Assembly: GCA_035578175.1 (NCBI GenBank)
Contig: JAQMRL010000006.1
Location: 25,066,393-25,130,392, forward strand
From: Catonia carolina
Taxonomy: Eukaryota > Arthropoda > Insecta > Hemiptera > Achilidae
Direction of reading: 5' to 3'
DNA length: 64,000 bases
The stretch's first letter is position 1, and each line of letters opens with the position of its first letter. This document shows positions 1-64,000 of the stretch, in pieces. The translations under genes and the position numbers were made by a program. Under the pieces are notes generated by a model. It saw only the letters and a list, made by a program, of their open reading frames with translations. It had not been told where the DNA came from and did no database searches.

Positions 1-234
1 CAAAGGTGGTCCGTGAGAGTCCGGTGACTACTTATAAAAAAAGTAATATTTCCCGTGATTAAATCAAAGTTACGATTTTCACTGAACAAGATTAAGTAAA
101 TACATTCAAGATTCAGATTAAGTAAAGGTAGAAGAGTTGTGGTGTAACAAAGCCCTGGGCTTCCCCAAGATTCGGCAAGTAGCTTTGCGGTATCTTATGA
201 TTTTTTTCAAACACTTATTTGTGTGAGCAGGGGT

Positions 235-247
235 CCTCTAGTTTATT
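235..247. repeat. Target-site duplication, left copy
   Basis: CCTCTAGTTTATT, identical to 1006-1018 on the far side of the truncated RTE element. It marks target-primed insertion into the hAT coding frame. Confidence 0.85.
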
Positions 248-1005
248 TTTTTATTTTTTTTTTTCCGGGGTTCCTACGGCCGGCGCCGCTTCCCGCACTT
301 CAATCTCCATTCTCTTCTATCCTCCCAATCACCCTCATCCATCCCTCTCTCCCTCATGGCTTCCTGTATTCCCTTTTTCCACGTTTTCCTTGGTCTACCT
401 TTCTTCCTTCTGTTGGTTGGGACATAAGACAACATTCTTTTTGGCCACCTCTCATCACCCATTCTCTGCACATGACCATACCATATCAGTTGTCGTCTCT
501 CTATCCTATCCACAATGGTATCTTCTACATGAGCTCTTTTCCTGATGTCGTCATTCCGGATATGGTCCAACCTGGACACTCTACATGAACGGCGCAGAAA
601 GTCCATTTCAATTGCTTTAAGCTGGCTGTCTATTTTTGATGTTATTTGCCAGCACTCTGCCCCATAAGTTGTTATTGGCTCCACAATAGTGTGGTACAAC
701 TGGACTTTTGTATTCATGTGCATTTTTGCAGACCATAAAATCGGGTTCAATTTCCGGATTGCTATTCTCCCTTGCACAATCCTATTTTTAACACCCTTCC
801 TAGTTGAACCGTCTGATGATATGTAGGTCCCCAAGTACTTGATTTCCTTTGTGCTCTTGATAATTTTGTTGTCGACTTGAAGATCATTGGACTCTTCCCC
901 TATAACCAAGTATTCGGTCTTGCTAATATTAATATTCAACCCCCATTCACAGTATTCATCCAAGAGTTTCCTTGTCATATAAGCAATGTCCTCTTCATCG
1001 TTCAT
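248..1005 (-). pseudogene. 5'-truncated RTE-clade retrotransposon (reverse transcriptase C-terminus)
   Basis: A 243-residue open frame (274-1005) encodes the end of a non-LTR reverse transcriptase, starting just after the catalytic FADD motif (EEDIAYM, then EWGLNINISKTEYL). Downstream are RTE-type tail motifs: KYLGTYISSDG, WYGHVQRM and KKGRPRKTW. A T-rich run at 241-263 corresponds to the poly(A) tail. The 13-bp sequence CCTCTAGTTTATT occurs on both sides (235-247 and 1006-1018) and is the target-site duplication. Endonuclease and most RT motifs are missing because of 5' truncation at insertion. The open frame itself is undamaged, which suggests a fairly young insertion. Confidence 0.85.
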
Positions 1006-1018
1006 CCTCTAGTTTATT
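1006..1018. repeat. Target-site duplication, right copy
   Basis: CCTCTAGTTTATT, matching 235-247. The hAT reading frame resumes directly in this copy. Confidence 0.85.
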
Positions 1019-1145
1019 GTTAATTAAAAACAAACAACAAAATCGGCTAAGTGCAAGCAGTGATTTGAAAGTAGCTCTTAGTAAGAGCCTAAAACCTAGT
1101 ATTCCTCAGCTAGTCAGAAAGATTCGTGCACAAAAGTCGCATTGA

Positions 1146-1394
1146 AATTTTCATTTCATTTTCAATTCATTTTTTAATTTTCATTGTTATTTTCGACTAA
1201 GTAAATTCTGTATTCCTTATTTTGTTAAAAGACAATTTACAATTAAAATATTTTTACTTTTTGTGATGTACAATGTACCCTACTTTCTGAAAATTACAAT
1301 TATATGTTTATAATAATAGTTTGTTTCTTAAAATTTGTTTTATTTAATAACCTTTTAATTTGGTTACAACTGATAAGATATATGCAATAATGTA
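1146..1394. other. hAT 3' non-coding sequence
   Basis: AT-rich sequence between the hAT stop codon and its right terminus. No other feature is seen. Confidence 0.4.
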
Positions 1395-1471
1395 ATGGGT
1401 GGTCCGTGGTAGTTCACTTTCAGGCTGAGTGGTCCGCAGACCACTGCGGGTGGGGAACCACTGTTCTAGGG
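1395..1471 (+). mobile_element. hAT right terminus
   Basis: The stretch holds repeated GGTGGTCCG/CGGACCAC motifs and ends in GGGAACCACTG at about 1453-1463, the mirror of the usual hAT CAGTGGTTCCC terminus. It lies about 250 bp past the hAT stop codon, where the element's end is expected. The following eight bases, TTCTAGGG, would be the target duplication. Its partner would lie left of the window, so this cannot be checked here. Confidence 0.5.
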
Positions 1472-1682
1472 CAAAAGACATTCTGTTCGTAACACGACCA
1501 GAAACGGCACAAAATTTTACTCAGTTCAAGAAGAATCAACTCACACTGCCGTATCTATACAGCTTGAGTGAGGGCTACCAACTTTGTGTCACGAAACAAA
1601 ATTTCCATTTCTTAGAAAAAAATTACCAAACATTAACAATTGGGCAACAGGACTAAAAAAATCACTCAATATATTTATGTAC
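1472..1682. other. Unassigned stretch
   Basis: AT-rich sequence with a short open frame of no recognisable content. No feature is supported. Confidence 0.4.
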
Positions 1683-2222
1683 TAGCATGCCCCGTCGCGG
1701 CTTTGCACGTGAAAAATGGTGTAATCACCTTTTTTAAAAATATGTAGCAGAAATTGTGTAGCTGCAATTGATCACACACCAATTAAAAGAAAATTAAAAC
1801 AAATTAAAGAAACACGGAACTTTACTTTTATAAAATACTCAACAATACAAAATCTTATCTTCATAATAAAATACAATAAAATTATCATGTGATGTTGGCA
1901 CCAGTTGATCCTTAGCACCACGTCGCTATTTGCTAAATCATATGACTTTATTTATGACAAATCTTTATTTGAATCACATCAGCTGGTTTAAAAGCAGCAG
2001 ATTATCTAACCTCATAAAAGCCTTAATGTAGGATATAAACATTATTTTCAACCCTATAGGGCTAACTTTTTAAGGGTTTCAATAGCCTAAATAAAACCTG
2101 CACCGGCATCATAGGTACGACATAAAAAAACTGCATGAAAATTGGTTCAGTAATTTCAGAGATAAAGGGGAACATACACACACACATACATCGAATTTTA
2201 TATATATAGATGTATGTATGTA
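1683..2222. repeat. Interspersed repeat with CCCGTCGCGGCTT-type start and TATATAGATG end
   Basis: It begins near CCCCGTCGCGGCTTTGCACG and ends with the phrase 'aattggttcagtaatttcagagata', an AC-rich run and TATATATAGATG. Arrangements like this are scattered widely in insect genomes as non-autonomous elements. I cannot assign a superfamily from this single copy. No protein is encoded. Confidence 0.35.
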
Positions 2223-3029
2223 TGTTTGTTATAATTTACATTGGCAAGAGAAAGTCCTGAGAGTGTTTCACACCAAATTTTTATAATATTAAGGACAAGA
2301 CATATTTAAAACACAACACATAAACCAAAAAAAAAGACAACCCAGGCATCAAAATCAACAAACCCCTAATTTAAAAAATCTACGACTACCTAACCGATCC
2401 TAATAATTAATCTACAGTAAAATTATTTTTGATTTCGGTTTCATTTAATATTACAGTAGATGAACGTTTACTTAAGTACGTTTTCGTGGAATCTATATCA
2501 AAAATGAGTTGAATATTGTAATAGGCATACTGATAAAAGATTCTCAATAAAATTAATCCGGTTTGCTGTTATTTAATTATAATCCATTTTGACCCGATCG
2601 ACAATTCTGAATTACATTTCCTTCTCTGAACCATGTTAAAATGTAATCAGACATAATAATGGATTTACTACTTAAAGCAATTACTCTTAATATTTTTTAC
2701 AATCACGTAAACACAACTGGATCATAAAAAAACTGTACTGAAGGAATAAACTGTTGAGGAAAAAAATTAATCACGTATTATACAGATTTGTATTAATTAA
2801 TTGAAATTTTTAAAATAGTTCTTACCGTTTATTGAACAGTTAGTATTGTTATAAAAATCTTTTAAATAGCAGTAACCTCTAAGAAATACTGTTTAATGGT
2901 ACTGGCTTTAGATCGGGTCTTTTAGTTTCAATTTGATATATTCAGTTTAATATATACAGCATGAGTCATAAGTATTTTGACAAAAATAAGTTAGAATATG
3001 AAATATTTATTGTTAATTTTTAATTACTT
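2223..3029. other. AT-rich stretch with a solo family A end
   Basis: About 2240-2280 matches one end of family A (GGCAAGAGAAAGT followed by GTGTTTCACACC). The remainder is AT-rich sequence with no coding signal or recognised repeat. Confidence 0.4.
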
Positions 3030-3420
3030 GCCCATAACAGACAGGTGAATTGTCAAATTATGTACACTCAATCTGTTAGTTGCAGGGCTAAAATAAATAG
3101 TTCTGTTTCTTATCACATGATCAGCCAATTAAATGACTGAATCATTTAAGAACAGAAGAGGTAGAGGCGTAAAAGACACTAATCAGAGTTATATCTTCTG
3201 GAAGTAATGAATTTCATTGTACAGCCAGACCCTGTGGTGAATGAAGTGAAGGTGTCATTTGCAGAGTGGAAATATGTGCTTTTCAGAGGGCCCGGCATGC
3301 TGATAAGCGTACTTTTCCACTCAGTGAGGAAGGCAATGGTAAACCACCTCACTCCTCGTTTTACTTAGTAAAACCTCTACAGGTTCAAACCAGCCTTTCG
3401 ACTGAAGACCTAAACAACAA
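3030..3420 (+). repeat. Family B interspersed repeat, copy 1
   Basis: Family B is about 400 bp long. It starts near 'cccataacaggcaggtg', contains conserved blocks such as TTTCTTATCACATG and GTAAAAGACACTA, and ends CCTTTCGGCTGA...CCTAAACAACAA. The AAC-rich 3' end and the lack of terminal inverted repeats suggest a SINE-like retroelement, although no convincing split Pol III promoter is visible. Other copies are listed separately. The short open frames inside it are not genes. Confidence 0.7.
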
Positions 3421-3599
3421 TTTAATTACGATGAAAGGTGTTCGTCATGGTAAAATTAGCTGATTTATACTAGGTGTTCAAAGAGTCCCTCCTTCGTTTT
3501 CAATTCGTAAATTTTTCAGAACACAAGTACAGGTAGGCATTTTTTTAAAATATCAAAATCTGAGAATGTAATGTTCTTTCAAATGTTCAAGATCCCGAT

Positions 3600-4547
3600 T
3601 TTTACTCTCTCTAGCCTATATGAATAATATAGGAAAGAAAAGTTTTATTTTCATATCGATTTTTCGAAATCGAATTTTCACCGTTTTCATCTACACGTTA
3701 TTAAAACCCTGAACCCAAAAAACAAGTATTTAGCGTTGGTCTGTGTGTGTGTGTGTAAAGAGAATATCTTAAGAACGAACATAGTACGAAGTTGAAACTT
3801 AAGTGAGATACCACTAGACTCTAGCGACTAGAGGACCCGACACGAACATTTTCATCAAAATCGGTCAACGGGAAGTAGTAGTTTATTCGTGTCATTTTTC
3901 ATTTTTTGCAATTTTCTCAAAAACGGCTCATACGATTTTTTTTAAAAATCGCCTCATTTACTAATTTTTTTTTTGCTCTACGAGATAGGGTAGGCGCCAT
4001 GTCTGCTGAAATTCTTGGAGAGGCTGTTTTCTCGAAAAAAATTTGTTTTTTTTAAGATTGCGACTTTAACATGCATTTCACCGTAAAAATGTATATAATG
4101 ACAGTTGTAGATAATTTGAAAACCTACAACTTTTATATTGAACATTCTTTTGTATAACTAGTTTAGCGGTAATTAGCGATTTTTTTTTCCACGAAAACGT
4201 GTAAAATAAATCGATTTTTTAAAGATTTCAGCCTTAGTATGCATAATTTTACGACAAAAGTGTGTATAATCAAATATATAAGAAATTTAAAAGATCTACA
4301 ACTTTTATTTCTAGAATTTTTCTCTACAGAGCCTGGTTTAGCGTGAAATAAAGATTTTCCGTATTTTTAAGCCAAACTGAGGTTGATTTCCATCTTGCAT
4401 CTTTCACTCATGATTAAAATTAGGTTATGTTTATTGAGGTTTGTTTTTTGTTTGTTTCTAATGTTTAATTTCTAATGTTAGGTTATATTGTCAATTATTT
4501 GAATTGGCAAGAGAAAGTTTTGTGAGTGTTTCACACCAGATTTTTTA
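3600..4547 (+). mobile_element. Family A element, copy 1
   Basis: Family A elements are about 0.95-1 kb. One end carries CTTTCTCTTGCC-type sequence beside a short hairpin (CCTATAT...ATATAGG). The other carries GGCAAGAGAAAG followed by GTGTTTCACACC, so the ends form short inverted repeats. This copy has a degraded GT run at 3736-3756 at the position where other copies hold long CA/GT tracts. A core phrase, CCGATTTTGATGAAAATGTT, recurs in all copies. No transposase is present. It is probably a non-autonomous DNA transposon of unassigned superfamily. Confidence 0.65.
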
Positions 4548-4749
4548 AGTAAATTTTATGTTTCATTATTTCCCATATTAAAAATAAAAAGTTCATGGAC
4601 TGTGAATGACTTGTTCACCGGCTTGGCCATTTATTGTTTCTCGTCACCCAATCCGTATCCAGAATGCACCATTTAAGAGGTGTCTTGCAATAATTAGCCC
4701 ATCATGTGGAGACGAATCATCTAGGTCCCATATGTGTTTTTTTTATTTT

Positions 4750-5130
4750 GTAATACAGGACTGTTAAATTACTTACACTCGATAAGCGAGTTCCAGGGCT
4801 ACAAAAAATATTTCTGTTTCTTATCACATGGTCAGCAAATTATATGATTGAAGCATTTAAAAACAAAAGAGGTAGAGGTGTAAAAGACACTAGTCAGAGT
4901 TATCTCCTGAGAGTAATGAATTTCATTTTACAGCCAGACCCTGTGTAGAATGAAGTGATGGTGTCATTTGCAGGGTGAAAAGTAGATGCTTTTCAGAAGG
5001 CCTGGCATACTGATAAATATACTTTTCCTCTCAGTGAGGAAGGCAATAGTAAACCATCTGAATCCTCGTTTTACTTAGTTAAGCCTCTAGAGGTTCTAAC
5101 CAGCCTTTCAGCTGATTACCTAACTAAAAT
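4750..5130 (+). repeat. Family B repeat, copy 2
   Basis: Same layout as copy 1, diverged, with the AAC tail decayed to CCTAACTAAAATAG. Confidence 0.65.
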
Positions 5131-5289
5131 AGAACTATCAGTTGATAAAATCATATTTTTCAAACTGTTCTTCATCAGGATTTTTAGATCATTTAATACA
5201 TCATTATGTATCATTATGTATGTATTATGGCTGATAATATACAAATTATGTTCTAATAATATTTTGTTAATTTAAATATTACTTTTTGA

Positions 5290-5850
5290 TAGACGGGCGG
5301 TCCATGTGTTACACAAACTGTGTAAAGATTTTGGCTTAAAAATATCCATTGATAAAACCAAACTAATGGCTTTTAAGGGAAAATATTCCGTTCGTTCAAA
5401 AATAGTTGTGGATAATACCGATATGGAGAGAGTATCTCACTTTCGTTATTTAGGGTGTAATGTGGGATTTGATTTTGATTTGGATATAGAGCAGAAATTA
5501 AGCCAATTCCAGAGGATATGCGGAACTATAAGCAGAACTTTGGGTAATAGAGCGAGAAAGGTCAGAAAACTTGACAACAACAAAAACTCAGGAGCGGAGA
5601 ATCCAGACAGCAGAGATGAGACTTCTTCGAAGAACTAAGGGGTGAACAAGCTTGGACAGAACAAGAAATGAGCAAATTAGGTCAGAATTGGGTATTTACA
5701 ACTTGAACGAAAAGATAAAGATTATCGCCAAAGTTGGAGACAGCACATGGCAAGGATGTCGGTAGACCTAGGAGATGATATATAGTTTGTGAGTTCGGAA
5801 CAGGCTGCGGCCTAATCCTTGGTTGGAAGAAGAAAAAGAAGAAGAAGAAG
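5290..5850 (+). pseudogene. Non-LTR reverse transcriptase relic with GAA-repeat tail
   Basis: A 110-codon frame (5306-5638) gives CKDFGLKISIDKTKLMAF and FRYLGCNV, the region after the RT catalytic motif in non-LTR elements. Beyond it coding continues in another frame with LRRTKG, ELGIYNLNEKIK and a decayed 'WRQHMARM'-like block. The element ends with CCTAATCCTTGGTTGGAAGAAG and a GAA microsatellite at about 5827-5852. That 3' end recurs at 20,140-20,400, which identifies one family. It is 5'-truncated and frameshifted. Confidence 0.65.
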
Positions 5851-5910
5851 ACCTTTTGATAGTGAAAGGAGTCATAGCAATTTTAGAAAATATATGAATA
5901 CGTGTTGTTG

Positions 5911-6320
5911 TTTAGGTCATCAGCGGACAGGCTGATTTGAACCTCTAGAGGTTTTAGTACGAAGTACTAAATCTCTGAGGTTTAGTACTTGAGGAGTGAG
6001 AAGGTTTGCCATTGCCTTCCTCACTGAGTTGAAAAGTATGCTTATCAGCATGTCAGGTCCTCTGAAAAGCATCTACTTTCCACCCTGCAAATGACACTTT
6101 CACTTAATTCACCAAAGGGTCTGATTGTATAATGAAATTCATTACTCTCAAATGAGATAACTCTGACTAGCGTCTTTTACACCTGTAGCTCTTCTGTCCG
6201 TAAATACTTCAGTCATTTAACTGACTGACCATGTGATAAGAAACAGAACTAATATTTGTAGCCTTGGAACTAACAGATTGAGTGCCAATAATTTAACAGA
6301 CACCTGTCTGTTATGTTACG
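5911..6320 (-). repeat. Family B repeat, copy 3
   Basis: Reverse-oriented copy starting with TGTTGTTTAGGTCATCAGC and running to the ACCTGTCTGTTATG end. Confidence 0.65.
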
Positions 6321-7036
6321 TAAGTGAAATTGGCGATTAAAAAACCTATTCGTGTCAATCGATTTATGACACACCCAGTATTTACGTTAGTCAGACGATC
6401 ATCGTTATTTTTCTTCTTGCTATGAACATTTGGTTTGTATTTTGTAAAACTGGACGTACCACCGGTTTAAACAGTTATTTAATTTTATATTATACACCAT
6501 GCGATCGTATCCTAGCTTATATTATAAGTAAAAACAACAGAGATAGTGTTAGCGGCAGATTATAGATACAGTTTGCCTCCTCATTATCATTATAACTGTA
6601 TCGTTTATTATTTTATTACATTCGGAATTATTGTGTCGTTAACCAGTATTTTTTTTATTATTAATTTTAATATCTGTATTTATATCAAGAATGTTTTATT
6701 ATGTTGATTTGCCTAGAGTTCTTATATTTATTTTATTAATTTATCAACCGTTCGGTGCAAATTTTTACTTATAGGCTACCTTCATTAATCTAGAAAATGG
6801 TTATTTCACCCGTCTGAATCATCTACATAAGTAGTTTTGTTGAACTACTACACCTGACCCTGCTAGTTCCACATTCATTTTTTTTTTAAATTTATTTATA
6901 ACAACTTTTTTCAATTTATAAATAAAGTTGCATCATGTTACCAACTAGGGAATGTATATTGTGGAAATTTTATACTCAAGCTGCTTTCTGGATACAATTA
7001 AGCTGCAAAAAGTAGTATATTGTTTAGAACGCTGTA
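6321..7036. other. AT-rich stretch, nothing recognised
   Basis: Low GC sequence with many stops in all frames. No RNA gene, repeat end or coding signal is seen. Confidence 0.4.
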
Positions 7037-7710
7037 ATGTAGCGTAAAAGCACATTTACACGTGCAAGATTTGCTTGCGTCAGTACTGATGCCAGTTTAA
7101 TTTGCATGCCAGTAGAGGTTTACATATTAAACGCTTTTTGTCGCGCCTGTTTCATTTTATTTTGCTGTTATGTAGTGTCAAGTTCGTGAAAGCTTGCAGA
7201 ACAGTGATTTGTTACATTGGTATTGATAGTTTGGAGGTTTTTATAAGACGAACAGTGTACTTCCCACAACAAGGAAGTTGTTCATATTTTTCCAAAAATT
7301 TAATGGTTTCATCACTACTCCACCTCTTATTTTTCAAAATTTCGCTCATTTTAGTTACCGTTTAAAGATACAGCAAAATAAAAAGTAATCTATATGAAAA
7401 TATGTAATAATAGATAATGGATGATAGTGAAAAATCAATTCGATATTCAACAACTTCCTGTATCCCAATAGCCTACTGGCGAGGTGACGGTTTATAAATG
7501 CAAATGTTTATTTAGAGGTGCGCCAGTCACTTACTGGCGAACACAATTTCAGAAGGCTGCAGAAAATTTCATGCAAGTTTCTTTCTGTGCATGCATGTTG
7601 AAACTTGCACGCAGACAATGGTATACACATACATGCATCGTTTTACTGGGGCGCCAATTCTCACTGGCGCCAACAAATCATGGCATGTGTAAATGCGCCT
7701 TTATGTACAT
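7037..7710. mobile_element. Possible non-autonomous DNA transposon with imperfect inverted ends
   Basis: The left end (7037-7065) contains CACATTTACACGTGC. The reverse complement of the right end (7682-7710) contains CGCATTTACACATGC, and the two align over about 25 bp with several mismatches. Inside are strong small palindromes, for example GGCGCCA...TGGCGCC near 7650-7675. No transposase remains and no clear target duplication was found. Confidence 0.4.
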
Positions 7711-7931
7711 GTAAGTTCGCCAATGTTTGTGATTGGACTACAACTCCTTTTGCATAGAAGGTTATCGAGCGAGCCCGGAAGTCTACTTTGGCAAGTAAGA
7801 GAAGGCCGTATGGATGTTCCATGTATGTAGCCTACGTATATTTGAAGATGATTAAAATATTCTTAAAAATTAAATTTGTTTTCTAAAATTGTATAACCCA
7901 AAAAGTTACATAATACGCTGAAATGAACATG

Positions 7932-8936
7932 TTGTTTAGGTCATCAATCGAAAGGCTGGTTTGAACCTCTAGAGGCTTTACTAAGTAAAACGAGGTGGTT
8001 TACTATTTCCTCCCTCACTAAGTGGAAAAGTATACTTTTCAGCATATCAGACCCTCTGAAAAGCATCTACTTTTCACCCGGTAAATGACACCGTTCACAT
8101 CATTCTTAACACTTAATTAAATTAGTGAATTAATGTTTTTTACATATCCTGCCATATGGTATTTTAACCATAGTTGGATATGTCAATTTCCACCGCCTCG
8201 ATTATTGGAATGAACATGTGTACAAAATTTATATCAAATGTTAAGATTTGAAATCGTATCTTTTTTGGAAAAAAAGTATTACTACTCGTATTATTATTCA
8301 CCACAGGGTTTGGTTGTATAATGAAATTCATTAATTTCAGAGGCTAAAAATCTGACAAACGGCCGCGTCAAAAATAAAAGAACCCTGAGTATGAAGCTCA
8401 ATTGTTAAAAGTATATGGCACGATTGTAACGTACTAAATCTTAAATTAAATACTTATTAATTCTGTGTGGAACGGTGAAAACTTGAAATTTTTATCAACT
8501 TTTTAAAAAGTTATATTGACAGAACAAACAAAATACCCGTTTTCGACGACTTTTACGGATTATGCAAACTTATTGGCCTATAACTTCGTAAATACTCATC
8601 CGATTTTAGTGAAATTTCGTCAGAATATAGGTAAAAGTGTTTCTATAGTGTATGTACAATGAATCTCAGGACCGTATCAATTTTATTTTTTTGTTTTGTG
8701 CTTTTGCAACCCCTTCTTATCTCGCCAACCGGTAACTTTCTGAATTTGGGACCTTTGGGAAATTTGGGAGCGGACATTTTATTAGTGTCTTTTCCACCTG
8801 TAACTTTTCTATCTTTAAATGCTTCAGTCACTGGCTGACCATGTGATAAGAAACAAAACAATGTTTTGTAGCCCTGGAACTAGCTGATCGAGTGTAAATA
8901 ATTTAACACTCCACCTTCCTGTTATGAGCAAATGAA
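7932..8936 (-). repeat. Family B repeat, copy 4, interrupted
   Basis: The two outer parts (7932-8105 and about 8790-8936) match family B in reverse, and a middle piece matches near 8300-8340. Between them are foreign AT-rich stretches at about 8110-8290 and 8345-8790, including a CCGATTTTAGTGAAATTT phrase reminiscent of family A. Confidence 0.55.
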
Positions 8937-9064
8937 CATATAATTCACAAATAAGCATATTCGAATTACTCAATAAAATGAATGAAGCAGCCCAAAAAAC
9001 AGATGCTTAGAAATAATAAAACCTGTTATTACTATTTTTTAATCCTAGTGTCTGTACGTTGCAG

Positions 9065-9285
9065 TCTGTTTAATCTAAGAACAATAAAATAACCCCATGA
9101 CTCAATGAGATGAGGATGATATGTATGACGTGTAAATGAGATGTAGTGTTGAACAGACTCAGGCTGACCATTCCTAAGAAAGTATGGTTAATTAAACCTT
9201 AACCATCAAAGTACACATTCTAGTATTCAAATCCGTATAAAACGGTACTGATTTTTAAATACAAGACAGTAGTTGATTACGGATT
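9065..9285 (-). repeat. SINE family E, reverse body fragment
   Basis: Reverse complement of the family E body: 'ccccatgactcaatgagatgagg', then TATGGTTAATTAAACC and ACCATCAAAGTACAC. The tRNA-like head is missing. Confidence 0.6.
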
Positions 9286-9910
9286 TTAAAAAAATGAAAT
9301 AAAACTATCACTACTGTTGTATTTATGTTATAAATGTTTGTTTATATTAGTTTTACAATATATTCCGTCACAAAAAATAGAAAATTAGGTGTACGTGGTT
9401 AATCATTAACGATATACACGATTAGAATTACTTTAGTGTAATTTCCAGTACCTAATTAGGTAAAGAAAAACTGACAACGTATAAATATATAACCTACTGT
9501 AATATTTCTTTTGTAAAAAATTGTTGCCGCTAGAGGAAATGTAACACGCGCAGTATTTCACGATACAAATTACTATAATAGTTTTAAAAAATGTTAAGTA
9601 GTGGTTAAATAACTATTACAAACCAACAACATTTGTAAAACCCTATTAAGACGTTGAACTTGACCTATCTAATTATTCTAGAACGCAAACAATTTATCAA
9701 TGTTAATTCCATTAGAAAAACGCAGACTTAATATTTTACAAGTAGTTAAGTTAGCTGCTTTCATATGAGAAATTACTAGAGTTGTATTCTACGATTAAGT
9801 ACTACGTAGTACTATTTTTAATTGCGATAACATTTTAAATATGTTTAAAGAATAAGGGTTTCTTTCCCGAATCTGTTTACAGATCTATTTGAACTGATTT
9901 CGAAGATTCT
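9286..9910. other. AT-rich stretch, nothing recognised
   Basis: No coding signal, RNA gene or known repeat end was seen. Confidence 0.4.
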
Positions 9911-10025
9911 GATTTTTTGCAGCGGTCAGCGCAAGTGGTTTACACACCATGCGTCCTTATTCGATTCCCGACCAAGTTTGGTATTTTTAAATCACTATTT
10001 TCATTTATTACCTTTCACAGTCTGC
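9911..10025 (+). repeat. Diverged tRNA-derived SINE (family C/D-like)
   Basis: A tRNA-like head with box B ATTCGATTCCC is followed by 'tttcacagtctgcattagg', close to the family C tail phrase. It is short and decayed. Confidence 0.45.
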
Positions 10026-10185
10026 ATTAGGAGAAATTCTGGCGAAAAACAAAAAAAAATTGTTTTTTAAGCTGAAGTTCTTCACGCAGGGAAGTTCTTC
10101 TCGTGTATGCCATGTTAGCCGATCGACTGCGTAAAATATTCAAAGTCGTGTCCGTATGACATGATGAGAAAATATTTTTTAAAAA

Positions 10186-10980
10186 TCTGGTGTGAAACAC
10201 TCACACAACTTTCTCTTGCCAATGCAAATAATTTACAATATAATTTAACATTAGTAATAAAATATTAGAAATAAACAAAAAACTAACCTCAATAAACATA
10301 ACCTTATTTTAATCATGAGTGAAACACTCAAAACGAAAATCAACCTCAGTCTGGCTTAAAAATACGGAAAATCACTATTTCACGCTAAACTAGGCTCTGT
10401 AGAGAAAAATACGTTAAATAAAAGTTGTAGATCTTTAAATTTCCTATAAATTTGGTTATATACACTTTTGTCGTAAAATGCATACTAAGGCCAAAATCTT
10501 AAAAAAATCGATTTTTCTCACGTTTTCGTGAGAAAAAAATCAGAAAATTGCTAATTACTGCTAAACTAAGCGTCATACAAAAAAATGTTTGAAACAGAAG
10601 TTGTAGGTTTTTTAATTCTCTACAACTTTTATTATATAAGTTTTTGCGCTAAAATTTATATTAAAGCCGTAATCTTAAAAAAACAACGTTTTTACGTGAA
10701 AACAGCCTCACCGAGAATTTCAGCAAACATGGCGCCTACCCTATCTTGTAGAGAATAAAAAATTGAGTAAAATAGGCGATTTTTAAAAAAATCGTAGGAC
10801 CAGTTTTTGAGAAAATCGCAAAAAACTGAAAAATTATACGAATAAACTACTACTTTCGGTTGACCGATTTTGATGAAAATGTTCGTGTCGCGTCCGGTAG
10901 TGGTATGTAACTTAAGTTTCGAATTTCAAGTTCGTACGATGTTCCGTTCTTGAGATATTCTGTTCACACACAGACACACA

Positions 10981-11031
<51 letters not shown>

Positions 11032-11165
11032 CAATCGCTAAAAAAATGTTTTTTGGGTTCAGGGGGTCTGAAAACGTATAGATCCGGTGAAAACTCGATT
11101 TCGAAAAATCGACATGAAAACAATACTTTCCTTCCTATATATTCATATAGGCAAGAGAAAGTAAA
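10186..11165 (-). mobile_element. Family A element, copy 2, with long CA tract
   Basis: A full-length copy in the opposite orientation to copy 1. It runs from 'ggtgtgaaacactcacac' plus CTTTCTCTTGCC to TATTCATATAGGCAAGAGAAAG. A CA microsatellite fills about 10,965-11,028. The Cys/Val-repeat open frames that cross the tract are simple-sequence artefacts. Confidence 0.75.
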
Positions 11166-12035
11166 AATAATTACAAGTCCTTCCCGTACGAATTGCTAGT
11201 AGATTTATTATGAAAAATATATTTGAAGTCGATTTCTAATGAAATGTAAATGTTTCATGGCCCATTGTTATTTTTTTCATACTGTCCGATTTACTTACAA
11301 CTATTTTTATTCCTATATTTTTAAAATAATACCGCACAAAGTGCTTAATTACTTTGTGGCCTCCATACTGACTGGAAAATGCATTCTGCGGTATTTTTGT
11401 CGTTGGAAATAAAGCTGTATACAAAATAAATAAAATCTGTTTCATGACCCCATCGGAAATTCAGTTTTCGAAATTCCGCGTCACTCATAGTAAACTGTTT
11501 TTTAGTTTATTGGTTTCCCTAACCATTTTATTGGGGAAATACAGCTATTTAATTGTGCTAAACTTAAAACCTTTTGGAAGGCTAATAACTCAAAAAAGTG
11601 CAGTTTTTTCTTATGAGATCATCAAGTTATTTTTCTCCAAATTTCATTCAAATTTTGTAATTTACATTTTTAGCAATAGTTTTTTGTAAAATAAAACATT
11701 TTGTGCCTGGAATTTTTTATAAACATGTTTTGTCAAATCAAAGATAAAAAAAGAATATCGCAAAAATTTATTTGGTGAGTACTATTTATTTTTTTAATTA
11801 TTTTTTACCATGGTTAGGTAAAAATACATTATATATTATGTTAGACCAAGTAGGCCTATTTATACACAATTTAAAAAAAAACATCAAATTCTATCAACAA
11901 ATAATAGTTTTACAGGAAAAAATGTAAAACCCAACGCAGTAGCCTAAAATGGGCCTGGTATTTCTCAGTAGTACATACAAAATAATCATTGGTATTTCAT
12001 GGACGAATTCTTTTAATTTTAATTATGGTACCAAA
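11166..12035. other. AT-rich stretch, nothing recognised
   Basis: Two overlapping short open frames on opposite strands (11,236-11,689) have no recognisable content. No repeat or RNA gene is seen. Confidence 0.35.
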
Positions 12036-12172
12036 AGGGTTAAATTTGCATCAACAGCTTAGTTATTAGCGACTACCGTGGATTTTGACTCGTAATAATT
12101 TCCAGACCCAAGCCAGGAATCGAACCCGGAATCTCCGCGTTGTAGGTTACCACTAACTTACGGAGGCGGCCG
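12036..12172 (-). repeat. SINE family D, copy 1
   Basis: Family D is a tRNA-derived SINE of about 140-170 bp: GCCTCCGTAGC head, a box A-like TAGCNNAGTNGTTAGCG, box B GGGTTCGATTC, then 'cccaccgtagtcgctaat' and a tail ending GCGACTTTAAA. This copy is reversed, with box B as GAATCGAACCC near 12,117. Confidence 0.7.
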
Positions 12173-12397
12173 TGTTGTAAACTTGTTAACAAAATTGTGT
12201 TACTACATTTGGGTTATAACTTGCAGCGAGCTAATTGCGGGTTGGCAACAGATTGGTTGCTAACATCATTGTGGTTGGTTACTAAAAGCTGTGTAACACC
12301 CCAGTGATGTTCGGAACCAATATGTGGCTAACCCGCAATTAGCTCGTTACTAGTGTTGTTTATATAAGTGAATTACTTACTTTTGTAAAAATTTCAG

Positions 12398-12519
12398 GTC
12401 AGAGAACTTATCGTCGAAACACAGGAAAGTAATCTACCTAATAAGCTCTCAGAGACACTGCAAAATCATTTAAATTCTAGAGATCGTCAGGGTTTCTGTT
12501 TACAACAACTAATATGCAG
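12398..12519 (+). CDS. Candidate internal exon of an unrecognised host gene
   Basis: A 122-nt open segment is bounded by a good acceptor (TTTGTAAAAATTTCAG before 12,398) and a donor (CAG|GTAATT at 12,519/12,520). It reads 40 codons (VRELIVETQESNLP at the start, QGFCLQQLIC at the end) and leaves two bases, AG. The next candidate exon at 13,631 supplies the single base needed to complete an Arg codon in its own open frame, so splice signals and phase agree. The sequence looks like ordinary soluble protein and is unlike the surrounding transposons. I do not recognise the family. Upstream exons were not found. Confidence 0.5.
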
Positions 12520-12589
12520 GTAATTCACTACACAATTCACCTGATTAATATTTTATGTATTTTTATTTATAAAAGAGATACAAAAATAG

Positions 12590-13010
12590 TTATATATACA
12601 TTCCGGTCCTGACCCGAGGCTAACTTTTGATGCTTGCCAGTAATAAAGTTTTCCCGAGGTCGAGTTACGAACCCTGCGCTAGATAGTCCAGTGGTGGGGA
12701 TGCCACCTTAGAGCCTCTAGACGGGCCCTGGGTTTCATTTGGAGACCCACCTCCTAGCTTCGTCCGCCCTCCATTTTTCCAGGCTTAATTACCCAGGATT
12801 TTATTTGGGTTGACTCCCTAGGCTCTTCCGCCCTTCACGCCATTAAGAATCCTCCATCTCCACCGTGAAGACCGTTGAACAGTTTTCACCTCAGTTGATC
12901 CGCGGGTACTTATTTGGCTAGGCCATATTCGTACCTGCCTGCATATCTACAGGACGTTCCCTATCAGCCATTGGGACGCATGAGCTAACTGAGCACCGGT
13001 TTTAAATATT
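12590..13010. repeat. GC-richer unassigned block
   Basis: A compositionally distinct, GC-richer stretch (phrases such as CTAGACGGGCCCTGGG and CCGCGGGTACTT) sits inside the putative host intron. It has no long open frame and is probably a decayed mobile element of unknown type. Confidence 0.3.
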
Positions 13011-13017
13011 TAGAATG

Positions 13018-13500
13018 CAAGATTTCCTATGACTAAGATGATAACGAGAGTGAAAAACTGGCAAAATTCAGCGCTGTGGTTCTATTCGCAGGACAATAGA
13101 AAAGAAAACGAGAAAGGGCACCCAAATGAAATTTTATAGAGCAATGGCTGTACCACTCATAACATATGGGAGTGAAACATGAGTGTCATTACAGAGGAAT
13201 GAATCTCGTTATCTGCTGAAATGAGATTTTGGCGGGGAGTCAAAGGTTGTACCCGGTTAGATAGAGTATGTAACGAAGCTATCCGCGCCGAGTTAAATGT
13301 TCAGTCACTGCTGGAAACGTTAAGAATATAAAAGAGAAACTGGTCCAATCATTTACTTCGCATGCCGGCTCACAGACTTCCTCTGCGAGCATGGAAATAC
13401 AAACCTAGAGGGAAGCGAGGCTTGGGAAGACCTGAAAAGAGATGGATGCCGGAACAGGCCATTGAGCCTAATCCTCGACAGATGATGATGATTATGATGA
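13018..13500 (+). pseudogene. Non-LTR reverse transcriptase tail relic
   Basis: Translation across stops and frame changes gives GSIRRTIEKKTRKGTQMK, FYRAMAVPLITYGSE, RFWRGVKGCTRLDRV, a WSNHLLRMPAHRLPL block and GKRGLGRPEKRWMP. This is the standard order at the C-terminus of non-LTR RT proteins. A GATGATGATGATTATGATG tail at about 13,480-13,500 is the 3' microsatellite. It is dead (TGA inside the SET-VSLQRN block) and lies in the putative host intron. Confidence 0.65.
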
Positions 13501-13630
13501 CAAAAATAGTTTAAAACCGGGCATTTAAAAAACTTATTTAGTCACGTAACTTACAATTAACACTGTCCCACAAATAAAAATACTAAATGACATTAACACA
13601 ACTTTAATAATGTTTCTGATATTTGTACAG

Positions 13631-13841
13631 GTTAGAACCAGTCATAAAAGGGATGCAAAAGAACACAAAACAATTATTCTCAAATGAAAATGTATTATCA
13701 GAAGAGGATCGTGTAACGCATAAACATTGGTCAAAGATGTTACCAAGTGAGAGATTGTATGCCTATATACCAAACAATAATGAGTTCGTTACACAGAAAA
13801 ATTACTGTGAAAAGAAATTGCCACCATGTGTTAAACGATAA
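13631..13841 (+). CDS. Candidate terminal coding exon of an unrecognised host gene
   Basis: The segment is preceded by an acceptor, TCTGATATTTGTACAG, and its first base completes the Arg codon left by the exon ending at 12,519. It then reads 69 codons (LEPVIKGMQKNTKQLF, EEDRVTHKHWSKMLPSERL, ending KKLPPCVKR) to TAA at 13,839-13,841. An ATTAAA variant poly(A) signal lies near 13,927. Lys, Asn and Glu are frequent, as expected for an AT-rich genome. There is no recognisable domain, signal peptide or membrane segment. A lone spurious open frame remains possible, but the matching splice phase argues for a gene. Confidence 0.5.
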
Positions 13842-14140
13842 AAAGTGTTAAGTATGCGAATAGAAAATAGCTTCTTTGTGAACTAACTGAATAACAGTTA
13901 CATTCTAACTTATTATATGGTTAGAATTAAATTTGTTAACAGTTAATTACAAGTTGAATGTATAAAAACTATTCTAAAATGTACCTAAAAAAATACGACT
14001 TGAAATTTTACTAATAATCCTATTATATTACAATATAAAAACATTTTTCCATTCTTGAGGTAAGGACTTCGGGGTATCGTGGTCGGTTAGCATGTAGTTC
14101 TACTAATTTTTTTTTAAGTAAAACTAGATGAGCGAGCGTT
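13842..14140. other. Putative 3' UTR and flank
   Basis: AT-rich sequence after the candidate terminal exon. Apart from ATTAAA near 13,927, nothing is seen. Confidence 0.35.
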
Positions 14141-14167
14141 TTATATGGTGACCAGCTGACAGCTACT

Positions 14168-14350
14168 GTCTGTCTATAACTTGATGGCCTCCCGCAGAGA
14201 GGAGCAGAGTCCGCCCGCTACTAGCCTTCTCGAAAACATTTCATTATTTACTACTACTTGGAATTGGTACACAAGAAAGTGTTATTGAGAAGGCTAGTAG
14301 CGGGCCAATTCTGCTTCCCTCTGCGGGAGTCCGTCAAGTTATAGACAGAC
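14168..14350. repeat. Foldback (inverted repeat) element
   Basis: Arms at 14,168-14,231 and 14,287-14,350 are imperfect reverse complements (GTCTGTCTATAACTTGA against TCAAGTTATAGACAGAC; CTACTAGCCTTCTC against GAGAAGGCTAGTAG) around a spacer of about 55 bases. A related single arm occurs near 35,030-35,065. Confidence 0.65.
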
Positions 14351-14587
14351 AGTACAGACGAACAAATTCCACCGGATTTTCCAGTTCAAAATTCAAATCA
14401 AACAACAAAAGACAACGAACGCATTTTATGGAAGTCAATAGTAATCCCAAAAAAAACATAAAAATTAAAAAAATTGTTTCGTAAATTAATTTTTTAGGTA
14501 AAGATTCTCCATTTAAGCAAAAAACCTAAATCGCTACAAAAAAGTTTGCTGATTATCATAATGAGTACAGAATGCATCTGAAACACT

Positions 14588-15739
14588 TTTTTTTTTTTTT
14601 GAAGCAAGTTTTGCAACCTTAGAGTCGCTTCTCGCATCCCTTCCGCCATCGCTCCCTATCTCTCCAGTCTCCCTCTCGTAATCCTCTACCTTCCATCTCC
14701 TGTCGAACATTGGTCATCCATATTTTCCTTGGCCTACCTCGCTTCTGATGCTGGTTTGGAGTCCATTCAAAGATTTTCAATGGTATTCTCTCCGTATTCA
14801 TTCGACGAAGGTGGCCATACCATTTTACCTGATTCCTCCCAATGCGACCCAGTATTGTTTCTTTTGCCTGCATCTGCTCTCTTATTACTTCATTCCTTAC
14901 TTTATCTAACAATGATAAGCCTGCGCATCTTCTCCAATACATCATTTCTGCAGCAAGCAATTTTGCAGCATGTCTGCGATCCATGACCCACACCTCAGAT
15001 CCATACGTCAATATTGGTTCTATCATAGCTTGATATATGTTTGTTTTTGTCTTTTTTGTAAGTGTTTTGTTCCACAGAATTGGATGCAGTGCTCTGATAA
15101 TGTTTTTTCCTTTCCCTATCTTCCTCAAAATATCTTCATTGTCCCTACCATCCTCATTTATTGTAACACCCAAGTAATTATATTGCCTCACCATCTTTAT
15201 AGCACCAAAATCTGTCTGTATGTCCTGCCCCTTGCCTCCAATATTCAAATAATTTGTTTTATCCATGTTGACCTCAAGTCCCCACTCCTGAAAATCTCCT
15301 ATCAGTTTGTTCAGCATATATGTCATATCCTGCTGGTCTTCTGCTAATACAACTTGATCATCCGCAAACAATATAGTATATATGGGCCCGTTTCCTGTTT
15401 GTATTCCCATAGGGCTACATTTCCTGATCCACTGTCTGAGAGCACTATTTAAGTAAATCTTGAACAGGGTTGGTGATAGACATGAACCTTGTTTAACGCC
15501 CTTATTTGGGAATATAGCAGCTGATTCTGGACTTCCAAATCCAATAATTGATTTATTGTTTTTATAAATTTCCTTTATAGCGTTTATGTAGACCGCAATT
15601 ACACCAGAATCCCTCATAGCAGTCCATAATTTTTTACGCGGTACAGAATCGAATGCTTTTTTCAAGTCTATAAAGGTGGCATGGAGCTCCAAACCTCTTG
15701 CTAATCTTTTTTCTATCAACTGCTTCAATGTGAAAATAT
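14588..15739 (-). pseudogene. 5'-truncated RTE-clade retrotransposon with intact RT catalytic region
   Basis: The frame (14,619 to the junction near 15,739) encodes about 370 residues of RTE-type reverse transcriptase: FIDLKKAFDSVPR (RT motif A region), GVKQGSCLSPTLFKIYLN, the catalytic FADD (ILFADDQVVLAEDQQDM), NYLGVTINEDG, WYGHLRRM and KRGRPRKIW. A T-run at 14,588-14,602 is the poly(A) tail. TCTGAAACACT at 14,577-14,587 and 15,740-15,750 is the target duplication. The apurinic endonuclease and RT N-terminus are absent, so it could not move by itself. The frame has no stops, implying recent insertion. Confidence 0.85.
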
Positions 15740-16030
15740 TCTGAAACACTCTTTCACCTAAATGAACAATCAAAGACTGACCGACTCGAGGAAATCGAAA
15801 GAAGAATTGGAAGAACCTGGATCAACAAAAAATACAAGGGAGTTGGACAGTGGCGAACCGTACCGAACGAACTGATGTTCAGGGAGCTTAAACCCATTAC
15901 AGATATTATTACTTGATTATTACTTATCACTGATATTACCGTGCGTAAAAGAAGACTGGGGTTCTTTGGTCACATCATGAGAATGCAAGATTCAAGACTC
16001 TTAAAATAACTGGAACTACAATCTCAACTC

Positions 16031-16812
16031 GAAAAATCTGGTGTGAAACACTCACACAACTTTCTCTTGCCAATGCAAATAATTAATAATAAACCTAACA
16101 TTATTAATAAAATATTAAAAATAAACAACAACTAACCTCAAAAACATAACCTTATTTTAATCATGAGTGGAAGACGCAAAATGAAAATCGAACTCAATTT
16201 GGCTTAAAAAAAAACGGAAAATCACACTTTCACGCTAAACTAGGCTCTGTAGAGAAAAATTTTCTAAACAAAAGTTGTAGATCTTTTAATTTTCTATAAC
16301 TTTTATTATATACACTTTTGTCGTAAAATGCATACTAAGACCGAAATGTTAAAAAAATCGATTTTTCTCACGTTTTCGTGAGAAAAAAAACAGAAAATCG
16401 CAAATTACCGCTAAACTAAGCGTTATACAAAAAAATGTTTGAAACAGAAGTTGTAGGTTTTTAAATTCTCTACAACTTTTATTACATAAGTTTTTGCGCT
16501 AAAATTTATATTAAAGCCGTAATCTTAAAAAAACAACGTTTTTACGTGAAAACAGCCTCACCGAGAATTTCAGCAGACATGGCGCCTACCCTATCTTGTA
16601 GAGAATAAAAAATTGAGTAAAATAGGCGATTTTTAAAAAAATCGTAGGACCAGTTTTTGAGAAAATCGCAAAAAACTGAAAAATTATACGAATAAACTAC
16701 TACTTCCGGTTGACCGATTTTGATGAAAATGTTCGTGTCGCGTCCGGTAGTGGTATGTAACTTAAGTTTCAAGTTTCAAGTTCGTACGATGTTCCGTTCT
16801 TGAGATATTCTG

Positions 16813-16883
<71 letters not shown>

Positions 16884-17028
16884 ACACACAGACCAATCGC
16901 TAAAAACATGTTTTTTGGATTCAGGGGGTCTGAAAACGTATAGATCCGGTGAAAACTCGATTTCGAAAAATCGACATGAAAACAATACTTTCCTTCCTAT
17001 ATATTCATATAGGCAAGAGAAAGTAAAA
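16031..17028 (-). mobile_element. Family A element, copy 3, with long CA tract
   Basis: Nearly the same as copy 2, with very high similarity across the final 600 bases. A CA tract at about 16,813-16,890 is longer than in copy 2. It is inserted in a retrotransposon relic whose coding resumes beyond its right end. Confidence 0.75.
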
Positions 17029-17160
17029 ACACAACGACAGGATGCAGATGGATCAGAGAAATAAAGAGAGGATATGAAGGAAATTGGTCATACATTAGAA
17101 GACATTTTTGCAAAAAGTTCCGCAATAAACTGTACATGCTCTGGGTATAGTATAAGTTGT

Positions 17161-18165
17161 TGCACTAAAATTAAAGCAGTCGCGCATGAGCACTGATGCT
17201 TTTCCCCCTTTACACCTCGTTGCAAACAAGGGCAAACTCGTGACTCAAGTAACTATAGAAGGAAACTCATACCAGAAAGGGCACAAAGATCGGAGCGTAT
17301 GAAAAGGTACTGCGAGGACCTCAAACCCGAAAAGTACCGTCGAAGAGATTTGGATAATGGATTAACTAAAATGATCCTTATGCGGTCATAAAAAAATGAC
17401 TACAGTGCCGAGGTCTCCAGGTTTGACACCTGCTGTCGGAAATTTTTAATCAATCAGATATGAATCAGCTATGTGGTTTCTGTCATGAAATAATGACTTT
17501 TTGACTCCGTTAAAAACCATGGTGCCGAAAAAACAAGACGTAGAATTAGGGAAAAATGGAAAGCTGTCCCATGATAAGCTACAAATGTGATCTTACTGTA
17601 ATAAAAATTAATTAAACATACCTGTCACTTAATTATTACACAACATCATTTGACGATTTAACTTACCTGAAACAAGGAAGAAAAAAATTATTAATAAAGG
17701 AAACAAAAATAAATTAATATACAAAGTTTTAATTTCTACGTTAACTAATGTTAAAGTACATTTTTATACCTAATAAGTGATTACTTTAATAGAGGAATAA
17801 GTACTAACTAACAGGATAGTGATGTGGATATACAATTCCGTTTCCGGTTTCCTACGTAAGCACCCTTTCGTTTATTGAATTTTTCAACGTATTCGGACCA
17901 GAGAAGCTGAACTTATTTTTTTTTTAATGTATAGGTAATAACCAGTTTTTCTTCTTCCTTTAATTCAATTTATTAATTCTTAAGAGTTAGATTCGGCCTA
18001 TATATTTTTATTATTTAATCAAAATATTCTTCGGTAAACAATTAGTTACGTTTTTCATCGGGAATTGTAACCATAGTTTTTGGAAACTACCTTTTGGTGT
18101 TCAAAAAAATTAAATCGTTCTAACACTAAAAACATTCAAAATAGTTTTTTTTTAGTTTATTTAAA
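17161..18165. other. AT-rich stretch, nothing firmly recognised
   Basis: Mostly low-GC sequence. A tRNA-like phrase near 17,400-17,440 lacks stems. No coding signal is seen. Confidence 0.35.
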
Positions 18166-18167
18166 GT

Positions 18168-18345
18168 CACATCGACAGCTTGGTCATTAGCAACTACTGC
18201 GGGTTTTGGTACCTAAACAATGGTGTTGACGTGTTAAAAATTTAGAGACCCTTAGTCGGAAATCGAAACCGGAACCTTTCGCTTTACAGGCTTGCGCGTT
18301 AGTCACTACGCCATTCTTCAGTCATTACGGAGGCGGTTTCAAACT
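18168..18345 (-). repeat. SINE family D, copy 2
   Basis: Reversed copy: 'agcttggtcattagcaactac' near 18,178, a degraded box B region and the tRNA-like head near 18,290-18,345. Diverged. Confidence 0.6.
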
Positions 18346-18643
18346 ACATTATTCCATTAATTTTGTTTAAAAGTTTTTTTTGTAAATGTTCGGTTATCCG
18401 AGCGTTGGCACTTTATACACAACTTACGGACGTCCGGTAAATCGGATGTTGTAACTACGTAAAATATATCGACGTCTTGTTTTCCGGACGTTGGTATACT
18501 GAGTGGGTTAATGAAAGATAATTGTACTAGGCTAGATACAAGTTGAACATTTATTTATTTAAAATAGTTAAGACTTAAGTTATGACAATCAATAATATTT
18601 ATTAACTACTTATTTTTATATGAATTAATAAGAAGGCAAAAAA

Positions 18644-19575
18644 TACGAGGTGTGGCCATTAAATAACGAGACTGACGAAAAAATTTCATTTTTATTTTAT
18701 ACATAATCACTTATTGTCACATTAAATATACACTCCTTCTCTATCCCTACAACGCTCCATGCGAATTTTCCATTGTTGAAAACAATGCTGGAAGTCATCT
18801 TCTGTCAGCTCCATCAGGACATGTGCCGCTTTCTCTTTTACAGCTTCCACAGACTCAAATCTTGTCACTTTTAATGCAGATTTCACCTTAGGGAACAGGT
18901 AGAAGATAATAATATGTGCTGAAACGTCGTTTTTTTACTTATGATCCGGAAAAGAAGCGCCAATCTATGCACTGGAAGAGCCGAACTTCACCGAGAGCCA
19001 ACAAAGCTCGAATGAGCAAGTCAAAATTTAAAGCAATGATGATTGTTTTTTTTCTGATATCCATAGGATTGTGTACCTTCACTGGGTTCCTGAAGGTCAA
19101 ACAATTAATCAATATTACTACCTTGCAGTACTTTCTAAACTACGTCAAAAAATATGGAAAAAACGCCCCGAAATGTAGAAGGACAAATCACGGGTTCTCC
19201 ACCAAGACAATGCGCCAGCTCATTCCGCGTTATCTGTCAACAGGTTCCTAGCCAAGTACAGCATCTCAGTATTAGAACATCCACCTTATTCACGAGATCT
19301 TGCACCATGTGACTTCTACCTGTTCCCTAAGGTGAAATCTGCATTAAAAGGGACAAAATTTGAGACTGTGGAAGCTGTAAAAGAGAAAGCGGCATGTGTC
19401 CTGAAGGAGCTGACAGAAGATGACTTCCAGCACTGTTTCAAACTATGGAAAATTCGCATGGAGCGTTGTAGGGATAGAGAAGGAGTGTATATTGAAGGTA
19501 ACAATAAGTGATTATGTATAAAATAAAAATAAAATTTTTTACGTCAGTCTCGTTATTTAATAGTCACACCTCGTA
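18644..19575 (+). pseudogene. Foldback mariner-like transposase relic
   Basis: The element has mariner-type ends TACGAGGTGTG...CACACCTCGTA. Both outer 258 bp (18,644-18,901 and 19,318-19,575) are inverted copies of the same 3' segment, so the original 5' half is gone. The unique middle reads YDPEKKRQSMHWKS and MSKSKFKAMMIVFF. After a frameshift near 19,050 it gives HQDNAPAHSA, then HPPYSPDLAPCDFYLFP (the DD34D third Asp region) and a C-terminal tail running into the right arm. The transposase lacks its DNA-binding N-terminus and cannot be functional. Confidence 0.8.
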
Positions 19576-20139
19576 TGAATAAATAAAAATGTATGTAGAA
19601 CTGTTTTCGTTCATGGTATATTTATATACAGTTTTCTTTTTAGAAATTGTATTGAAATTTTTATTAAGACGCTAGAAACTGAAAAACCAATATATTAAAC
19701 GACAGAATTATAATTGTAATGTAAATAATAATATTTGTAATGTAAATAATTTTAAAGGTATCCATTTATTATGTATAACAAAGTATACATACATTGTCGT
19801 TAAGTGAAAGTGGTACCTATGATAAATAAACCTATTTTGTACGACCCGACGTTAAATGTGTTGACTACAGCATAATGTAATTAGTTACTAGGTGAAACAA
19901 AAATAATTTTTTCTTGTAAAATTCGTGATAAGAATAAATGTGAAACATGATGAAGCTACAGCCCGCCGGGAAAATCGGGAAAAAATTGGAGGTTACCATT
20001 CAAAAAATGAACTTATGAGTAATTTATAAAAATTTATGAAAAAATACGTGAATTAAGAGCCGATTTTGTAATAAAAAAAAATACAAGAAAGTATACTTCA
20101 GCTACGTCAGGAGTTTTCTACAACTCGGAAAAAATTGTC
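19576..20139. other. AT-rich stretch, nothing recognised
   Basis: No gene or clear repeat was seen. Confidence 0.35.
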
Positions 20140-20400
20140 GAGTGGAAAGTAAGAATTAGGTATTTGCAACTTGAACGAGAATATAAAGGATTAAGGAAGG
20201 TCAAAGTTGGAGACAGCACATGGCAAGGATGTCGGATCACAGGATACCTAAGCAGGCACATTGGTATGCTCCAGAAAGTAAAAGGGATGTCGGTAGACCT
20301 AGGAGAAGATGAAGAAAGATGATATAGTTTATGAGTTCGGAAAAGGCTGCGGCCTAATCCTTGGTTGAAAGAAGAAGAAGAAGGAAAGTCTATAAGGAAG
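20140..20400 (+). pseudogene. Tail of the GAA-ended non-LTR family
   Basis: Matches the 3' end of the relic at 5290-5850. It translates in pieces to RIRYLQLERE, HWYAPESKRDVGRPRR and the shared 'gcggcctaatccttggttg' end with GAA repeats. Only the C-terminal coding tail is present. Confidence 0.6.
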
Positions 20401-20736
20401 TTAGAATTTTATTTATGACTAGCAGTAGTAGCGCATCCGGTTCCTTGTCAGCCGACTGCAATCCCCACTTTTCCGTATTAACGCTCCTCTGCAAGCTTCA
20501 CCACGTTCCACATGTACTCTATACCTTTATCTCTAGATTATTTTTACTCAGTAGTATAACGAACTTTGTAAAAAAATCCTCGTATCAATAGAGTGCTTAA
20601 CTAAAATCTATGAACAACGTCCAGATATTTCTTAATCTTTATAATATTTTATTAAATTTCTAAACTCATCAAATATAAATATATTACACTCAAAACTTGG
20701 CAAAACAATTCAAAAAAGTATTTAAATTTTTTACGA

Positions 20737-21425
20737 CCCACCGGGTTGGTCTAGAGGTAAAGTCGTCGCCGTGAGTCACTTGTTTAACAGCACATTTTCT
20801 GTTAAAAACCATTTAACAGACAAAGTTTCTGGTTTGAATCTTTGTTTTATCTTTAATGATTGTCTGATGAAATCTATTCAATTTAAGAATAATAAGCGAT
20901 TCAATGAAATGGGGATGACGTGTATTACTTGAAAATGAGGTGTAGTCTAGTAAAGACTCAGGCCAAACATTCCTGAGAGAGTATGGTTAATTAAATCCCA
21001 ACTATCAAAGTAAACCGGGAACCACTGTTTAGAATTCAAATTTGTATAAAAGTAACTACTTTTACTACGATATGATAAAATGATACGATATGATTTACTA
21101 CGATAACCAGGAACCTTTGACTCCAAAAATTTCCTATTAAACAGCTGACTCGCGGCGAATAATTTACATCTAGACCAAGATGGTGGGTTCAAATCCTAGT
21201 AAGAGTAGTACTTTTATACATATTTGGATACTAGACAGTTGTTACCGGTATACTTTGATGGTTGGGGTTTAATTAACCATATTCTTCCCGGAATAGTCGG
21301 CCAGGGCCTGTATAAGACTACACCTCATTACACTTCATACACATCATCCTCATCTCATTCGGTCATGGGGTTGCTTATTATTCTTATATTGAATAGATTT
21401 CATCAGACACACATAAGTGATTTAA
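20737..21425. repeat. SINE family E composite: head, inverted body, second copy
   Basis: Family E is a SINE of about 310 bp. Its head is CCCACCGGGTTGGTCTAGAGG (box A region), then AATCAGCTGTTTAACAGCTGATT, box B GGTTCAAATCC, and a body ending 'gggttgcttattgttct...acacattagg'. Here a + head (20,737-20,850) is followed by a reversed body (about 20,850-21,060) and a second + copy (about 21,120-21,425). The short frames inside are not genes. Confidence 0.65.
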
Positions 21426-22259
21426 AAAAAAAATTTTTTATTCTCGCAGCAGGCTCCCTGTGCAGCGGGATCGGGAGTTCTTTCACCGTCATTGTTTGAC
21501 GAAAAACTAACAACCCGATTTTAAAATCGTGGCATTTTTTGAAGAAAATTACTTTGCTGAAGAAAAGAAAAACATTCAATGAAGTAAATTTAATTTAACT
21601 GCGGTACGGGATGTATGAGTCAGTATCACGTAGTAGAACAAGAATCTTATGTACCAGCCGTACACCAAGTCACTTGCATTAGAGCGTGGAAAAAGATTCA
21701 GTTATATGAATTTAGAAAACGCAGATGACAGGTTATTAAAAATTATAACTTTTAATTTCTAACACCCAGTGCCTGGTGTCATACTGAATTAAAATAATAT
21801 AATAATTACTATATAATAATATACACCACAGAGCCTGTACAGTTTAGTTATATTAACATCCTGGTACATTATTGTAGAATAGATTTAACACTTTCCTAAG
21901 TAACGGTTCCCAAATACATTTACACTTTAAACTATTATATTCATAACTATTATTAACTAATGACATCAAAAATTCATTTTATAAAAAAAGTAGTACAAAA
22001 ATTATAAGTTTTAACACAATTTCTGAAGTAGGTGATTGAAACAGCACGTTTAATGTTTAATTTGTTATTATATAAACATATTAACATTTTTACAATTTGT
22101 GTTTTAATAACTTTTACCGCAATAACGAAAAACAATCTTCAGAAACTAAAATATAATCTACAAAAACATTAAAAACAATTCTGACCACTTATTAACACAA
22201 ATTTAAGTACTGTAGTTGCAGTAGTTCCTTAGATGATGAATCTTCATTTTACCATGACA
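21426..22259. other. AT-rich stretch, nothing recognised
   Basis: No coding potential, RNA gene or repeat terminus was identified. Confidence 0.35.
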
Positions 22260-22800
22260 TCATTATGCCCATAACAGGTAGATGAATTTTTAAGTTATTT
22301 GCACTCGATCTAGTAGTTCTAGATTACAAAAAATAGTTATTTTTTTGGTTTAACGTCCGACTGTTCTGCAATTACTGCTAATGCAGACGGTGAAGGATGA
22401 AATTATTTTTTGTAACGTATGAAAATATGCCGTACCTGAATGGGATTCGAACCCAAGACTGCATGATGACAGGCGAGCACGTTACCAACTACGCCAATGC
22501 GGCTGGCGTAGTTGGTAACTAAAAAATAGTTCCGTTTCTTATCACATGGTCAGGCAGTTATGTGACTGGAGCATTTAAGAACAGATGAGGTAGAGGTGTA
22601 AGGACACTAATCAGAATTATCTCCTCTGAAAGTAATGAATTTCATTATACAGCCAGACCCAGTGGTTAATGAAATGAAGGTCTCATTTGCAGGGTGGAAA
22701 GTAGATGCGTTGTAGAGAGCCTGGCATGCTGATAAACACACTTTTCCACTCAGTAAGGAAGGCATGGTAAACCACCTCACTTCTCGTTTTACTAGTAAAA
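22260..22800 (+). repeat. Family B repeat, copy 5, split by a SINE
   Basis: Family B sequence at 22,260-22,338 resumes at 22,521. The intervening block is SINE family C, flanked by the 11-bp duplication AAAAAATAGTT (22,328-22,338 and 22,521-22,531). Confidence 0.7.
22339..22520 (-). repeat. SINE family C, copy 1
   Basis: Family C is tRNA-derived: GTAACGTGCTCGCC head, box B GGTTCGAATCC, then 'cattcaggtacggcat', a 3' part GCAGAACAGTCGGACGTTAAAC and an A tail. This copy is reversed, and a further GCGTAGTTGGTAAC repeat lies at its head end. Confidence 0.75.
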
Positions 22801-23118
22801 AAATCTTAGGGAAAAATCTTGAGAAAATTACACGAATAAATTAATACTTTAGGTTGGCCGACTTTCATGAAAATGTTCGTGTCGGATCCCCAAGTGACAC
22901 CTAAATTAAGTTTTAAGTTTCAACTTCGAATGCTATTCCGTTCTTGGGATATTTTGTTCACACTAACAGACACTGACACAAACCAATCGCTGAAAACATG
23001 TTTTTTGGGGGGAGTTCAGAAGACCTGAAAACGTGTATTTTAGGTGAGAATTCGATTTCGAAAACTTGACATGAAAACACAATACTTTCCTTCCATATAT
23101 ATAGGACAAGTGAAAGTA
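22800..23118 (-). mobile_element. Family A fragment, copy 4
   Basis: The right third of the element: 'catgaaaatgttcgtgtcgg' near 22,868 to the TATATATAGGACAAGTGAAAG end. The CA tract is reduced to ACACTAACAGACACTGACAC. Confidence 0.6.
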
Positions 23119-23930
23119 ACAAATGAAAAATAATGACATTCTAAAACGGATGAAGAAATGGGAAAGTATTGTCGTAAAACCCCGATAACTCCAATATCTA
23201 GGGCACATTAGACAAAATGAGAACCAATTACTAAAAATAGAAAGGGAATAAATTTCAAGAAATAATTACCAATTACAAGGTAAGGTCCTCAGGGAAAGGT
23301 GTGAAGTAAGAAAAAGGCAAAAAATCTGAATAAATTACTATTCCAGGGCATCCAGTATTCAGGGCTGCAACCACTATATTAGTGAAGGCTAATATGGTTA
23401 CTGATATCAATAAAAAGGGTTAAGTTGGCTTACATCCCCTATTAACGGAATATTAGTTCTCCTCCCGACAAGTTGGCTAAAATTAGCACAAAGTGCAATG
23501 CTGTAACCAACCCCGTTGATATTTTCATTTCCGTCTGAAACTAGTAATAAATCTGCACGAGCGCAATAGTTATAATATTATAACTCGCCACTCCAGGGGC
23601 GCCGCTTACATGTCTCGACCTTAGAGGGGTAGGTGGATCAGAATTCATAATTGGATCAGAACCATTTGCCACACCATTTGCCATTTGCCACAAGGCATAA
23701 CAAATTTGCAAGGCATAATGTTTGGTGGAAGGCATAATGTTCGGCCGCCAAAGGGGTTGGGTGGATCACAATATTTTGAAATGTGAAGATATGAAAGTTT
23801 AAAGATGAAGTTTGAAGTTTCAAAATTTCAAATTTGAAGGTTTTGAAGTTTTAGGTTAATGTTTAAAGTTTCAAAATTTCAACTTTGAATTTTGAGGTTT
23901 GAATGTATGATACTTTGAGTTTTGAGTTTT
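23119..23930. other. Mixed stretch with a low-complexity GAAGTTT zone
   Basis: From about 23,780 to 23,930 the sequence is built of irregular GAAGTTT/GAATTTTGAGG units. A GC-richer patch near 23,590-23,760 contains short direct repeats (ATTTGCCA, AAGGCATAA). No gene was found. Confidence 0.4.
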
Positions 23931-24114
23931 CTTATGTGACCTGGGGTTGCGACTTGAAAAATTTCGGATTACAAAATTTTTATGTAATTTTCTTCGCTAA
24001 ATAACATCCCGTTAAAAGATTTCTTATGTGACCTGGGCTTGCGACTTGAAAAGTTTCGGATTACCAAATTTTTTTGTAATTTTCTTCGCTAAATAACATG
24101 CCGTTACAAGATTA
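23931..24114. repeat. Tandem duplication, 92-bp period
   Basis: Units 23,931-24,022 and 24,023-24,114 both start CTTATGTGACCTGGG and contain GCGACTTGAAAA and TTCTTCGCTAAATAACAT, with few differences. Confidence 0.85.
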
Positions 24115-24523
24115 TTTGTATTCGGAAAATTTAAAAATTTTTGTTGGGGTAGCAACAAAAATTTCATTTACAAATTAATTTTATTGAAGGGACTTACTGA
24201 CCCAACTGCTTAAAGGTTTTACTAAAAGATTTACTGCCGCAAATATTACAAGCATGATAAGTTAGAGACTTGAACTGCAATGGAAATCAAGTTTTAATGC
24301 AAGCGTTAGTAACTGCCTGTTCACGATGGGTCGTATCGTATCGAGTGTGTTGTTTTAACGGTACAGCGAACGTTGTGTCCTGTCCTTCTATTTAAGACTC
24401 AGTCGTCATCCTGATAACTGTTACATTGCTATAACCATACAAAAACAAACCGCACTATTCTCCTCGCGGATATCACTAATATCCGCTACAAAAACTATAA
24501 ATTGAATAAAACGAATTTAAAAT

Positions 24524-25364
24524 TATACAGGGTGATTCACGAAGATATGCAGATACTTTGGGAGCCCACTGTTTATGTAAAAATAATGAAAAAAGTTTAT
24601 ATAAACATGGGTCTGGCAATGCTTCGTTTCCGAGTTACGGCTAGCGAAAGTTTCGGCCGGGTTTCAGCTCACCAGGTGAAATGAGGTCTTCCTGAAATTC
24701 TGGTAAGATAGATTAAGGGGCGAATTCAATCGTTTCTTATGGTTTTTGACCTAATAAATTGAATAAAACAGGTCCCAGAACTGTAAGTTACATAGTTTTT
24801 GAGAAAACCAGTGTCAAATGCAAAAAATGGTGTGAAAAAAACACAATTTTCATCTTTGTTTTTTCGGTTAATTTTACTTTGTACTGTTATGAATAAAAAT
24901 TCATTTAATTAAACATTTATTCGCTTTCTGTGTACTTTATTTACACCGCTTTGTTCAGAATAAAATTTTCAACATGTTTTATTCAAAAAATTTAACTGTT
25001 TCTTGGTGAAATAACGAAGTTATTCTTGCCCAAAGATGGAAAAATGTGTTTTTCACTCCATTTTTTGCATTTGACACTGGTTTTCTTAAAAAATATTTAA
25101 CTTACAGTTTTGGGATCTGTTTTATTCAATTTATCAGATCTAAAACTATAAGAAATGATTGAATTCGCACCTTAATCTACCTTACCAGAATTTCAGGAAG
25201 ACCTCATTTCACTTGGTGAGCTGAAACCCAGCCGAAACTTTTGCTAGCCGTAACTCGGAAACGAAGCATTTCCAGACCCATGTTTATATAAACTTTTTTC
25301 ATTATTTTTACATGTACAGTGGGCTCCCAAAGTTTTTGCATATCTTCGTGAATCACCCTGTATA
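24524..25364. mobile_element. Long-armed foldback element with TATACAGGGTG ends
   Basis: The ends are TATACAGGGTGATTCACGAA and its complement TTCGTGAATCACCCTGTATA. Arms of over 300 bp (about 24,524-24,860 and 25,020-25,364) are imperfect reverse complements, including the ATAAACATGGGTCTGG and GTCTTCCTGAAATTCTGGTA blocks. The short frames in both arms are mirror images and are not genes. No transposase is present. Confidence 0.75.
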
Positions 25365-25636
25365 AAATTTCAGTAATATTGCATCTATTTAAGACTAATA
25401 ACAACATTCTCTTATAAAAAAAAGAAATCAGAAGGTCATTCGCTATTGTGTTAAAAGAAACTAGAAAAATTATGACTACAGGTGAAAAACAGTTTGAGTT
25501 CCTTGAACCTACATTATTTAATCTTACTTACAAGAAATATTAAGAGAGAAAATTATAAATAAGAATTTTACACAGATTTTAAAAAACCTAATTAATCCTT
25601 TCGAAATTAATTTGCACAATAAAATTTACTTTAAAC
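25365..25636. other. AT-rich stretch
   Basis: Nothing recognised. Confidence 0.35.
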
Positions 25637-25998
25637 TGTTGTTTAGATCAACAGCCGAAAGGCTGGTTTGAACCTCAAGAGGTTTTACTAAGTAAAAACG
25701 AGGAGTGAGGTGGTTTACTATTGCCTTCCTCATTGAGTTGAAAGAGTATGTTTATCAGCATACCAGGCCCTCCGAAAAGCACCCACTTTCCACCCTGCAA
25801 ATGACACCTTCACTTCATTCATTACTCTCAGAAGAGATAACTCTGACTAGTGTCTTTTACAGCTCTACCTCTTCTGTTCTTAAATAATTTAGACATGTAA
25901 TTGGCTGACTATGTGATAAGAAACATAACTATTTTTGTAGCCCTGGAACCAGCAGATCGAGTGTAATTAATTTAACACTGCACCTTCCGTTATGGACA
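25637..25998 (-). repeat. Family B repeat, copy 6
   Basis: Reversed copy. With copy 7 (26,408-26,806) it forms a widely spaced inverted pair. Confidence 0.7.
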
Positions 25999-26214
25999 AT
26001 ATTTTAAACTAACAATTTAAAATAAAATTGACTTTTATAAACTTATTTCGCAATATTTTGTACCATTGTAAACAAAACACCAGGAATGGTTTCCTTTGCA
26101 GGTATTATTCTTTTTCCTTTATATGTAGTTTATTTTATTCTGTATATTTTTAAAAAAAAGAAGGAAATAAAGTTTATCAGTTTATCAGTTATCAGTGTTT
26201 ATGAAATAAGATAT

Positions 26215-26360
26215 GCACTTTGGTTAGCACGCTAGCCGACCATGCGGAGGTTCCGGGTTCGATTCCCGGCCAACGTTTGAAAATTTTTACAAGTTAATTA
26301 CGACTGTTTTTTATGCATTACCCACCGTAGTTGCTAATAAACAAGCAGCTGACGTGAATT
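26215..26360 (+). repeat. SINE family D, copy 3
   Basis: The tRNA-like head TTGGTTAGCACGCTAGCC is followed by a well-kept T-arm with box B (CCGGGTTCGATTCCCGG, 26,247-26,263), then the family tail 'cccaccgtagttgctaat'. It continues directly into SINE body, so it is not a functional tRNA gene. Confidence 0.7.
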
Positions 26361-26407
26361 TTAGAAAAAAATGAACTTAAAAAATTACCGTCACCATAAG
26401 GACAATT

Positions 26408-26806
26408 AATGCCCAAAACGGGCAGGTGGAGTGTTATTTTAATTGCACTCTATCTGTTTGGTCCAGGGCTAAAAAAAACAGTTCTGTTCCTTATCACATA
26501 GTCAGCCACTTATATGACTGAACTATGTAAGAACAGAAGAGGTAGAGGTGTAAAAGACACTAGTCAGAGTTATCTCCTCTGAGAGTAATGAATTTCACTA
26601 TGCAGCCAGACTCTGTGGTGAATGAAGTGAAGGTGTCATTTGCAGGGTGGAAAGTGAGTGCTTTTCGGAGGGCCTGGCATGCTGATAAGCATACTCTTTC
26701 AACTCAGTGAGGAAGGCAATGGTAAACCACCTCACTCCTCATTTTTACTTAGAAAAACCTCTAGAGGTTCAAACCAGCCTTTCGGCTGTTGACCTAAACA
26801 ACAACA
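26408..26806 (+). repeat. Family B repeat, copy 7
   Basis: Near full length, from GCCCAAAACGGGCAGGTGG to CCTAAACAACAACAA. It shares variants with the copy at 37,160, which marks a subfamily. Confidence 0.75.
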
Positions 26807-27159
26807 AGGACAATTAAACCAAGTTAATTTCACAAAGTTGCCTCCAGAATAGTAGCGCCATCGAAAGTTTTATTCATTTATTCCGTTATTTACTTCGCAA
26901 TTAGCTTTTATCATTTTTTAATTTTTTAACAGAATCTCAAAAGTGTCCTTTTTACAACCATGTAAAACTTTTTTACATCCGTTCGGTAGAACGCTGTATT
27001 GAAAGACAAACAAAATCTCTATTTTAAATACACTGGACCAGTTTTTGCGGTTTCAGTAAATATGATGATAATAATTTTACTTCGTCTTGACTCTAGACCA
27101 AGAATCTTGATTGGAGTCTGCTGGGCTTTTAAGCTGCTAAGAACACACCGGCATTGGCG

Positions 27160-27440
27160 CTCTAAATTATTAATTTAAAATTTATTAGTTAACAGCTAAT
27201 TTTCGGAGACTAAGGTTCCTCGTTCAAATCCTAGTAAAGATAGTTAAGTTTTTACAATTTTGAATACTAGACAGTGGTTACCGGTGTAGCCACTGTCTTT
27301 TAGATGGTTGGGATTGAATTAACTATGCTGTCTCATGAATAGTCGGCCTGGGTCTGCACCTCATTTACCCGTCATAAACATCATCCTCACCCCATTGGGT
27401 CATGGAGTTTATTACACAAACATTAGGGGTAAAATATATT
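27160..27440 (+). repeat. SINE family E, copy
   Basis: Decayed head with AGTTAACAGCTAATTTTCGG, box B-like GTTCAAATCC near 27,213, then the family E body to 'catggagtttattacacaaacattagg'. Confidence 0.55.
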
Positions 27441-28544
27441 ATTAGAATCATCATTATCATATTATAATCATTATTATTACTATCTCTATAACAACTGTTG
27501 TATTGTTTTGGTTTTTTCTCAATATCGCTGTTAAAGTTGTTTAGGCTATATACATTTTATAACTGTTACTTCTTTCATTGTTTAAGCAACAGCCTGACTG
27601 TCACTACTTTGTTATCTGTATTATTTGTCTTTTGTTTTTTATATTGGGAATGTTTAAAAATTATATATTTCTGTGGTGTTTTATTATTTGATGTATTCCA
27701 CCTTCAAGTATGGGATTAGTTCTTTAAGATTTACACTTTTAAATAAACACAAAATAATTCCCCGGACAAACTGAAAAATAAACCAGGACTCTTTGGGGAA
27801 ATCCCGGGCGTATGGTAACTTTACTCTTAATGGACCCAACCAGCAAACAGGTGGAAAAACAAATAAATAACACCACACACAAAGTGGTTTCCTTACAAAA
27901 TAAAATTTCCATCAAGGAAGTCATGCAACATAAAGAACATTAAAATTTAAGTATTTTGGACTATCATACTATTTTCTTAATCTAAACTTTAGATTAAGTC
28001 TTGATAAATTAGATAAGTAGTAGAGTACATAACGAAGATGATGGACGGAGTAGAAAGAGGAACAAGTAAAGAGTAACTAAAGGTTTAAGACTACCACCAA
28101 ACCGAAGTATCATATCATAAAGTTCCATCTGAGAAGATATGAAAATTACTGTCCTAGAGAAAAGGTGAATTAATGAAAACACAGATGTAAATGTAATAAG
28201 GAACAATCAAAACTTAACTAACATGTTTTGACCCTAATTTTCTTATTCTATTGTATTTTAATATAATTTTAAATAAGTTCTTTCATAGATAATAATAAAT
28301 TTATAATTTAAATATATGTTGGGTTTATCTTTAATGAAAATGTCAAATCTTGAATGGATTTATTATTTTAATAGCATGAACATATTCATTAAATCCTATC
28401 AACGTCTTAGATCACTAAAGATGACTTTAGTTTTTGATGTGTAAGAAACATCGTATACTTTTTTTGAACTTTAATAAGGAATTATTCTCGGAATTTTTAT
28501 CCGCAACTTTTAAATTTTTTTATTCCTGCCTTAATTTTTGATTT
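27441..28544. other. AT-rich stretch, nothing recognised
   Basis: Several hydrophobic-looking short open frames on both strands (27,498-28,206) arise from T-rich sequence and show no conserved motif or splice context. Confidence 0.35.
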
Positions 28545-28701
28545 GTTACAACGAAAAATTTATTTTTCAATATTTTATTTATTAATTTAAAATTTTTTAA
28601 TTATCTATACCTTAGAACGAAAGTTACAACGAAAAATTTATTTTTCAATATTTTATTTATTAATTTTAAATTTTTTAATTATCTATAACTTAGAACGAAA
28701 G
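28545..28701. repeat. Tandem duplication, 78-bp period
   Basis: Units 28,545-28,622 and 28,623-28,701 both start GTTACAACGAAAAATTTATT and end AGAACGAAA, nearly identical. Confidence 0.85.
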
Positions 28702-28744
28702 TTGCTGTCATGAATAAAGTGCCGGTGTAATTTACAGGATGGAA

Positions 28745-28890
28745 ATTCACGCGGTCTTGGGTTCGAATCCCACTCGGGTATGGCATTTTTTCATACGTTA
28801 CAAAAATTCATTTCATCCTTCACCGTCTGCATTAGCAGCAATTTGCAAAACAGTCGGACGTTAAACAAAAAAAAAAAAAACAAAAAAAAA
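28745..28890 (+). repeat. SINE family C, copy 2
   Basis: Starts at GGTCTTGGGTTCGAATCCCA (box B) with the head missing. It runs to CAGTCGGACGTTAAAC and an A-rich tail at 28,867-28,890. Confidence 0.7.
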
Positions 28891-29017
28891 ATACAGGATG
28901 GAAAGTAGATGCTTTTCAGAGGGCCTGGCATGATGATAAGAATACTATTCCACTCATTGAGGAAGGGAATGGTAAACCACCTCACTCCTCGTTTTACTTA
29001 GTAAAGCCTCTAGAACA

Positions 29018-29516
29018 AAGGTTCCTAAAGTGGGGGCGCCCCCCCCCCCAACGGAAGCGTGAAGTCAAGTCAACGGGGCGTGGAACCTAGAGATAGCTTT
29101 GCCGTCCGCACGTCTATTTACCTTTTTGTCACGCACCTATTTGTGGGAAAAAACACTTTCAGCACTTGTTTCAATAAAAATAAAGCATCACGGCAAACTT
29201 GATGTTGCTAATGATTTATTTTTTGACGTTGTAATATTCAACAAAGAGTAGGGAATCTTGTAAAATGAAAATGCAAGGTCATCCATCTCCCGATTTATTT
29301 TCTTTTATTTATTCAATTTAAATTGCAACTAGTAACGTAATAAAAACACTTAGTTTACGTTACTAGTTGATAAAATAATGTATGTTGTAAAATAATGTAT
29401 GGTTATTCCATGTACCTACTTTTTTTTCATTAACACGTAAAATTGTGTAAGGGACACGTGGAGTTTCTTCTTGACAGAAAGATGCGTAGTTAAAAAATGT
29501 TTGGGAACTGCTGATG
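29018..29516. mobile_element. Non-autonomous hAT-like element
   Basis: Inserted in family B. The ends are AAAGGTTCCTAAAGTGGGGG (about 29,018) and TGTTTGGGAACTGCTG (about 29,501-29,516), which pair as imperfect hAT-type inverted repeats. The inside is AT-rich and non-coding. The host repeat resumes with GAGGTTCA. Confidence 0.5.
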
Positions 29517-29589
29517 GAAGAGGTTCATTCAAACCAGCCTTTCGGCTGACGACCTAAACAACAAAACTTCCTTGTTTTTTACTTTTTTA

Positions 29590-29740
29590 GTTTATTAAAA
29601 GTCGCATCAACAGCTTGGTTATTAGCGACTACGGTGGGTTTTGACTTGTAATAATTTCCAGACCCTAGCCGGGAATTGAACCCGGAACCTCCGCATTGTA
29701 GACTCGCGTCCTACCACCACTACAATATGGAGGCGGCAAC
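29590..29740 (-). repeat. SINE family D, copy 4
   Basis: Reversed copy with box B as GAATTGAACCCG near 29,667 and head GGAGGCGGC at the right end. Confidence 0.65.
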
Positions 29741-29744
29741 ACAA

Positions 29745-30212
29745 CTTTGATTATATACACATTGTGATAAATTGCATACTAAGGCCACAATCTTAAAAAA
29801 AAAAACATTTTTTTACCACGAAAGCACAGCCCACCATGAATAATTTAGCATGCGCGGTGATTCCCTTTCTTGTGGAGCATAGAAACAGTAAATGAGACGA
29901 TTTAAAAAAATATCGTAGTAACTATTTTAGAGAAAATTTTACGAATAAACTACTACTTCTGCTTGACCGATTTTGATGAGAATGATACTGTCTGGTCCCC
30001 TCCTAGTGGTACCTAACTTACGTTCCAAGTTTCAACTTCGTACAATAATCCGTTCTTGAGATATTTTTCACACACAGCCCATTCGATAAAAACATCTTTT
30101 TTTTGTTCAGGGGACTTGGAATTTGTTTTTTTGATGAAAACTCGATTTGGAAAAATCGACATGAAAACAATACTTTCCTCCCCTATATATTCATATAGGG
30201 AAAGAGAAAGTA
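29745..30212 (-). mobile_element. Family A fragment, copy 5
   Basis: The right half of the element: 'gaccgattttgatgagaatg' near 29,969 to TATATATTCATATAGGGAAAG. It lacks the long CA tract. Confidence 0.6.
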
Positions 30213-30797
30213 AAAATTATCAAACGGTAAAAGAAGGCAAAAACTTGTTATACGTACTTATATTTACGGTAAAAACCTAGCTAGAATGTAACCCATATAA
30301 AATAAAATACTGAAGGTAGGAAATTTAAAATTAAGTGAAACTTCAATGAAAGAGTCGACGTAGTTGTCGCGACTTAATCTGTATAAGTAGTTAATAATAC
30401 AAACAACAAACACAATGAATTAGTTCGCCTTTACAAGCAAAAAATCTTTATTTGATTACAATCAATAGAAGTGTTAAGGTATAAAGTGGCTAACAGAAGA
30501 GAGTAAGAAACTTGTAAAGAGAGGGGAAAAGCGATTCAAAGTTATGAATGAAAGTCAGTCAGATTAATATAAATACTAGAACAAAATAAAAATGCGCTTT
30601 CCAACCATTTTAGTTTAAACATCACAGTTGTAGACTATTAAACCTATATACAATAGCTCAGTAAAATTAAATAATACCACCTACTGTGAAAATTTCGTGT
30701 AAATATTACAATAATATTTGTTCTGCATTCTTTTCCGGTTGATTACTTGTAAAATGTTCTTTGTCATGTATATTTATTGCGGCAAATGTTGTTATTA
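30213..30797. other. AT-rich stretch, nothing recognised
   Basis: No coding or RNA signal was seen. Confidence 0.35.
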
Positions 30798-31055
30798 ACC
30801 CACCAGGTTGGTCGGGTGGTAAAGTCGTCCATGCAATTCAGCTGTTAACAGCTAATTCTCGGAACGATTACTAGACAGTGGTTACCAGTGTACTTTGATA
30901 GTTGAGTTCAATTAACCATACTCTCTCACGAATGGTCGGCCTAATTCTGTACAAGACTACACCTCATAAATATCATCTTCATCTCATTGGGGCAAAGGGT
31001 TGCTTATTGCTCTTAAATTGAACAGATTGCAACGTACACACATTAGTGATTAAAA
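30798..31055 (+). repeat. SINE family E, copy
   Basis: Head CCCACCAGGTTGGTCGGGTGG, AGCTGTTAACAGCTAATTCTCGG, then the body to 'cgtacacacattag'. Box B is deleted. Confidence 0.65.
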
Positions 31056-31129
31056 ATTCATTAGATACAAAACTTTCGTTTATTTTGGTCTACTCACCCA
31101 AGATTTTTCAAATTTTTTAAACACTAAGG

Positions 31130-31955
31130 GTCCGAAAGAAAAACTGATGTAAGTTATAAAAGTCATAGTGCTTTTGATTTCTTTTGCGCTATATGAATAT
31201 ACCGGGGGAAAATCATTATTTTCATGTTGATTTTTCGAAATCGAGCATTCCGGTAATACATATTTCAGGCCCCCTGAACCCAATAAAACATGTTTTTAGC
31301 TATTATTCTGTGTGAACAAAATATCTCAAGAACGGAATATCGTAACTTAAATTAGGTACCACTAGGGGATCCGACACGAACTCATCAAAATCGGTCAATC
31401 GGAAGTAATAGTTAATTCGTAATTTTTTTCACTTGAGATAATCTCAAAAACGGCTAATGCGATTTTTTTTTAAATAGCCTCATTTACTACATTTTGTGTG
31501 CTTTACATGATCCGTTCAGCCATATCTGCTGAAACTTTTGGGGACCGCCCGCGTAGTAAAAAAAAGTTTTTTAAAGGTTTCAGCCTTTATAAGTACTTTA
31601 GAGTAAAACCTAATCAAAGTTGTAAAAAATTAAAAATCCTACAACTTACAAAATCCAACTATTTATTTCTACTTTTTTTATAAAACGTTAAATACTGAGT
31701 TTCTGTATTTTTCCTCAATAAAATCGGTAAATTTTTTTACGATTGTGGCCTTGTATGCACTTTACAACGAAAGTGTAAACAATCAAGGTTATAAAAATTA
31801 AAATACGTACAATTATTATTCCGAGAATTTTTCTACAGAGCTTAGTTTCGCGTCATTCACTCATGATTAAACACAGGTTATATATTATTCACTATATACA
31901 TTGGCAAAAAAGTCGCGAGTGTTTCACACCAATTTTTAAAATTTGGTTTTATTCG
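31130..31955 (+). mobile_element. Family A element, copy 6
   Basis: Same orientation as copy 1: the GCGCTATATGAATATACCGG end to ATTGGCAAAAAAGTC and GTGTTTCACACC. Diverged, with no long microsatellite. Confidence 0.6.
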
Positions 31956-32055
31956 TGTTTTAAATAAAACATTTACTGCAAAATAAATTTTAGTAAGTTT
32001 TTTTATGGTCTACCTTTAATTGACGCTAAACTCTGATAAAAGTAACTTTATAAAA

Positions 32056-32849
32056 AATCTGGTGTTAAAAATTTACACAACTTTCTCTCGCCAATGCAAG
32101 TATTGAACAATATAAACTAAAATTAGTAATAAAACATTACACATAAACAAAAAAAACTAACCTAAATAAACATAATCTAATTTTAATCACGAGTGAACGA
32201 CGCAAAATGAAAAACAACCTCAGTTTAGCTTAAAAATACGGAAAATCACTCTTTCACGCTAAACTAGGCTCTGTAAAGAAAAATGCTCTAAATAAATGTT
32301 GTAGATCCTTTAATTTACTACAAATTTGATTATATACACTTTTGTCGTAAATGCTAAGACTGAAATCTTTTAAAAAAATCGATTTTTTACAAGTTTTCGT
32401 GAAAAAACAGAAAATCGCTAATTACCGCTAATCTAAGCGTTATACAAAAAAATGTTTGAAATAAAATTTTTAGGATTTTTAATTCTCTACAACTGTTATT
32501 ATATAGCTACATTTTTGAGATAAAATGCATATTAAAGTCACAATCTTAAAAAAACAATTTTTCTGTGGGAAAACAACCTTCCCAAGAACTTCAGCAGACA
32601 TGGCGCCTACCCTATCTTGTAGGGCATAAACAATTTAGTAAATGAGACGATTTAAAAAAAATCGTAGAAACCGTTTTTGAGAAAATTCCAAAAAAGTGAA
32701 AAATGACACAAATAAACTACTACTTCCGGTTGACCGATTTTGATGAAAATGTTCGTGTCGGGTCCGGTAGTGGTATGTAACTTGAGTTTCAAGTTTCAAG
32801 TTCGTACGATGTTCCGTTCTTGAGATAATCTGTTCACACGCGCGGCGCG

Positions 32850-32891
<42 letters not shown>

Positions 32892-33026
32892 GCAATCACT
32901 AAAAACATATTTTTTGGGTTCAGGAGGTCTGAAAACGTGTAGATCCGGTGAAAACTCGGTTTCGAAAAATTGACATGAAAACAATACTTTTCTTTCCTAT
33001 ATCTTCGTATAGGCAAAGAGAAAGTA
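32056..33026 (-). mobile_element. Family A element, copy 7, with CA tract
   Basis: Runs from the CTTTCTCTCGCC end to TCGTATAGGCAAAGAGAAAG. A CGCG/CA tract lies at 32,838-32,887. The overlapping Cys/Val-rich frames are artefacts of the tract. Confidence 0.7.
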
Positions 33027-34420
33027 ATAATAGAAGTTGCGGAATATTTAATTTTCTTTAATTCATGCATTTTTGGCCTAAAACCCACTTTAAAGGTTTA
33101 ATTTTGTAAAAGTCGATTTTCCTCAGTTTTATTTCTTCATAAGTAAGAGGTATTTTTGTGGTACACACACACAGTTTATTGACATACTGTACAGTAAATG
33201 TAAATAACATAATTACATCCTTGGATTAATGAGCAAACTGTTGTAGTGTAAATAGAGATTAGCAATATCATAGTACAAAGTTATTATAAAAGTAGTTCTG
33301 TGTGCAGTTGTAATTTTACAAGTACTATGAGTAATTTAAACAAATGTAGTGGAAGAAAGTAAATTATAAGGCTGGCCATTTTTCTGTAAATAACAGCAGC
33401 AGCTACTGGTGAAGAAAAGAGAAAAGTGAAATTTCTTGTTACCACATTAGCATTAATTTAGTCAAAAATCTCTTCAGTAACCCATTAATATTAAATATCT
33501 AATATTTAATATAAATGAAATAGTCAATTTAAAATACCGTATATTTTAAATATTCTTTAATATTTATAAATATTATATCTTAATATAATATTATATTTAT
33601 TTCCTTTCAATAAAACTAAATTTTATTTAATAGATTGAGCCAAAAATGAATAAATTTAAGGTATTTTATAGTACAGCAAACTTACATGGATTTTTTTTTA
33701 AATTTTAGAACATCTGCAGGACTGCAAACCATAAAATAATTTTGTAAGGAAATATCATTCGAAAAACTGAGCTTCAATACTATAATAGTTACAGTGATTA
33801 AAAAAAAAACTGCATTTACGCACGTAAATGACTTGGCTGGAGAATGGAAAATCCTACGATTTGATAATGGATCGAAAGATAGGTAGTGAACTAATTAAGA
33901 TAGAGAGAAAAACTATCAGATTAAAAATGAACATAATAAAAAAAAACTTAGATCAATAAACAATAATGTTTGCTAAGTGATTTATAAAATCTGGAAAACA
34001 CCTTGATATCAAAATTAAAGACTTCGATGAAAAGCAAAAGCAGAAAGTAGATAGATGTAAAAAAAAATTCTAATTGAAAGAAACCAACAGTATTTGGCAA
34101 AGTTTTAAATACATTGAGAAGAAAGACTTAGGAAAGACTGGAATGAGAGGAAATACATAAATCAATTTTATTTATCAGCGACCAAAATAAGAATAAATTC
34201 GTCAATTTTTTGTTTACAATCTAATAGACTATAAATTATTCAATAAAAATAACTTTTACATTAAATTACGTCTTAAGGTTTACTAAAATTGTACATCGGA
34301 ATTCCCAGTTTGTCATTTACGCTATAAAATTTTATACAAGTCTAAATTCTACACATATAAAAAATATCAGATCGAAGAAATACAGATAAATAGATGGACG
34401 AATAATAAAGAAAAACTTAC
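33027..34420. other. AT-rich stretch, nothing recognised
   Basis: It includes an (ACAC) run near 33,163 and very AT-rich patches at 33,480-33,640. No gene was seen. Confidence 0.35.
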
Positions 34421-34575
34421 GCATAGTGGTTAGCACATTCGCCTGCCACGCGGAGGTCCCGGGTTCGATTCCCGGCCAGGGTCTGAAAATTTTCACGTGT
34501 TAAATCCTAAAATTACTGTTAAATAATCCACCGTAGTCGCAAAGACCAAGCCAGTTGACGCGACTTTAAATAAAT
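34421..34575 (+). repeat. SINE family D, copy 5
   Basis: Head CGCATAGTGGTTAGCAC, box B region CCCGGGTTCGATTCCCGG (about 34,457-34,474), then 'ccaccgtagtcgcaaagacc' and tail GCGACTTTAAATAAATAAA. Confidence 0.7.
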
Positions 34576-34595
34576 AAATTAAAAAATAAGAATTT

Positions 34596-34925
34596 CGGAT
34601 GTTTTTGTTCTATAAAATTATTTCGAAAAACACGCTTAATGAGATAATGTATAAAGCAGTAAAAGTTTTGTTTTTGAAAAAAGAACTGTCCTCGTAACTT
34701 AAAAAGTAATGATTTTCTGTTAAAAATTATTGCTTCATAGTTTTCCACAATTACTAAAGAACAAACCTGCCAAATATTATGTTAATCCGTGAAATAGTTG
34801 TTGAACAATGACAATGTATTTGAAAAAAATACGGTTTTTTCTTCAAAAACAAAACTTTTACTAATTTATATATTATCTCATTAAGCGTGTTTTTCGAAAT
34901 AATTTTATAGAACAAAAACATGCAA
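34596..34925. repeat. Inverted repeat pair
   Basis: A block of about 90 bp at 34,596-34,690 (TTCTATAAAATTATTTCGAA, then CACGCTTAATGAGATAAT) returns as its complement at about 34,830-34,925. The spacer is about 140 bases. Confidence 0.7.
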
Positions 34926-36745
34926 AATACTTTGTTTTATAAAAATACGTCATTTCCGACAAGTTTCAGTTACTTATAAAAAAAAATTAGATGTATGTTT
35001 TCTGAAATGGTTTTACAATACGCATATTGCCCCCTCTGCTGGAGGCCATCAAGTTACAGACAGTACCAATTCCAAAGAGAGTTCTGCCTTAAAATTGTGA
35101 GAAAGAATTTAACGTTGAAAAATTTAAAAGAAACTAATCTAAACCCGTTAAAGATGATTAAAAATAATTAATATTCAAATATAAAACTGATAGAATCAGC
35201 GGTTAAATCAACCAAAAATAAATTCATGTTAAACAGTTATTAATAAATAACTACATGCCAATATTAACAAAACATATTATAAATGAATTAATACAGGTTT
35301 TTAACTGTTGATAAATAGTGCCCTTAATATGGCAAAATTGGAAAATGTGAAAACGATAACCAAACCAATTTAAAAAAAAAACATTCTATTTAATTTCATT
35401 ATATTACTACTAACATCATCACAGTGTTATAAGTTGTTCAATCTAGTTCAACTTGCGCCGTAGTAAGCTCCAAGTTGTTCCTTTCATTATAAAAAAAAAA
35501 CTATATAACTAATATACAAACATGATAAACAACTAAAAAGTTTCACTCTCATAATGAATTGTAAAGCAGCCCAGTTTTTGTGTTTTAAAAAAAACATTAT
35601 AAACAATCAAAACAAAAACAAATACGCTACCTCCTAGTTCGTGTTTGTACATTTCATAAGATATAATTAAAATTTATGTGATCGTCTAAAGTAGTGAATT
35701 TCATTACCAAAATTTTATAATCGAATCACGCAACAAAGAAATTTACTAAATATCTATACATACTTTCACAAATCCATTACCTTGAAAAACCGAATTCCAA
35801 AGATTACATATTTCTTGTTACCCTACAGGTAAAGGAAAGCACCGTAGGTATTTTTGTTGTAATTTTGAGAAAAAAAATTATTACAAGATTATCTTACTCA
35901 CAGTTGTTTGAGTCATCAACCGAAAGGGTAATTTGAGCCTCTACTAATACTCTTTTAACCGTGTTGCCGCGTTGTAACTTGGTAAGCCTACTACCTATTT
36001 ATTTTATTTATTTATTTATTTTATTAGTATACCTGGGACCTGTCCTTCCAGCTAACGCATAACAAACATGACTGTGCAATGTTAATACCCATTCATCATT
36101 TACTTACAATAGTTAACTACAACTAGTTGCATGTTAACGTCAAAAGGCAACTTTAGCAGGAAGAGAAAAGAACATAACCGATTAAAAGACGTGGCAACAT
36201 GGTTAAGCTTCTTCCACCCCCTCCCACCACAGCATCAACCATTATTTAAATATTCAAAAAAATTTATCGAATAACTGGTCAATCGCTGTTCCATAATATT
36301 AATGAATTTGTATTAATTTTTTATACTGAATAAAATGATTTTTAAAAATTGCCGAATTAATGAGCGGTTACGGAGTTAACAGGGGTTCAGAATTTTGCTA
36401 ATACAGTAACTCAAAATTTAAATGCGCTACAAATCTGAAATTTTGTACGTACAATAACAACATATAATTTTATATTTTGGCGAAATCTCAAATAAATCGG
36501 TCGATTGGTATTTGAATTATAAGCCTCTAAATGTATCTGATCTGTTGCACCAACAAAAAAACCGGCTCTTTTTTTCTTCTCATCCAGATATCGCAATATT
36601 AAAAAACGCTAAAAATATGAAACTGACATGTAACAACGCAGATTAAAATTAGCTAAATTTTGGTATATGGTACATTTAAATTTAATAAGCAGTTTTGAAG
36701 AAACAAGGCTCCAAACTCGGGTATCTATAATAAAGAAATCGACAG
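34926..36745. other. AT-rich stretch
   Basis: A foldback-related arm lies near 35,030-35,065 (CTGGAGGCCATCAAGTTACA). A TTTA microsatellite lies at about 35,996-36,028. Otherwise nothing recognised. Confidence 0.35.
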
Positions 36746-36747
36746 TA

Positions 36748-36960
36748 GAAGCTTTACTAAATAAAACTAGGAGTGAGGTGGTTTACAAATGCCTTCCTCA
36801 CTGAGTGGAAAAGTGTCCTTATCAGCATGTCAAGCCCTCCGAAAATCATCTACTTTCCACCCTGCAAATGAAACCTTCACTTCATTCACCACAAGATCTG
36901 GCTGTATAATGAAATTCATTACTTTCAGAGGAGATAACTCTGACTATAGTTGATTTCACG
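36748..36960 (-). repeat. Family B fragment, copy 9
   Basis: Reversed partial copy from the AGGAGTGAGGTGGTTTAC block to AGAGGAGATAACTCTGACTA. Confidence 0.65.
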
Positions 36961-37159
36961 TTCACAATGCAGTACAGAAAGTACATAAGCAATGTATTTC
37001 AGATGGGAGTTTCAGCGTGTTTCAGGAGTTTCTACTACACTTCACAAAAATATCGACTTCACGCCACAACACATTCACATTTACAAACTCTTATTTACTA
37101 GATATTGAATAACCGTCATACGAAAACATACTTAATATTTGTATCGTCTTAAATATCAG

Positions 37160-37552
37160 GTATGCCCAAAACGGGCAGGTGGAGTGTTATTTTAGTTGCA
37201 CTCTATCTGTTTGGTCCAGGGCTAAAAAAATAGTTCTGTTTCTTATCACATAGTCAGCCACTTATTGAACTATTTAAGAACAGAAGAGGTAGAGGTGTAA
37301 AAGACACTAATCAGAGTTATCTCCTCTGAGAGTAATGAATTTCACTATGCAGCCAGACCCTGTGGTGAATGAAGTGAAGGTGTCATTTGCAGGGTGGAAA
37401 GTGAGTGCTTTTCGGAGGGCCTGGCATGCTGATAAGCACACTCAACTCAGTGAGGAAGGCAATGGTAAACCACCTTACTCCTCGTTTTTACTTCTAAAAC
37501 CTCTAGAGGTTCAAACCAGCCTTTTGGCTGTTGACCTAAACAACAACAAATA
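37160..37552 (+). repeat. Family B repeat, copy 10
   Basis: Near full length and the same variant as copy 7 (GCCCAAAACGGGCAGGTGG start, CCTAAACAACAACAA end). Confidence 0.75.
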
Positions 37553-37837
37553 TCAGGTACCAACAAATTATTATAGTAGGTACTGGAATTGCTTATCAAT
37601 TTTATTGACTTTGACTTTTTTAATTATTTTAAAGTAATGAATAGTTATTGTTTAAATATTGGTAAATCTTTAAATCTTGTTTGAATAACAGTCGTTAGTA
37701 ACTCGGAAAGGTCTAAAAATGGTAATAAAACTCCCCTGGCCCGACAGCGGGTTACGAAGAGAGAGACGTCATACCCTTTCTCTCATACGTATCTGTGGTC
37801 TCGTTTAAATATCTTTAACCTCCTACGTCAACGAAGT

Positions 37838-37998
37838 TGGTAACGTGCTCGCCTCTCATCATGCGGTCTTGGGTTCGAATCCCATTCAGGCACGGCATTT
37901 TTTCATACGTTACAAATATCATTTCATCATTCACCGTCTGCATTAGCAGTAATTGCAGAACAGTCGGACGTTAAACAAAAAAAAAAAAAAACAAAAAA
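37838..37998 (+). repeat. SINE family C, copy 3
   Basis: The most complete family C copy: GTTGGTAACGTGCTCGCC, box B GGTTCGAATCC at 37,872-37,882, GCAGAACAGTCGGACGTTAAAC and an A tail at about 37,977-37,991. Confidence 0.8.
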
Positions 37999-38197
37999 AT
38001 CCTACGTCAAATGTTTCCAACAAATTTGATGAGATAACTCCTGGTGTAAATTAATTTATTTTGAATTCTAAATAAATGTTGAAATAATTACTACTAGGGT
38101 ACATAAGAAATTAGTAACATTTGTTGATAAACTCATTATTAGAACAAAACTAAAGAAATTGTTTTCACAATAGAAGGTTCTTGTTATTCATCAGCCC

Positions 38198-38347
38198 ATG
38201 GTGGTGTAGTGATCGGCGCAACAGGGTTCTACACAGGGATCTCGGATTCGAGTCCCGTTGATTTTATCTCACTCAAATTTATTTGTAATCTTTCATCGTG
38301 TCCATTAACAGGAATGTGCAAAACAATCGGATGTAAAACAATAAAAA
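38198..38347 (+). repeat. tRNA-derived SINE, D/C-related
   Basis: Head ATGGTGGTGTAGTGATCGGCG, box B-like GGATTCGAGTCCC, then a body ending AAAACAATCGGATGTAAAAC, related to the family C tail. Confidence 0.55.
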
Positions 38348-39489
38348 ATAAAATAAATTGTTCTTTACCACCAACAAAATTAATTATTTTGTTAAAAAGT
38401 AATCATTGTTAAATTATTTTTTATAAGCAATGAAAACGATTGTTTAAAAAAAAAACAATTTATCGACGGTGACAGTATCTCTTAACAAGACAGCCGACAA
38501 TCGAGCTTAATTTACAGGTGAAGTCAGCCGGGATGGTCTCCGTTGAAAATCCGTACATTCAAACACAACATTAGTTAAATAATGTAAAATATTTAGACTA
38601 TAACAAAAATCAACTATTGTAAAAAACAACGAAAGTTACGCTATTGTTAGCAAACAAAAAGAAACAATTTTATTTAGTATTCACTTAAGAGAATTGGTTT
38701 TGATTACAAGCAATCATGCTTAAAATTGAACTCTTCTCAAAAGTAAATGGTAAATGTAACCGAATGAATTTTAAGCAGTCCATTGATACTTCTCCCTCCA
38801 ATACGGCGCTACATTTCATGCATACATCCAATGATGTATAGGCCCTAATTCGTAGGGATTTTTGTAGTTTTTATAAAAAAAAAGTAGTTAAAAATATGTT
38901 GAACTCTTACGTTATTTTAAAAAAGTTACCTGTTTGCATAAACACATTTATTTTTTGAATGGCAAACGATAAATTCCTAATTTTTTTTGTTTTAAAACTT
39001 TACGTTGGTATTAGACCAACTGTGAATGTAACTAACAGTTGAGGAATTTCCAGATTTTGATCCTGGAATGTATTAGAGGTAACTATTTTCCAGTATTTAT
39101 AATGTGTTCTCTTTTAGTTTCTTCTCGTTTCCCGTAAATATAGCAATTTTTGACACATAAGAAATATTTTCTCAGTCAACTGTGAAAGGATTTTAATGAT
39201 ATTTTTGCCCTTTATTTATACCATAATAATTGCAATGTAAATTAATATTACAGTAAGATAATGTGTTTGAATATTTATTTTTCACTTAAATAGGCAAAAA
39301 AATATGATTTTCAAAAGTGGTAATTTCAAAAAACATTTTCTTACCATCCTAACAAAATATAAGGATACTTTCATGATTTTACTTTTATCAATCAGTCTAA
39401 GTACGTTTGTAACTAATAAGGTTACTACAAGCAAAGATTCGTCAAAATATGTAATTTAAAAAAAAATACGCATATAGTACTCTGACTAG
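38348..39489. other. AT-rich stretch, nothing recognised
   Basis: No coding or repeat signal. Confidence 0.35.
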
Positions 39490-39872
39490 GCCTACATCCG
39501 TGGCCCAATATTCCAGCCCAGTACTCCCCATTACAGCGTGCAATGCTGTAAAGTGAAAGGTGCCGAGTTCGATTTCTAACTACGGTCTGGAAAATGATTA
39601 CACGTTTAAACTGGTATCATTCCGTAACTCAAATTAGTCACGAATGACAAATACTTAGATGCGACTTTAAATAAACTACCCACCGGGTAGTGTACTTTGA
39701 TGGTTGGGGTTCAATTAACCATACTCTCTCAGGAATGGTCGACCTGAGTCTGTACAAGACAACACCTCATTTACACGTCATACACATCATCCTCATCTCA
39801 TTGGGTCATGGGGTTGCTTATTGTTCTAAATTGAACAGATTGCAACGTACACATATTAGGAATAATAAAAAA
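39490..39872 (+). repeat. SINE D fragment followed by SINE E body
   Basis: A diverged family D copy (box B-like CCGAGTTCGATTTC, tail GCGACTTTAAATAAACTA ending about 39,676) abuts a headless family E copy (39,678-39,872) that starts CCCACCGGGTAGTGTACTTT, an internal deletion joining the head start to the body. Confidence 0.6.
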
Positions 39873-40184
39873 AATAATGTATAATAAACTAAACTAAAAT
39901 ATTTTTTTTTATTACAGTGAAAGAAAGCAAGCAAATTACATCAGATGTTGGACAATATGAAAAATAATGGACAAATTAAAGATTTTTATGTTATATAAGG
40001 AACTTAATGGTAATCGCACATTGTTACAATGTAACAATAAGTTTTCTTATTGTTTCTAACAATGCTGACGTAATATCTACCACTAAGAAAAAACTTTCAA
40101 ATCTTAGCTACCAATTGTTCTTATCAACAACCGTAAATTTTATAAATAGTTTATTAAAAACATGATTCTGTTCAATAAAATTAT
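39873..40184. other. AT-rich stretch
   Basis: Nothing recognised. Confidence 0.35.
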
Positions 40185-40350
40185 GGCCGCCTCCGTAGCA
40201 TAGTAGTTAGCGCGCTAGTCTACAACGCATAGATCTCGGGTTCGATTCAAAGCTAGGGTCTCGAAATTTTTAAAAGTCAAAACTCTCTCTTCCAGTTGCA
40301 TAACCCACCGTAGTCGCTGATAAACAAGCTGTTGATGCGAATTTAAACCT
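40185..40350 (+). repeat. SINE family D, copy 6
   Basis: GGCCGCCTCCGTAGCATAGT head, TAGTTAGCGCGCTAG box A region, GGGTTCGATTC box B, then 'acccaccgtagtcgctgat' and the GTTGATGCGAATTTAAA tail. Confidence 0.75.
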
Positions 40351-40485
40351 CAACCTTTTCTGTACTTAAATGCTTCAGTCATTTAATTGGCTGACCATGA
40401 GTTAAGAAACAACTATTTTTTGTAGCCCTGGAACCAGCAGATCGAGTGCAAATAAATTTAACATCCAACCTGCCTGTTATGAGGA
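40351..40485 (-). repeat. Family B fragment, copy 11
   Basis: Reversed partial copy, from CTTAAATGCTTCAGTCATTT to CCTGCCTGTTATGAGG. Confidence 0.6.
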
Positions 40486-40915
40486 AAAAAATAGTTTGCC
40501 TGAAAGTATATTATGAAACAATAATTTTGGCACATGATGAAAGTTAAGAAAACACCTGACCAGAAATCAAGGACATTCAGCTTAGCAAGTAAAATCACTA
40601 TTAACTCCTACAAAGAGATCAAAATATTGATCTTCATCTACTAGTTGTCGGAGACACGTAATGTTGAAAACCAATTTTTCGCTGGTTTTCTGGTTTGAAT
40701 TAAAAACTGGAAGTCGGGCGTTGCATATTACGCTATGCTGTTCACCTTACGAGGTTAAAAACCGGTGTAACTTAACTTCTTGTAGCGAATTATAACCACC
40801 ACTGACTGGGCTGATAATACAATATTTTTATAAAACTAATTTCGAAAAATACACCAAGAAATTATTAACCGAAAATTTCCGTCTTATAACAATTTCTTCG
40901 GTGTCACCTACGGTT
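40486..40915. other. Unassigned stretch
   Basis: No gene or repeat recognised. Confidence 0.35.
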
Positions 40916-40916
40916 T

Positions 40917-42130
40917 TTTTTACTTTCTCTTGCCCAATATGAATTCTGCCCGAATTTCACCGGAAACAATTTTCCGATCCCCGGAACCAAAAAAACATGT
41001 TGTTAACGTGGTCGTGAGTGTATCTTAAAATTTTCCACTAATCTGATTGTATTTCTAAATGGCTTACTTTCTTCCTCATACATTCAGCTATTATTTAACT
41101 ATAATGTTTACTGGTGAGGGCGTACAATGACCTTCACTCTTGCACACAATTGTTGAGTACTTACACACTCGTCATCTGACAACTATATGGGCTACCCGGC
41201 TTCTAAGGGTTAAACTAATTTCAAAAAAATACATGAAGAAACTTTCCATTTAAAAAAAATCTTATTCGGTGTCACCAACGTTTTTTACTTTCTCTTGCCC
41301 TATATGAATTCTGCCAGAGTTTTCACCGGAAACAATTTTCAGATCCCGGAACCCAAAAAAACATGTTTTTAACGTTGGTCGTGTGTGTATCGGTGTGAAC
41401 AAAATATCTCAAGAACGGAATATTGAACGAAGTTGAAACTTGAAACTTATGTTAGGTAGTACTACTAGTGGACTCAACACAAAAATTTTCATCAAAATCG
41501 ATCAATCGGAAGAAATAGGTTCATTCGTGCAATTTTTCACTTTTTTGTGATTTTCTCAAAAACGGATTCTACCTACGGTTTTTTTAAAATCGTCTTATTT
41601 ACTAAATTTTTTATGCTCTACAAGATAAGGTGATACATTTGTATCACCTAAGATTCTAGGGGCCATCCTCTCGTGATAAAAATTTCTTTTTCTTTTTAGA
41701 TTACAGCCTTAATTTTAAATCAAAAGTTTATGTGATTAAAGTTGGAGAAAATTAAAAAACCTACTACTTTTAATTAAAAAATAGTTTTCTACAATGCTTA
41801 GGCTAGTGTCAATTAATAATTTTCAGTATTTGTCTCATCAAAATTGGTAAAAACGGGATGTTTTAACATTACTGTCTAAGTACGCATTTTACGACAAATG
41901 TAGACCTTTATATTCAAGTTATAGGAAACAAAACAAACTACAACTTTTATTTCAAGCATTTATTTCTGCAGAGCCTAGTTAATGTAAATTAGTGATTTTC
42001 CATATTTTTGTTAAACCCTACAAAGGTTGATTATCATTTTCCGTTATTCACTCATGATTAACATTAGGTTATGTTTTTCATTATTTACACTGACAAGAGA
42101 AATTCGTGTGAATGTTTCACACTAGATTTT
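40917..42130 (+). mobile_element. Family A element, copy 8, with duplicated end
   Basis: Two nearly identical starts occur (TTTACTTTCTCTTGCCC at about 40,920 and 41,287), each followed by ATATGAATTCTGCC. The first is a truncated 5' piece and the second leads a near-complete copy ending TGACAAGAGAAATTCGTG near 42,110. Confidence 0.6.
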
Positions 42131-42555
42131 AATCTACAAATACAAAAATTTGAGAAAAGGTACTATGTAAAGAAATAAAAGATCAAAAATATCGTGTAAA
42201 ACATTAACAATTTTGTATTCAACGATAATTTATGTAATAAATAATAAGTTAATAAATACACAAGTTCAATATGTCTAAGTATATAAACAGACTACAATAT
42301 TTTTTGACTAATTTAAAACTTACATCCAATTTATATGACAAATACTTCTGGACATAAATCGTTAAAATGGTCTTAAAAAGTGTATAAAATGAACAAATAA
42401 TTTAAAATAAAATATTCATAAGAAAAGTAAAAAAATAAATCATTCTGATTTATATGCTTTTTGAACATGTATTGTACACATACGGTCTTTGGTCGTATTC
42501 GTTAAAATTTACACTTTAAAATACTTTTAAAGTATAAATTTTAAGTTACGTTTCT
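42131..42555. other. AT-rich stretch
   Basis: Nothing recognised. Confidence 0.35.
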
Positions 42556-42557
42556 AC

Positions 42558-42728
42558 AGACCTGAATACTAGGCAGTGGTTACTGGTGTACGTTGATGGT
42601 TGAGGATCAGTTAACTATACCCTCTTGAATGGTCGGCCTGAGTCTGTACAAGACTGCACCTCATTTACACGTCATACATATCATCATCTCATTGGGTTGC
42701 TTATTGTTCTAAATTGAACAGATTGTAG
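42558..42728 (+). repeat. SINE family E body fragment
   Basis: GGTTACTGGTGTACGTTGAT to 'attgttctaaattgaacagattg'. The head is missing. Confidence 0.65.
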
Positions 42729-44488
42729 TTTTTCATAAATTATAGATTAAAACAATATATATTTAATATGGTATACAGCTGGTTACTATTCCTCTGGAAA
42801 GAATGTAAGGAATGCGTATGTACAGCTACGCCCGTGTAACAACCGGGCTGAATAACAGTTACAAACTAGGGGAAAGAAAGGAGTAGAGGTATGTTATAAC
42901 TGCAGTTTCGTGCGTTCCTGAAAACATTTTCTCTGCCCCGCTACTAACACATTCCGCCAAAAAAGTATAACAATAACATAAGGAAAGCATGAGTGCAACA
43001 TATTCGCGCACGTGCGTGTATGTGTTCTGTGTTGTGCATATTGTTTTTTTTTTCAAATTTTGGAAATATATCGAGAGAGGGAGGAGGATGAAAAGCAGTG
43101 TACGGAAGGGTACATCGAGTTGCGATAAATCAAAAAAGATAACGATTATGTATTGTACACTCCAGCCAGTATAAAAGGTAGAAAGTGAGAAAGATGGTAC
43201 CCAAAAAGTAGAAGTTATATTTTTACCAAAAAAAAAATCGTTAAAAAAGTTAAAAACCAATTTTTTAAATTTTATAAAAATCTAGCAACGCGAGCAGAAG
43301 TTGATGATATAATTTGAAACGTAGCCTATGTGTATTCCTTTGGAAGACAATTGAAATTCGATAGGTACTTTTAAATATGTACATTTAAGAAATTTAAAAC
43401 TGTGAAAAAATAAAATAATAAAAAACTTTTACAATTTAAATCAATGATACTTAATTCTGGAAATTATTTTTTTTCACTAGTTGGACTAGTTACAAAGAAA
43501 TAATCTAAAAATAACAATAGCATTGCTCATTACAGAAATTCGTATAAATAAAAAACCTTCATAAATAAATAGTATTAAAAATATAATATTTGACATGAAC
43601 TAAACTAAAATATAATATTTATTTCTTATAGTAAAATAATAATTCCTAATAAGAATTACAAAAATACTATATATAAGAGAGAAAAGCACAGCTTCCGTAA
43701 TTCCCTCTGCGAAACTTATTATCTTCATAATTTTAATACAAACTACTACTGTAAAGCTCCCGAAACATCTCAGAGACGTTTCCAAATCGTTGAAGTTACA
43801 ATTTTACAAAAACCAATTTTTTTAAAAGTTTTACAAAAATTTAGGAACGCGAGAAGAAGTCATATTTTTCAAGAACTGAATCTAACTCGCCGAAAGCTAT
43901 GGTTATCCGTTAAATTCAGTTATAAAATAAACAAGGTTTAAAACAAAAAAAATAAAACTCATCTGAAGAAGAACTTGTTTTGAAACCAAATTGACCAGTC
44001 TCATGTTTACGTATCTAGTAACAAGCGGAACATAATTATGCAACTAACAATGTAACAGGAACACTGAACGTGAGGTTAAGGAAACAAACTAACTTAAAAT
44101 TTAGAAGTAAAAAAAATGTATATTTCCTAGTAAATACTTAACTTCACCAAATTTATAAAGTAGATAATTATTTACGTATAATAATTTTTTTGTCTAAATG
44201 AAAACAATTATAACGAAGTTGAACCATCATTTTTTTAAATACAGAATTAATTTAGAAAATATGAATCGTTGTTAAAAAATTAACAAAATGTTAGTTTTAA
44301 CCAACGTACGTCATTAGAGAGGTGGGCGTCAATATTGGCAAAAAAAGTTACTAGAATACGCGTCATATCATTGCGAGCTTGAAGGTCGATGGAGGTAGCC
44401 ACAGTATTACCAGATTTCATTTCCCAATATGATACTTGTACATTCGTAAAAGTAGCATAATGGGAAATTCTCACACACTATTACATTA
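42729..44488. other. AT-rich stretch
   Basis: A diverged direct repeat of about 55 bp links 43,255-43,310 and 43,810-43,865 (shared AAAACCAATTTTTT and AACGCGAG-AGAAGT). A 133-codon minus-strand frame at 42,859-43,260 is not convincing. Confidence 0.35.
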
Positions 44489-44489
44489 A

Positions 44490-44802
44490 ACCCACCGGGT
44501 TGGTCTAGAGGCAAAGTCGTCGCCAAAATCAGCTGTTTAACAGCTGATTTTCGGAGACGAAGGTTCATGGTTCAAATCCTAGTAAAGGTACTTTTATACG
44601 GATTTGAGTGCTAGACAGTGGTTACCGGTATACTTTGATGGTTGGGGTTCAATTAACCATACTCTCTCAGGAATGGTCGACCTGAGTCTGTATAAGACTA
44701 CACCTCATTTACACGTCATACACATCATCCTCATCTCATTGGGTCATGGGGTTGCTTATTGTTCTGAATTGAACAGATTGCAACGTACACACATTAGGAA
44801 TT
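44490..44802 (+). repeat. SINE family E, full-length copy
   Basis: The best family E copy. The head is CCCACCGGGTTGGTCTAGAGG, the palindromic insert is AATCAGCTGTTTAACAGCTG with two CAGCTG sites 11 bp apart, box B is GGTTCAAATCC at 44,569-44,579, and the body ends ACACACATTAGG. The open frame inside is repeat sequence. Confidence 0.85.
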
Positions 44803-44988
44803 TAAAAAAAATGACATTAAAACTACAGTACATAAAGATATCAGATGAATTGATGTCCCCTAGCCGCGCGAGTGAGAGGGAGATATGTGGCATAACTACG
44901 CATGCGCCTAGGCCTTCACCGTTATAATCCAGATCTGAAAACATACTACAGTCGTTATCTTGGCCCGTGCTAGTGTTTACTTGTTTGT

Positions 44989-45011
44989 GTGCGTGTGTGT
45001 GTGTGTGTGTG
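44989..45011. repeat. GT microsatellite
   Basis: A short GT run near 44,989-45,011. Confidence 0.8.
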
Positions 45012-45160
45012 TTATGAACAACAAAAACATTATTATAGCTGAATAAAGGAACGTAACCAAATAATAGAATAAGACTCTGCTTGTTACTTAACTGCATGCA
45101 TAAACGCTTGCTCACAATGAGTAAAATTATACAATGTTATTGGAACGGCGCGTATGGCTT

Positions 45161-45197
45161 GTGCGAGTGAGAGCGTTATGCATTCTCTCACTCGCAC
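45161..45197. repeat. Perfect 13-bp hairpin
   Basis: GTGCGAGTGAGAG at 45,161-45,173 pairs with CTCTCACTCGCAC at 45,185-45,197 around 11 bases. A single related arm, GCGAGTGAGAG, is at about 44,868. It is probably a small foldback relic. Confidence 0.75.
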
Positions 45198-45299
45198 GGC
45201 TAAGGGACTTTAGTTCTTCTCAATACTGTACTTATAAATACGATTCTGATGAATTTGGTATTGTTCTGTTTTGATTTTCAGTTCATTATAATATGGTGA

Positions 45300-45612
45300 C
45301 CCACCGGGTTGATCTAGAGGTTAAGTCGTCGCCATGAGTCAGCTGTTTAACAGCTGATTTTCAGAGACGAAGGTTCCTGGTTTAAATTCTAATAAAGGTA
45401 ATTACTTTTATACGGATTTGAATACTAGATAGTGGTTACCAGTGTACTTTGATAGTTGCGATTCATTTAACCATAATCTCCCAGGAATAGTTGGCGTGGG
45501 TCTGTACAAGATTATACCTCATTTACAAGTCGTACATATCATCCGCATCTCATTGGGCCATGGGATTGCTTACTGTTCTGAATTGAACGGATTGACCACA
45601 CATTAGGGATTA
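45300..45612 (+). repeat. SINE family E, full-length copy
   Basis: CCACCGGGTTGATCTAGAGG head, GTCAGCTGTTTAACAGCTGA, box B degraded to GGTTTAAATTC, body to ACACATTAGGG. Confidence 0.8.
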
Positions 45613-46323
45613 AAAAATATATAACAGTTATGACATAACCTCACATTACTTTTACTAATATGTATACGCAGCCACGCTGGAAGATAAAGGGCGAAGTGGA
45701 GCAGTCAGTAAATCCAACGTTGAAGCACAAAACGATATAATATTCTAGCATTCAGCAAACATTCGGCGCGATACTAACCAGGGTAGAAACATTATCAACG
45801 AAATATAGATGTAATTTAAAATCAAATTTATAAGTTATCACTAACAATACCAGATATTTATAACTGATGCCATAAAAAATATGAATGATAGAAATTGGTA
45901 TAGTTTCTATTTACCCGTAACAAAGACCAGTGTATGCCAAATGATAGTACATACGTCTCAGCTTTTTCCCAAAATAATGCCTACTTTTCTACCAATAAAA
46001 TAATGAAGACCCGAATAATCACGGAGTAATACAACATAACATTGTTTACCTCATTAAAACGAAATAACTTTTCATTGAAACGTTTACAATAGTTTTTCTT
46101 TAAAAAAATCATGAAACTGACACTTGGTAGCAAATACAGCGGAAGCCAAGAAAGCTTGCCGGTTTTCTGAAGTGCGCAGAAGGTCTATTTTGGTAATGAG
46201 GCGCTTGGTTGCCTTAGCGAGTGGTAGGGGTCAGTGTTGTACAGCCTGATTTTCGTAAGGAGAGCGCTGGGAAAAACGTGCGTCTGGATTAGTATAGTCT
46301 TGTGTGTACTGCAATAGTGCAGA
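45613..46323. other. Unassigned stretch
   Basis: Mostly AT-rich, becoming GC-richer from about 46,130. No gene recognised. Confidence 0.35.
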
Positions 46324-47560
46324 GTTTGTAATCAACAATGGAATAGCATGCCTACAAAATACAATGTACCCTGACTGTACATCCAACTTGCAGAAACTTT
46401 TAGAACTTGCAAATGCAGGGTCGAAGTCTAGTAAGCGCATGCGTAGCCCAGCGCTCACAGCAATTGGCTCGGGCTTTACTAGCTGTGTCAAGAGTCACAT
46501 CGCTCTAGCAAAGTTATTATATCAGCTAACCTGAAAACATTAGTCTGTTTTGTATGTGATAGGCGTTAATTGTTGTTTACCATTGAAGTTTTTAACATCG
46601 CTAATAGTTGATAATTTACATCGTTTAGATCACGTGATTTAATAGGCAGTTCGGAACACAGACACGGAATCTACCGACTGAATCCGAACTGTTCGCACAG
46701 CTACACAGAAAAGCTAATTTGGCGTCCATTCTACGTCTGATAAAAATGACTGATCAAACCATTCGATAGTTAATTAGTAAATGTACGTTACACAACTATC
46801 AACTTTTGTTTAACGTCCGACTGTTCTGCAATTACTGCTAATGCAGATGGTGAAGGATGAAATGATTTTTTTTTGTAATGTATAAAAATATGCCGTACCT
46901 GAATGGGATTCGAACCAATAACCGCATGATGAGAGGCGAGCAGGTTACCTCTCATCATGCGGTCTTGGGTTCGAATCCCATTCAGGTACGGCATATTTTC
47001 ATACATTACAAAAAAAAATCATTTCATCCTTCACCGTCTGCATTAGCAGTAATTGCAGAACAGTCGGACGTTAAACAAAAAAAAAATTACAGTAGCAATT
47101 TTTTGATAGTTGTGTAACGTGAATTTACTAATAACTATTTAATGTTACGATCAGTCATCTTCATCAGACGTAGAATGGACACCAAATTAGCTTGCCTGTG
47201 TAGCTGCGCGAACAGTTCGGATTCAGTCGGTAGATTTCGTGTCTCAGTTCCAAACTGCCTATTAAATTACGTGATCTAAACGATGTAAATTATCAACTAT
47301 TAGCGAACAACTAATATCAACAATAAACGCCTATCACATACAAAACATTACAGACTAATATTTTCAGGTTAGCTGATATAATAACGTTGCTAGAGCGATG
47401 TGACTCTTGACACAGCTAGTAAAGGCCAAGCCAATTGCTGTGAGCGCTGGGCTACGCATGCGCATACTAGACTTCGACCCTGCATACCCTCTGACCTACA
47501 GTTGGATGTACAGAGTACATTGTATTTTGTAGGCATGCTGTTCCATTGTTGATTACAGAC
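46324..47560. repeat. Large imperfect palindrome (arms over 600 bp)
   Basis: The left arm 46,324-46,936 and right arm 46,948-47,560 are reverse complements with scattered differences and small indels. Paired landmarks include GTAATCAACAATGGAA/TTCCATTGTTGATTAC, CGCATGCGTAGCCCAGCGCT and its complement, and ATCGTTTAGATCACGT and its complement. At the centre GCATGATGAGAGG (46,924-46,936) pairs with CCTCTCATCATGC (46,948-46,960) around 11 bases. Mirror-image short frames in the arms are not genes. Confidence 0.9.
46800..47088. repeat. Two SINE family C copies head to head at the palindrome centre
   Basis: A reversed copy (about 46,800-46,940) and a forward copy (about 46,948-47,088) meet at their tRNA-like heads. 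The forward box B is GGTTCGAATCC near 46,968. In the reversed copy box B is damaged (GATTCGAACCAAT). Confidence 0.85.
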
Positions 47561-48014
47561 GTAAAAAACATTCAATTGTAAACATTGTACGACTGTAATT
47601 ATTCTAAAGCAATTTAAGAAGTAAAATAATATATTTTTTGAAAAGTACAAAAAATTCCGATAAACTAACGCAATGATTATTTAGTATATCAAGAGGAATA
47701 AAATCTGGAAGATAAAAAAATTGAAAAAAAACATTTTGTTAAAACAATATGGGTTTTATAAACGTAAAATACCGACAATAAAAATTAACTAAATAAATAA
47801 ATATTTATTAAAATAAAATAAATAAATATGAAATGTTACATACATTTACAAATAGATAAATAAATAAATAAACTTAACCGAACAAAGTATAAAAATACAA
47901 TACATAATTTACAAGTTTTAAATAAATTTATAACAAGTATTTCTAAACGATTTTATTTATAATACACTACTAAATAGTATAGGTAGCTAGGAAAAAATCA
48001 TAAATACATATTTA
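47561..48014. other. AT-rich stretch with AAAT microsatellites
   Basis: (AAAT)n-like runs at about 47,790-47,880. No gene. Confidence 0.4.
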
Positions 48015-49443
48015 GTATTGTGCCGGCGTATAAGACTGCATTTCTGCTAGAGAGAGAGAGATAGTGACGGCCGGGTGATGTATAATGAATGACTGACGCA
48101 TGCTGGGAGAACGATTGTTGTATTACTCTGATACAGAACATTCGTTTTCAAACTTTCAGTATTTTATATATGTGTTTGTATTTATTAATTTATTTATTTA
48201 CATATTTTGATATAAATTGGTAAGTTAAATATTATGAATCCGACCAAGTTAATAACCCGGTCGGTATTTGTTAAATTAATGCGCCGGATAAGAATATTTT
48301 TTTAGTTTGGTTGGTAAATGCTACCACAAATGCATCAGCTGTGAAACACTAGTAACTCATTTATTCTCCCACTACTATAACAACGCACTGCATTCCTTCC
48401 AACTACACGCAGCTTGGACTCAAGCAATACGCGGTGCAATAGTCATGCCTTTCTAATAACATACGAGGCGTATTTTTAAAGTAAGTACCGTTTGAAAATA
48501 AAAAAAAAATAAAAGGAAATTTGCAAAAACTAATTTTATTTTCGGAATCTACATACTTTTATCTATTTTTCTACATAGTTTCCAAGTTTTTGTAAACACT
48601 TATCATATCGCACAACTAAATTTTGGAAACCTTCTTCATAAAAACTTGCCGCCTGCTGTGATTTGACCTTTGGCTTTGACCTTTACGGGAGAGTGCGCGT
48701 GTCTCCAATCCATGCTTTGTTGTTTCGATTCGGGAGTGAAATGCGAAATCCACGTTTCGTCTCCAGTTACGATCCGACTCAGCATATCGTCACCGTTTTC
48801 GTCATAACGTGTCAGAAAATTCAAGGAACTGTCGAGTCTTTTGAACTCTCTCGAGCGGCCTCACACTGCCGCTCAGACCCGAGCTGCATTGGACTCTTTT
48901 GGCTGGGAAGTTTTGGACCACCCACCCTACAGCCCTGACCTTGCGCCGAGCGACTTTCATCTCTTCCGTCATCTGAAACATCACTTGGGCGGCAGCCGTT
49001 ATGACGATGACGACGAATTGAAAACGGCCGTGAATTCTTGGTTATCACAGCAGGCGGCAAGTTTTTATGAAGAAGGTTTCCAAAATTTAGTTGTGCGATA
49101 TGATAAGTGTTTACAAAAACTTGGAAACTATGTAGAAAAATAGATAAAAGTATGTAGATTCCGAAAATAAAATTAGTTTTTGCAAATTTCCTTTTATTTT
49201 TTTTTTATTTTCAAACGGTACTTACTTTAAAAATACGCCTCGTAGTATTATTATGGTAATGCAGATTTTTTTTTGGATACCATCACACTGCCAATAACAA
49301 ATACGACATATACGAGTATTACTAACTCGTATTATCTAAATTTATATCAGCTGTTTCCTTTAATTGTTGTTTTTAGGTACTGTAGTACACATGTTCTACA
49401 GGTTGAATACATACAAGTGCAATCTTACACGCCGGCACAATAC
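48015..49443. mobile_element. Inverted-repeat-bounded element carrying a mariner insertion
   Basis: GTATTGTGCCGGCGTATAAG (48,015 onward) is matched by the complement of CTTACACGCCGGCACAATAC (ending 49,443). The 29-bp ends differ at about three positions. The mariner at 48,462-49,244 lies inside. The remaining inner sequence is AT-rich and non-coding. Confidence 0.6.
48462..49244. pseudogene. Foldback mariner relic made of two opposed transposase pieces
   Basis: Ends TACGAGGCGTATTTTTAAAG and its complement are mariner-type. The outer 200 bp or so on each side are inverted copies of the same 3' segment. The minus strand (48,824 to 48,636) reads VTGDETWISHFTPESKQQSM, the first catalytic Asp region, and then jumps straight to the C-terminus. 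The plus strand (about 48,841-49,143) reads ERPHTAAQTRAAL, HPPYSPDLAPSDFHLF and the C-terminal LGNYVEK. The two pieces meet near 48,830. Neither encodes a whole transposase. Confidence 0.8.
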
Positions 49444-49800
49444 AGTTGTACAACTTAAGCAGGAACACAATAAAGTGATGAGAATAGTCTTCTATGACCT
49501 TAAGAATATAAATATTTTACAGGTTGTGAACTATACATAATAATTTAACATATTTTTACACCTTAGTCTTAAGTTATCTGTTATACAAAATTATATACAA
49601 TTTTTTCTTTAATAAATATATTAAGTCTATTAATTTTTGGTGGTTACTTATACTATAACATAAATTTTTTCTTGATACGAGAATATTTTTTTATTCAAAT
49701 TGTATTATAATTTGAACGTATGCTCCAGAAGCATTTAACAAATTATAATAGTACCAACGTTGTTGTATAAAAACAAATATTTTAGTATTATTAACGTTAC
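49444..49800. other. AT-rich stretch
   Basis: Nothing recognised. Confidence 0.35.
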
Positions 49801-49820
49801 TTGTAATTTTACCAACCAGA

Positions 49821-50483
49821 TTGGTTTGCACTGGTGCTTTTAGTACATGCTCCTATGAGGCTACCACCGTAGCGGGAAAGGCTCTCCCGGCGGATTTGAA
49901 AGTGCGAGTGCGTGCTGCAATGTGGAGATTGCGAAGGGGGCAGGAAGCCGAGATCTTCGGTGAGAGGTTCCGAGTCGCTCCGGCGGGTCGGGATCAGGAT
50001 CCGGGGGGACCGGGTAATGTTAATGCCGACAATGTTATAAGGTTGCCCTACCCTGCTCTTAAGAAGAGAGTTGAAGCTCTCGCTCTTGAAGCATGGCAGC
50101 GCGAGTGGGACACCGCACATAAGGGAAGGTCTCTGTATGATTTCATCCAGGACCTGGGGGGATGGTATGCCTCAAGTGTTTCATTAAGGACATCGGGTGT
50201 CCGAGTCCTCACTGGTCACGGTGAGTTTGCAGCTTATCTGAAGCGGTTCCGCCTGCTGGCTGATGATTCTTGCGTCTGTGGGGAGGTCCAATCAAATACA
50301 CACTTGCTGTATGATTGCCCCGCTCTTGGGGGGCCCAGACGACAATTGGCCCTGGAGCTTCAAGGTCAAGGGGAAAATTGGCCTCTCACGGAACGTTCGA
50401 GTTTGTACCACGAGGTGCATGCCCGGGCGGTGTGGGGGTTCCTTGACGAGGTAGCTACGTTCTACCGTCGTCACGTAGTATAA
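49821..50483 (+). pseudogene. R1-clade-like retrotransposon, C-terminal coding end
   Basis: A 220-codon frame matches the end of ORF2 in R1/I-group non-LTR elements: YEATTVAGKALPADLKV, then EAWQREWDTAHKGRSLYDF, LTGHGEFAAYL and a C-terminal zinc knuckle CVCGEVQSNTHLLYDCP (Cys-x-Cys, His, Cys). The RT, endonuclease and ORF1 parts are absent, so the element is 5'-truncated. The frame itself is clean and GC-rich, unlike the flanks, which points to a young insertion. A 3' UTR of about 420 bp follows. The start at 49,821 is only the first Met after the truncation point. Confidence 0.75.
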
Positions 50484-50903
50484 CTAAAGGTTGCGTCCCT
50501 GCAACTGGCGTTTGACACTGAATTCAAAATTTACAATGGTGGACAAACACTTTTTGGCGCATTTTAAGGCGACTAGGTCCTAACTGATATTTTATTATTA
50601 GTTATTTTAATCTTCGACAATTCTACCTGACTGTTAGGACCCACATGTTTCTGACGCGAGCCTTGAGCTCGAAGAGGCAACTGACAAGAGGGCGAGTATT
50701 GATACACACTCCCCAGGTCTGGCGACCTGGCTCCGACTCGCCCTCGAATAATTTTATTTTCTAACTTGTTCTTTTAATTAAATTCAAGGTGACTGTCGCC
50801 GTCACAACGTTCATTAAGAGTTCTTAGGAACGGCCTCCAGATCTATGCCATCCGGCGACCAATTGGAGGGGAGGTGGTGGGAGAAATGCCAGAAAACCAT
50901 TAC
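50484..50903 (+). other. 3' UTR of the R1-like element with nested stem-loops
   Basis: Non-coding and GC-richer. It contains a 10-bp stem (GAGGGCGAGT 50,688-50,697 with ACTCGCCCTC 50,736-50,745) enclosing a hairpin CCAGGTC-TGGC-GACCTGG (50,713-50,730). Structured 3' UTRs are used by related elements for RT recognition; that use here is inference. Confidence 0.6.
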
Positions 50904-51218
50904 CAACCCGATTTCTCTAGTGGTTAATTCATCGCCACGAGTCAGCTGTTGAACAGCTGATTTTTGGAGACGAAAGTTTCGTAGTTCCAATCCTAGTAAA
51001 GATAAGATTTAAACTTTAGTAATTTTATATGGATTTAAATACTAGACAGTGGTTACCGGTGTACTTTAATAGTTGGGGTTCAATTACCCATACTCTCTCA
51101 TGAATGATCGGCCTGAGTCTGTACAAGACCACACCTCATTTACGCTGCATACAGATCATGAGATTACTTATGTTCTTAAATTGAACAGATTGCAACGTAC
51201 ACACATTAAGAATTAAAC
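50904..51218 (+). repeat. SINE family E, copy
   Basis: ACCAACCCGATTTCTCTAGT head, GTCAGCTGTTGAACAGCTGA, box B-like AGTTCCAATCC, then the body to CACACATTAAG. Confidence 0.75.
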
Positions 51219-51309
51219 AAAAATTAACGTTACGAAGTGAAATAAAATTTATCCACCCATGACATTTTTACAATGATTAATTTATGTTTGTACAATGATT
51301 AACGTAAAG

Positions 51310-52200
51310 TACGAGGGTAGGCTGATAAGTAATGCACACATGCTTGTAGAAGACGAACAAAAAGAAATAGCAAGATGGGGTAAATAACAAATTAAAGTAC
51401 AAATCTTAACCTACCAAATTATCTATTTATTTTTCAATATAGTCACCGTTAAGCATTACACATTTCTCCCAACGTTTAACAAGTTTTTTCATTCCGTCAC
51501 TGAAAAATTCTTCCGACTTTCCTCGAACCCAGGACGCAATAGCTGCCTTCACCTCATTGTCCGAGCTGTAATGATTACCCTTAAGGTCTCTCTTCAGTAG
51601 AGGAAAAAAATAAAAATCGCAAGGCGCAAGGTCGGGAGAATACGGAGGGTGTAAAATTGGTTGAAACTTCAGGTTTCTCAGAGCCTCTCCAGTTGCACGC
51701 GAAGTGTATGGACGAGCATTGTCGTGTTGCAAAATTATTGGCGCCAGGTTGCCTCTAACACGACAAACTCGACGTCGGAGGTGTTTCAGAGTCTGTATAT
51801 ACTGAGCAGAATTTACCGTTGCCCCTCGTTCCAGATAATCAGTCACATAAACTCGGCGAGCATCCCAAAACACAGTCAAAAGAATTTTTTTTGCGGACGG
51901 TTGTGTTTTGAACTTTTTCACAACAGGAGAATGTGGATGACGATATTCAGCGCTCTGCCTTTTTTCTTCGGGATCGTAATGATGAACCCATGACTCGTCC
52001 CCCGTCACAATATTCAAAAGAAAGCCGTCTCCTTCGTCACGGTAGCGCTTCAAAAGTTGTTCACAGCATTCCAATCGACGCTGTTTATTCTCGTCTGTCA
52101 GACGGCGTGGTACCCATCGTGCACAGATTTTACGGTATCCCAATAGTAGAGGAAGAATGTATGTACTGGGACAACCTTGACCTTTGACCACCGGAGATAG
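51310..52200 (-). pseudogene. 5'-truncated mariner transposase with intact DD34D core
   Basis: The terminus at 51,310 (TACGAGGGTAGGCTGATAAG) is a mariner inverted repeat. The minus strand then reads a transposase C-terminal half of about 240 residues ending at 51,427: LGYRKICARWVPRRL, VTGDESWVHHYDPEEKRQS (first Asp), LQHDNARPYTS (second Asp), then 34 residues to HPPYSPDLAPCDFYFF (third Asp), and finally LNGDYIEK. All three catalytic Asp are present and no stop interrupts. The N-terminal helix-turn-helix half and left end are missing. They are replaced near 52,200 by an A-run and the inverted-repeat array, so the open frame's extension into poly-Phe to 52,335 is an artefact. It is not functional for DNA binding. 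Confidence 0.85.
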
Positions 52201-52209
52201 GATGACCTT

Positions 52210-52210
<1 letters not shown>

Positions 52211-52253
<43 letters not shown>
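52211..52253. repeat. 43-base A run
   Basis: An uninterrupted A run at the junction between the mariner fragment and the inverted-repeat array. Further A or T runs lie at about 52,836-52,861, 53,446-53,484, 53,495-53,524, 54,090-54,120 and 54,129-54,152. Confidence 0.9.
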
Positions 52254-52255
<2 letters not shown>

Positions 52256-52277
52256 CGCCAAATATTTTTTTCCCGCC

Positions 52278-53446
52278 AAATTTTCAAACTCAATTTTCTC
52301 CGCAACCGCTGGGTCGATTTTGATGCGGACGGCACCCACGTGACCGAGAGATCGAGATCTACAAGATAAGCCCTAAAACTCGTCGATCTGATAACCAGGT
52401 CACGTGTTACAAGCTATCTCAGGTTCCATAGGGGATACGGCTACGGATTAGGGCTTATCGTGTAGATCTCGATCTCCTGGTCACGTGGGTACCGCCCGCG
52501 TCAAAATCGACCCAGCGGTTGCGGAGAAAAGCAGGTTTGAAAATTTAAAAAAATAAAAAAATGGCAAATTTTCAAACCCGATTTTCTCCGCAACCGCTGG
52601 ACCGATTTTGATGTGGGCGGTACCCACGTGACCAGGAGATCGAGATCTACAAGATAAGCCCTAAATCTCGTCGATCTGATAACCAGGTCACGTGTTACAA
52701 ACGATCTCAGGTTCCATCGGGGATACGGCTACAAATTAGGGCTTATCTTGTAGATCTCGATCTCCCGGTCACGTGGGTACCGCCCGCATCAAAATCGACC
52801 CAGCGGTTGAGGAGAAAATCAAGTTTGAAAATTTGAAAAAAAAAAAAAAAAAAAAAAAAAATCTCGCCATATTTTTTTTTTTTGGGTAAATTTTCAAACT
52901 CGATTTTCTCCTCAACCGCTGGTCCGATTTTGATGCAGGTGGTATCCACGTGACCAGGAGATCGAGATCTACAAGATAAGCCCTAAAACTCGTCGATCCG
53001 ATAAACAGGTCACGTGTTACAAGCTATCTCAGGTTCCATAGGGGATACGGCTACGGATTAGGGCTTATCGTGTAGATCTCGATCTCCTGGTCACGTGGGT
53101 ACCGCCCGCGTCAAAATCGACCCAGCGGTTGCGGAGAAAATCAGGTTTGAAAATTTAAAAAAATAAAAAAATGGCAAATTTTCAAACCCGATTTTCTCCG
53201 CAACCGCTGGACCGATTTTGATGTGGGCGGTACCCACGTGACCAGGAGATCGAGATCTACAAGATAAGCCCTAAATCTCATCGATCTGATAACCAGGTCA
53301 CGTGTTACAAACGATCTCAGGTTCCATCGGGGATACGGCTACAAATTAGGGCTTATCTTGTAGATCTCGATCTCCCGGTCACGTGGGTACCGCCCGCATC
53401 AAAATCGACCCAGCGGTTGAGGAGAAAATCGAGTTTGAAAATTTGG

Positions 53447-53487
<41 letters not shown>

Positions 53488-53491
53488 CGCC

Positions 53492-53525
<34 letters not shown>

Positions 53526-54087
53526 GGTAAATTTTCAAACTCGATTTTCTCCTCAACCGCTGGTCCGATTTTGATGCGGGTGGTATCCACGTGACCAGGA
53601 GATCGAGATCTACAAGATAAGCCCTAAAACTCGTCGATCCGATAAACAGGTCACGTGTTACAAGCTATCTCAGGTTCCATAGGGGATACGGCTACGGATT
53701 AGGGCTTATCGTGTAGATCTCGATCTCCTGGTCACGTGGGTACCGCCCGCGTCAAAATCGACCCAGCGGTTGCGGAGAAAATCAGGTTTGAAAATTTAAA
53801 AAAATAAAAAAATGGCAAATTTTCAAACCCGATTTTCTCCTCAACCGCTGGTCCGATTTTGATGCGGGTGGTATCCACGTGACCGGGAGATCGAGATCTA
53901 TAAGATAAGCCCTAAACCTTGCCGATCTGATAACCAGGTCACGTGTTACAAGCTATCTCAGGTTCCATCGGGGATACGGCTACGGATTAGGGCTTATCTT
54001 GTAGATCTCGATCTCCCGGTCACGTGGATATCACCCGCATAAAAATCGGACCAGCGGTCGAGAAGAAAATCGAGTTTGAAAATTTAC

Positions 54088-54124
<37 letters not shown>

Positions 54125-54330
54125 GCAATTTTTTTTTTTTTTTTTTTTTTTTAATAATTTTTAAACTCGATTTTCTCCGCAACCGCTGGGCCGATTTTGA
54201 TGCGGCTGACACCCACGTGACCGGGAGATCGAGATCTACAAGATAAGCTCTAATCCGTAGCCGTATCCCCGTTAGAACCCGAGATCGCTTGTAACACGTG
54301 ACCCGTGGATCGGATCGACGAGGTTTAGGT
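52278..54330. repeat. Array of inverted-repeat units with higher-order period of about 610-640 bp
   Basis: Units lie at 52,278-52,546, 52,566-52,834, 52,888-53,156, 53,176-53,444, 53,529-53,797 and 53,817-54,085, with a partial unit from 54,156. Each has an arm of about 98 bp running from AAATTTTCAAAC through CAACCGCTGG, CCGATTTTGATG and CACGTGACC to AGATAAGCCCTAA, a loop of about 70 bp with GGTCACGTGTTACAA and GGGATACGGCTAC, and the inverted arm. Odd units resemble odd units and even resemble even, so pairs were amplified. A and T runs surround TCTCGCCATA between pairs. In the last unit the loop (54,254-54,327) is inverted and the right arm is absent. No coding content. Confidence 0.9.
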
Positions 54331-54600
54331 GCCCGCAGGATCCGGACATTCCGTAGAACGCGTTACGTACGGTTTCGGGTCTTAGGTTCTTTCGGGATCC
54401 GAACAATCGGTAATTTTGGTAATTTCGTTTTGAGACACCCTATGCTTTGTTTTATTAGCATTGACGTCATTCGTTTTTTTATCTATGCACGTGCCAGACT
54501 ATTAATTCAGATGATGCAACTTGATTACTGCAAATTTAAATGTACAGTTAATTTAGATGATGCAACTCTATTCTTTTAATTTTGACAATGTCACATGTTG
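54331..54600. other. Unassigned stretch between array and promoter region
   Basis: GC-richer at first (about 54,330-54,430), then AT-rich. AGATGATGCAACT occurs twice about 44 bp apart (near 54,510 and 54,555). No gene seen. Confidence 0.35.
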
Positions 54601-54624
54601 TTTGTTACGAGTCACGCTGCTTTA

Positions 54625-54775
54625 CTAGGATTTGAACCAGGAACCTTCATCTCCGAAAATCAGCTGTTAAACAGCTGATAATCAGCTGTTAAACAGCTGA
54701 TAAACAGCTGTTAAAAATCAGCTGATAAACAGCTGTTAAAAATCAGCTGATAAACAGCTGATTTTGACGACGATA
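54625..54775 (-). repeat. SINE family E head, reversed, with amplified CAGCTG palindrome
   Basis: TTACTAGGATTTGAACCAGG (complement of the family E box B region) is followed by the head's palindromic insert. That insert is expanded from two to nine CAGCTG sites (54,661 to 54,760) and then returns to head sequence, ATTTTGACGACGA. The rest of the SINE body is missing. Confidence 0.75.
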
Positions 54776-54820
54776 CAAGTATAAAAGGTCGCAGTTTTCC
54801 CATCGAATCATACCATCAGT
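54661..54820 (+). promoter_or_regulatory. Polymerase gene promoter: nine E-box-type sites, TATA box and initiator
   Basis: Nine CAGCTG hexamers start at 54,661, 54,672, 54,683, 54,694, 54,705, 54,719, 54,730, 54,743 and 54,755. The first five are spaced exactly 11 bp. TATAAAAG begins at 54,780. TCATACC at 54,808-54,814 fits the YYANWYY initiator, with its A at 54,810, 30 bp from the TATA start. A TCAGT arthropod-type initiator at 54,816-54,820 is an alternative. CAGCTG is a binding site type for bHLH factors; that use here is inference. Confidence 0.6.
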
Positions 54821-54881
54821 AGCATCTGCCTGATAGTTCTCCCGACAACCCTACCTGTCAGCTCTTCGAGTTTATTGAAAG

Positions 54882-55331
54882 GTGAGGCATCTCATACTTT
54901 AATAAATTTTATAAATATAAACTTAGAATTGTTTCATTATATATAAACATAGAATTTTTTAATAAAATATAAACTTAGTGATGAGCATACAGTCGAACCG
55001 CTGAGGGAGACCTCCAGACTGCTCGATGAGCTGTTGGGAGCACCTAAAATATACCGGTGATAGACCTAGCAGACGATGACCGGGCGGAAGTGCCGGTCCA
55101 GCGGTACAACCAACGGCACAACCAGCGAGGCAAGCGGAAGTAAAAAATCATACGTCAAATCGCTACGAATCCGCTAAAAAATGACGTATGCATATTCCAT
55201 CGTATTATTAGTATCAGTATTAGTATTATATTTATATTAATAATAAAATAAATGTATTAAGCTGTTTATCATTGTTTTTCATTTCAAAGTACCATACTTT
55301 CCCCGTTTAACTAAAACATATGGTTTTGCAG
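54882..55331 (+). other. Predicted 5' UTR intron of the polymerase gene
   Basis: Donor AAAG|GTGAGG at 54,881/54,882. Acceptor GGTTTTGCAG ending at 55,331, preceded by the pyrimidine-rich CTTTCCCC. The polymerase ATG at 55,337 follows after five bases. Removing the 450-base intron also removes an out-of-frame ATG at about 55,319 that would otherwise precede the real start. It is not backed by transcript data. Confidence 0.55.
54977..55143 (+). pseudogene. Degenerate small ORF inside the predicted intron
   Basis: A GC-rich patch reads EHTVEPLRETSRLLDELLG in one frame and, past a frame change near 55,050, VIDLADDDRAEVPVQRYNQR ending RGKRK-stop in another. Composition matches the viral genes and not the AT-rich flanks. 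A perfect inverted repeat, CATACGTCA/TGACGTATG, lies just after (55,149-55,157 and 55,182-55,190). It may be a dead small viral gene. No family recognised. Confidence 0.3.
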
Positions 55332-55336
55332 GAAAT

Positions 55337-58300
55337 ATGGAAAGGCAAGCCAAGCGAATCAGATTGGAACAAGCTGCAGAGTCTGGCACCTTTTGCGTCT
55401 TGGAAAATGCGTTCGGCTGCAACCTCCGAACGTATTACTACAAGAATGACAACAGCATCTTCAAGGACGTGACGGTGCTCCTTATCCACCTGAGGGAAGA
55501 GATGGAGTCGTTGCTCAAGGAGATGTCGACCTCCCTAAGACCGTTTAAATTTAACATCTTAGTGGAGTGCACGTACGAGAAGGCGACGACGGGAGAGGTG
55601 CAAGACGTGGGGTTCAAGACCGTCAACACCTGCGTCTTTCCCGGGTCGGATATAGGAGCGCTTGTAGACATGTGCATCCAAAAACTTGTGGATGAGGAAG
55701 CAGAGTTCTTGGGAAAGGGGAGCGGATGGTCTTTGATGACGGTCGATGGGATCCTTCTCAGGATCAGCCGATATAGACCGCTCAGAGGCTCATCGTACCT
55801 ACCTCTTCAACCTTTCTTAAAGAACCGCAAAGCGGTTATCAACGTCAAGAACCGTGACGAAAGGTGTTTCAAGTGGGCTATCCTGTGTAAACACGTGTCA
55901 GGGCCTCACAGGGAAATAATCGATAAACGGTACGACGCCCTGCTTGACAAGTACGATTTCGGTATGGTAGATTTCCCCACTTCCCTCAGTGAAGTAAAGG
56001 CCTTCGCCAAGGCTAACGGGGTGTCCGTCAACGTGTACGGGATAGCCGAAAAAGAGGTAATAGAACCTCTAGTCGTCGCTGATGTCGAAAAGGATGACCA
56101 CTTCGATCAACTCCTGGTCGCAGAGGGTGACGCTCAGCATTATTGTTTCATCAAAAATTTTAATCGACTCATCAGTTCACAGCTGACGAAAAATGAACAC
56201 AAAATCGACGTATGCAAGCGGTGTTTCACCTTCTATAACGACACCCCTAAGGGTAGGGAGAAGATGGCGACCCACCGCGAGTACTGTATAGAGAACTCTC
56301 CGCGCAGTTTCACGATGTCCAAACCTAATGATGACACTCCTCCGATGATGAAATTCGAAAACTACAATCATATATTCCCCATCCCAATGGACGACCCGCT
56401 CCGAGACTCATCGTACCTACCTCTTCCGCCATTCGTAAAGAACCGCAAAGCGGTTATTAACGTTAAAAACCAAGACAATAGGTGTTTCAAGTGGGCCATC
56501 CTATGCAAACATGTGTCAGGCCCTCACAGGGGTAGAATCGACGGACGTTACGCTGCTCTGCTTAGCAAGTACGATTTCAGCATGGTAGAGTTCCCCACTT
56601 CCCTCAGTCAAGTAAAGGCCTTCGCCAAGGCCAACGGAGTGTCGGTGAACGTATATGGGATAGCAGATAAAGAGGTAATAGAACCTCTAGTCGTTACTAA
56701 TGTCGAAAAGGACGATCACTTCGACCTCCTTCTAGTTACAAATGGCGATGTTCAGCATTATTGCCTCATCAACAATTTTAGTCGGTTAATCAGTCTACAG
56801 CTGACAAAACATAATGGTCAAATCGATGTATGCAAGAGGTGTTTCGCTTTCTACAACGTTGACGCTAAGGGTCGTGAGGCGATGACTGTTCACAGAGAGT
56901 ACTGTGTGGACAATCCGCCATGCAGGATCACCCTACCCAAACCTAATGATGACGGTACTCCTCCAGTGATGAAATTCAAAAATTACCATCACATATTCCC
57001 AGTCCCAATAGTTGTGTATGCCGATTTTGAGTGTATACTGAAACCCACTGGAGGATACCTCCCCAAACCGACATCTTCTTTCACTATAGCCACGGAGCGC
57101 CACGTTCCTATGAGCTACGGGATGTATTTTGTAGTTGACCCGTCGCTTCCCGACGACATCGCCCAGTTAGTGCCGAAAACACCCTTGCTTTATAGAGGCC
57201 CTGACGCAACCGCCCATTTTATGCAGACCCTGAAAGAAATAGTCGAGCGGGTAGCCGCAGCGTCAGACCGTAACGTTCCTATGGTCTTTACGGCTCAGGA
57301 CGAGCTTTCGTTCAAAGCCGCCATAAGATGTCAGATGTGCGATGTAGCGTTCGGGCCTAAGGTGAGACCCAACAGGGATCATTGTCATCTGACTGGAAAG
57401 TATAGGACCGCTCTCTGTTCAAAATGCAATCTGATGAGACAGAACCAGAAGTTCTTGCCCGTCTTCATCCACAACTCGTCCAATTATGACTCGCATTTCA
57501 TAGTCAGGCAGCTCGGCTATGACGAGAAGAAGATATCCGTCATCCCCAATTCTACGGAGAAGTACGTTTCCTTCTCCAAAAACATAACCAAGACGCTAGC
57601 CGTGAGGTTTGTAGACACTTTTAGGTTCATGGCCAGCAGCCTGAGCGCCCTGGTAGGCAACCTACCTCCCGAAGGCTTCGCCCATACCGAGTCTTTCTTT
57701 AACGGGACGCAGCTGCCCCTAGTGAAGAGGAAAGGCGTGTACCCTTACGAGTATACCGACTCATGGGAGAGACTCGATGAGACGGAATTACCTCCTCAGG
57801 AAGCATTCTATAGCAGCCTCACCGGGGAGCACATTTCAGACGATGACTATCGTCATGCTCTGAAAGTGTGGGACAGTTTTAACATCCGCACGCTGGGGGA
57901 GTACTCTGACTTGTACCTCAAGTGCGATGTCCTCCTGTTAGCCGACGTCTTTGAGAATTTCAGGTCTCTATGCAGGAAGGAATACGGACTCGATTGCGCC
58001 CATTACTTTACTGTCCCAGGTTTTTCTTTCGACGCCATGCTCTACAAGACGCGAGTAGAACTGGAACTCATAACCGATTATGATATGTACATGTTTCTGG
58101 AGAGAGGGATCCGAGGAGGAATCTCTGTATGCGTCAAGAAACATGCCAAGGCCAACAACCCTTATGTGGAAGGTTTCGACCCCGAGCTACCCTCCAACTA
58201 CCTCATGTATGTGGACGCGAACAACCTATACGGCTGGGCGATGAGCGGGAACCTCCCCTACAAGGACTTTTCCTGGGTTGAAGACGAGGAGAGAAAGATC

Positions 58301-59464
58301 GCGATAGGATCGAATGTAGGCATCATCCCTGACGACTCCTCGCTGGGCTTCTTCCTCGAGGTGGACGTGGAGTACCCTACAGACGCGGAGACGCAGGACT
58401 CGCACAACGACCTTCCGTTCATGGCGGACAACGCGACCCCTCCCGGTGCCAGAAACCCCAAACTACTGACCACCCTGCAAAACAAGACCAAGTACGTTTG
58501 CCACTACGCCCTCCTTAAGCAGGCTATCGCGCACGGACTAAAAGTCACCAAAGTACACAGGGTTCTGCAGTTCCGACAGTCTGCATGGCTCAAACCCTAT
58601 ATAGACCTGAACACCCTTAACAGACAGTCGGCCCGCAATGCTTTCGAGAAGGACTTCTTCAAACTGCTGAACAATGCCGTCTTCGGCAAGTGCATGGAGA
58701 ACGTCCGTAAACGCATGAACCTGGAGCTGGTTAGCAACTCGAAGAGGTTAATGAAGCTGGTCGCCAAGCCCTCCTTCAAAGACAGGATCATTTACGACGA
58801 GTCGCTATGCGCTGTCGAGCTGTCCAAGACCTCGGTCCGTTTAGATAAACCTATTTACGTAGGCGCTACAGTCCTGGACTCCAGTAAGACCTTAATGTAT
58901 TCATTTCATTACGATGTCATGAAGAAGAGGTACGGGTCGAAAATCGACCTCCTGTACATGGATACAGACAGCTTCTTCTACGACATCGAGACTCCAGACT
59001 TTTACCGTGACATGAGGGACCCAGAATTCAAGACCTTCTTCGACACCTCCGACTATCCCCCGACACACCCGTGCCATTCCACTACCAACAAAAAAGTGCT
59101 CGGTAAGTTCAAAGACGAGTGCAACGGCATCCCCATCGCAGAGTTTATAGGGATGAGAGCAAAACTGTACACTTTCAGGACTGGCGAGGGTATTGTCAAG
59201 AAGAAGGCTAAAGGCGTCAAAAAGAATGTGGTCAAGAAAGACATCACGTTCGACGACTACAGAAAGTGTCTCGAAGATCCCTCGTTGTGGTTGTACAGGG
59301 ACATGAAGCTATTTCAATCCCGCAAGCATGTAGTCAGCACTGTATTGACGAGCAAGCTTGCGCTGTGCAACTACGATGATAAGCGCGTCGCCGTAGATGC
59401 CATCCACACCCTAGCATACGGACATAGGAACATTCCGCAGGAGCTCCAAGAAATTATAGGTTAG
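55337..59464 (+). CDS. Protein-primed-type family B DNA polymerase with duplicated N-terminal module
   Basis: A 1375-residue intact DNA polymerase of the polinton/adintovirus group, expected to copy a linear genome from a protein primer in the nucleus. The N-terminal module (about 148-353) is repeated in tandem (about 354-558). Each copy has a CFKWAILCKHV block and a zinc-finger-like set, C293/C296/H313/C317 in copy 1 and C499/C502/H519/C523 in copy 2. The 3'-5' exonuclease follows: Exo I YADFEC (D563, E565), Exo II HNSSNYDSH (D718), Exo III LKCDVLLLADVF. An endonuclease VII-like metal site lies between them (C665, C668, D681-H-C-H684, C694, C697). Polymerase motifs: A YVDANNLYG (D960), B KLLNNAVFGK (1109-1118), C YMDTDS (D1209, D1211). 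All catalytic residues are present. Start chosen at the first Met after the predicted acceptor. Confidence 0.93.
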   Translation: MERQAKRIRLEQAAESGTFCVLENAFGCNLRTYYYKNDNSIFKDVTVLLIHLREEMESLLKEMSTSLRPFKFNILVECTYEKATTGEVQDVGFKTVNTCVFPGSDIGALVDMCIQKLVDEEAEFLGKGSGWSLMTVDGILLRISRYRPLRGSSYLPLQPFLKNRKAVINVKNRDERCFKWAILCKHVSGPHREIIDKRYDALLDKYDFGMVDFPTSLSEVKAFAKANGVSVNVYGIAEKEVIEPLVVADVEKDDHFDQLLVAEGDAQHYCFIKNFNRLISSQLTKNEHKIDVCKRCFTFYNDTPKGREKMATHREYCIENSPRSFTMSKPNDDTPPMMKFENYNHIFPIPMDDPLRDSSYLPLPPFVKNRKAVINVKNQDNRCFKWAILCKHVSGPHRGRIDGRYAALLSKYDFSMVEFPTSLSQVKAFAKANGVSVNVYGIADKEVIEPLVVTNVEKDDHFDLLLVTNGDVQHYCLINNFSRLISLQLTKHNGQIDVCKRCFAFYNVDAKGREAMTVHREYCVDNPPCRITLPKPNDDGTPPVMKFKNYHHIFPVPIVVYADFECILKPTGGYLPKPTSSFTIATERHVPMSYGMYFVVDPSLPDDIAQLVPKTPLLYRGPDATAHFMQTLKEIVERVAAASDRNVPMVFTAQDELSFKAAIRCQMCDVAFGPKVRPNRDHCHLTGKYRTALCSKCNLMRQNQKFLPVFIHNSSNYDSHFIVRQLGYDEKKISVIPNSTEKYVSFSKNITKTLAVRFVDTFRFMASSLSALVGNLPPEGFAHTESFFNGTQLPLVKRKGVYPYEYTDSWERLDETELPPQEAFYSSLTGEHISDDDYRHALKVWDSFNIRTLGEYSDLYLKCDVLLLADVFENFRSLCRKEYGLDCAHYFTVPGFSFDAMLYKTRVELELITDYDMYMFLERGIRGGISVCVKKHAKANNPYVEGFDPELPSNYLMYVDANNLYGWAMSGNLPYKDFSWVEDEERKIAIGSNVGIIPDDSSLGFFLEVDVEYPTDAETQDSHNDLPFMADNATPPGARNPKLLTTLQNKTKYVCHYALLKQAIAHGLKVTKVHRVLQFRQSAWLKPYIDLNTLNRQSARNAFEKDFFKLLNNAVFGKCMENVRKRMNLELVSNSKRLMKLVAKPSFKDRIIYDESLCAVELSKTSVRLDKPIYVGATVLDSSKTLMYSFHYDVMKKRYGSKIDLLYMDTDSFFYDIETPDFYRDMRDPEFKTFFDTSDYPPTHPCHSTTNKKVLGKFKDECNGIPIAEFIGMRAKLYTFRTGEGIVKKKAKGVKKNVVKKDITFDDYRKCLEDPSLWLYRDMKLFQSRKHVVSTVLTSKLALCNYDDKRVAVDAIHTLAYGHRNIPQELQEIIG

Positions 59465-59641
59465 TCTCCTTCTAGCACACCCCGTTAGTCCCCGCATATG
59501 TCTACTAGCCGACTTTATCCGACCTCAAAACGTCGAACCGCACCAGTATTGGAGTTTCATCAGTATTATTAGTCGTAAGAACTTAAGAGCTCATCGCCAT
59601 ACATGTATTCGTTTTCATCTTCATCATCATCATCTTATATC

Positions 59642-59656
59642 AATAAATGTTTTATT
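59642..59656. terminator. Back-to-back poly(A) signals of convergent units
   Basis: AATAAA (59,642-59,647, + strand) is separated by TGT from TTTATT (59,651-59,656), which is AATAAA on the minus strand. It lies about 180 bases after the polymerase stop and on the far side of the minus-strand block, so each convergent transcript meets its own signal here. Confidence 0.6.
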
Positions 59657-59990
59657 CTTTTATGAATCTGTCTTTTATTTCTTGTAACCTGAACCTCCTA
59701 TAGTACCTAAAATACATGCAGGCAGTATCGGTGCTCGATTCCTGGGAGGGTCTGTACCCGACAGATCCTCGCATCGTGCTGCGCTTTCGCTTCACGATCG
59801 ACAAAAGCCCTCAGGCTTCGGCAAGACTTATATCTACAGGTGTAAAGGTGTTGAAATGACGACACGTTTTGAAAATAAGTTTAATACATATATTCTGAAA
59901 TCAAAACACTAGACTAATGTTACAAAAGTCCAGACTCTACAAGCAGCCGTACATGTAGGAAAAAACGAATCGAGGTTACAAGACGCGGCT
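59657..59990. other. Intergenic stretch between convergent viral units
   Basis: No firm gene. A 47-codon plus frame (59,716-59,859, MQAVSVLDSWEG start) and open minus frames exist in GC-richer sequence but have no supporting context. Confidence 0.3.
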
Positions 59991-60243
59991 TTACTGGCTG
60001 ACGCGACAGTTAAAAATGCATTGCTTGCAGTGTTTTCTCTTCTTGGTAATGGTCCATTCGTCTTCGCCGTAGTCGCTCTCCTGTTGAGCGTGTTCTTCGC
60101 AGGGCATCTCCGACAGTAGTTCTTTATCATTCTTGAGGTATAGCGGTAAGGCTACCTTCTACCGAGAGGACTACCAGCTCCTTGATGACCGTCTCGTAAT
60201 CCGAAGGTCTGATGACCTGAAAATCTACAATGAAGGAAGGCAT
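59991..60243 (-). pseudogene. Small Cys/His protein split over two frames
   Basis: From ATG at 60,243 the minus strand reads 38 codons (MPSFIVDFQVIRPSDYETV, then IKELVVLSVEG) to TGA at 60,127. An overlapping frame then continues (LKNDKELLSEMPCEEH) to TAA at 59,991 and ends with a basic, Cys-rich tail (KRKHCKQC, then C near the end). The spaced C-x2-H and C-x2-C could bind a metal. The order suggests one small gene broken by a single-base change, downstream of the capsid gene. Function unknown. A real two-ORF arrangement cannot be excluded. Confidence 0.4.
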
Positions 60244-60277
60244 GTTGTTGCGCGCGACGAGACCTAGCGCACACGGG

Positions 60278-61480
60278 TTAATTTATCCTCCTGACGGCTC
60301 CTGTTAAAGGCGTGTACTGAAGGATGCAATCTGTGATTATCAGGCAGTAGGCGGAGGTATTGGCAGGGATGTTGTTTTTACACCCGATCTCGATCCTGAT
60401 GTCTATGGCGCCGGTGTTCAGCGACTCGTTCTGCTTCGAGCAGTCGATAAAGAAGAGGGGGACTTTGGTCTTGAAGGTCGAGAAATCGATTAGGGGGTGG
60501 TTGACCTGTCCTCCGTAGTAGACCTTATGGAACCGCTTAAAGTTTTCGTAAAACATCGAGTACTCTCCCTTCGCGTTTTCGTACGGGTAGTACACGGAAT
60601 TGAGGTAGAGTTTGATGTCCTGGAGCTCGCAGTGGTCGAAATGAGTTGATACCGCCGTCTTGGTCTTCTTGTCCGTCTGCAGTCCTACTATGACGTAGCG
60701 GGGCTTATCCGCCTGGGAGGAGGACTTGACGGTCCAGATCACGTCGGTGCTCTGCGGTAAGACGGGGTACTCGTACAGGTTCCATCTGCGGAAGGCCATC
60801 GATATGGGTGCATCCTGATCCACCATCCTGAGCAACGGGAGTCTGTGCTGGTCGGAAAGCCTGACGTAAGGCATCTTCCACTCCACTTTGGAAAGAGTCA
60901 GCTTGTAGTCCTTGCCTGCGGGGACCGCTACGGTGCGGTCGTCGGTAGCCGACCTTAGCAGGATAAGTTCCAGCTTGGCGTTGACTATTATGCGGCGGTA
61001 ATCCTCGCAGAATCCCATGATCCTCTTCAGCGGGACGTGGGCCGTAAGCCTACCTGTGGTGCTGTTGGCGATAGCCGTTACGGCGTCCTTGTTCCACCCT
61101 TCGACGTCTATAGAGTGTTGTTCCCCGTACCTGAAGGACGGAATATTTCTCAAGGCCGTCGTTACGCCGACGTTTCGCACCCTGTCCACTTCGATACCGT
61201 TCATCTCCAGCCTTATTTCTTCAAACAGGAAAGCGGGCCAGTTGTCAGAAAGAGCCAGGGCCGCATCCAAAGTACCGTCGGACGCCGAAAGTTTCACGTC
61301 CACAAACAGCAGGCTGTCGCAAGGTAGGGTGTACACGTCCTGTTGGTTCACGGGTATCCTTATCTCGTCGTTGTTGTTGAAAGTCGACGACGCGTACGGA
61401 GTGTGAGTATGCATCTCCATGCCTATGATGGCGTCGTCCGCTACGGCGTTAGAGGATCCCACGTCTATTATATAGCTCAT
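60278..61480 (-). CDS. Major capsid protein-like (double jelly-roll type)
   Basis: A 400-residue intact protein, rich in beta-type sequence and free of signal peptide or membrane segments. Blocks I associate with capsid-like proteins of arthropod polinton/adintovirus-type elements include WPAFLFEEIRLEMNGIEVDR (residues about 84-103), PRYVIVGLQT, a HCELQDIKLYLNSVYYP strand pair, LFFIDCSKQ and a C-terminal AYCLIITDCILQYTPL. The family forms trimeric hexons of an icosahedral shell. It is shorter than the vertebrate-type adintovirus capsid proteins. Its ATG overlaps the stop of the upstream 56-codon ORF (ATGA), so it may be translated by reinitiation, or from its own transcript. Assignment is by motif memory and context; no structure comparison was possible. 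Confidence 0.7.
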   Translation of the reverse strand: MSYIIDVGSSNAVADDAIIGMEMHTHTPYASSTFNNNDEIRIPVNQQDVYTLPCDSLLFVDVKLSASDGTLDAALALSDNWPAFLFEEIRLEMNGIEVDRVRNVGVTTALRNIPSFRYGEQHSIDVEGWNKDAVTAIANSTTGRLTAHVPLKRIMGFCEDYRRIIVNAKLELILLRSATDDRTVAVPAGKDYKLTLSKVEWKMPYVRLSDQHRLPLLRMVDQDAPISMAFRRWNLYEYPVLPQSTDVIWTVKSSSQADKPRYVIVGLQTDKKTKTAVSTHFDHCELQDIKLYLNSVYYPYENAKGEYSMFYENFKRFHKVYYGGQVNHPLIDFSTFKTKVPLFFIDCSKQNESLNTGAIDIRIEIGCKNNIPANTSAYCLIITDCILQYTPLTGAVRRIN

Positions 61481-61647
61481 TTCTGCAGCACGATGAAACC
61501 CAACGATCTTAGAAAAGCAGCGTTATCTGAGGAGAGTCTCTTCTTTTTCACTTCACCAAGTGGCGGGTCGAGCTCTACAGGACGAATGTTCTTCGCTCCG
61601 TCCGGTACGGTTCTTTTATAACCCTCTTCCAGGTAGACTAACCCCAT
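61477..61647 (-). CDS. Conserved-looking 56-residue protein between penton-like and capsid genes
   Basis: The ORF starts at ATG 61,645-61,647 (overlapping the end of the penton-like frame by 10 bases) and stops in an ATGA overlap with the capsid ATG. It begins MGLVYLEEGYKRTVPDG, has a proline-rich acidic middle and ends NAAFLRSLGFIVLQK. The FLRSLGF ending resembles short proteins I associate with this position in related arthropod elements; that is recollection, not a search. A TATAAAA string on the minus strand (61,614-61,620) lies about 140 bases before the capsid start and could be a promoter for it. Role unknown, possibly minor virion or cement. Confidence 0.55.
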   Translation of the reverse strand: MGLVYLEEGYKRTVPDGAKNIRPVELDPPLGEVKKKRLSSDNAAFLRSLGFIVLQK

Positions 61648-62617
61648 CGCGTACGTCTTTTAAGGTGAAGCCTGAGGCTGATGACTTCGTTCTGAAAGCT
61701 TATCGGTCTTCCGTCCTGATCCACCACAGAGACGGTCAGTCTTCCTATCCTCGAAGTGTTTACGGGTAGGTAGATGACGTTCTTGGGCACTTCGATTATC
61801 TTATAACCCCTTTCCACCTGCGGGAAGAACTCGTGCAGGGTATGTCCTTCGGCTCCGTTAGTGTACGAGCCCCGCACGATGTTGCAAGTCAACCGGATGG
61901 CGTTTACGGCCGTAATGTTGACGGGACGCTGAGACGTGTACCATTTATAAGGTTCGAGGATCGTCGCATCGAACCCCAGCAACTCTCTGATGGTTCCGGG
62001 TACGGTAAAGTCTACCTTTTCTCCGCAGAATATCGAGCACTTTAGTGTGGTGGGGTCTACGACCATGTTAAGTCTTGGGAGCGGACGGCATTCCGTCTTT
62101 GATCCCTTTGACGTCTCCTTCTTCGCATCGCTTAAGGCTTTCGCTTTCGCTTCCTCCTCCGCCCTTTTCGCGGCCCTTATTTTCGCCGCATTCTCCAATC
62201 TCTTAAGGACCTCATCGAGAGGGTCGGTACTGGATCTCTCTTTCCTTTTTCCCTTCTGTTCCTTTTCCGCTCCTTCGAGAGCTTTTGGTACTTGAGGGAT
62301 CCTGCGTCTTCAACATCGGTACGGTTATCGTCTTGCTCCGCGTCTCTGCTGCTGTCGCAGTTCACTCCGCCGTACATCTCCAACATCTCGTATTTGATCT
62401 TTGAGTGGATGTCGTCAATCTCGTACATGCCTTCAGGCAGCTCCACCTTCATCCCGTCGCCGAAGCAGAACAGGTTGTTCACCCCTTTCCGCACGTTGGG
62501 TATGTTGTTGTAGCTCATGAAATCTACCAGTCCTATCTCCCACTGGCCCTCTCCGAGGTCTATGGGAGGGAAGTAATCGACCTCGATCGTAGAGCTCTTA
62601 CCGCTTAGGCACAACAT
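61638..62617 (-). pseudogene. Penton/minor capsid-like protein split over two overlapping frames
   Basis: The N-terminal frame (62,617 to 62,177) starts MLCLSGKSSTIEVDYFPPI and contains GQWEIGLVDFMSYNNIPNV. The C-terminal frame (open from about 62,307, first Met 62,198, stop 61,638) contains NMVVDPTTLKCSIFCGEKV, a GAEGHTLHEFFPQVERGYKI block, NVIYLPVNTSRIG and DQDGRPISFQNEVISLRLHL. These are parts of one jelly-roll-like capsid vertex protein in related elements. The second frame is -1 relative to the first, and both run through a Lys/Arg/Glu-rich linker (about 62,180-62,300). No canonical slippery heptamer in the right phase is evident, so a single-base indel is the simplest reading. The ORF overlaps the protease end by 20 bases. 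Confidence 0.6.
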
Positions 62618-63014
62618 CTTTACCCGATAGAAACTCTAGGCACAGATGTCCGCAGACGACTGAATCAAAGTCCTGCCTCCTGGCGTAATTATATCTTATG
62701 ATGTTCGGTCCGTCTTCTCCGTTCTCGAGGTACCTTACCAGCTCTACGGGAGGCCTCAGGTTACCGTAGCTGTCAAAGTACTCTACGACCGCACCGGTCT
62801 TCCTGTAACATACCCAGTGGGTCCCTTCGTTCCTCGCGCTGTCCAAGTTGACGATGGCTGATTCGTTTTCGTAGGGTCTATGGGGGAGCGTGTCACGCAT
62901 AAACACCCCTCTAAAGTTCGAGATTTCGAGTGCGTCGGCAGCCGCCATCAATTGACTATCGGACAGGGGTTTGTTCGGAAGTTTCAACGAAGTTTTTTTT
63001 TCCTTAGTCCGCAT
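62598..63014 (-). CDS. Adenain-like cysteine protease
   Basis: A 138-residue protein with the full adenovirus-protease (C5) catalytic layout: His66 in GTHWVCY, Asp81 in YFDSYGN, Gln114 and Cys121 in VVCGHLCLEFL, with Gln-x6-Cys spacing as in adenain. An upstream block, NFRGVFMRDTLP, is conserved in related element proteases. In viruses this enzyme matures virion proteins after assembly. It is shorter than adenovirus adenain but has no visible break. Its start overlaps the end of the upstream PLA2-type gene by 31 bases and its end overlaps the penton-like gene, consistent with a tightly packed late block. Confidence 0.85.
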   Translation of the reverse strand: MRTKEKKTSLKLPNKPLSDSQLMAAADALEISNFRGVFMRDTLPHRPYENESAIVNLDSARNEGTHWVCYRKTGAVVEYFDSYGNLRPPVELVRYLENGEDGPNIIRYNYARRQDFDSVVCGHLCLEFLSGKDVVPKR

Positions 63015-63604
63015 CCCGCGTGCTGCGTAGGGTACGGTTTCAAATACAGTCCCTCACCTCGTCGGGTAGTGCTACGGTTAGTCCTGCGGGTGGTGCGACG
63101 GGTAGTCTTGCTAGAGGTCTTACGAACGGTCTTCCTACGGGCAGTCTTCCTACGGGCGGTCTTCCCGGTCTGCCTTCGCTTGATCCTCCCGCCGAACTTG
63201 CTTTTAGCTTTCATTATGTTGGTCACCGCCCAGGCGGCCGCTTTCTCCGCTATGCTGGAGTCGGACGCTCTCACCCTCTCCCAGGCTCTATCTGCTAACA
63301 AGCGGTCTGCTTCGGCCCTGCCCGCCGAGTCTTTGCGGTTGTGGTAGGCTATGTCGTGCTGTTTGCACGCGGCGTCGAGAGGGTTGATGCCCGGGTCTCC
63401 TCTTCTCAATCTCTTCTGCAGGTCCGTCCCCGGTCCGCAGTACTGATAGCCCGGTATGTGGAGTTCCACGGGTAAAACGTCTATCGCTTTGTTCAATACG
63501 GTTCCTATGACGTTCTCTGCAGCTCCTAAGACTCCGCTCGCGATACTCCCTACCAGTCCGGCTCCTGAATGCGATCTGCTGCGAAACGTGTTGCATCTCC
63601 CCAT
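62984..63604 (-). CDS. Virion core-like protein with parvovirus-type phospholipase A2 motif and basic tail
   Basis: A 206-residue protein. Residues 15-40 form a Gly/Ala-rich hydrophobic stretch. Residues 55-59 (YCGPG) match the PLA2 calcium-binding loop, and His83-Asp84 in ACKQHDIAY match the catalytic pair, as in parvovirus VP1 unique regions. The C-terminal third (about 138-182) is almost only Lys, Arg and Thr, like adenovirus core or pX proteins that bind DNA. In parvoviruses this PLA2 helps virions leave endosomes; the same role here is inference. The gene is intact, 41 bases downstream of the fibre-like gene, and overlaps the protease start. Confidence 0.8.
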   Translation of the reverse strand: MGRCNTFRSRSHSGAGLVGSIASGVLGAAENVIGTVLNKAIDVLPVELHIPGYQYCGPGTDLQKRLRRGDPGINPLDAACKQHDIAYHNRKDSAGRAEADRLLADRAWERVRASDSSIAEKAAAWAVTNIMKAKSKFGGRIKRRQTGKTARRKTARRKTVRKTSSKTTRRTTRRTNRSTTRRGEGLYLKPYPTQHAGCGLRKKKLR

Positions 63605-63645
63605 TTTAAGGTCGGAATGAAGCTCGAGGACCTGTGTTTCCTTAT

Positions 63646-64000
63646 TTATGATGCGCCTTTTCCCTCCAGACGTGACGATACGTCCTCAAACTCTTTGCGC
63701 AGCTTTTGGACCTCATCGCGCATTTTCAACATTTCGTCGACTCGCTCGTCTTTGACGGGATCTGAAACTTTCATCTTATCGGCGTGGGAGGAAAGGTACT
63801 CTTTCAAGTACTTGAGGTTGATGGCGTCTTCTTCTTCGATCGGATCTCCTACTTGAGTCATCCTGCGACCGTAAAGGTCGTAGTAAGGTTCGCCACCGCC
63901 CTCCTCCAAGACCTCGAGGACACCGTAATCTTCAGCGTAAGCTTGGATGAGCCTCATGCATTCGTTGACGTTGACCGCGTCCGTATACGACTGGGCTACG
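63646..64000 (-). CDS. Fibre-like or coiled-coil virion protein, C-terminal part
   Basis: The frame is open from the right window edge to the stop at 63,646, so the gene is partial and the internal Met at 63,957 is not its start. Visible features are two TDAVN/EDAIN-type turns (TDAVNVNECM and EEDAINLKYLKEYL) of the kind spaced along trimeric fibre stalks, a GRRMTQVGDP link and a C-terminal helix with heptad character (DEMLKMRDEVQKLRKEFED) that could trimerise. It heads the visible minus-strand block. A spike or vertex-associated role is inferred from motif and context only. Confidence 0.5.
   Translation of the reverse strand, partial: VAQSYTDAVNVNECMRLIQAYAEDYGVLEVLEEGGGEPYYDLYGRRMTQVGDPIEEEDAINLKYLKEYLSSHADKMKVSDPVKDERVDEMLKMRDEVQKLRKEFEDVSSRLEGKGAS

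What the first reader, a model, noticed from the sequence alone, without database searches (positions are those of the whole stretch)
54600..64000. Largely intact polinton/adintovirus-like element in an arthropod genome
PolB, adenain-like protease, capsid-like, penton-like and PLA2/core-like genes occur together with GC-rich, mostly unbroken frames inside AT-rich, decayed host DNA. This gene set is known from polintons and adintoviruses. The intactness suggests a recent endogenisation or an element that still moves or forms particles.
Basis: partly seen in the sequence, partly recalled or inferred. Interest (0 to 1): 0.9.

Follow-up and report, generated by a model that had tools for sequence, protein, structure and literature searches.

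The report
Recently multiplied Polinton in a planthopper
An 18.5-kb virus-like mobile element of the Polinton (Maverick) kind, with capsid, polymerase and integrase genes, lies in what looks like a planthopper genome in which close copies sit at many different places; sequence changes among the copies suggest that the capsid genes were needed while it spread, which makes this a good place to ask whether Polintons form virus particles.

The parts
52139..52144 (.). Left copy of the 6-bp target-site duplication (CCCAAT); the right copy is at L009 6632-6637
51427..52138 (-). C-terminal part of the interrupted mariner-like transposase gene (target); the N-terminal part is at L009 6638-7074
   Evidence: PF01359 48.7 bits, HTH_48 29.5 bits on the right half, 389-codon open frame across the empty site
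52145..54760 (+). Left terminal inverted repeat: AG-starting 38-bp end, 288-bp tandem units (52277-54102), inner 247-bp part (54514-54760) with CAGCTG repeats; the inverted partner is at L009 4115-6631
   Evidence: inner part 97.6% identical, outer parts about 93% identical to the right TIR; about 70 bases at 54446-54513 have no partner
55337..59464 (+). Family-B DNA polymerase, 1375 aa, with a duplicated N-terminal segment (618 nt apart; OTU-like by recall) and an endonuclease VII-like segment
   Evidence: PF02945 29.7 bits; exo and pol motifs; 38% identical over 1055 aligned positions to a PF03175-positive PolB of the same genome; repeat D5
60278..61480 (-). Major capsid protein, double jelly roll, 400 aa
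61638..62617 (-). Penton-like (single jelly roll) gene, frameshifted in this copy: ORFs 62177-62617 and 61638-62198
   Evidence: homologues; fold of homologue P0121
62598..63014 (-). Adenain/Ulp1-like cysteine protease, 138 aa (His, Asp, Cys motif)
   Evidence: motif only; no Pfam hit
62984..63604 (-). Phospholipase A2-domain protein with a basic tail, 206 aa
   Evidence: PF08398 52.3 bits; YCGPGT and HD motif
63646..63957 (-). Short ORF, 103 aa from its first ATG in the window; the open frame continues to the window end
   Evidence: no family above its cut-off

Best explanation
It is a full-length Polinton (Maverick) of a family that multiplied very recently in the germline of what is probably an achilid planthopper. 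Inferred cycle: its protein-primed polymerase copies a linear form from the inverted ends; the retrovirus-like integrase, with a possible chromodomain, joins the AG...CT ends to new sites, making a 6-bp duplication; the DJR capsid, penton, protease, PLA2 protein and packaging ATPase form a particle by which the element reaches new germ cells or individuals. Shown: gene set, ends, duplications, copy number, recency, purifying selection on capsid genes among sampled copies, and mosaic structure. Inferred: particle formation, reinfection and protein priming. The window copy itself is a recent but partly broken insertion.
Against: No particle, transcript or read evidence could be examined. MCP copies were ranked by protein score, which biases against amino-acid changes; the 20 lower-ranked copies give 0.17 rather than 0.08, and the unscored candidates were not looked at. 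MCP variants seen only once are also constrained (24 N to 22 S), so the contrast of shared and single variants is not significant for MCP alone (p 0.09); the shared protease variants (3 N to 4 S) do not reach significance either (p 0.06, with an assumed expectation). Copies are related, so these tests overstate independence. 25 of the 47 paired elements contain no MCP among the 104 scored hits; some may lack one. No relative was found in viral contigs. The window copy's penton-like gene is frameshifted.
Confidence: 0.8

Rival explanations
1. A purely intragenomic self-synthesising transposon: it jumps inside the germline nucleus without particles, and the capsid genes are passengers or serve another role.
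For: All copies seen are chromosomal, and the 11 examined have clean TSDs. No exogenous relative was found in IMG/VR.
Against: MCP dN/dS (0.093) is no higher than PolB dN/dS (0.114) in the same 10 elements, and penton and protease are also below 0.3. Passengers should drift.
Confidence: 0.15
2. Repeated endogenisation of a free-living adintovirus-like virus: many germline infections by a circulating virus population, with little copying inside the genome.
For: Low dN/dS in capsid genes; PolB and capsid modules with different histories, as expected from recombination among co-infecting viruses.
Against: Groups of up to 6 copies share an identical MCP and some copies differ by 0-5 positions over 4.2 kb, which fits copying within one lineage at least as well. 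No exogenous genome was found.
Confidence: 0.25
3. Old, dead insertions whose similarity is due to an assembly artefact, haplotype duplication or gene conversion.
For: The window copy has a frameshift, and 2 of 34 scored PolB copies carry stops.
Against: Ten sampled insertions have ten different TSDs; 103 of 104 scored MCP frames have no stop; the interrupted mariner halves still read through in one frame of 389 codons.
Confidence: 0.03

Closest known systems
Polintons/Mavericks (Kapitonov and Jurka 2006, Pritham 2007, recalled; Krupovic 2014, PMC4028283, passages read)
   Same: PolB, RVE integrase, packaging ATPase, cysteine protease, DJR MCP and penton upstream of it; inverted ends; 6-bp TSD; size of 15-20 kb (recalled)
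   Different: 400-aa MCP; terminal repeats built largely of 288-bp tandem units; tandemly doubled N-terminal segment of PolB; PLA2-domain gene. Whether any of these is unique was not surveyed.
Intact vertebrate Mavericks (PMC8097293, passages read)
   Same: Copies with 6-bp TSDs and AG/CT end motifs; core genes under purifying selection; particles not observed
   Different: Insect host. That paper reports 134 intact elements in 17 vertebrate species; here one genome holds 47 paired elements among the first 100 of 177 listed ends (about 85 by extrapolation), not all checked for intact genes
Adintoviruses and MELD viruses (PMC11071296, passages read; BFVD entries)
   Same: Integrase with a possible C-terminal chromodomain; PolB and late genes on opposite strands (recalled for adintoviruses); a BFVD MELD-virus protein of 420 aa is a fold match, rank 12
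   Different: MCP fold nearer to PBCV-1 and virophages than to adenovirus hexon; similarity to adintovirus hexons at sequence level not tested
Insect Mavericks near bracovirus loci in parasitoid wasps (PMC2646287, passages read; a Cotesia bracovirus protein is rank 23, with poor superposition)
   Same: Insect host, Maverick genes
   Different: The array described there lacks terminal repeats; here elements with both ends in a recent burst

Membership tests
Polinton/Maverick | Family-B polymerase of the protein-primed type | tested here: met
   Exo and pol motifs in order (meanings recalled); 38% identity to a PF03175-positive PolB. Its own PF03175 match did not appear at E <= 1. Protein priming itself not tested.
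Polinton/Maverick | Retrovirus-like (RVE) integrase | tested here: met
   L009 3093-4043 -, PF00665 36.9 bits, cut-off 32.6
Polinton/Maverick | Genome-packaging ATPase | tested here: met
   L009 2343-3056 -, PF04665 24.1 bits, cut-off 22.8; Walker A-like GPSNCGKT
Polinton/Maverick | Adenain/Ulp1-like cysteine protease | tested here: inconclusive
   No Pfam hit; His-Asp-Cys motif only, recalled
Polinton/Maverick | Double jelly-roll MCP | tested here: met
Polinton/Maverick | Single jelly-roll penton upstream of the MCP | tested here: met
Polinton/Maverick | Terminal inverted repeats, AG...CT ends and 6-bp TSD | tested here: met
   11 of 11 elements examined, one of them in a local tandem repeat; control 0 of 90
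Adintovirus | PolB with N-terminal OTU-like domain | tested here: inconclusive
   Duplicated N-terminal segment with Cys/His motifs; no OTU family hit
Adintovirus | Hexon recognisable by BLASTP against adintovirus hexons | not tested
   No adintovirus protein sequence at hand; by fold an adintovirus entry is rank 16
Adintovirus | RVE integrase with C-terminal chromodomain | tested here: inconclusive
   rve met; Chromo 20.5 bits, E 4.4e-4, below the cut-off of 25.1
Adintovirus | Free virus genome or virion | not testable with these tools
   Only chromosomal copies seen

The most novel reading that the evidence does not exclude
The family is still active: in living planthoppers it makes particles and infects the germline, and its capsid module is swapped among elements with different polymerases, so that one recent capsid type has swept through an older set of polymerase backgrounds.
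Probability: 0.35. Interest if true: 0.85.

Novelty: new member of a known kind. Interest (0 to 1): 0.58.

Why it matters
Whether Polintons are transposons or viruses is open, because their particles have not been observed (stated in the abstract of PMC8097293). A single insect genome with many near-identical copies and selected capsid genes makes the question directly testable: polymorphic insertions, expression and nuclease-protected DNA can be looked for in living insects.

Tried and rejected
Rejected: the left boundary at 54600 (the tandem repeats are part of the TIR; the mariner gene is split at 52145). Rejected: that the two penton-like ORFs are separate overlapping genes or programmed frameshifting (29 of 29 fetched siblings have one frame). 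Rejected: the burst as segmental duplication (ten sampled insertions with ten different TSDs). Led nowhere: viral contig scans with the MCP sequence and with alignment A1 (5 and 42 pattern matches, none confirmed); PDB sequence searches with MCP and PolB (only rows with E 0.55 or worse); PHROGs (endonuclease VII and transposase rows, otherwise weak rows of unknown function); a first paper search with too narrow terms (0 papers); a first script with wrong MCP offsets, which failed. Pfam and PHROGs gave no family for the 435-aa ORF. The 288-bp unit was not found in window 1-52000 nor in L060, L061, L102, and PolB, MCP and integrase gave no tblastn match in window 1-52000. No OTU match to the PolB N-terminus in Pfam. 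Not done because the genome search machine did not answer: a genome-wide integrase tally and a DNA search for empty mariner sites (last try). I saw no report of this burst or of Polintons in Achilidae, but that rests on search listings only, and Achilidae was not itself a search term.

Full report
Place and host. The window is C101:25066393-25130392 of a 1.47-Gb assembly in 142 contigs. A 360-aa piece of COX1 from a 30-kb contig (C33) is 91-92% identical to its five best hits, which bear the names Paracatonidia, Magadhaideus, Plectoderini, Betatropis and 'Achilidae gen. 1'. Paracatonidia and Betatropis were looked up and are Achilidae; the last name says so itself; for the other two the family is recalled. 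The host is therefore probably an achilid planthopper. The assembly is unnamed and I could not confirm the species.

Boundaries. Comparing the left 14 kb with the next 10 kb to the right (L009) showed a 247-bp inner terminal inverted repeat at 97.6% identity and, outside it, 288-bp tandem units in inverted orientation on both sides, about 93% identical in the longest pieces. The outermost shared bases are AGTAGAGGAAGAATGTATG... and their complement. They sit between two copies of CCCAAT, and on either side lie the two halves of a mariner-like transposase gene. With the flanks joined over one CCCAAT, 389 codons stay open across the junction and read ...RVGFIIEQLGYRKICARWVPRRLTDEN.... The frame also stays open (391) with both CCCAAT copies kept, since six bases are two codons, so the open frame shows the gene and the site but not the duplication. 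The element is 18,487 bp, window 52145 to L009 6631. The finding's coordinates miss its first 2.5 kb and its last 6.6 kb.

State of this copy. The MCP, PolB, protease-like, PLA2, ATPase and integrase frames are open. The penton-like gene is in two overlapping frames, whereas 29 of 29 other fetched copies have one frame of 332-352 codons between stops (326-340 from the first ATG). Sibling L060 has a 262-aa gene between PolB and MCP, and 536 bp of it are missing in the window copy. Six of the 30 fetched copies (L010-L014, L030), the window included, show the full 665-bp PolB end within their fixed flank, as expected of the shorter form; L025 also lacks the insertion, but its PolB end aligns over only about 100 bases.

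Copies. The 38-bp terminus (up to 3 mismatches) occurs 88 times forward and 89 times reverse, with 0 in the reversed-pattern control. Of the 100 places listed, 94 form 47 convergent pairs: 46 of 12.6-21.9 kb and one of 35.4 kb, not examined. Six are unpaired within the list. 22 of the 47 contain one of the scored MCP hits and 25 do not. About 85 elements is an extrapolation. The MCP search scored 104 of 615 candidates: all 98-100% identical over 400 residues, 103 without a stop. The PolB search scored 34 of 1225 candidates: 92-100% identical, 32 without stops. Ten elements chosen from the list, short and long, all have perfect 6-bp duplications, all different; in one of them (L066/L067) the flanks are a tandem repeat, so its match says little. 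One pair of copies is identical over 4,200 bases, and 15 of 30 have a sibling with at most 5 differences over at least 4.1 kb. With a mutation rate of about 3e-9 per site and generation (recalled), that means at most about 200,000 generations for those pairs.

Selection. dN/dS among copies is 0.12 for MCP (50 of the 104 scored; 0.077 for the 30 best by protein score, 0.17 for 20 lower-ranked), 0.22 for the penton-like gene (29 copies, window left out because frameshifted), 0.29 for 100 protease codons (30 copies), 0.117 for 400 PolB codons (21 copies, two with one stop), 0.185 for integrase (9 sequences; 5 of 13 fetched were left out because the BLAST alignment began two bases in) and 0.137 for ATPase (12 sequences; 2 of 13 left out because the alignment ended 5 and 9 bases short). 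Variants shared by several copies are more often silent (29 N to 43 S, pooled over MCP, penton and protease) than variants seen once (43 N to 29 S; Fisher p 0.03), as expected if selection acted during spread and relaxed after insertion. For MCP alone that contrast is not significant (p 0.09) and the MCP singletons are still constrained (24 N to 22 S). Protease singletons are 10 N to 1 S, its shared variants 3 N to 4 S (p 0.06 against an assumed 3.2 to 1). Copies are related, so the p values are only a guide. In 10 matched elements MCP is as constrained as PolB (0.093 and 0.114). A capsid gene that was mere ballast should not be. In cyprinid fish Mavericks the same kind of pattern, with far lower values, was read as evidence for particles (PMC8097293, passages).

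Mosaic structure. Against the element that holds L060 and L017, the window copy is 84-97% identical in 250-bp blocks through PolB and 96-100% in the blocks from 59500 on, past the PolB stop. Other copies are less clean: L020 falls to 88.6% in one block of the PolB-MCP gap. In 10 matched elements the silent divergence of the PolB core is 7.8 times that of MCP, and larger in 42 of 45 pairs. The capsid module is thus younger than the polymerases it is joined to, by recombination or gene conversion. The direction is inferred.

Literature. PMC4028283, PMC11071308, PMC11071296, PMC8097293, PMC2646287 and PMC6327564 were read in passages only. Mavericks are among the superfamilies said to be present in all species investigated in PMC6327564. 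So the kind is known. What is notable is the recency and copy number, the tandem-repeat TIRs, and the signal that capsid genes were selected during a burst in an insect.

A second element. PF03175 hits elsewhere in the genome include 11 convergent PolB pairs 7.2-11.7 kb apart, with no divergent and no tandem pairs, among 72 of the 74 places (two rows of one locus were left out when transcribing). In the one read, the arms are 99.96% identical over at least 4.7 kb around a centre of about 400 bp, and tblastn found no integrase or ATPase like the window's in the 20 kb fetched (its right outer part was not fetched). It is listed below as a lead.

Noticed in passing
L061 1-10000 and L102 7650-9998 (C133:13767000-13786999): A different element: two PolB genes in inverted arms, 99.96% identical over at least 4.7 kb, around a centre of about 400 bp, with small ORFs (one BIR-like by eye) and no integrase or ATPase like the window's in the 20 kb fetched. 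Eleven convergent PolB pairs occur among 72 of 74 places; only this one was read. A giant palindromic PolB element would deserve its own study.
   Followed up: partly
L060 5173-5961 -: 262-aa gene of unknown function between PolB and MCP in a sibling element; largely missing in the window copy.
   Followed up: partly
window 55337-59464 against L060 515-4642: Patchy divergence inside PolB (84-97% in neighbouring 250-bp blocks) suggests gene conversion among polymerase types.
   Followed up: partly
L009 1484-2332: 32-bp tandem repeat, about 27 copies, between the 435-aa ORF and the ATPase gene.
   Followed up: no
window 50942-50964 and 54661-54762: The CAGCTG-rich repeat of the inner TIR has a look-alike 3.7 kb to the left, outside the element.
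   Followed up: no
window 274-1005 -, 14619-15773 -, 49821-50483 +: Open frames that look by eye like retrotransposon reverse-transcriptase remnants.
   Followed up: no
G000 C111:941162-942502 and C33:13111-14441: COX1-like stretches on a chromosome-size contig (probable nuclear mitochondrial DNA) and on a 30-kb contig where COX1 is split in two matches.
   Followed up: no
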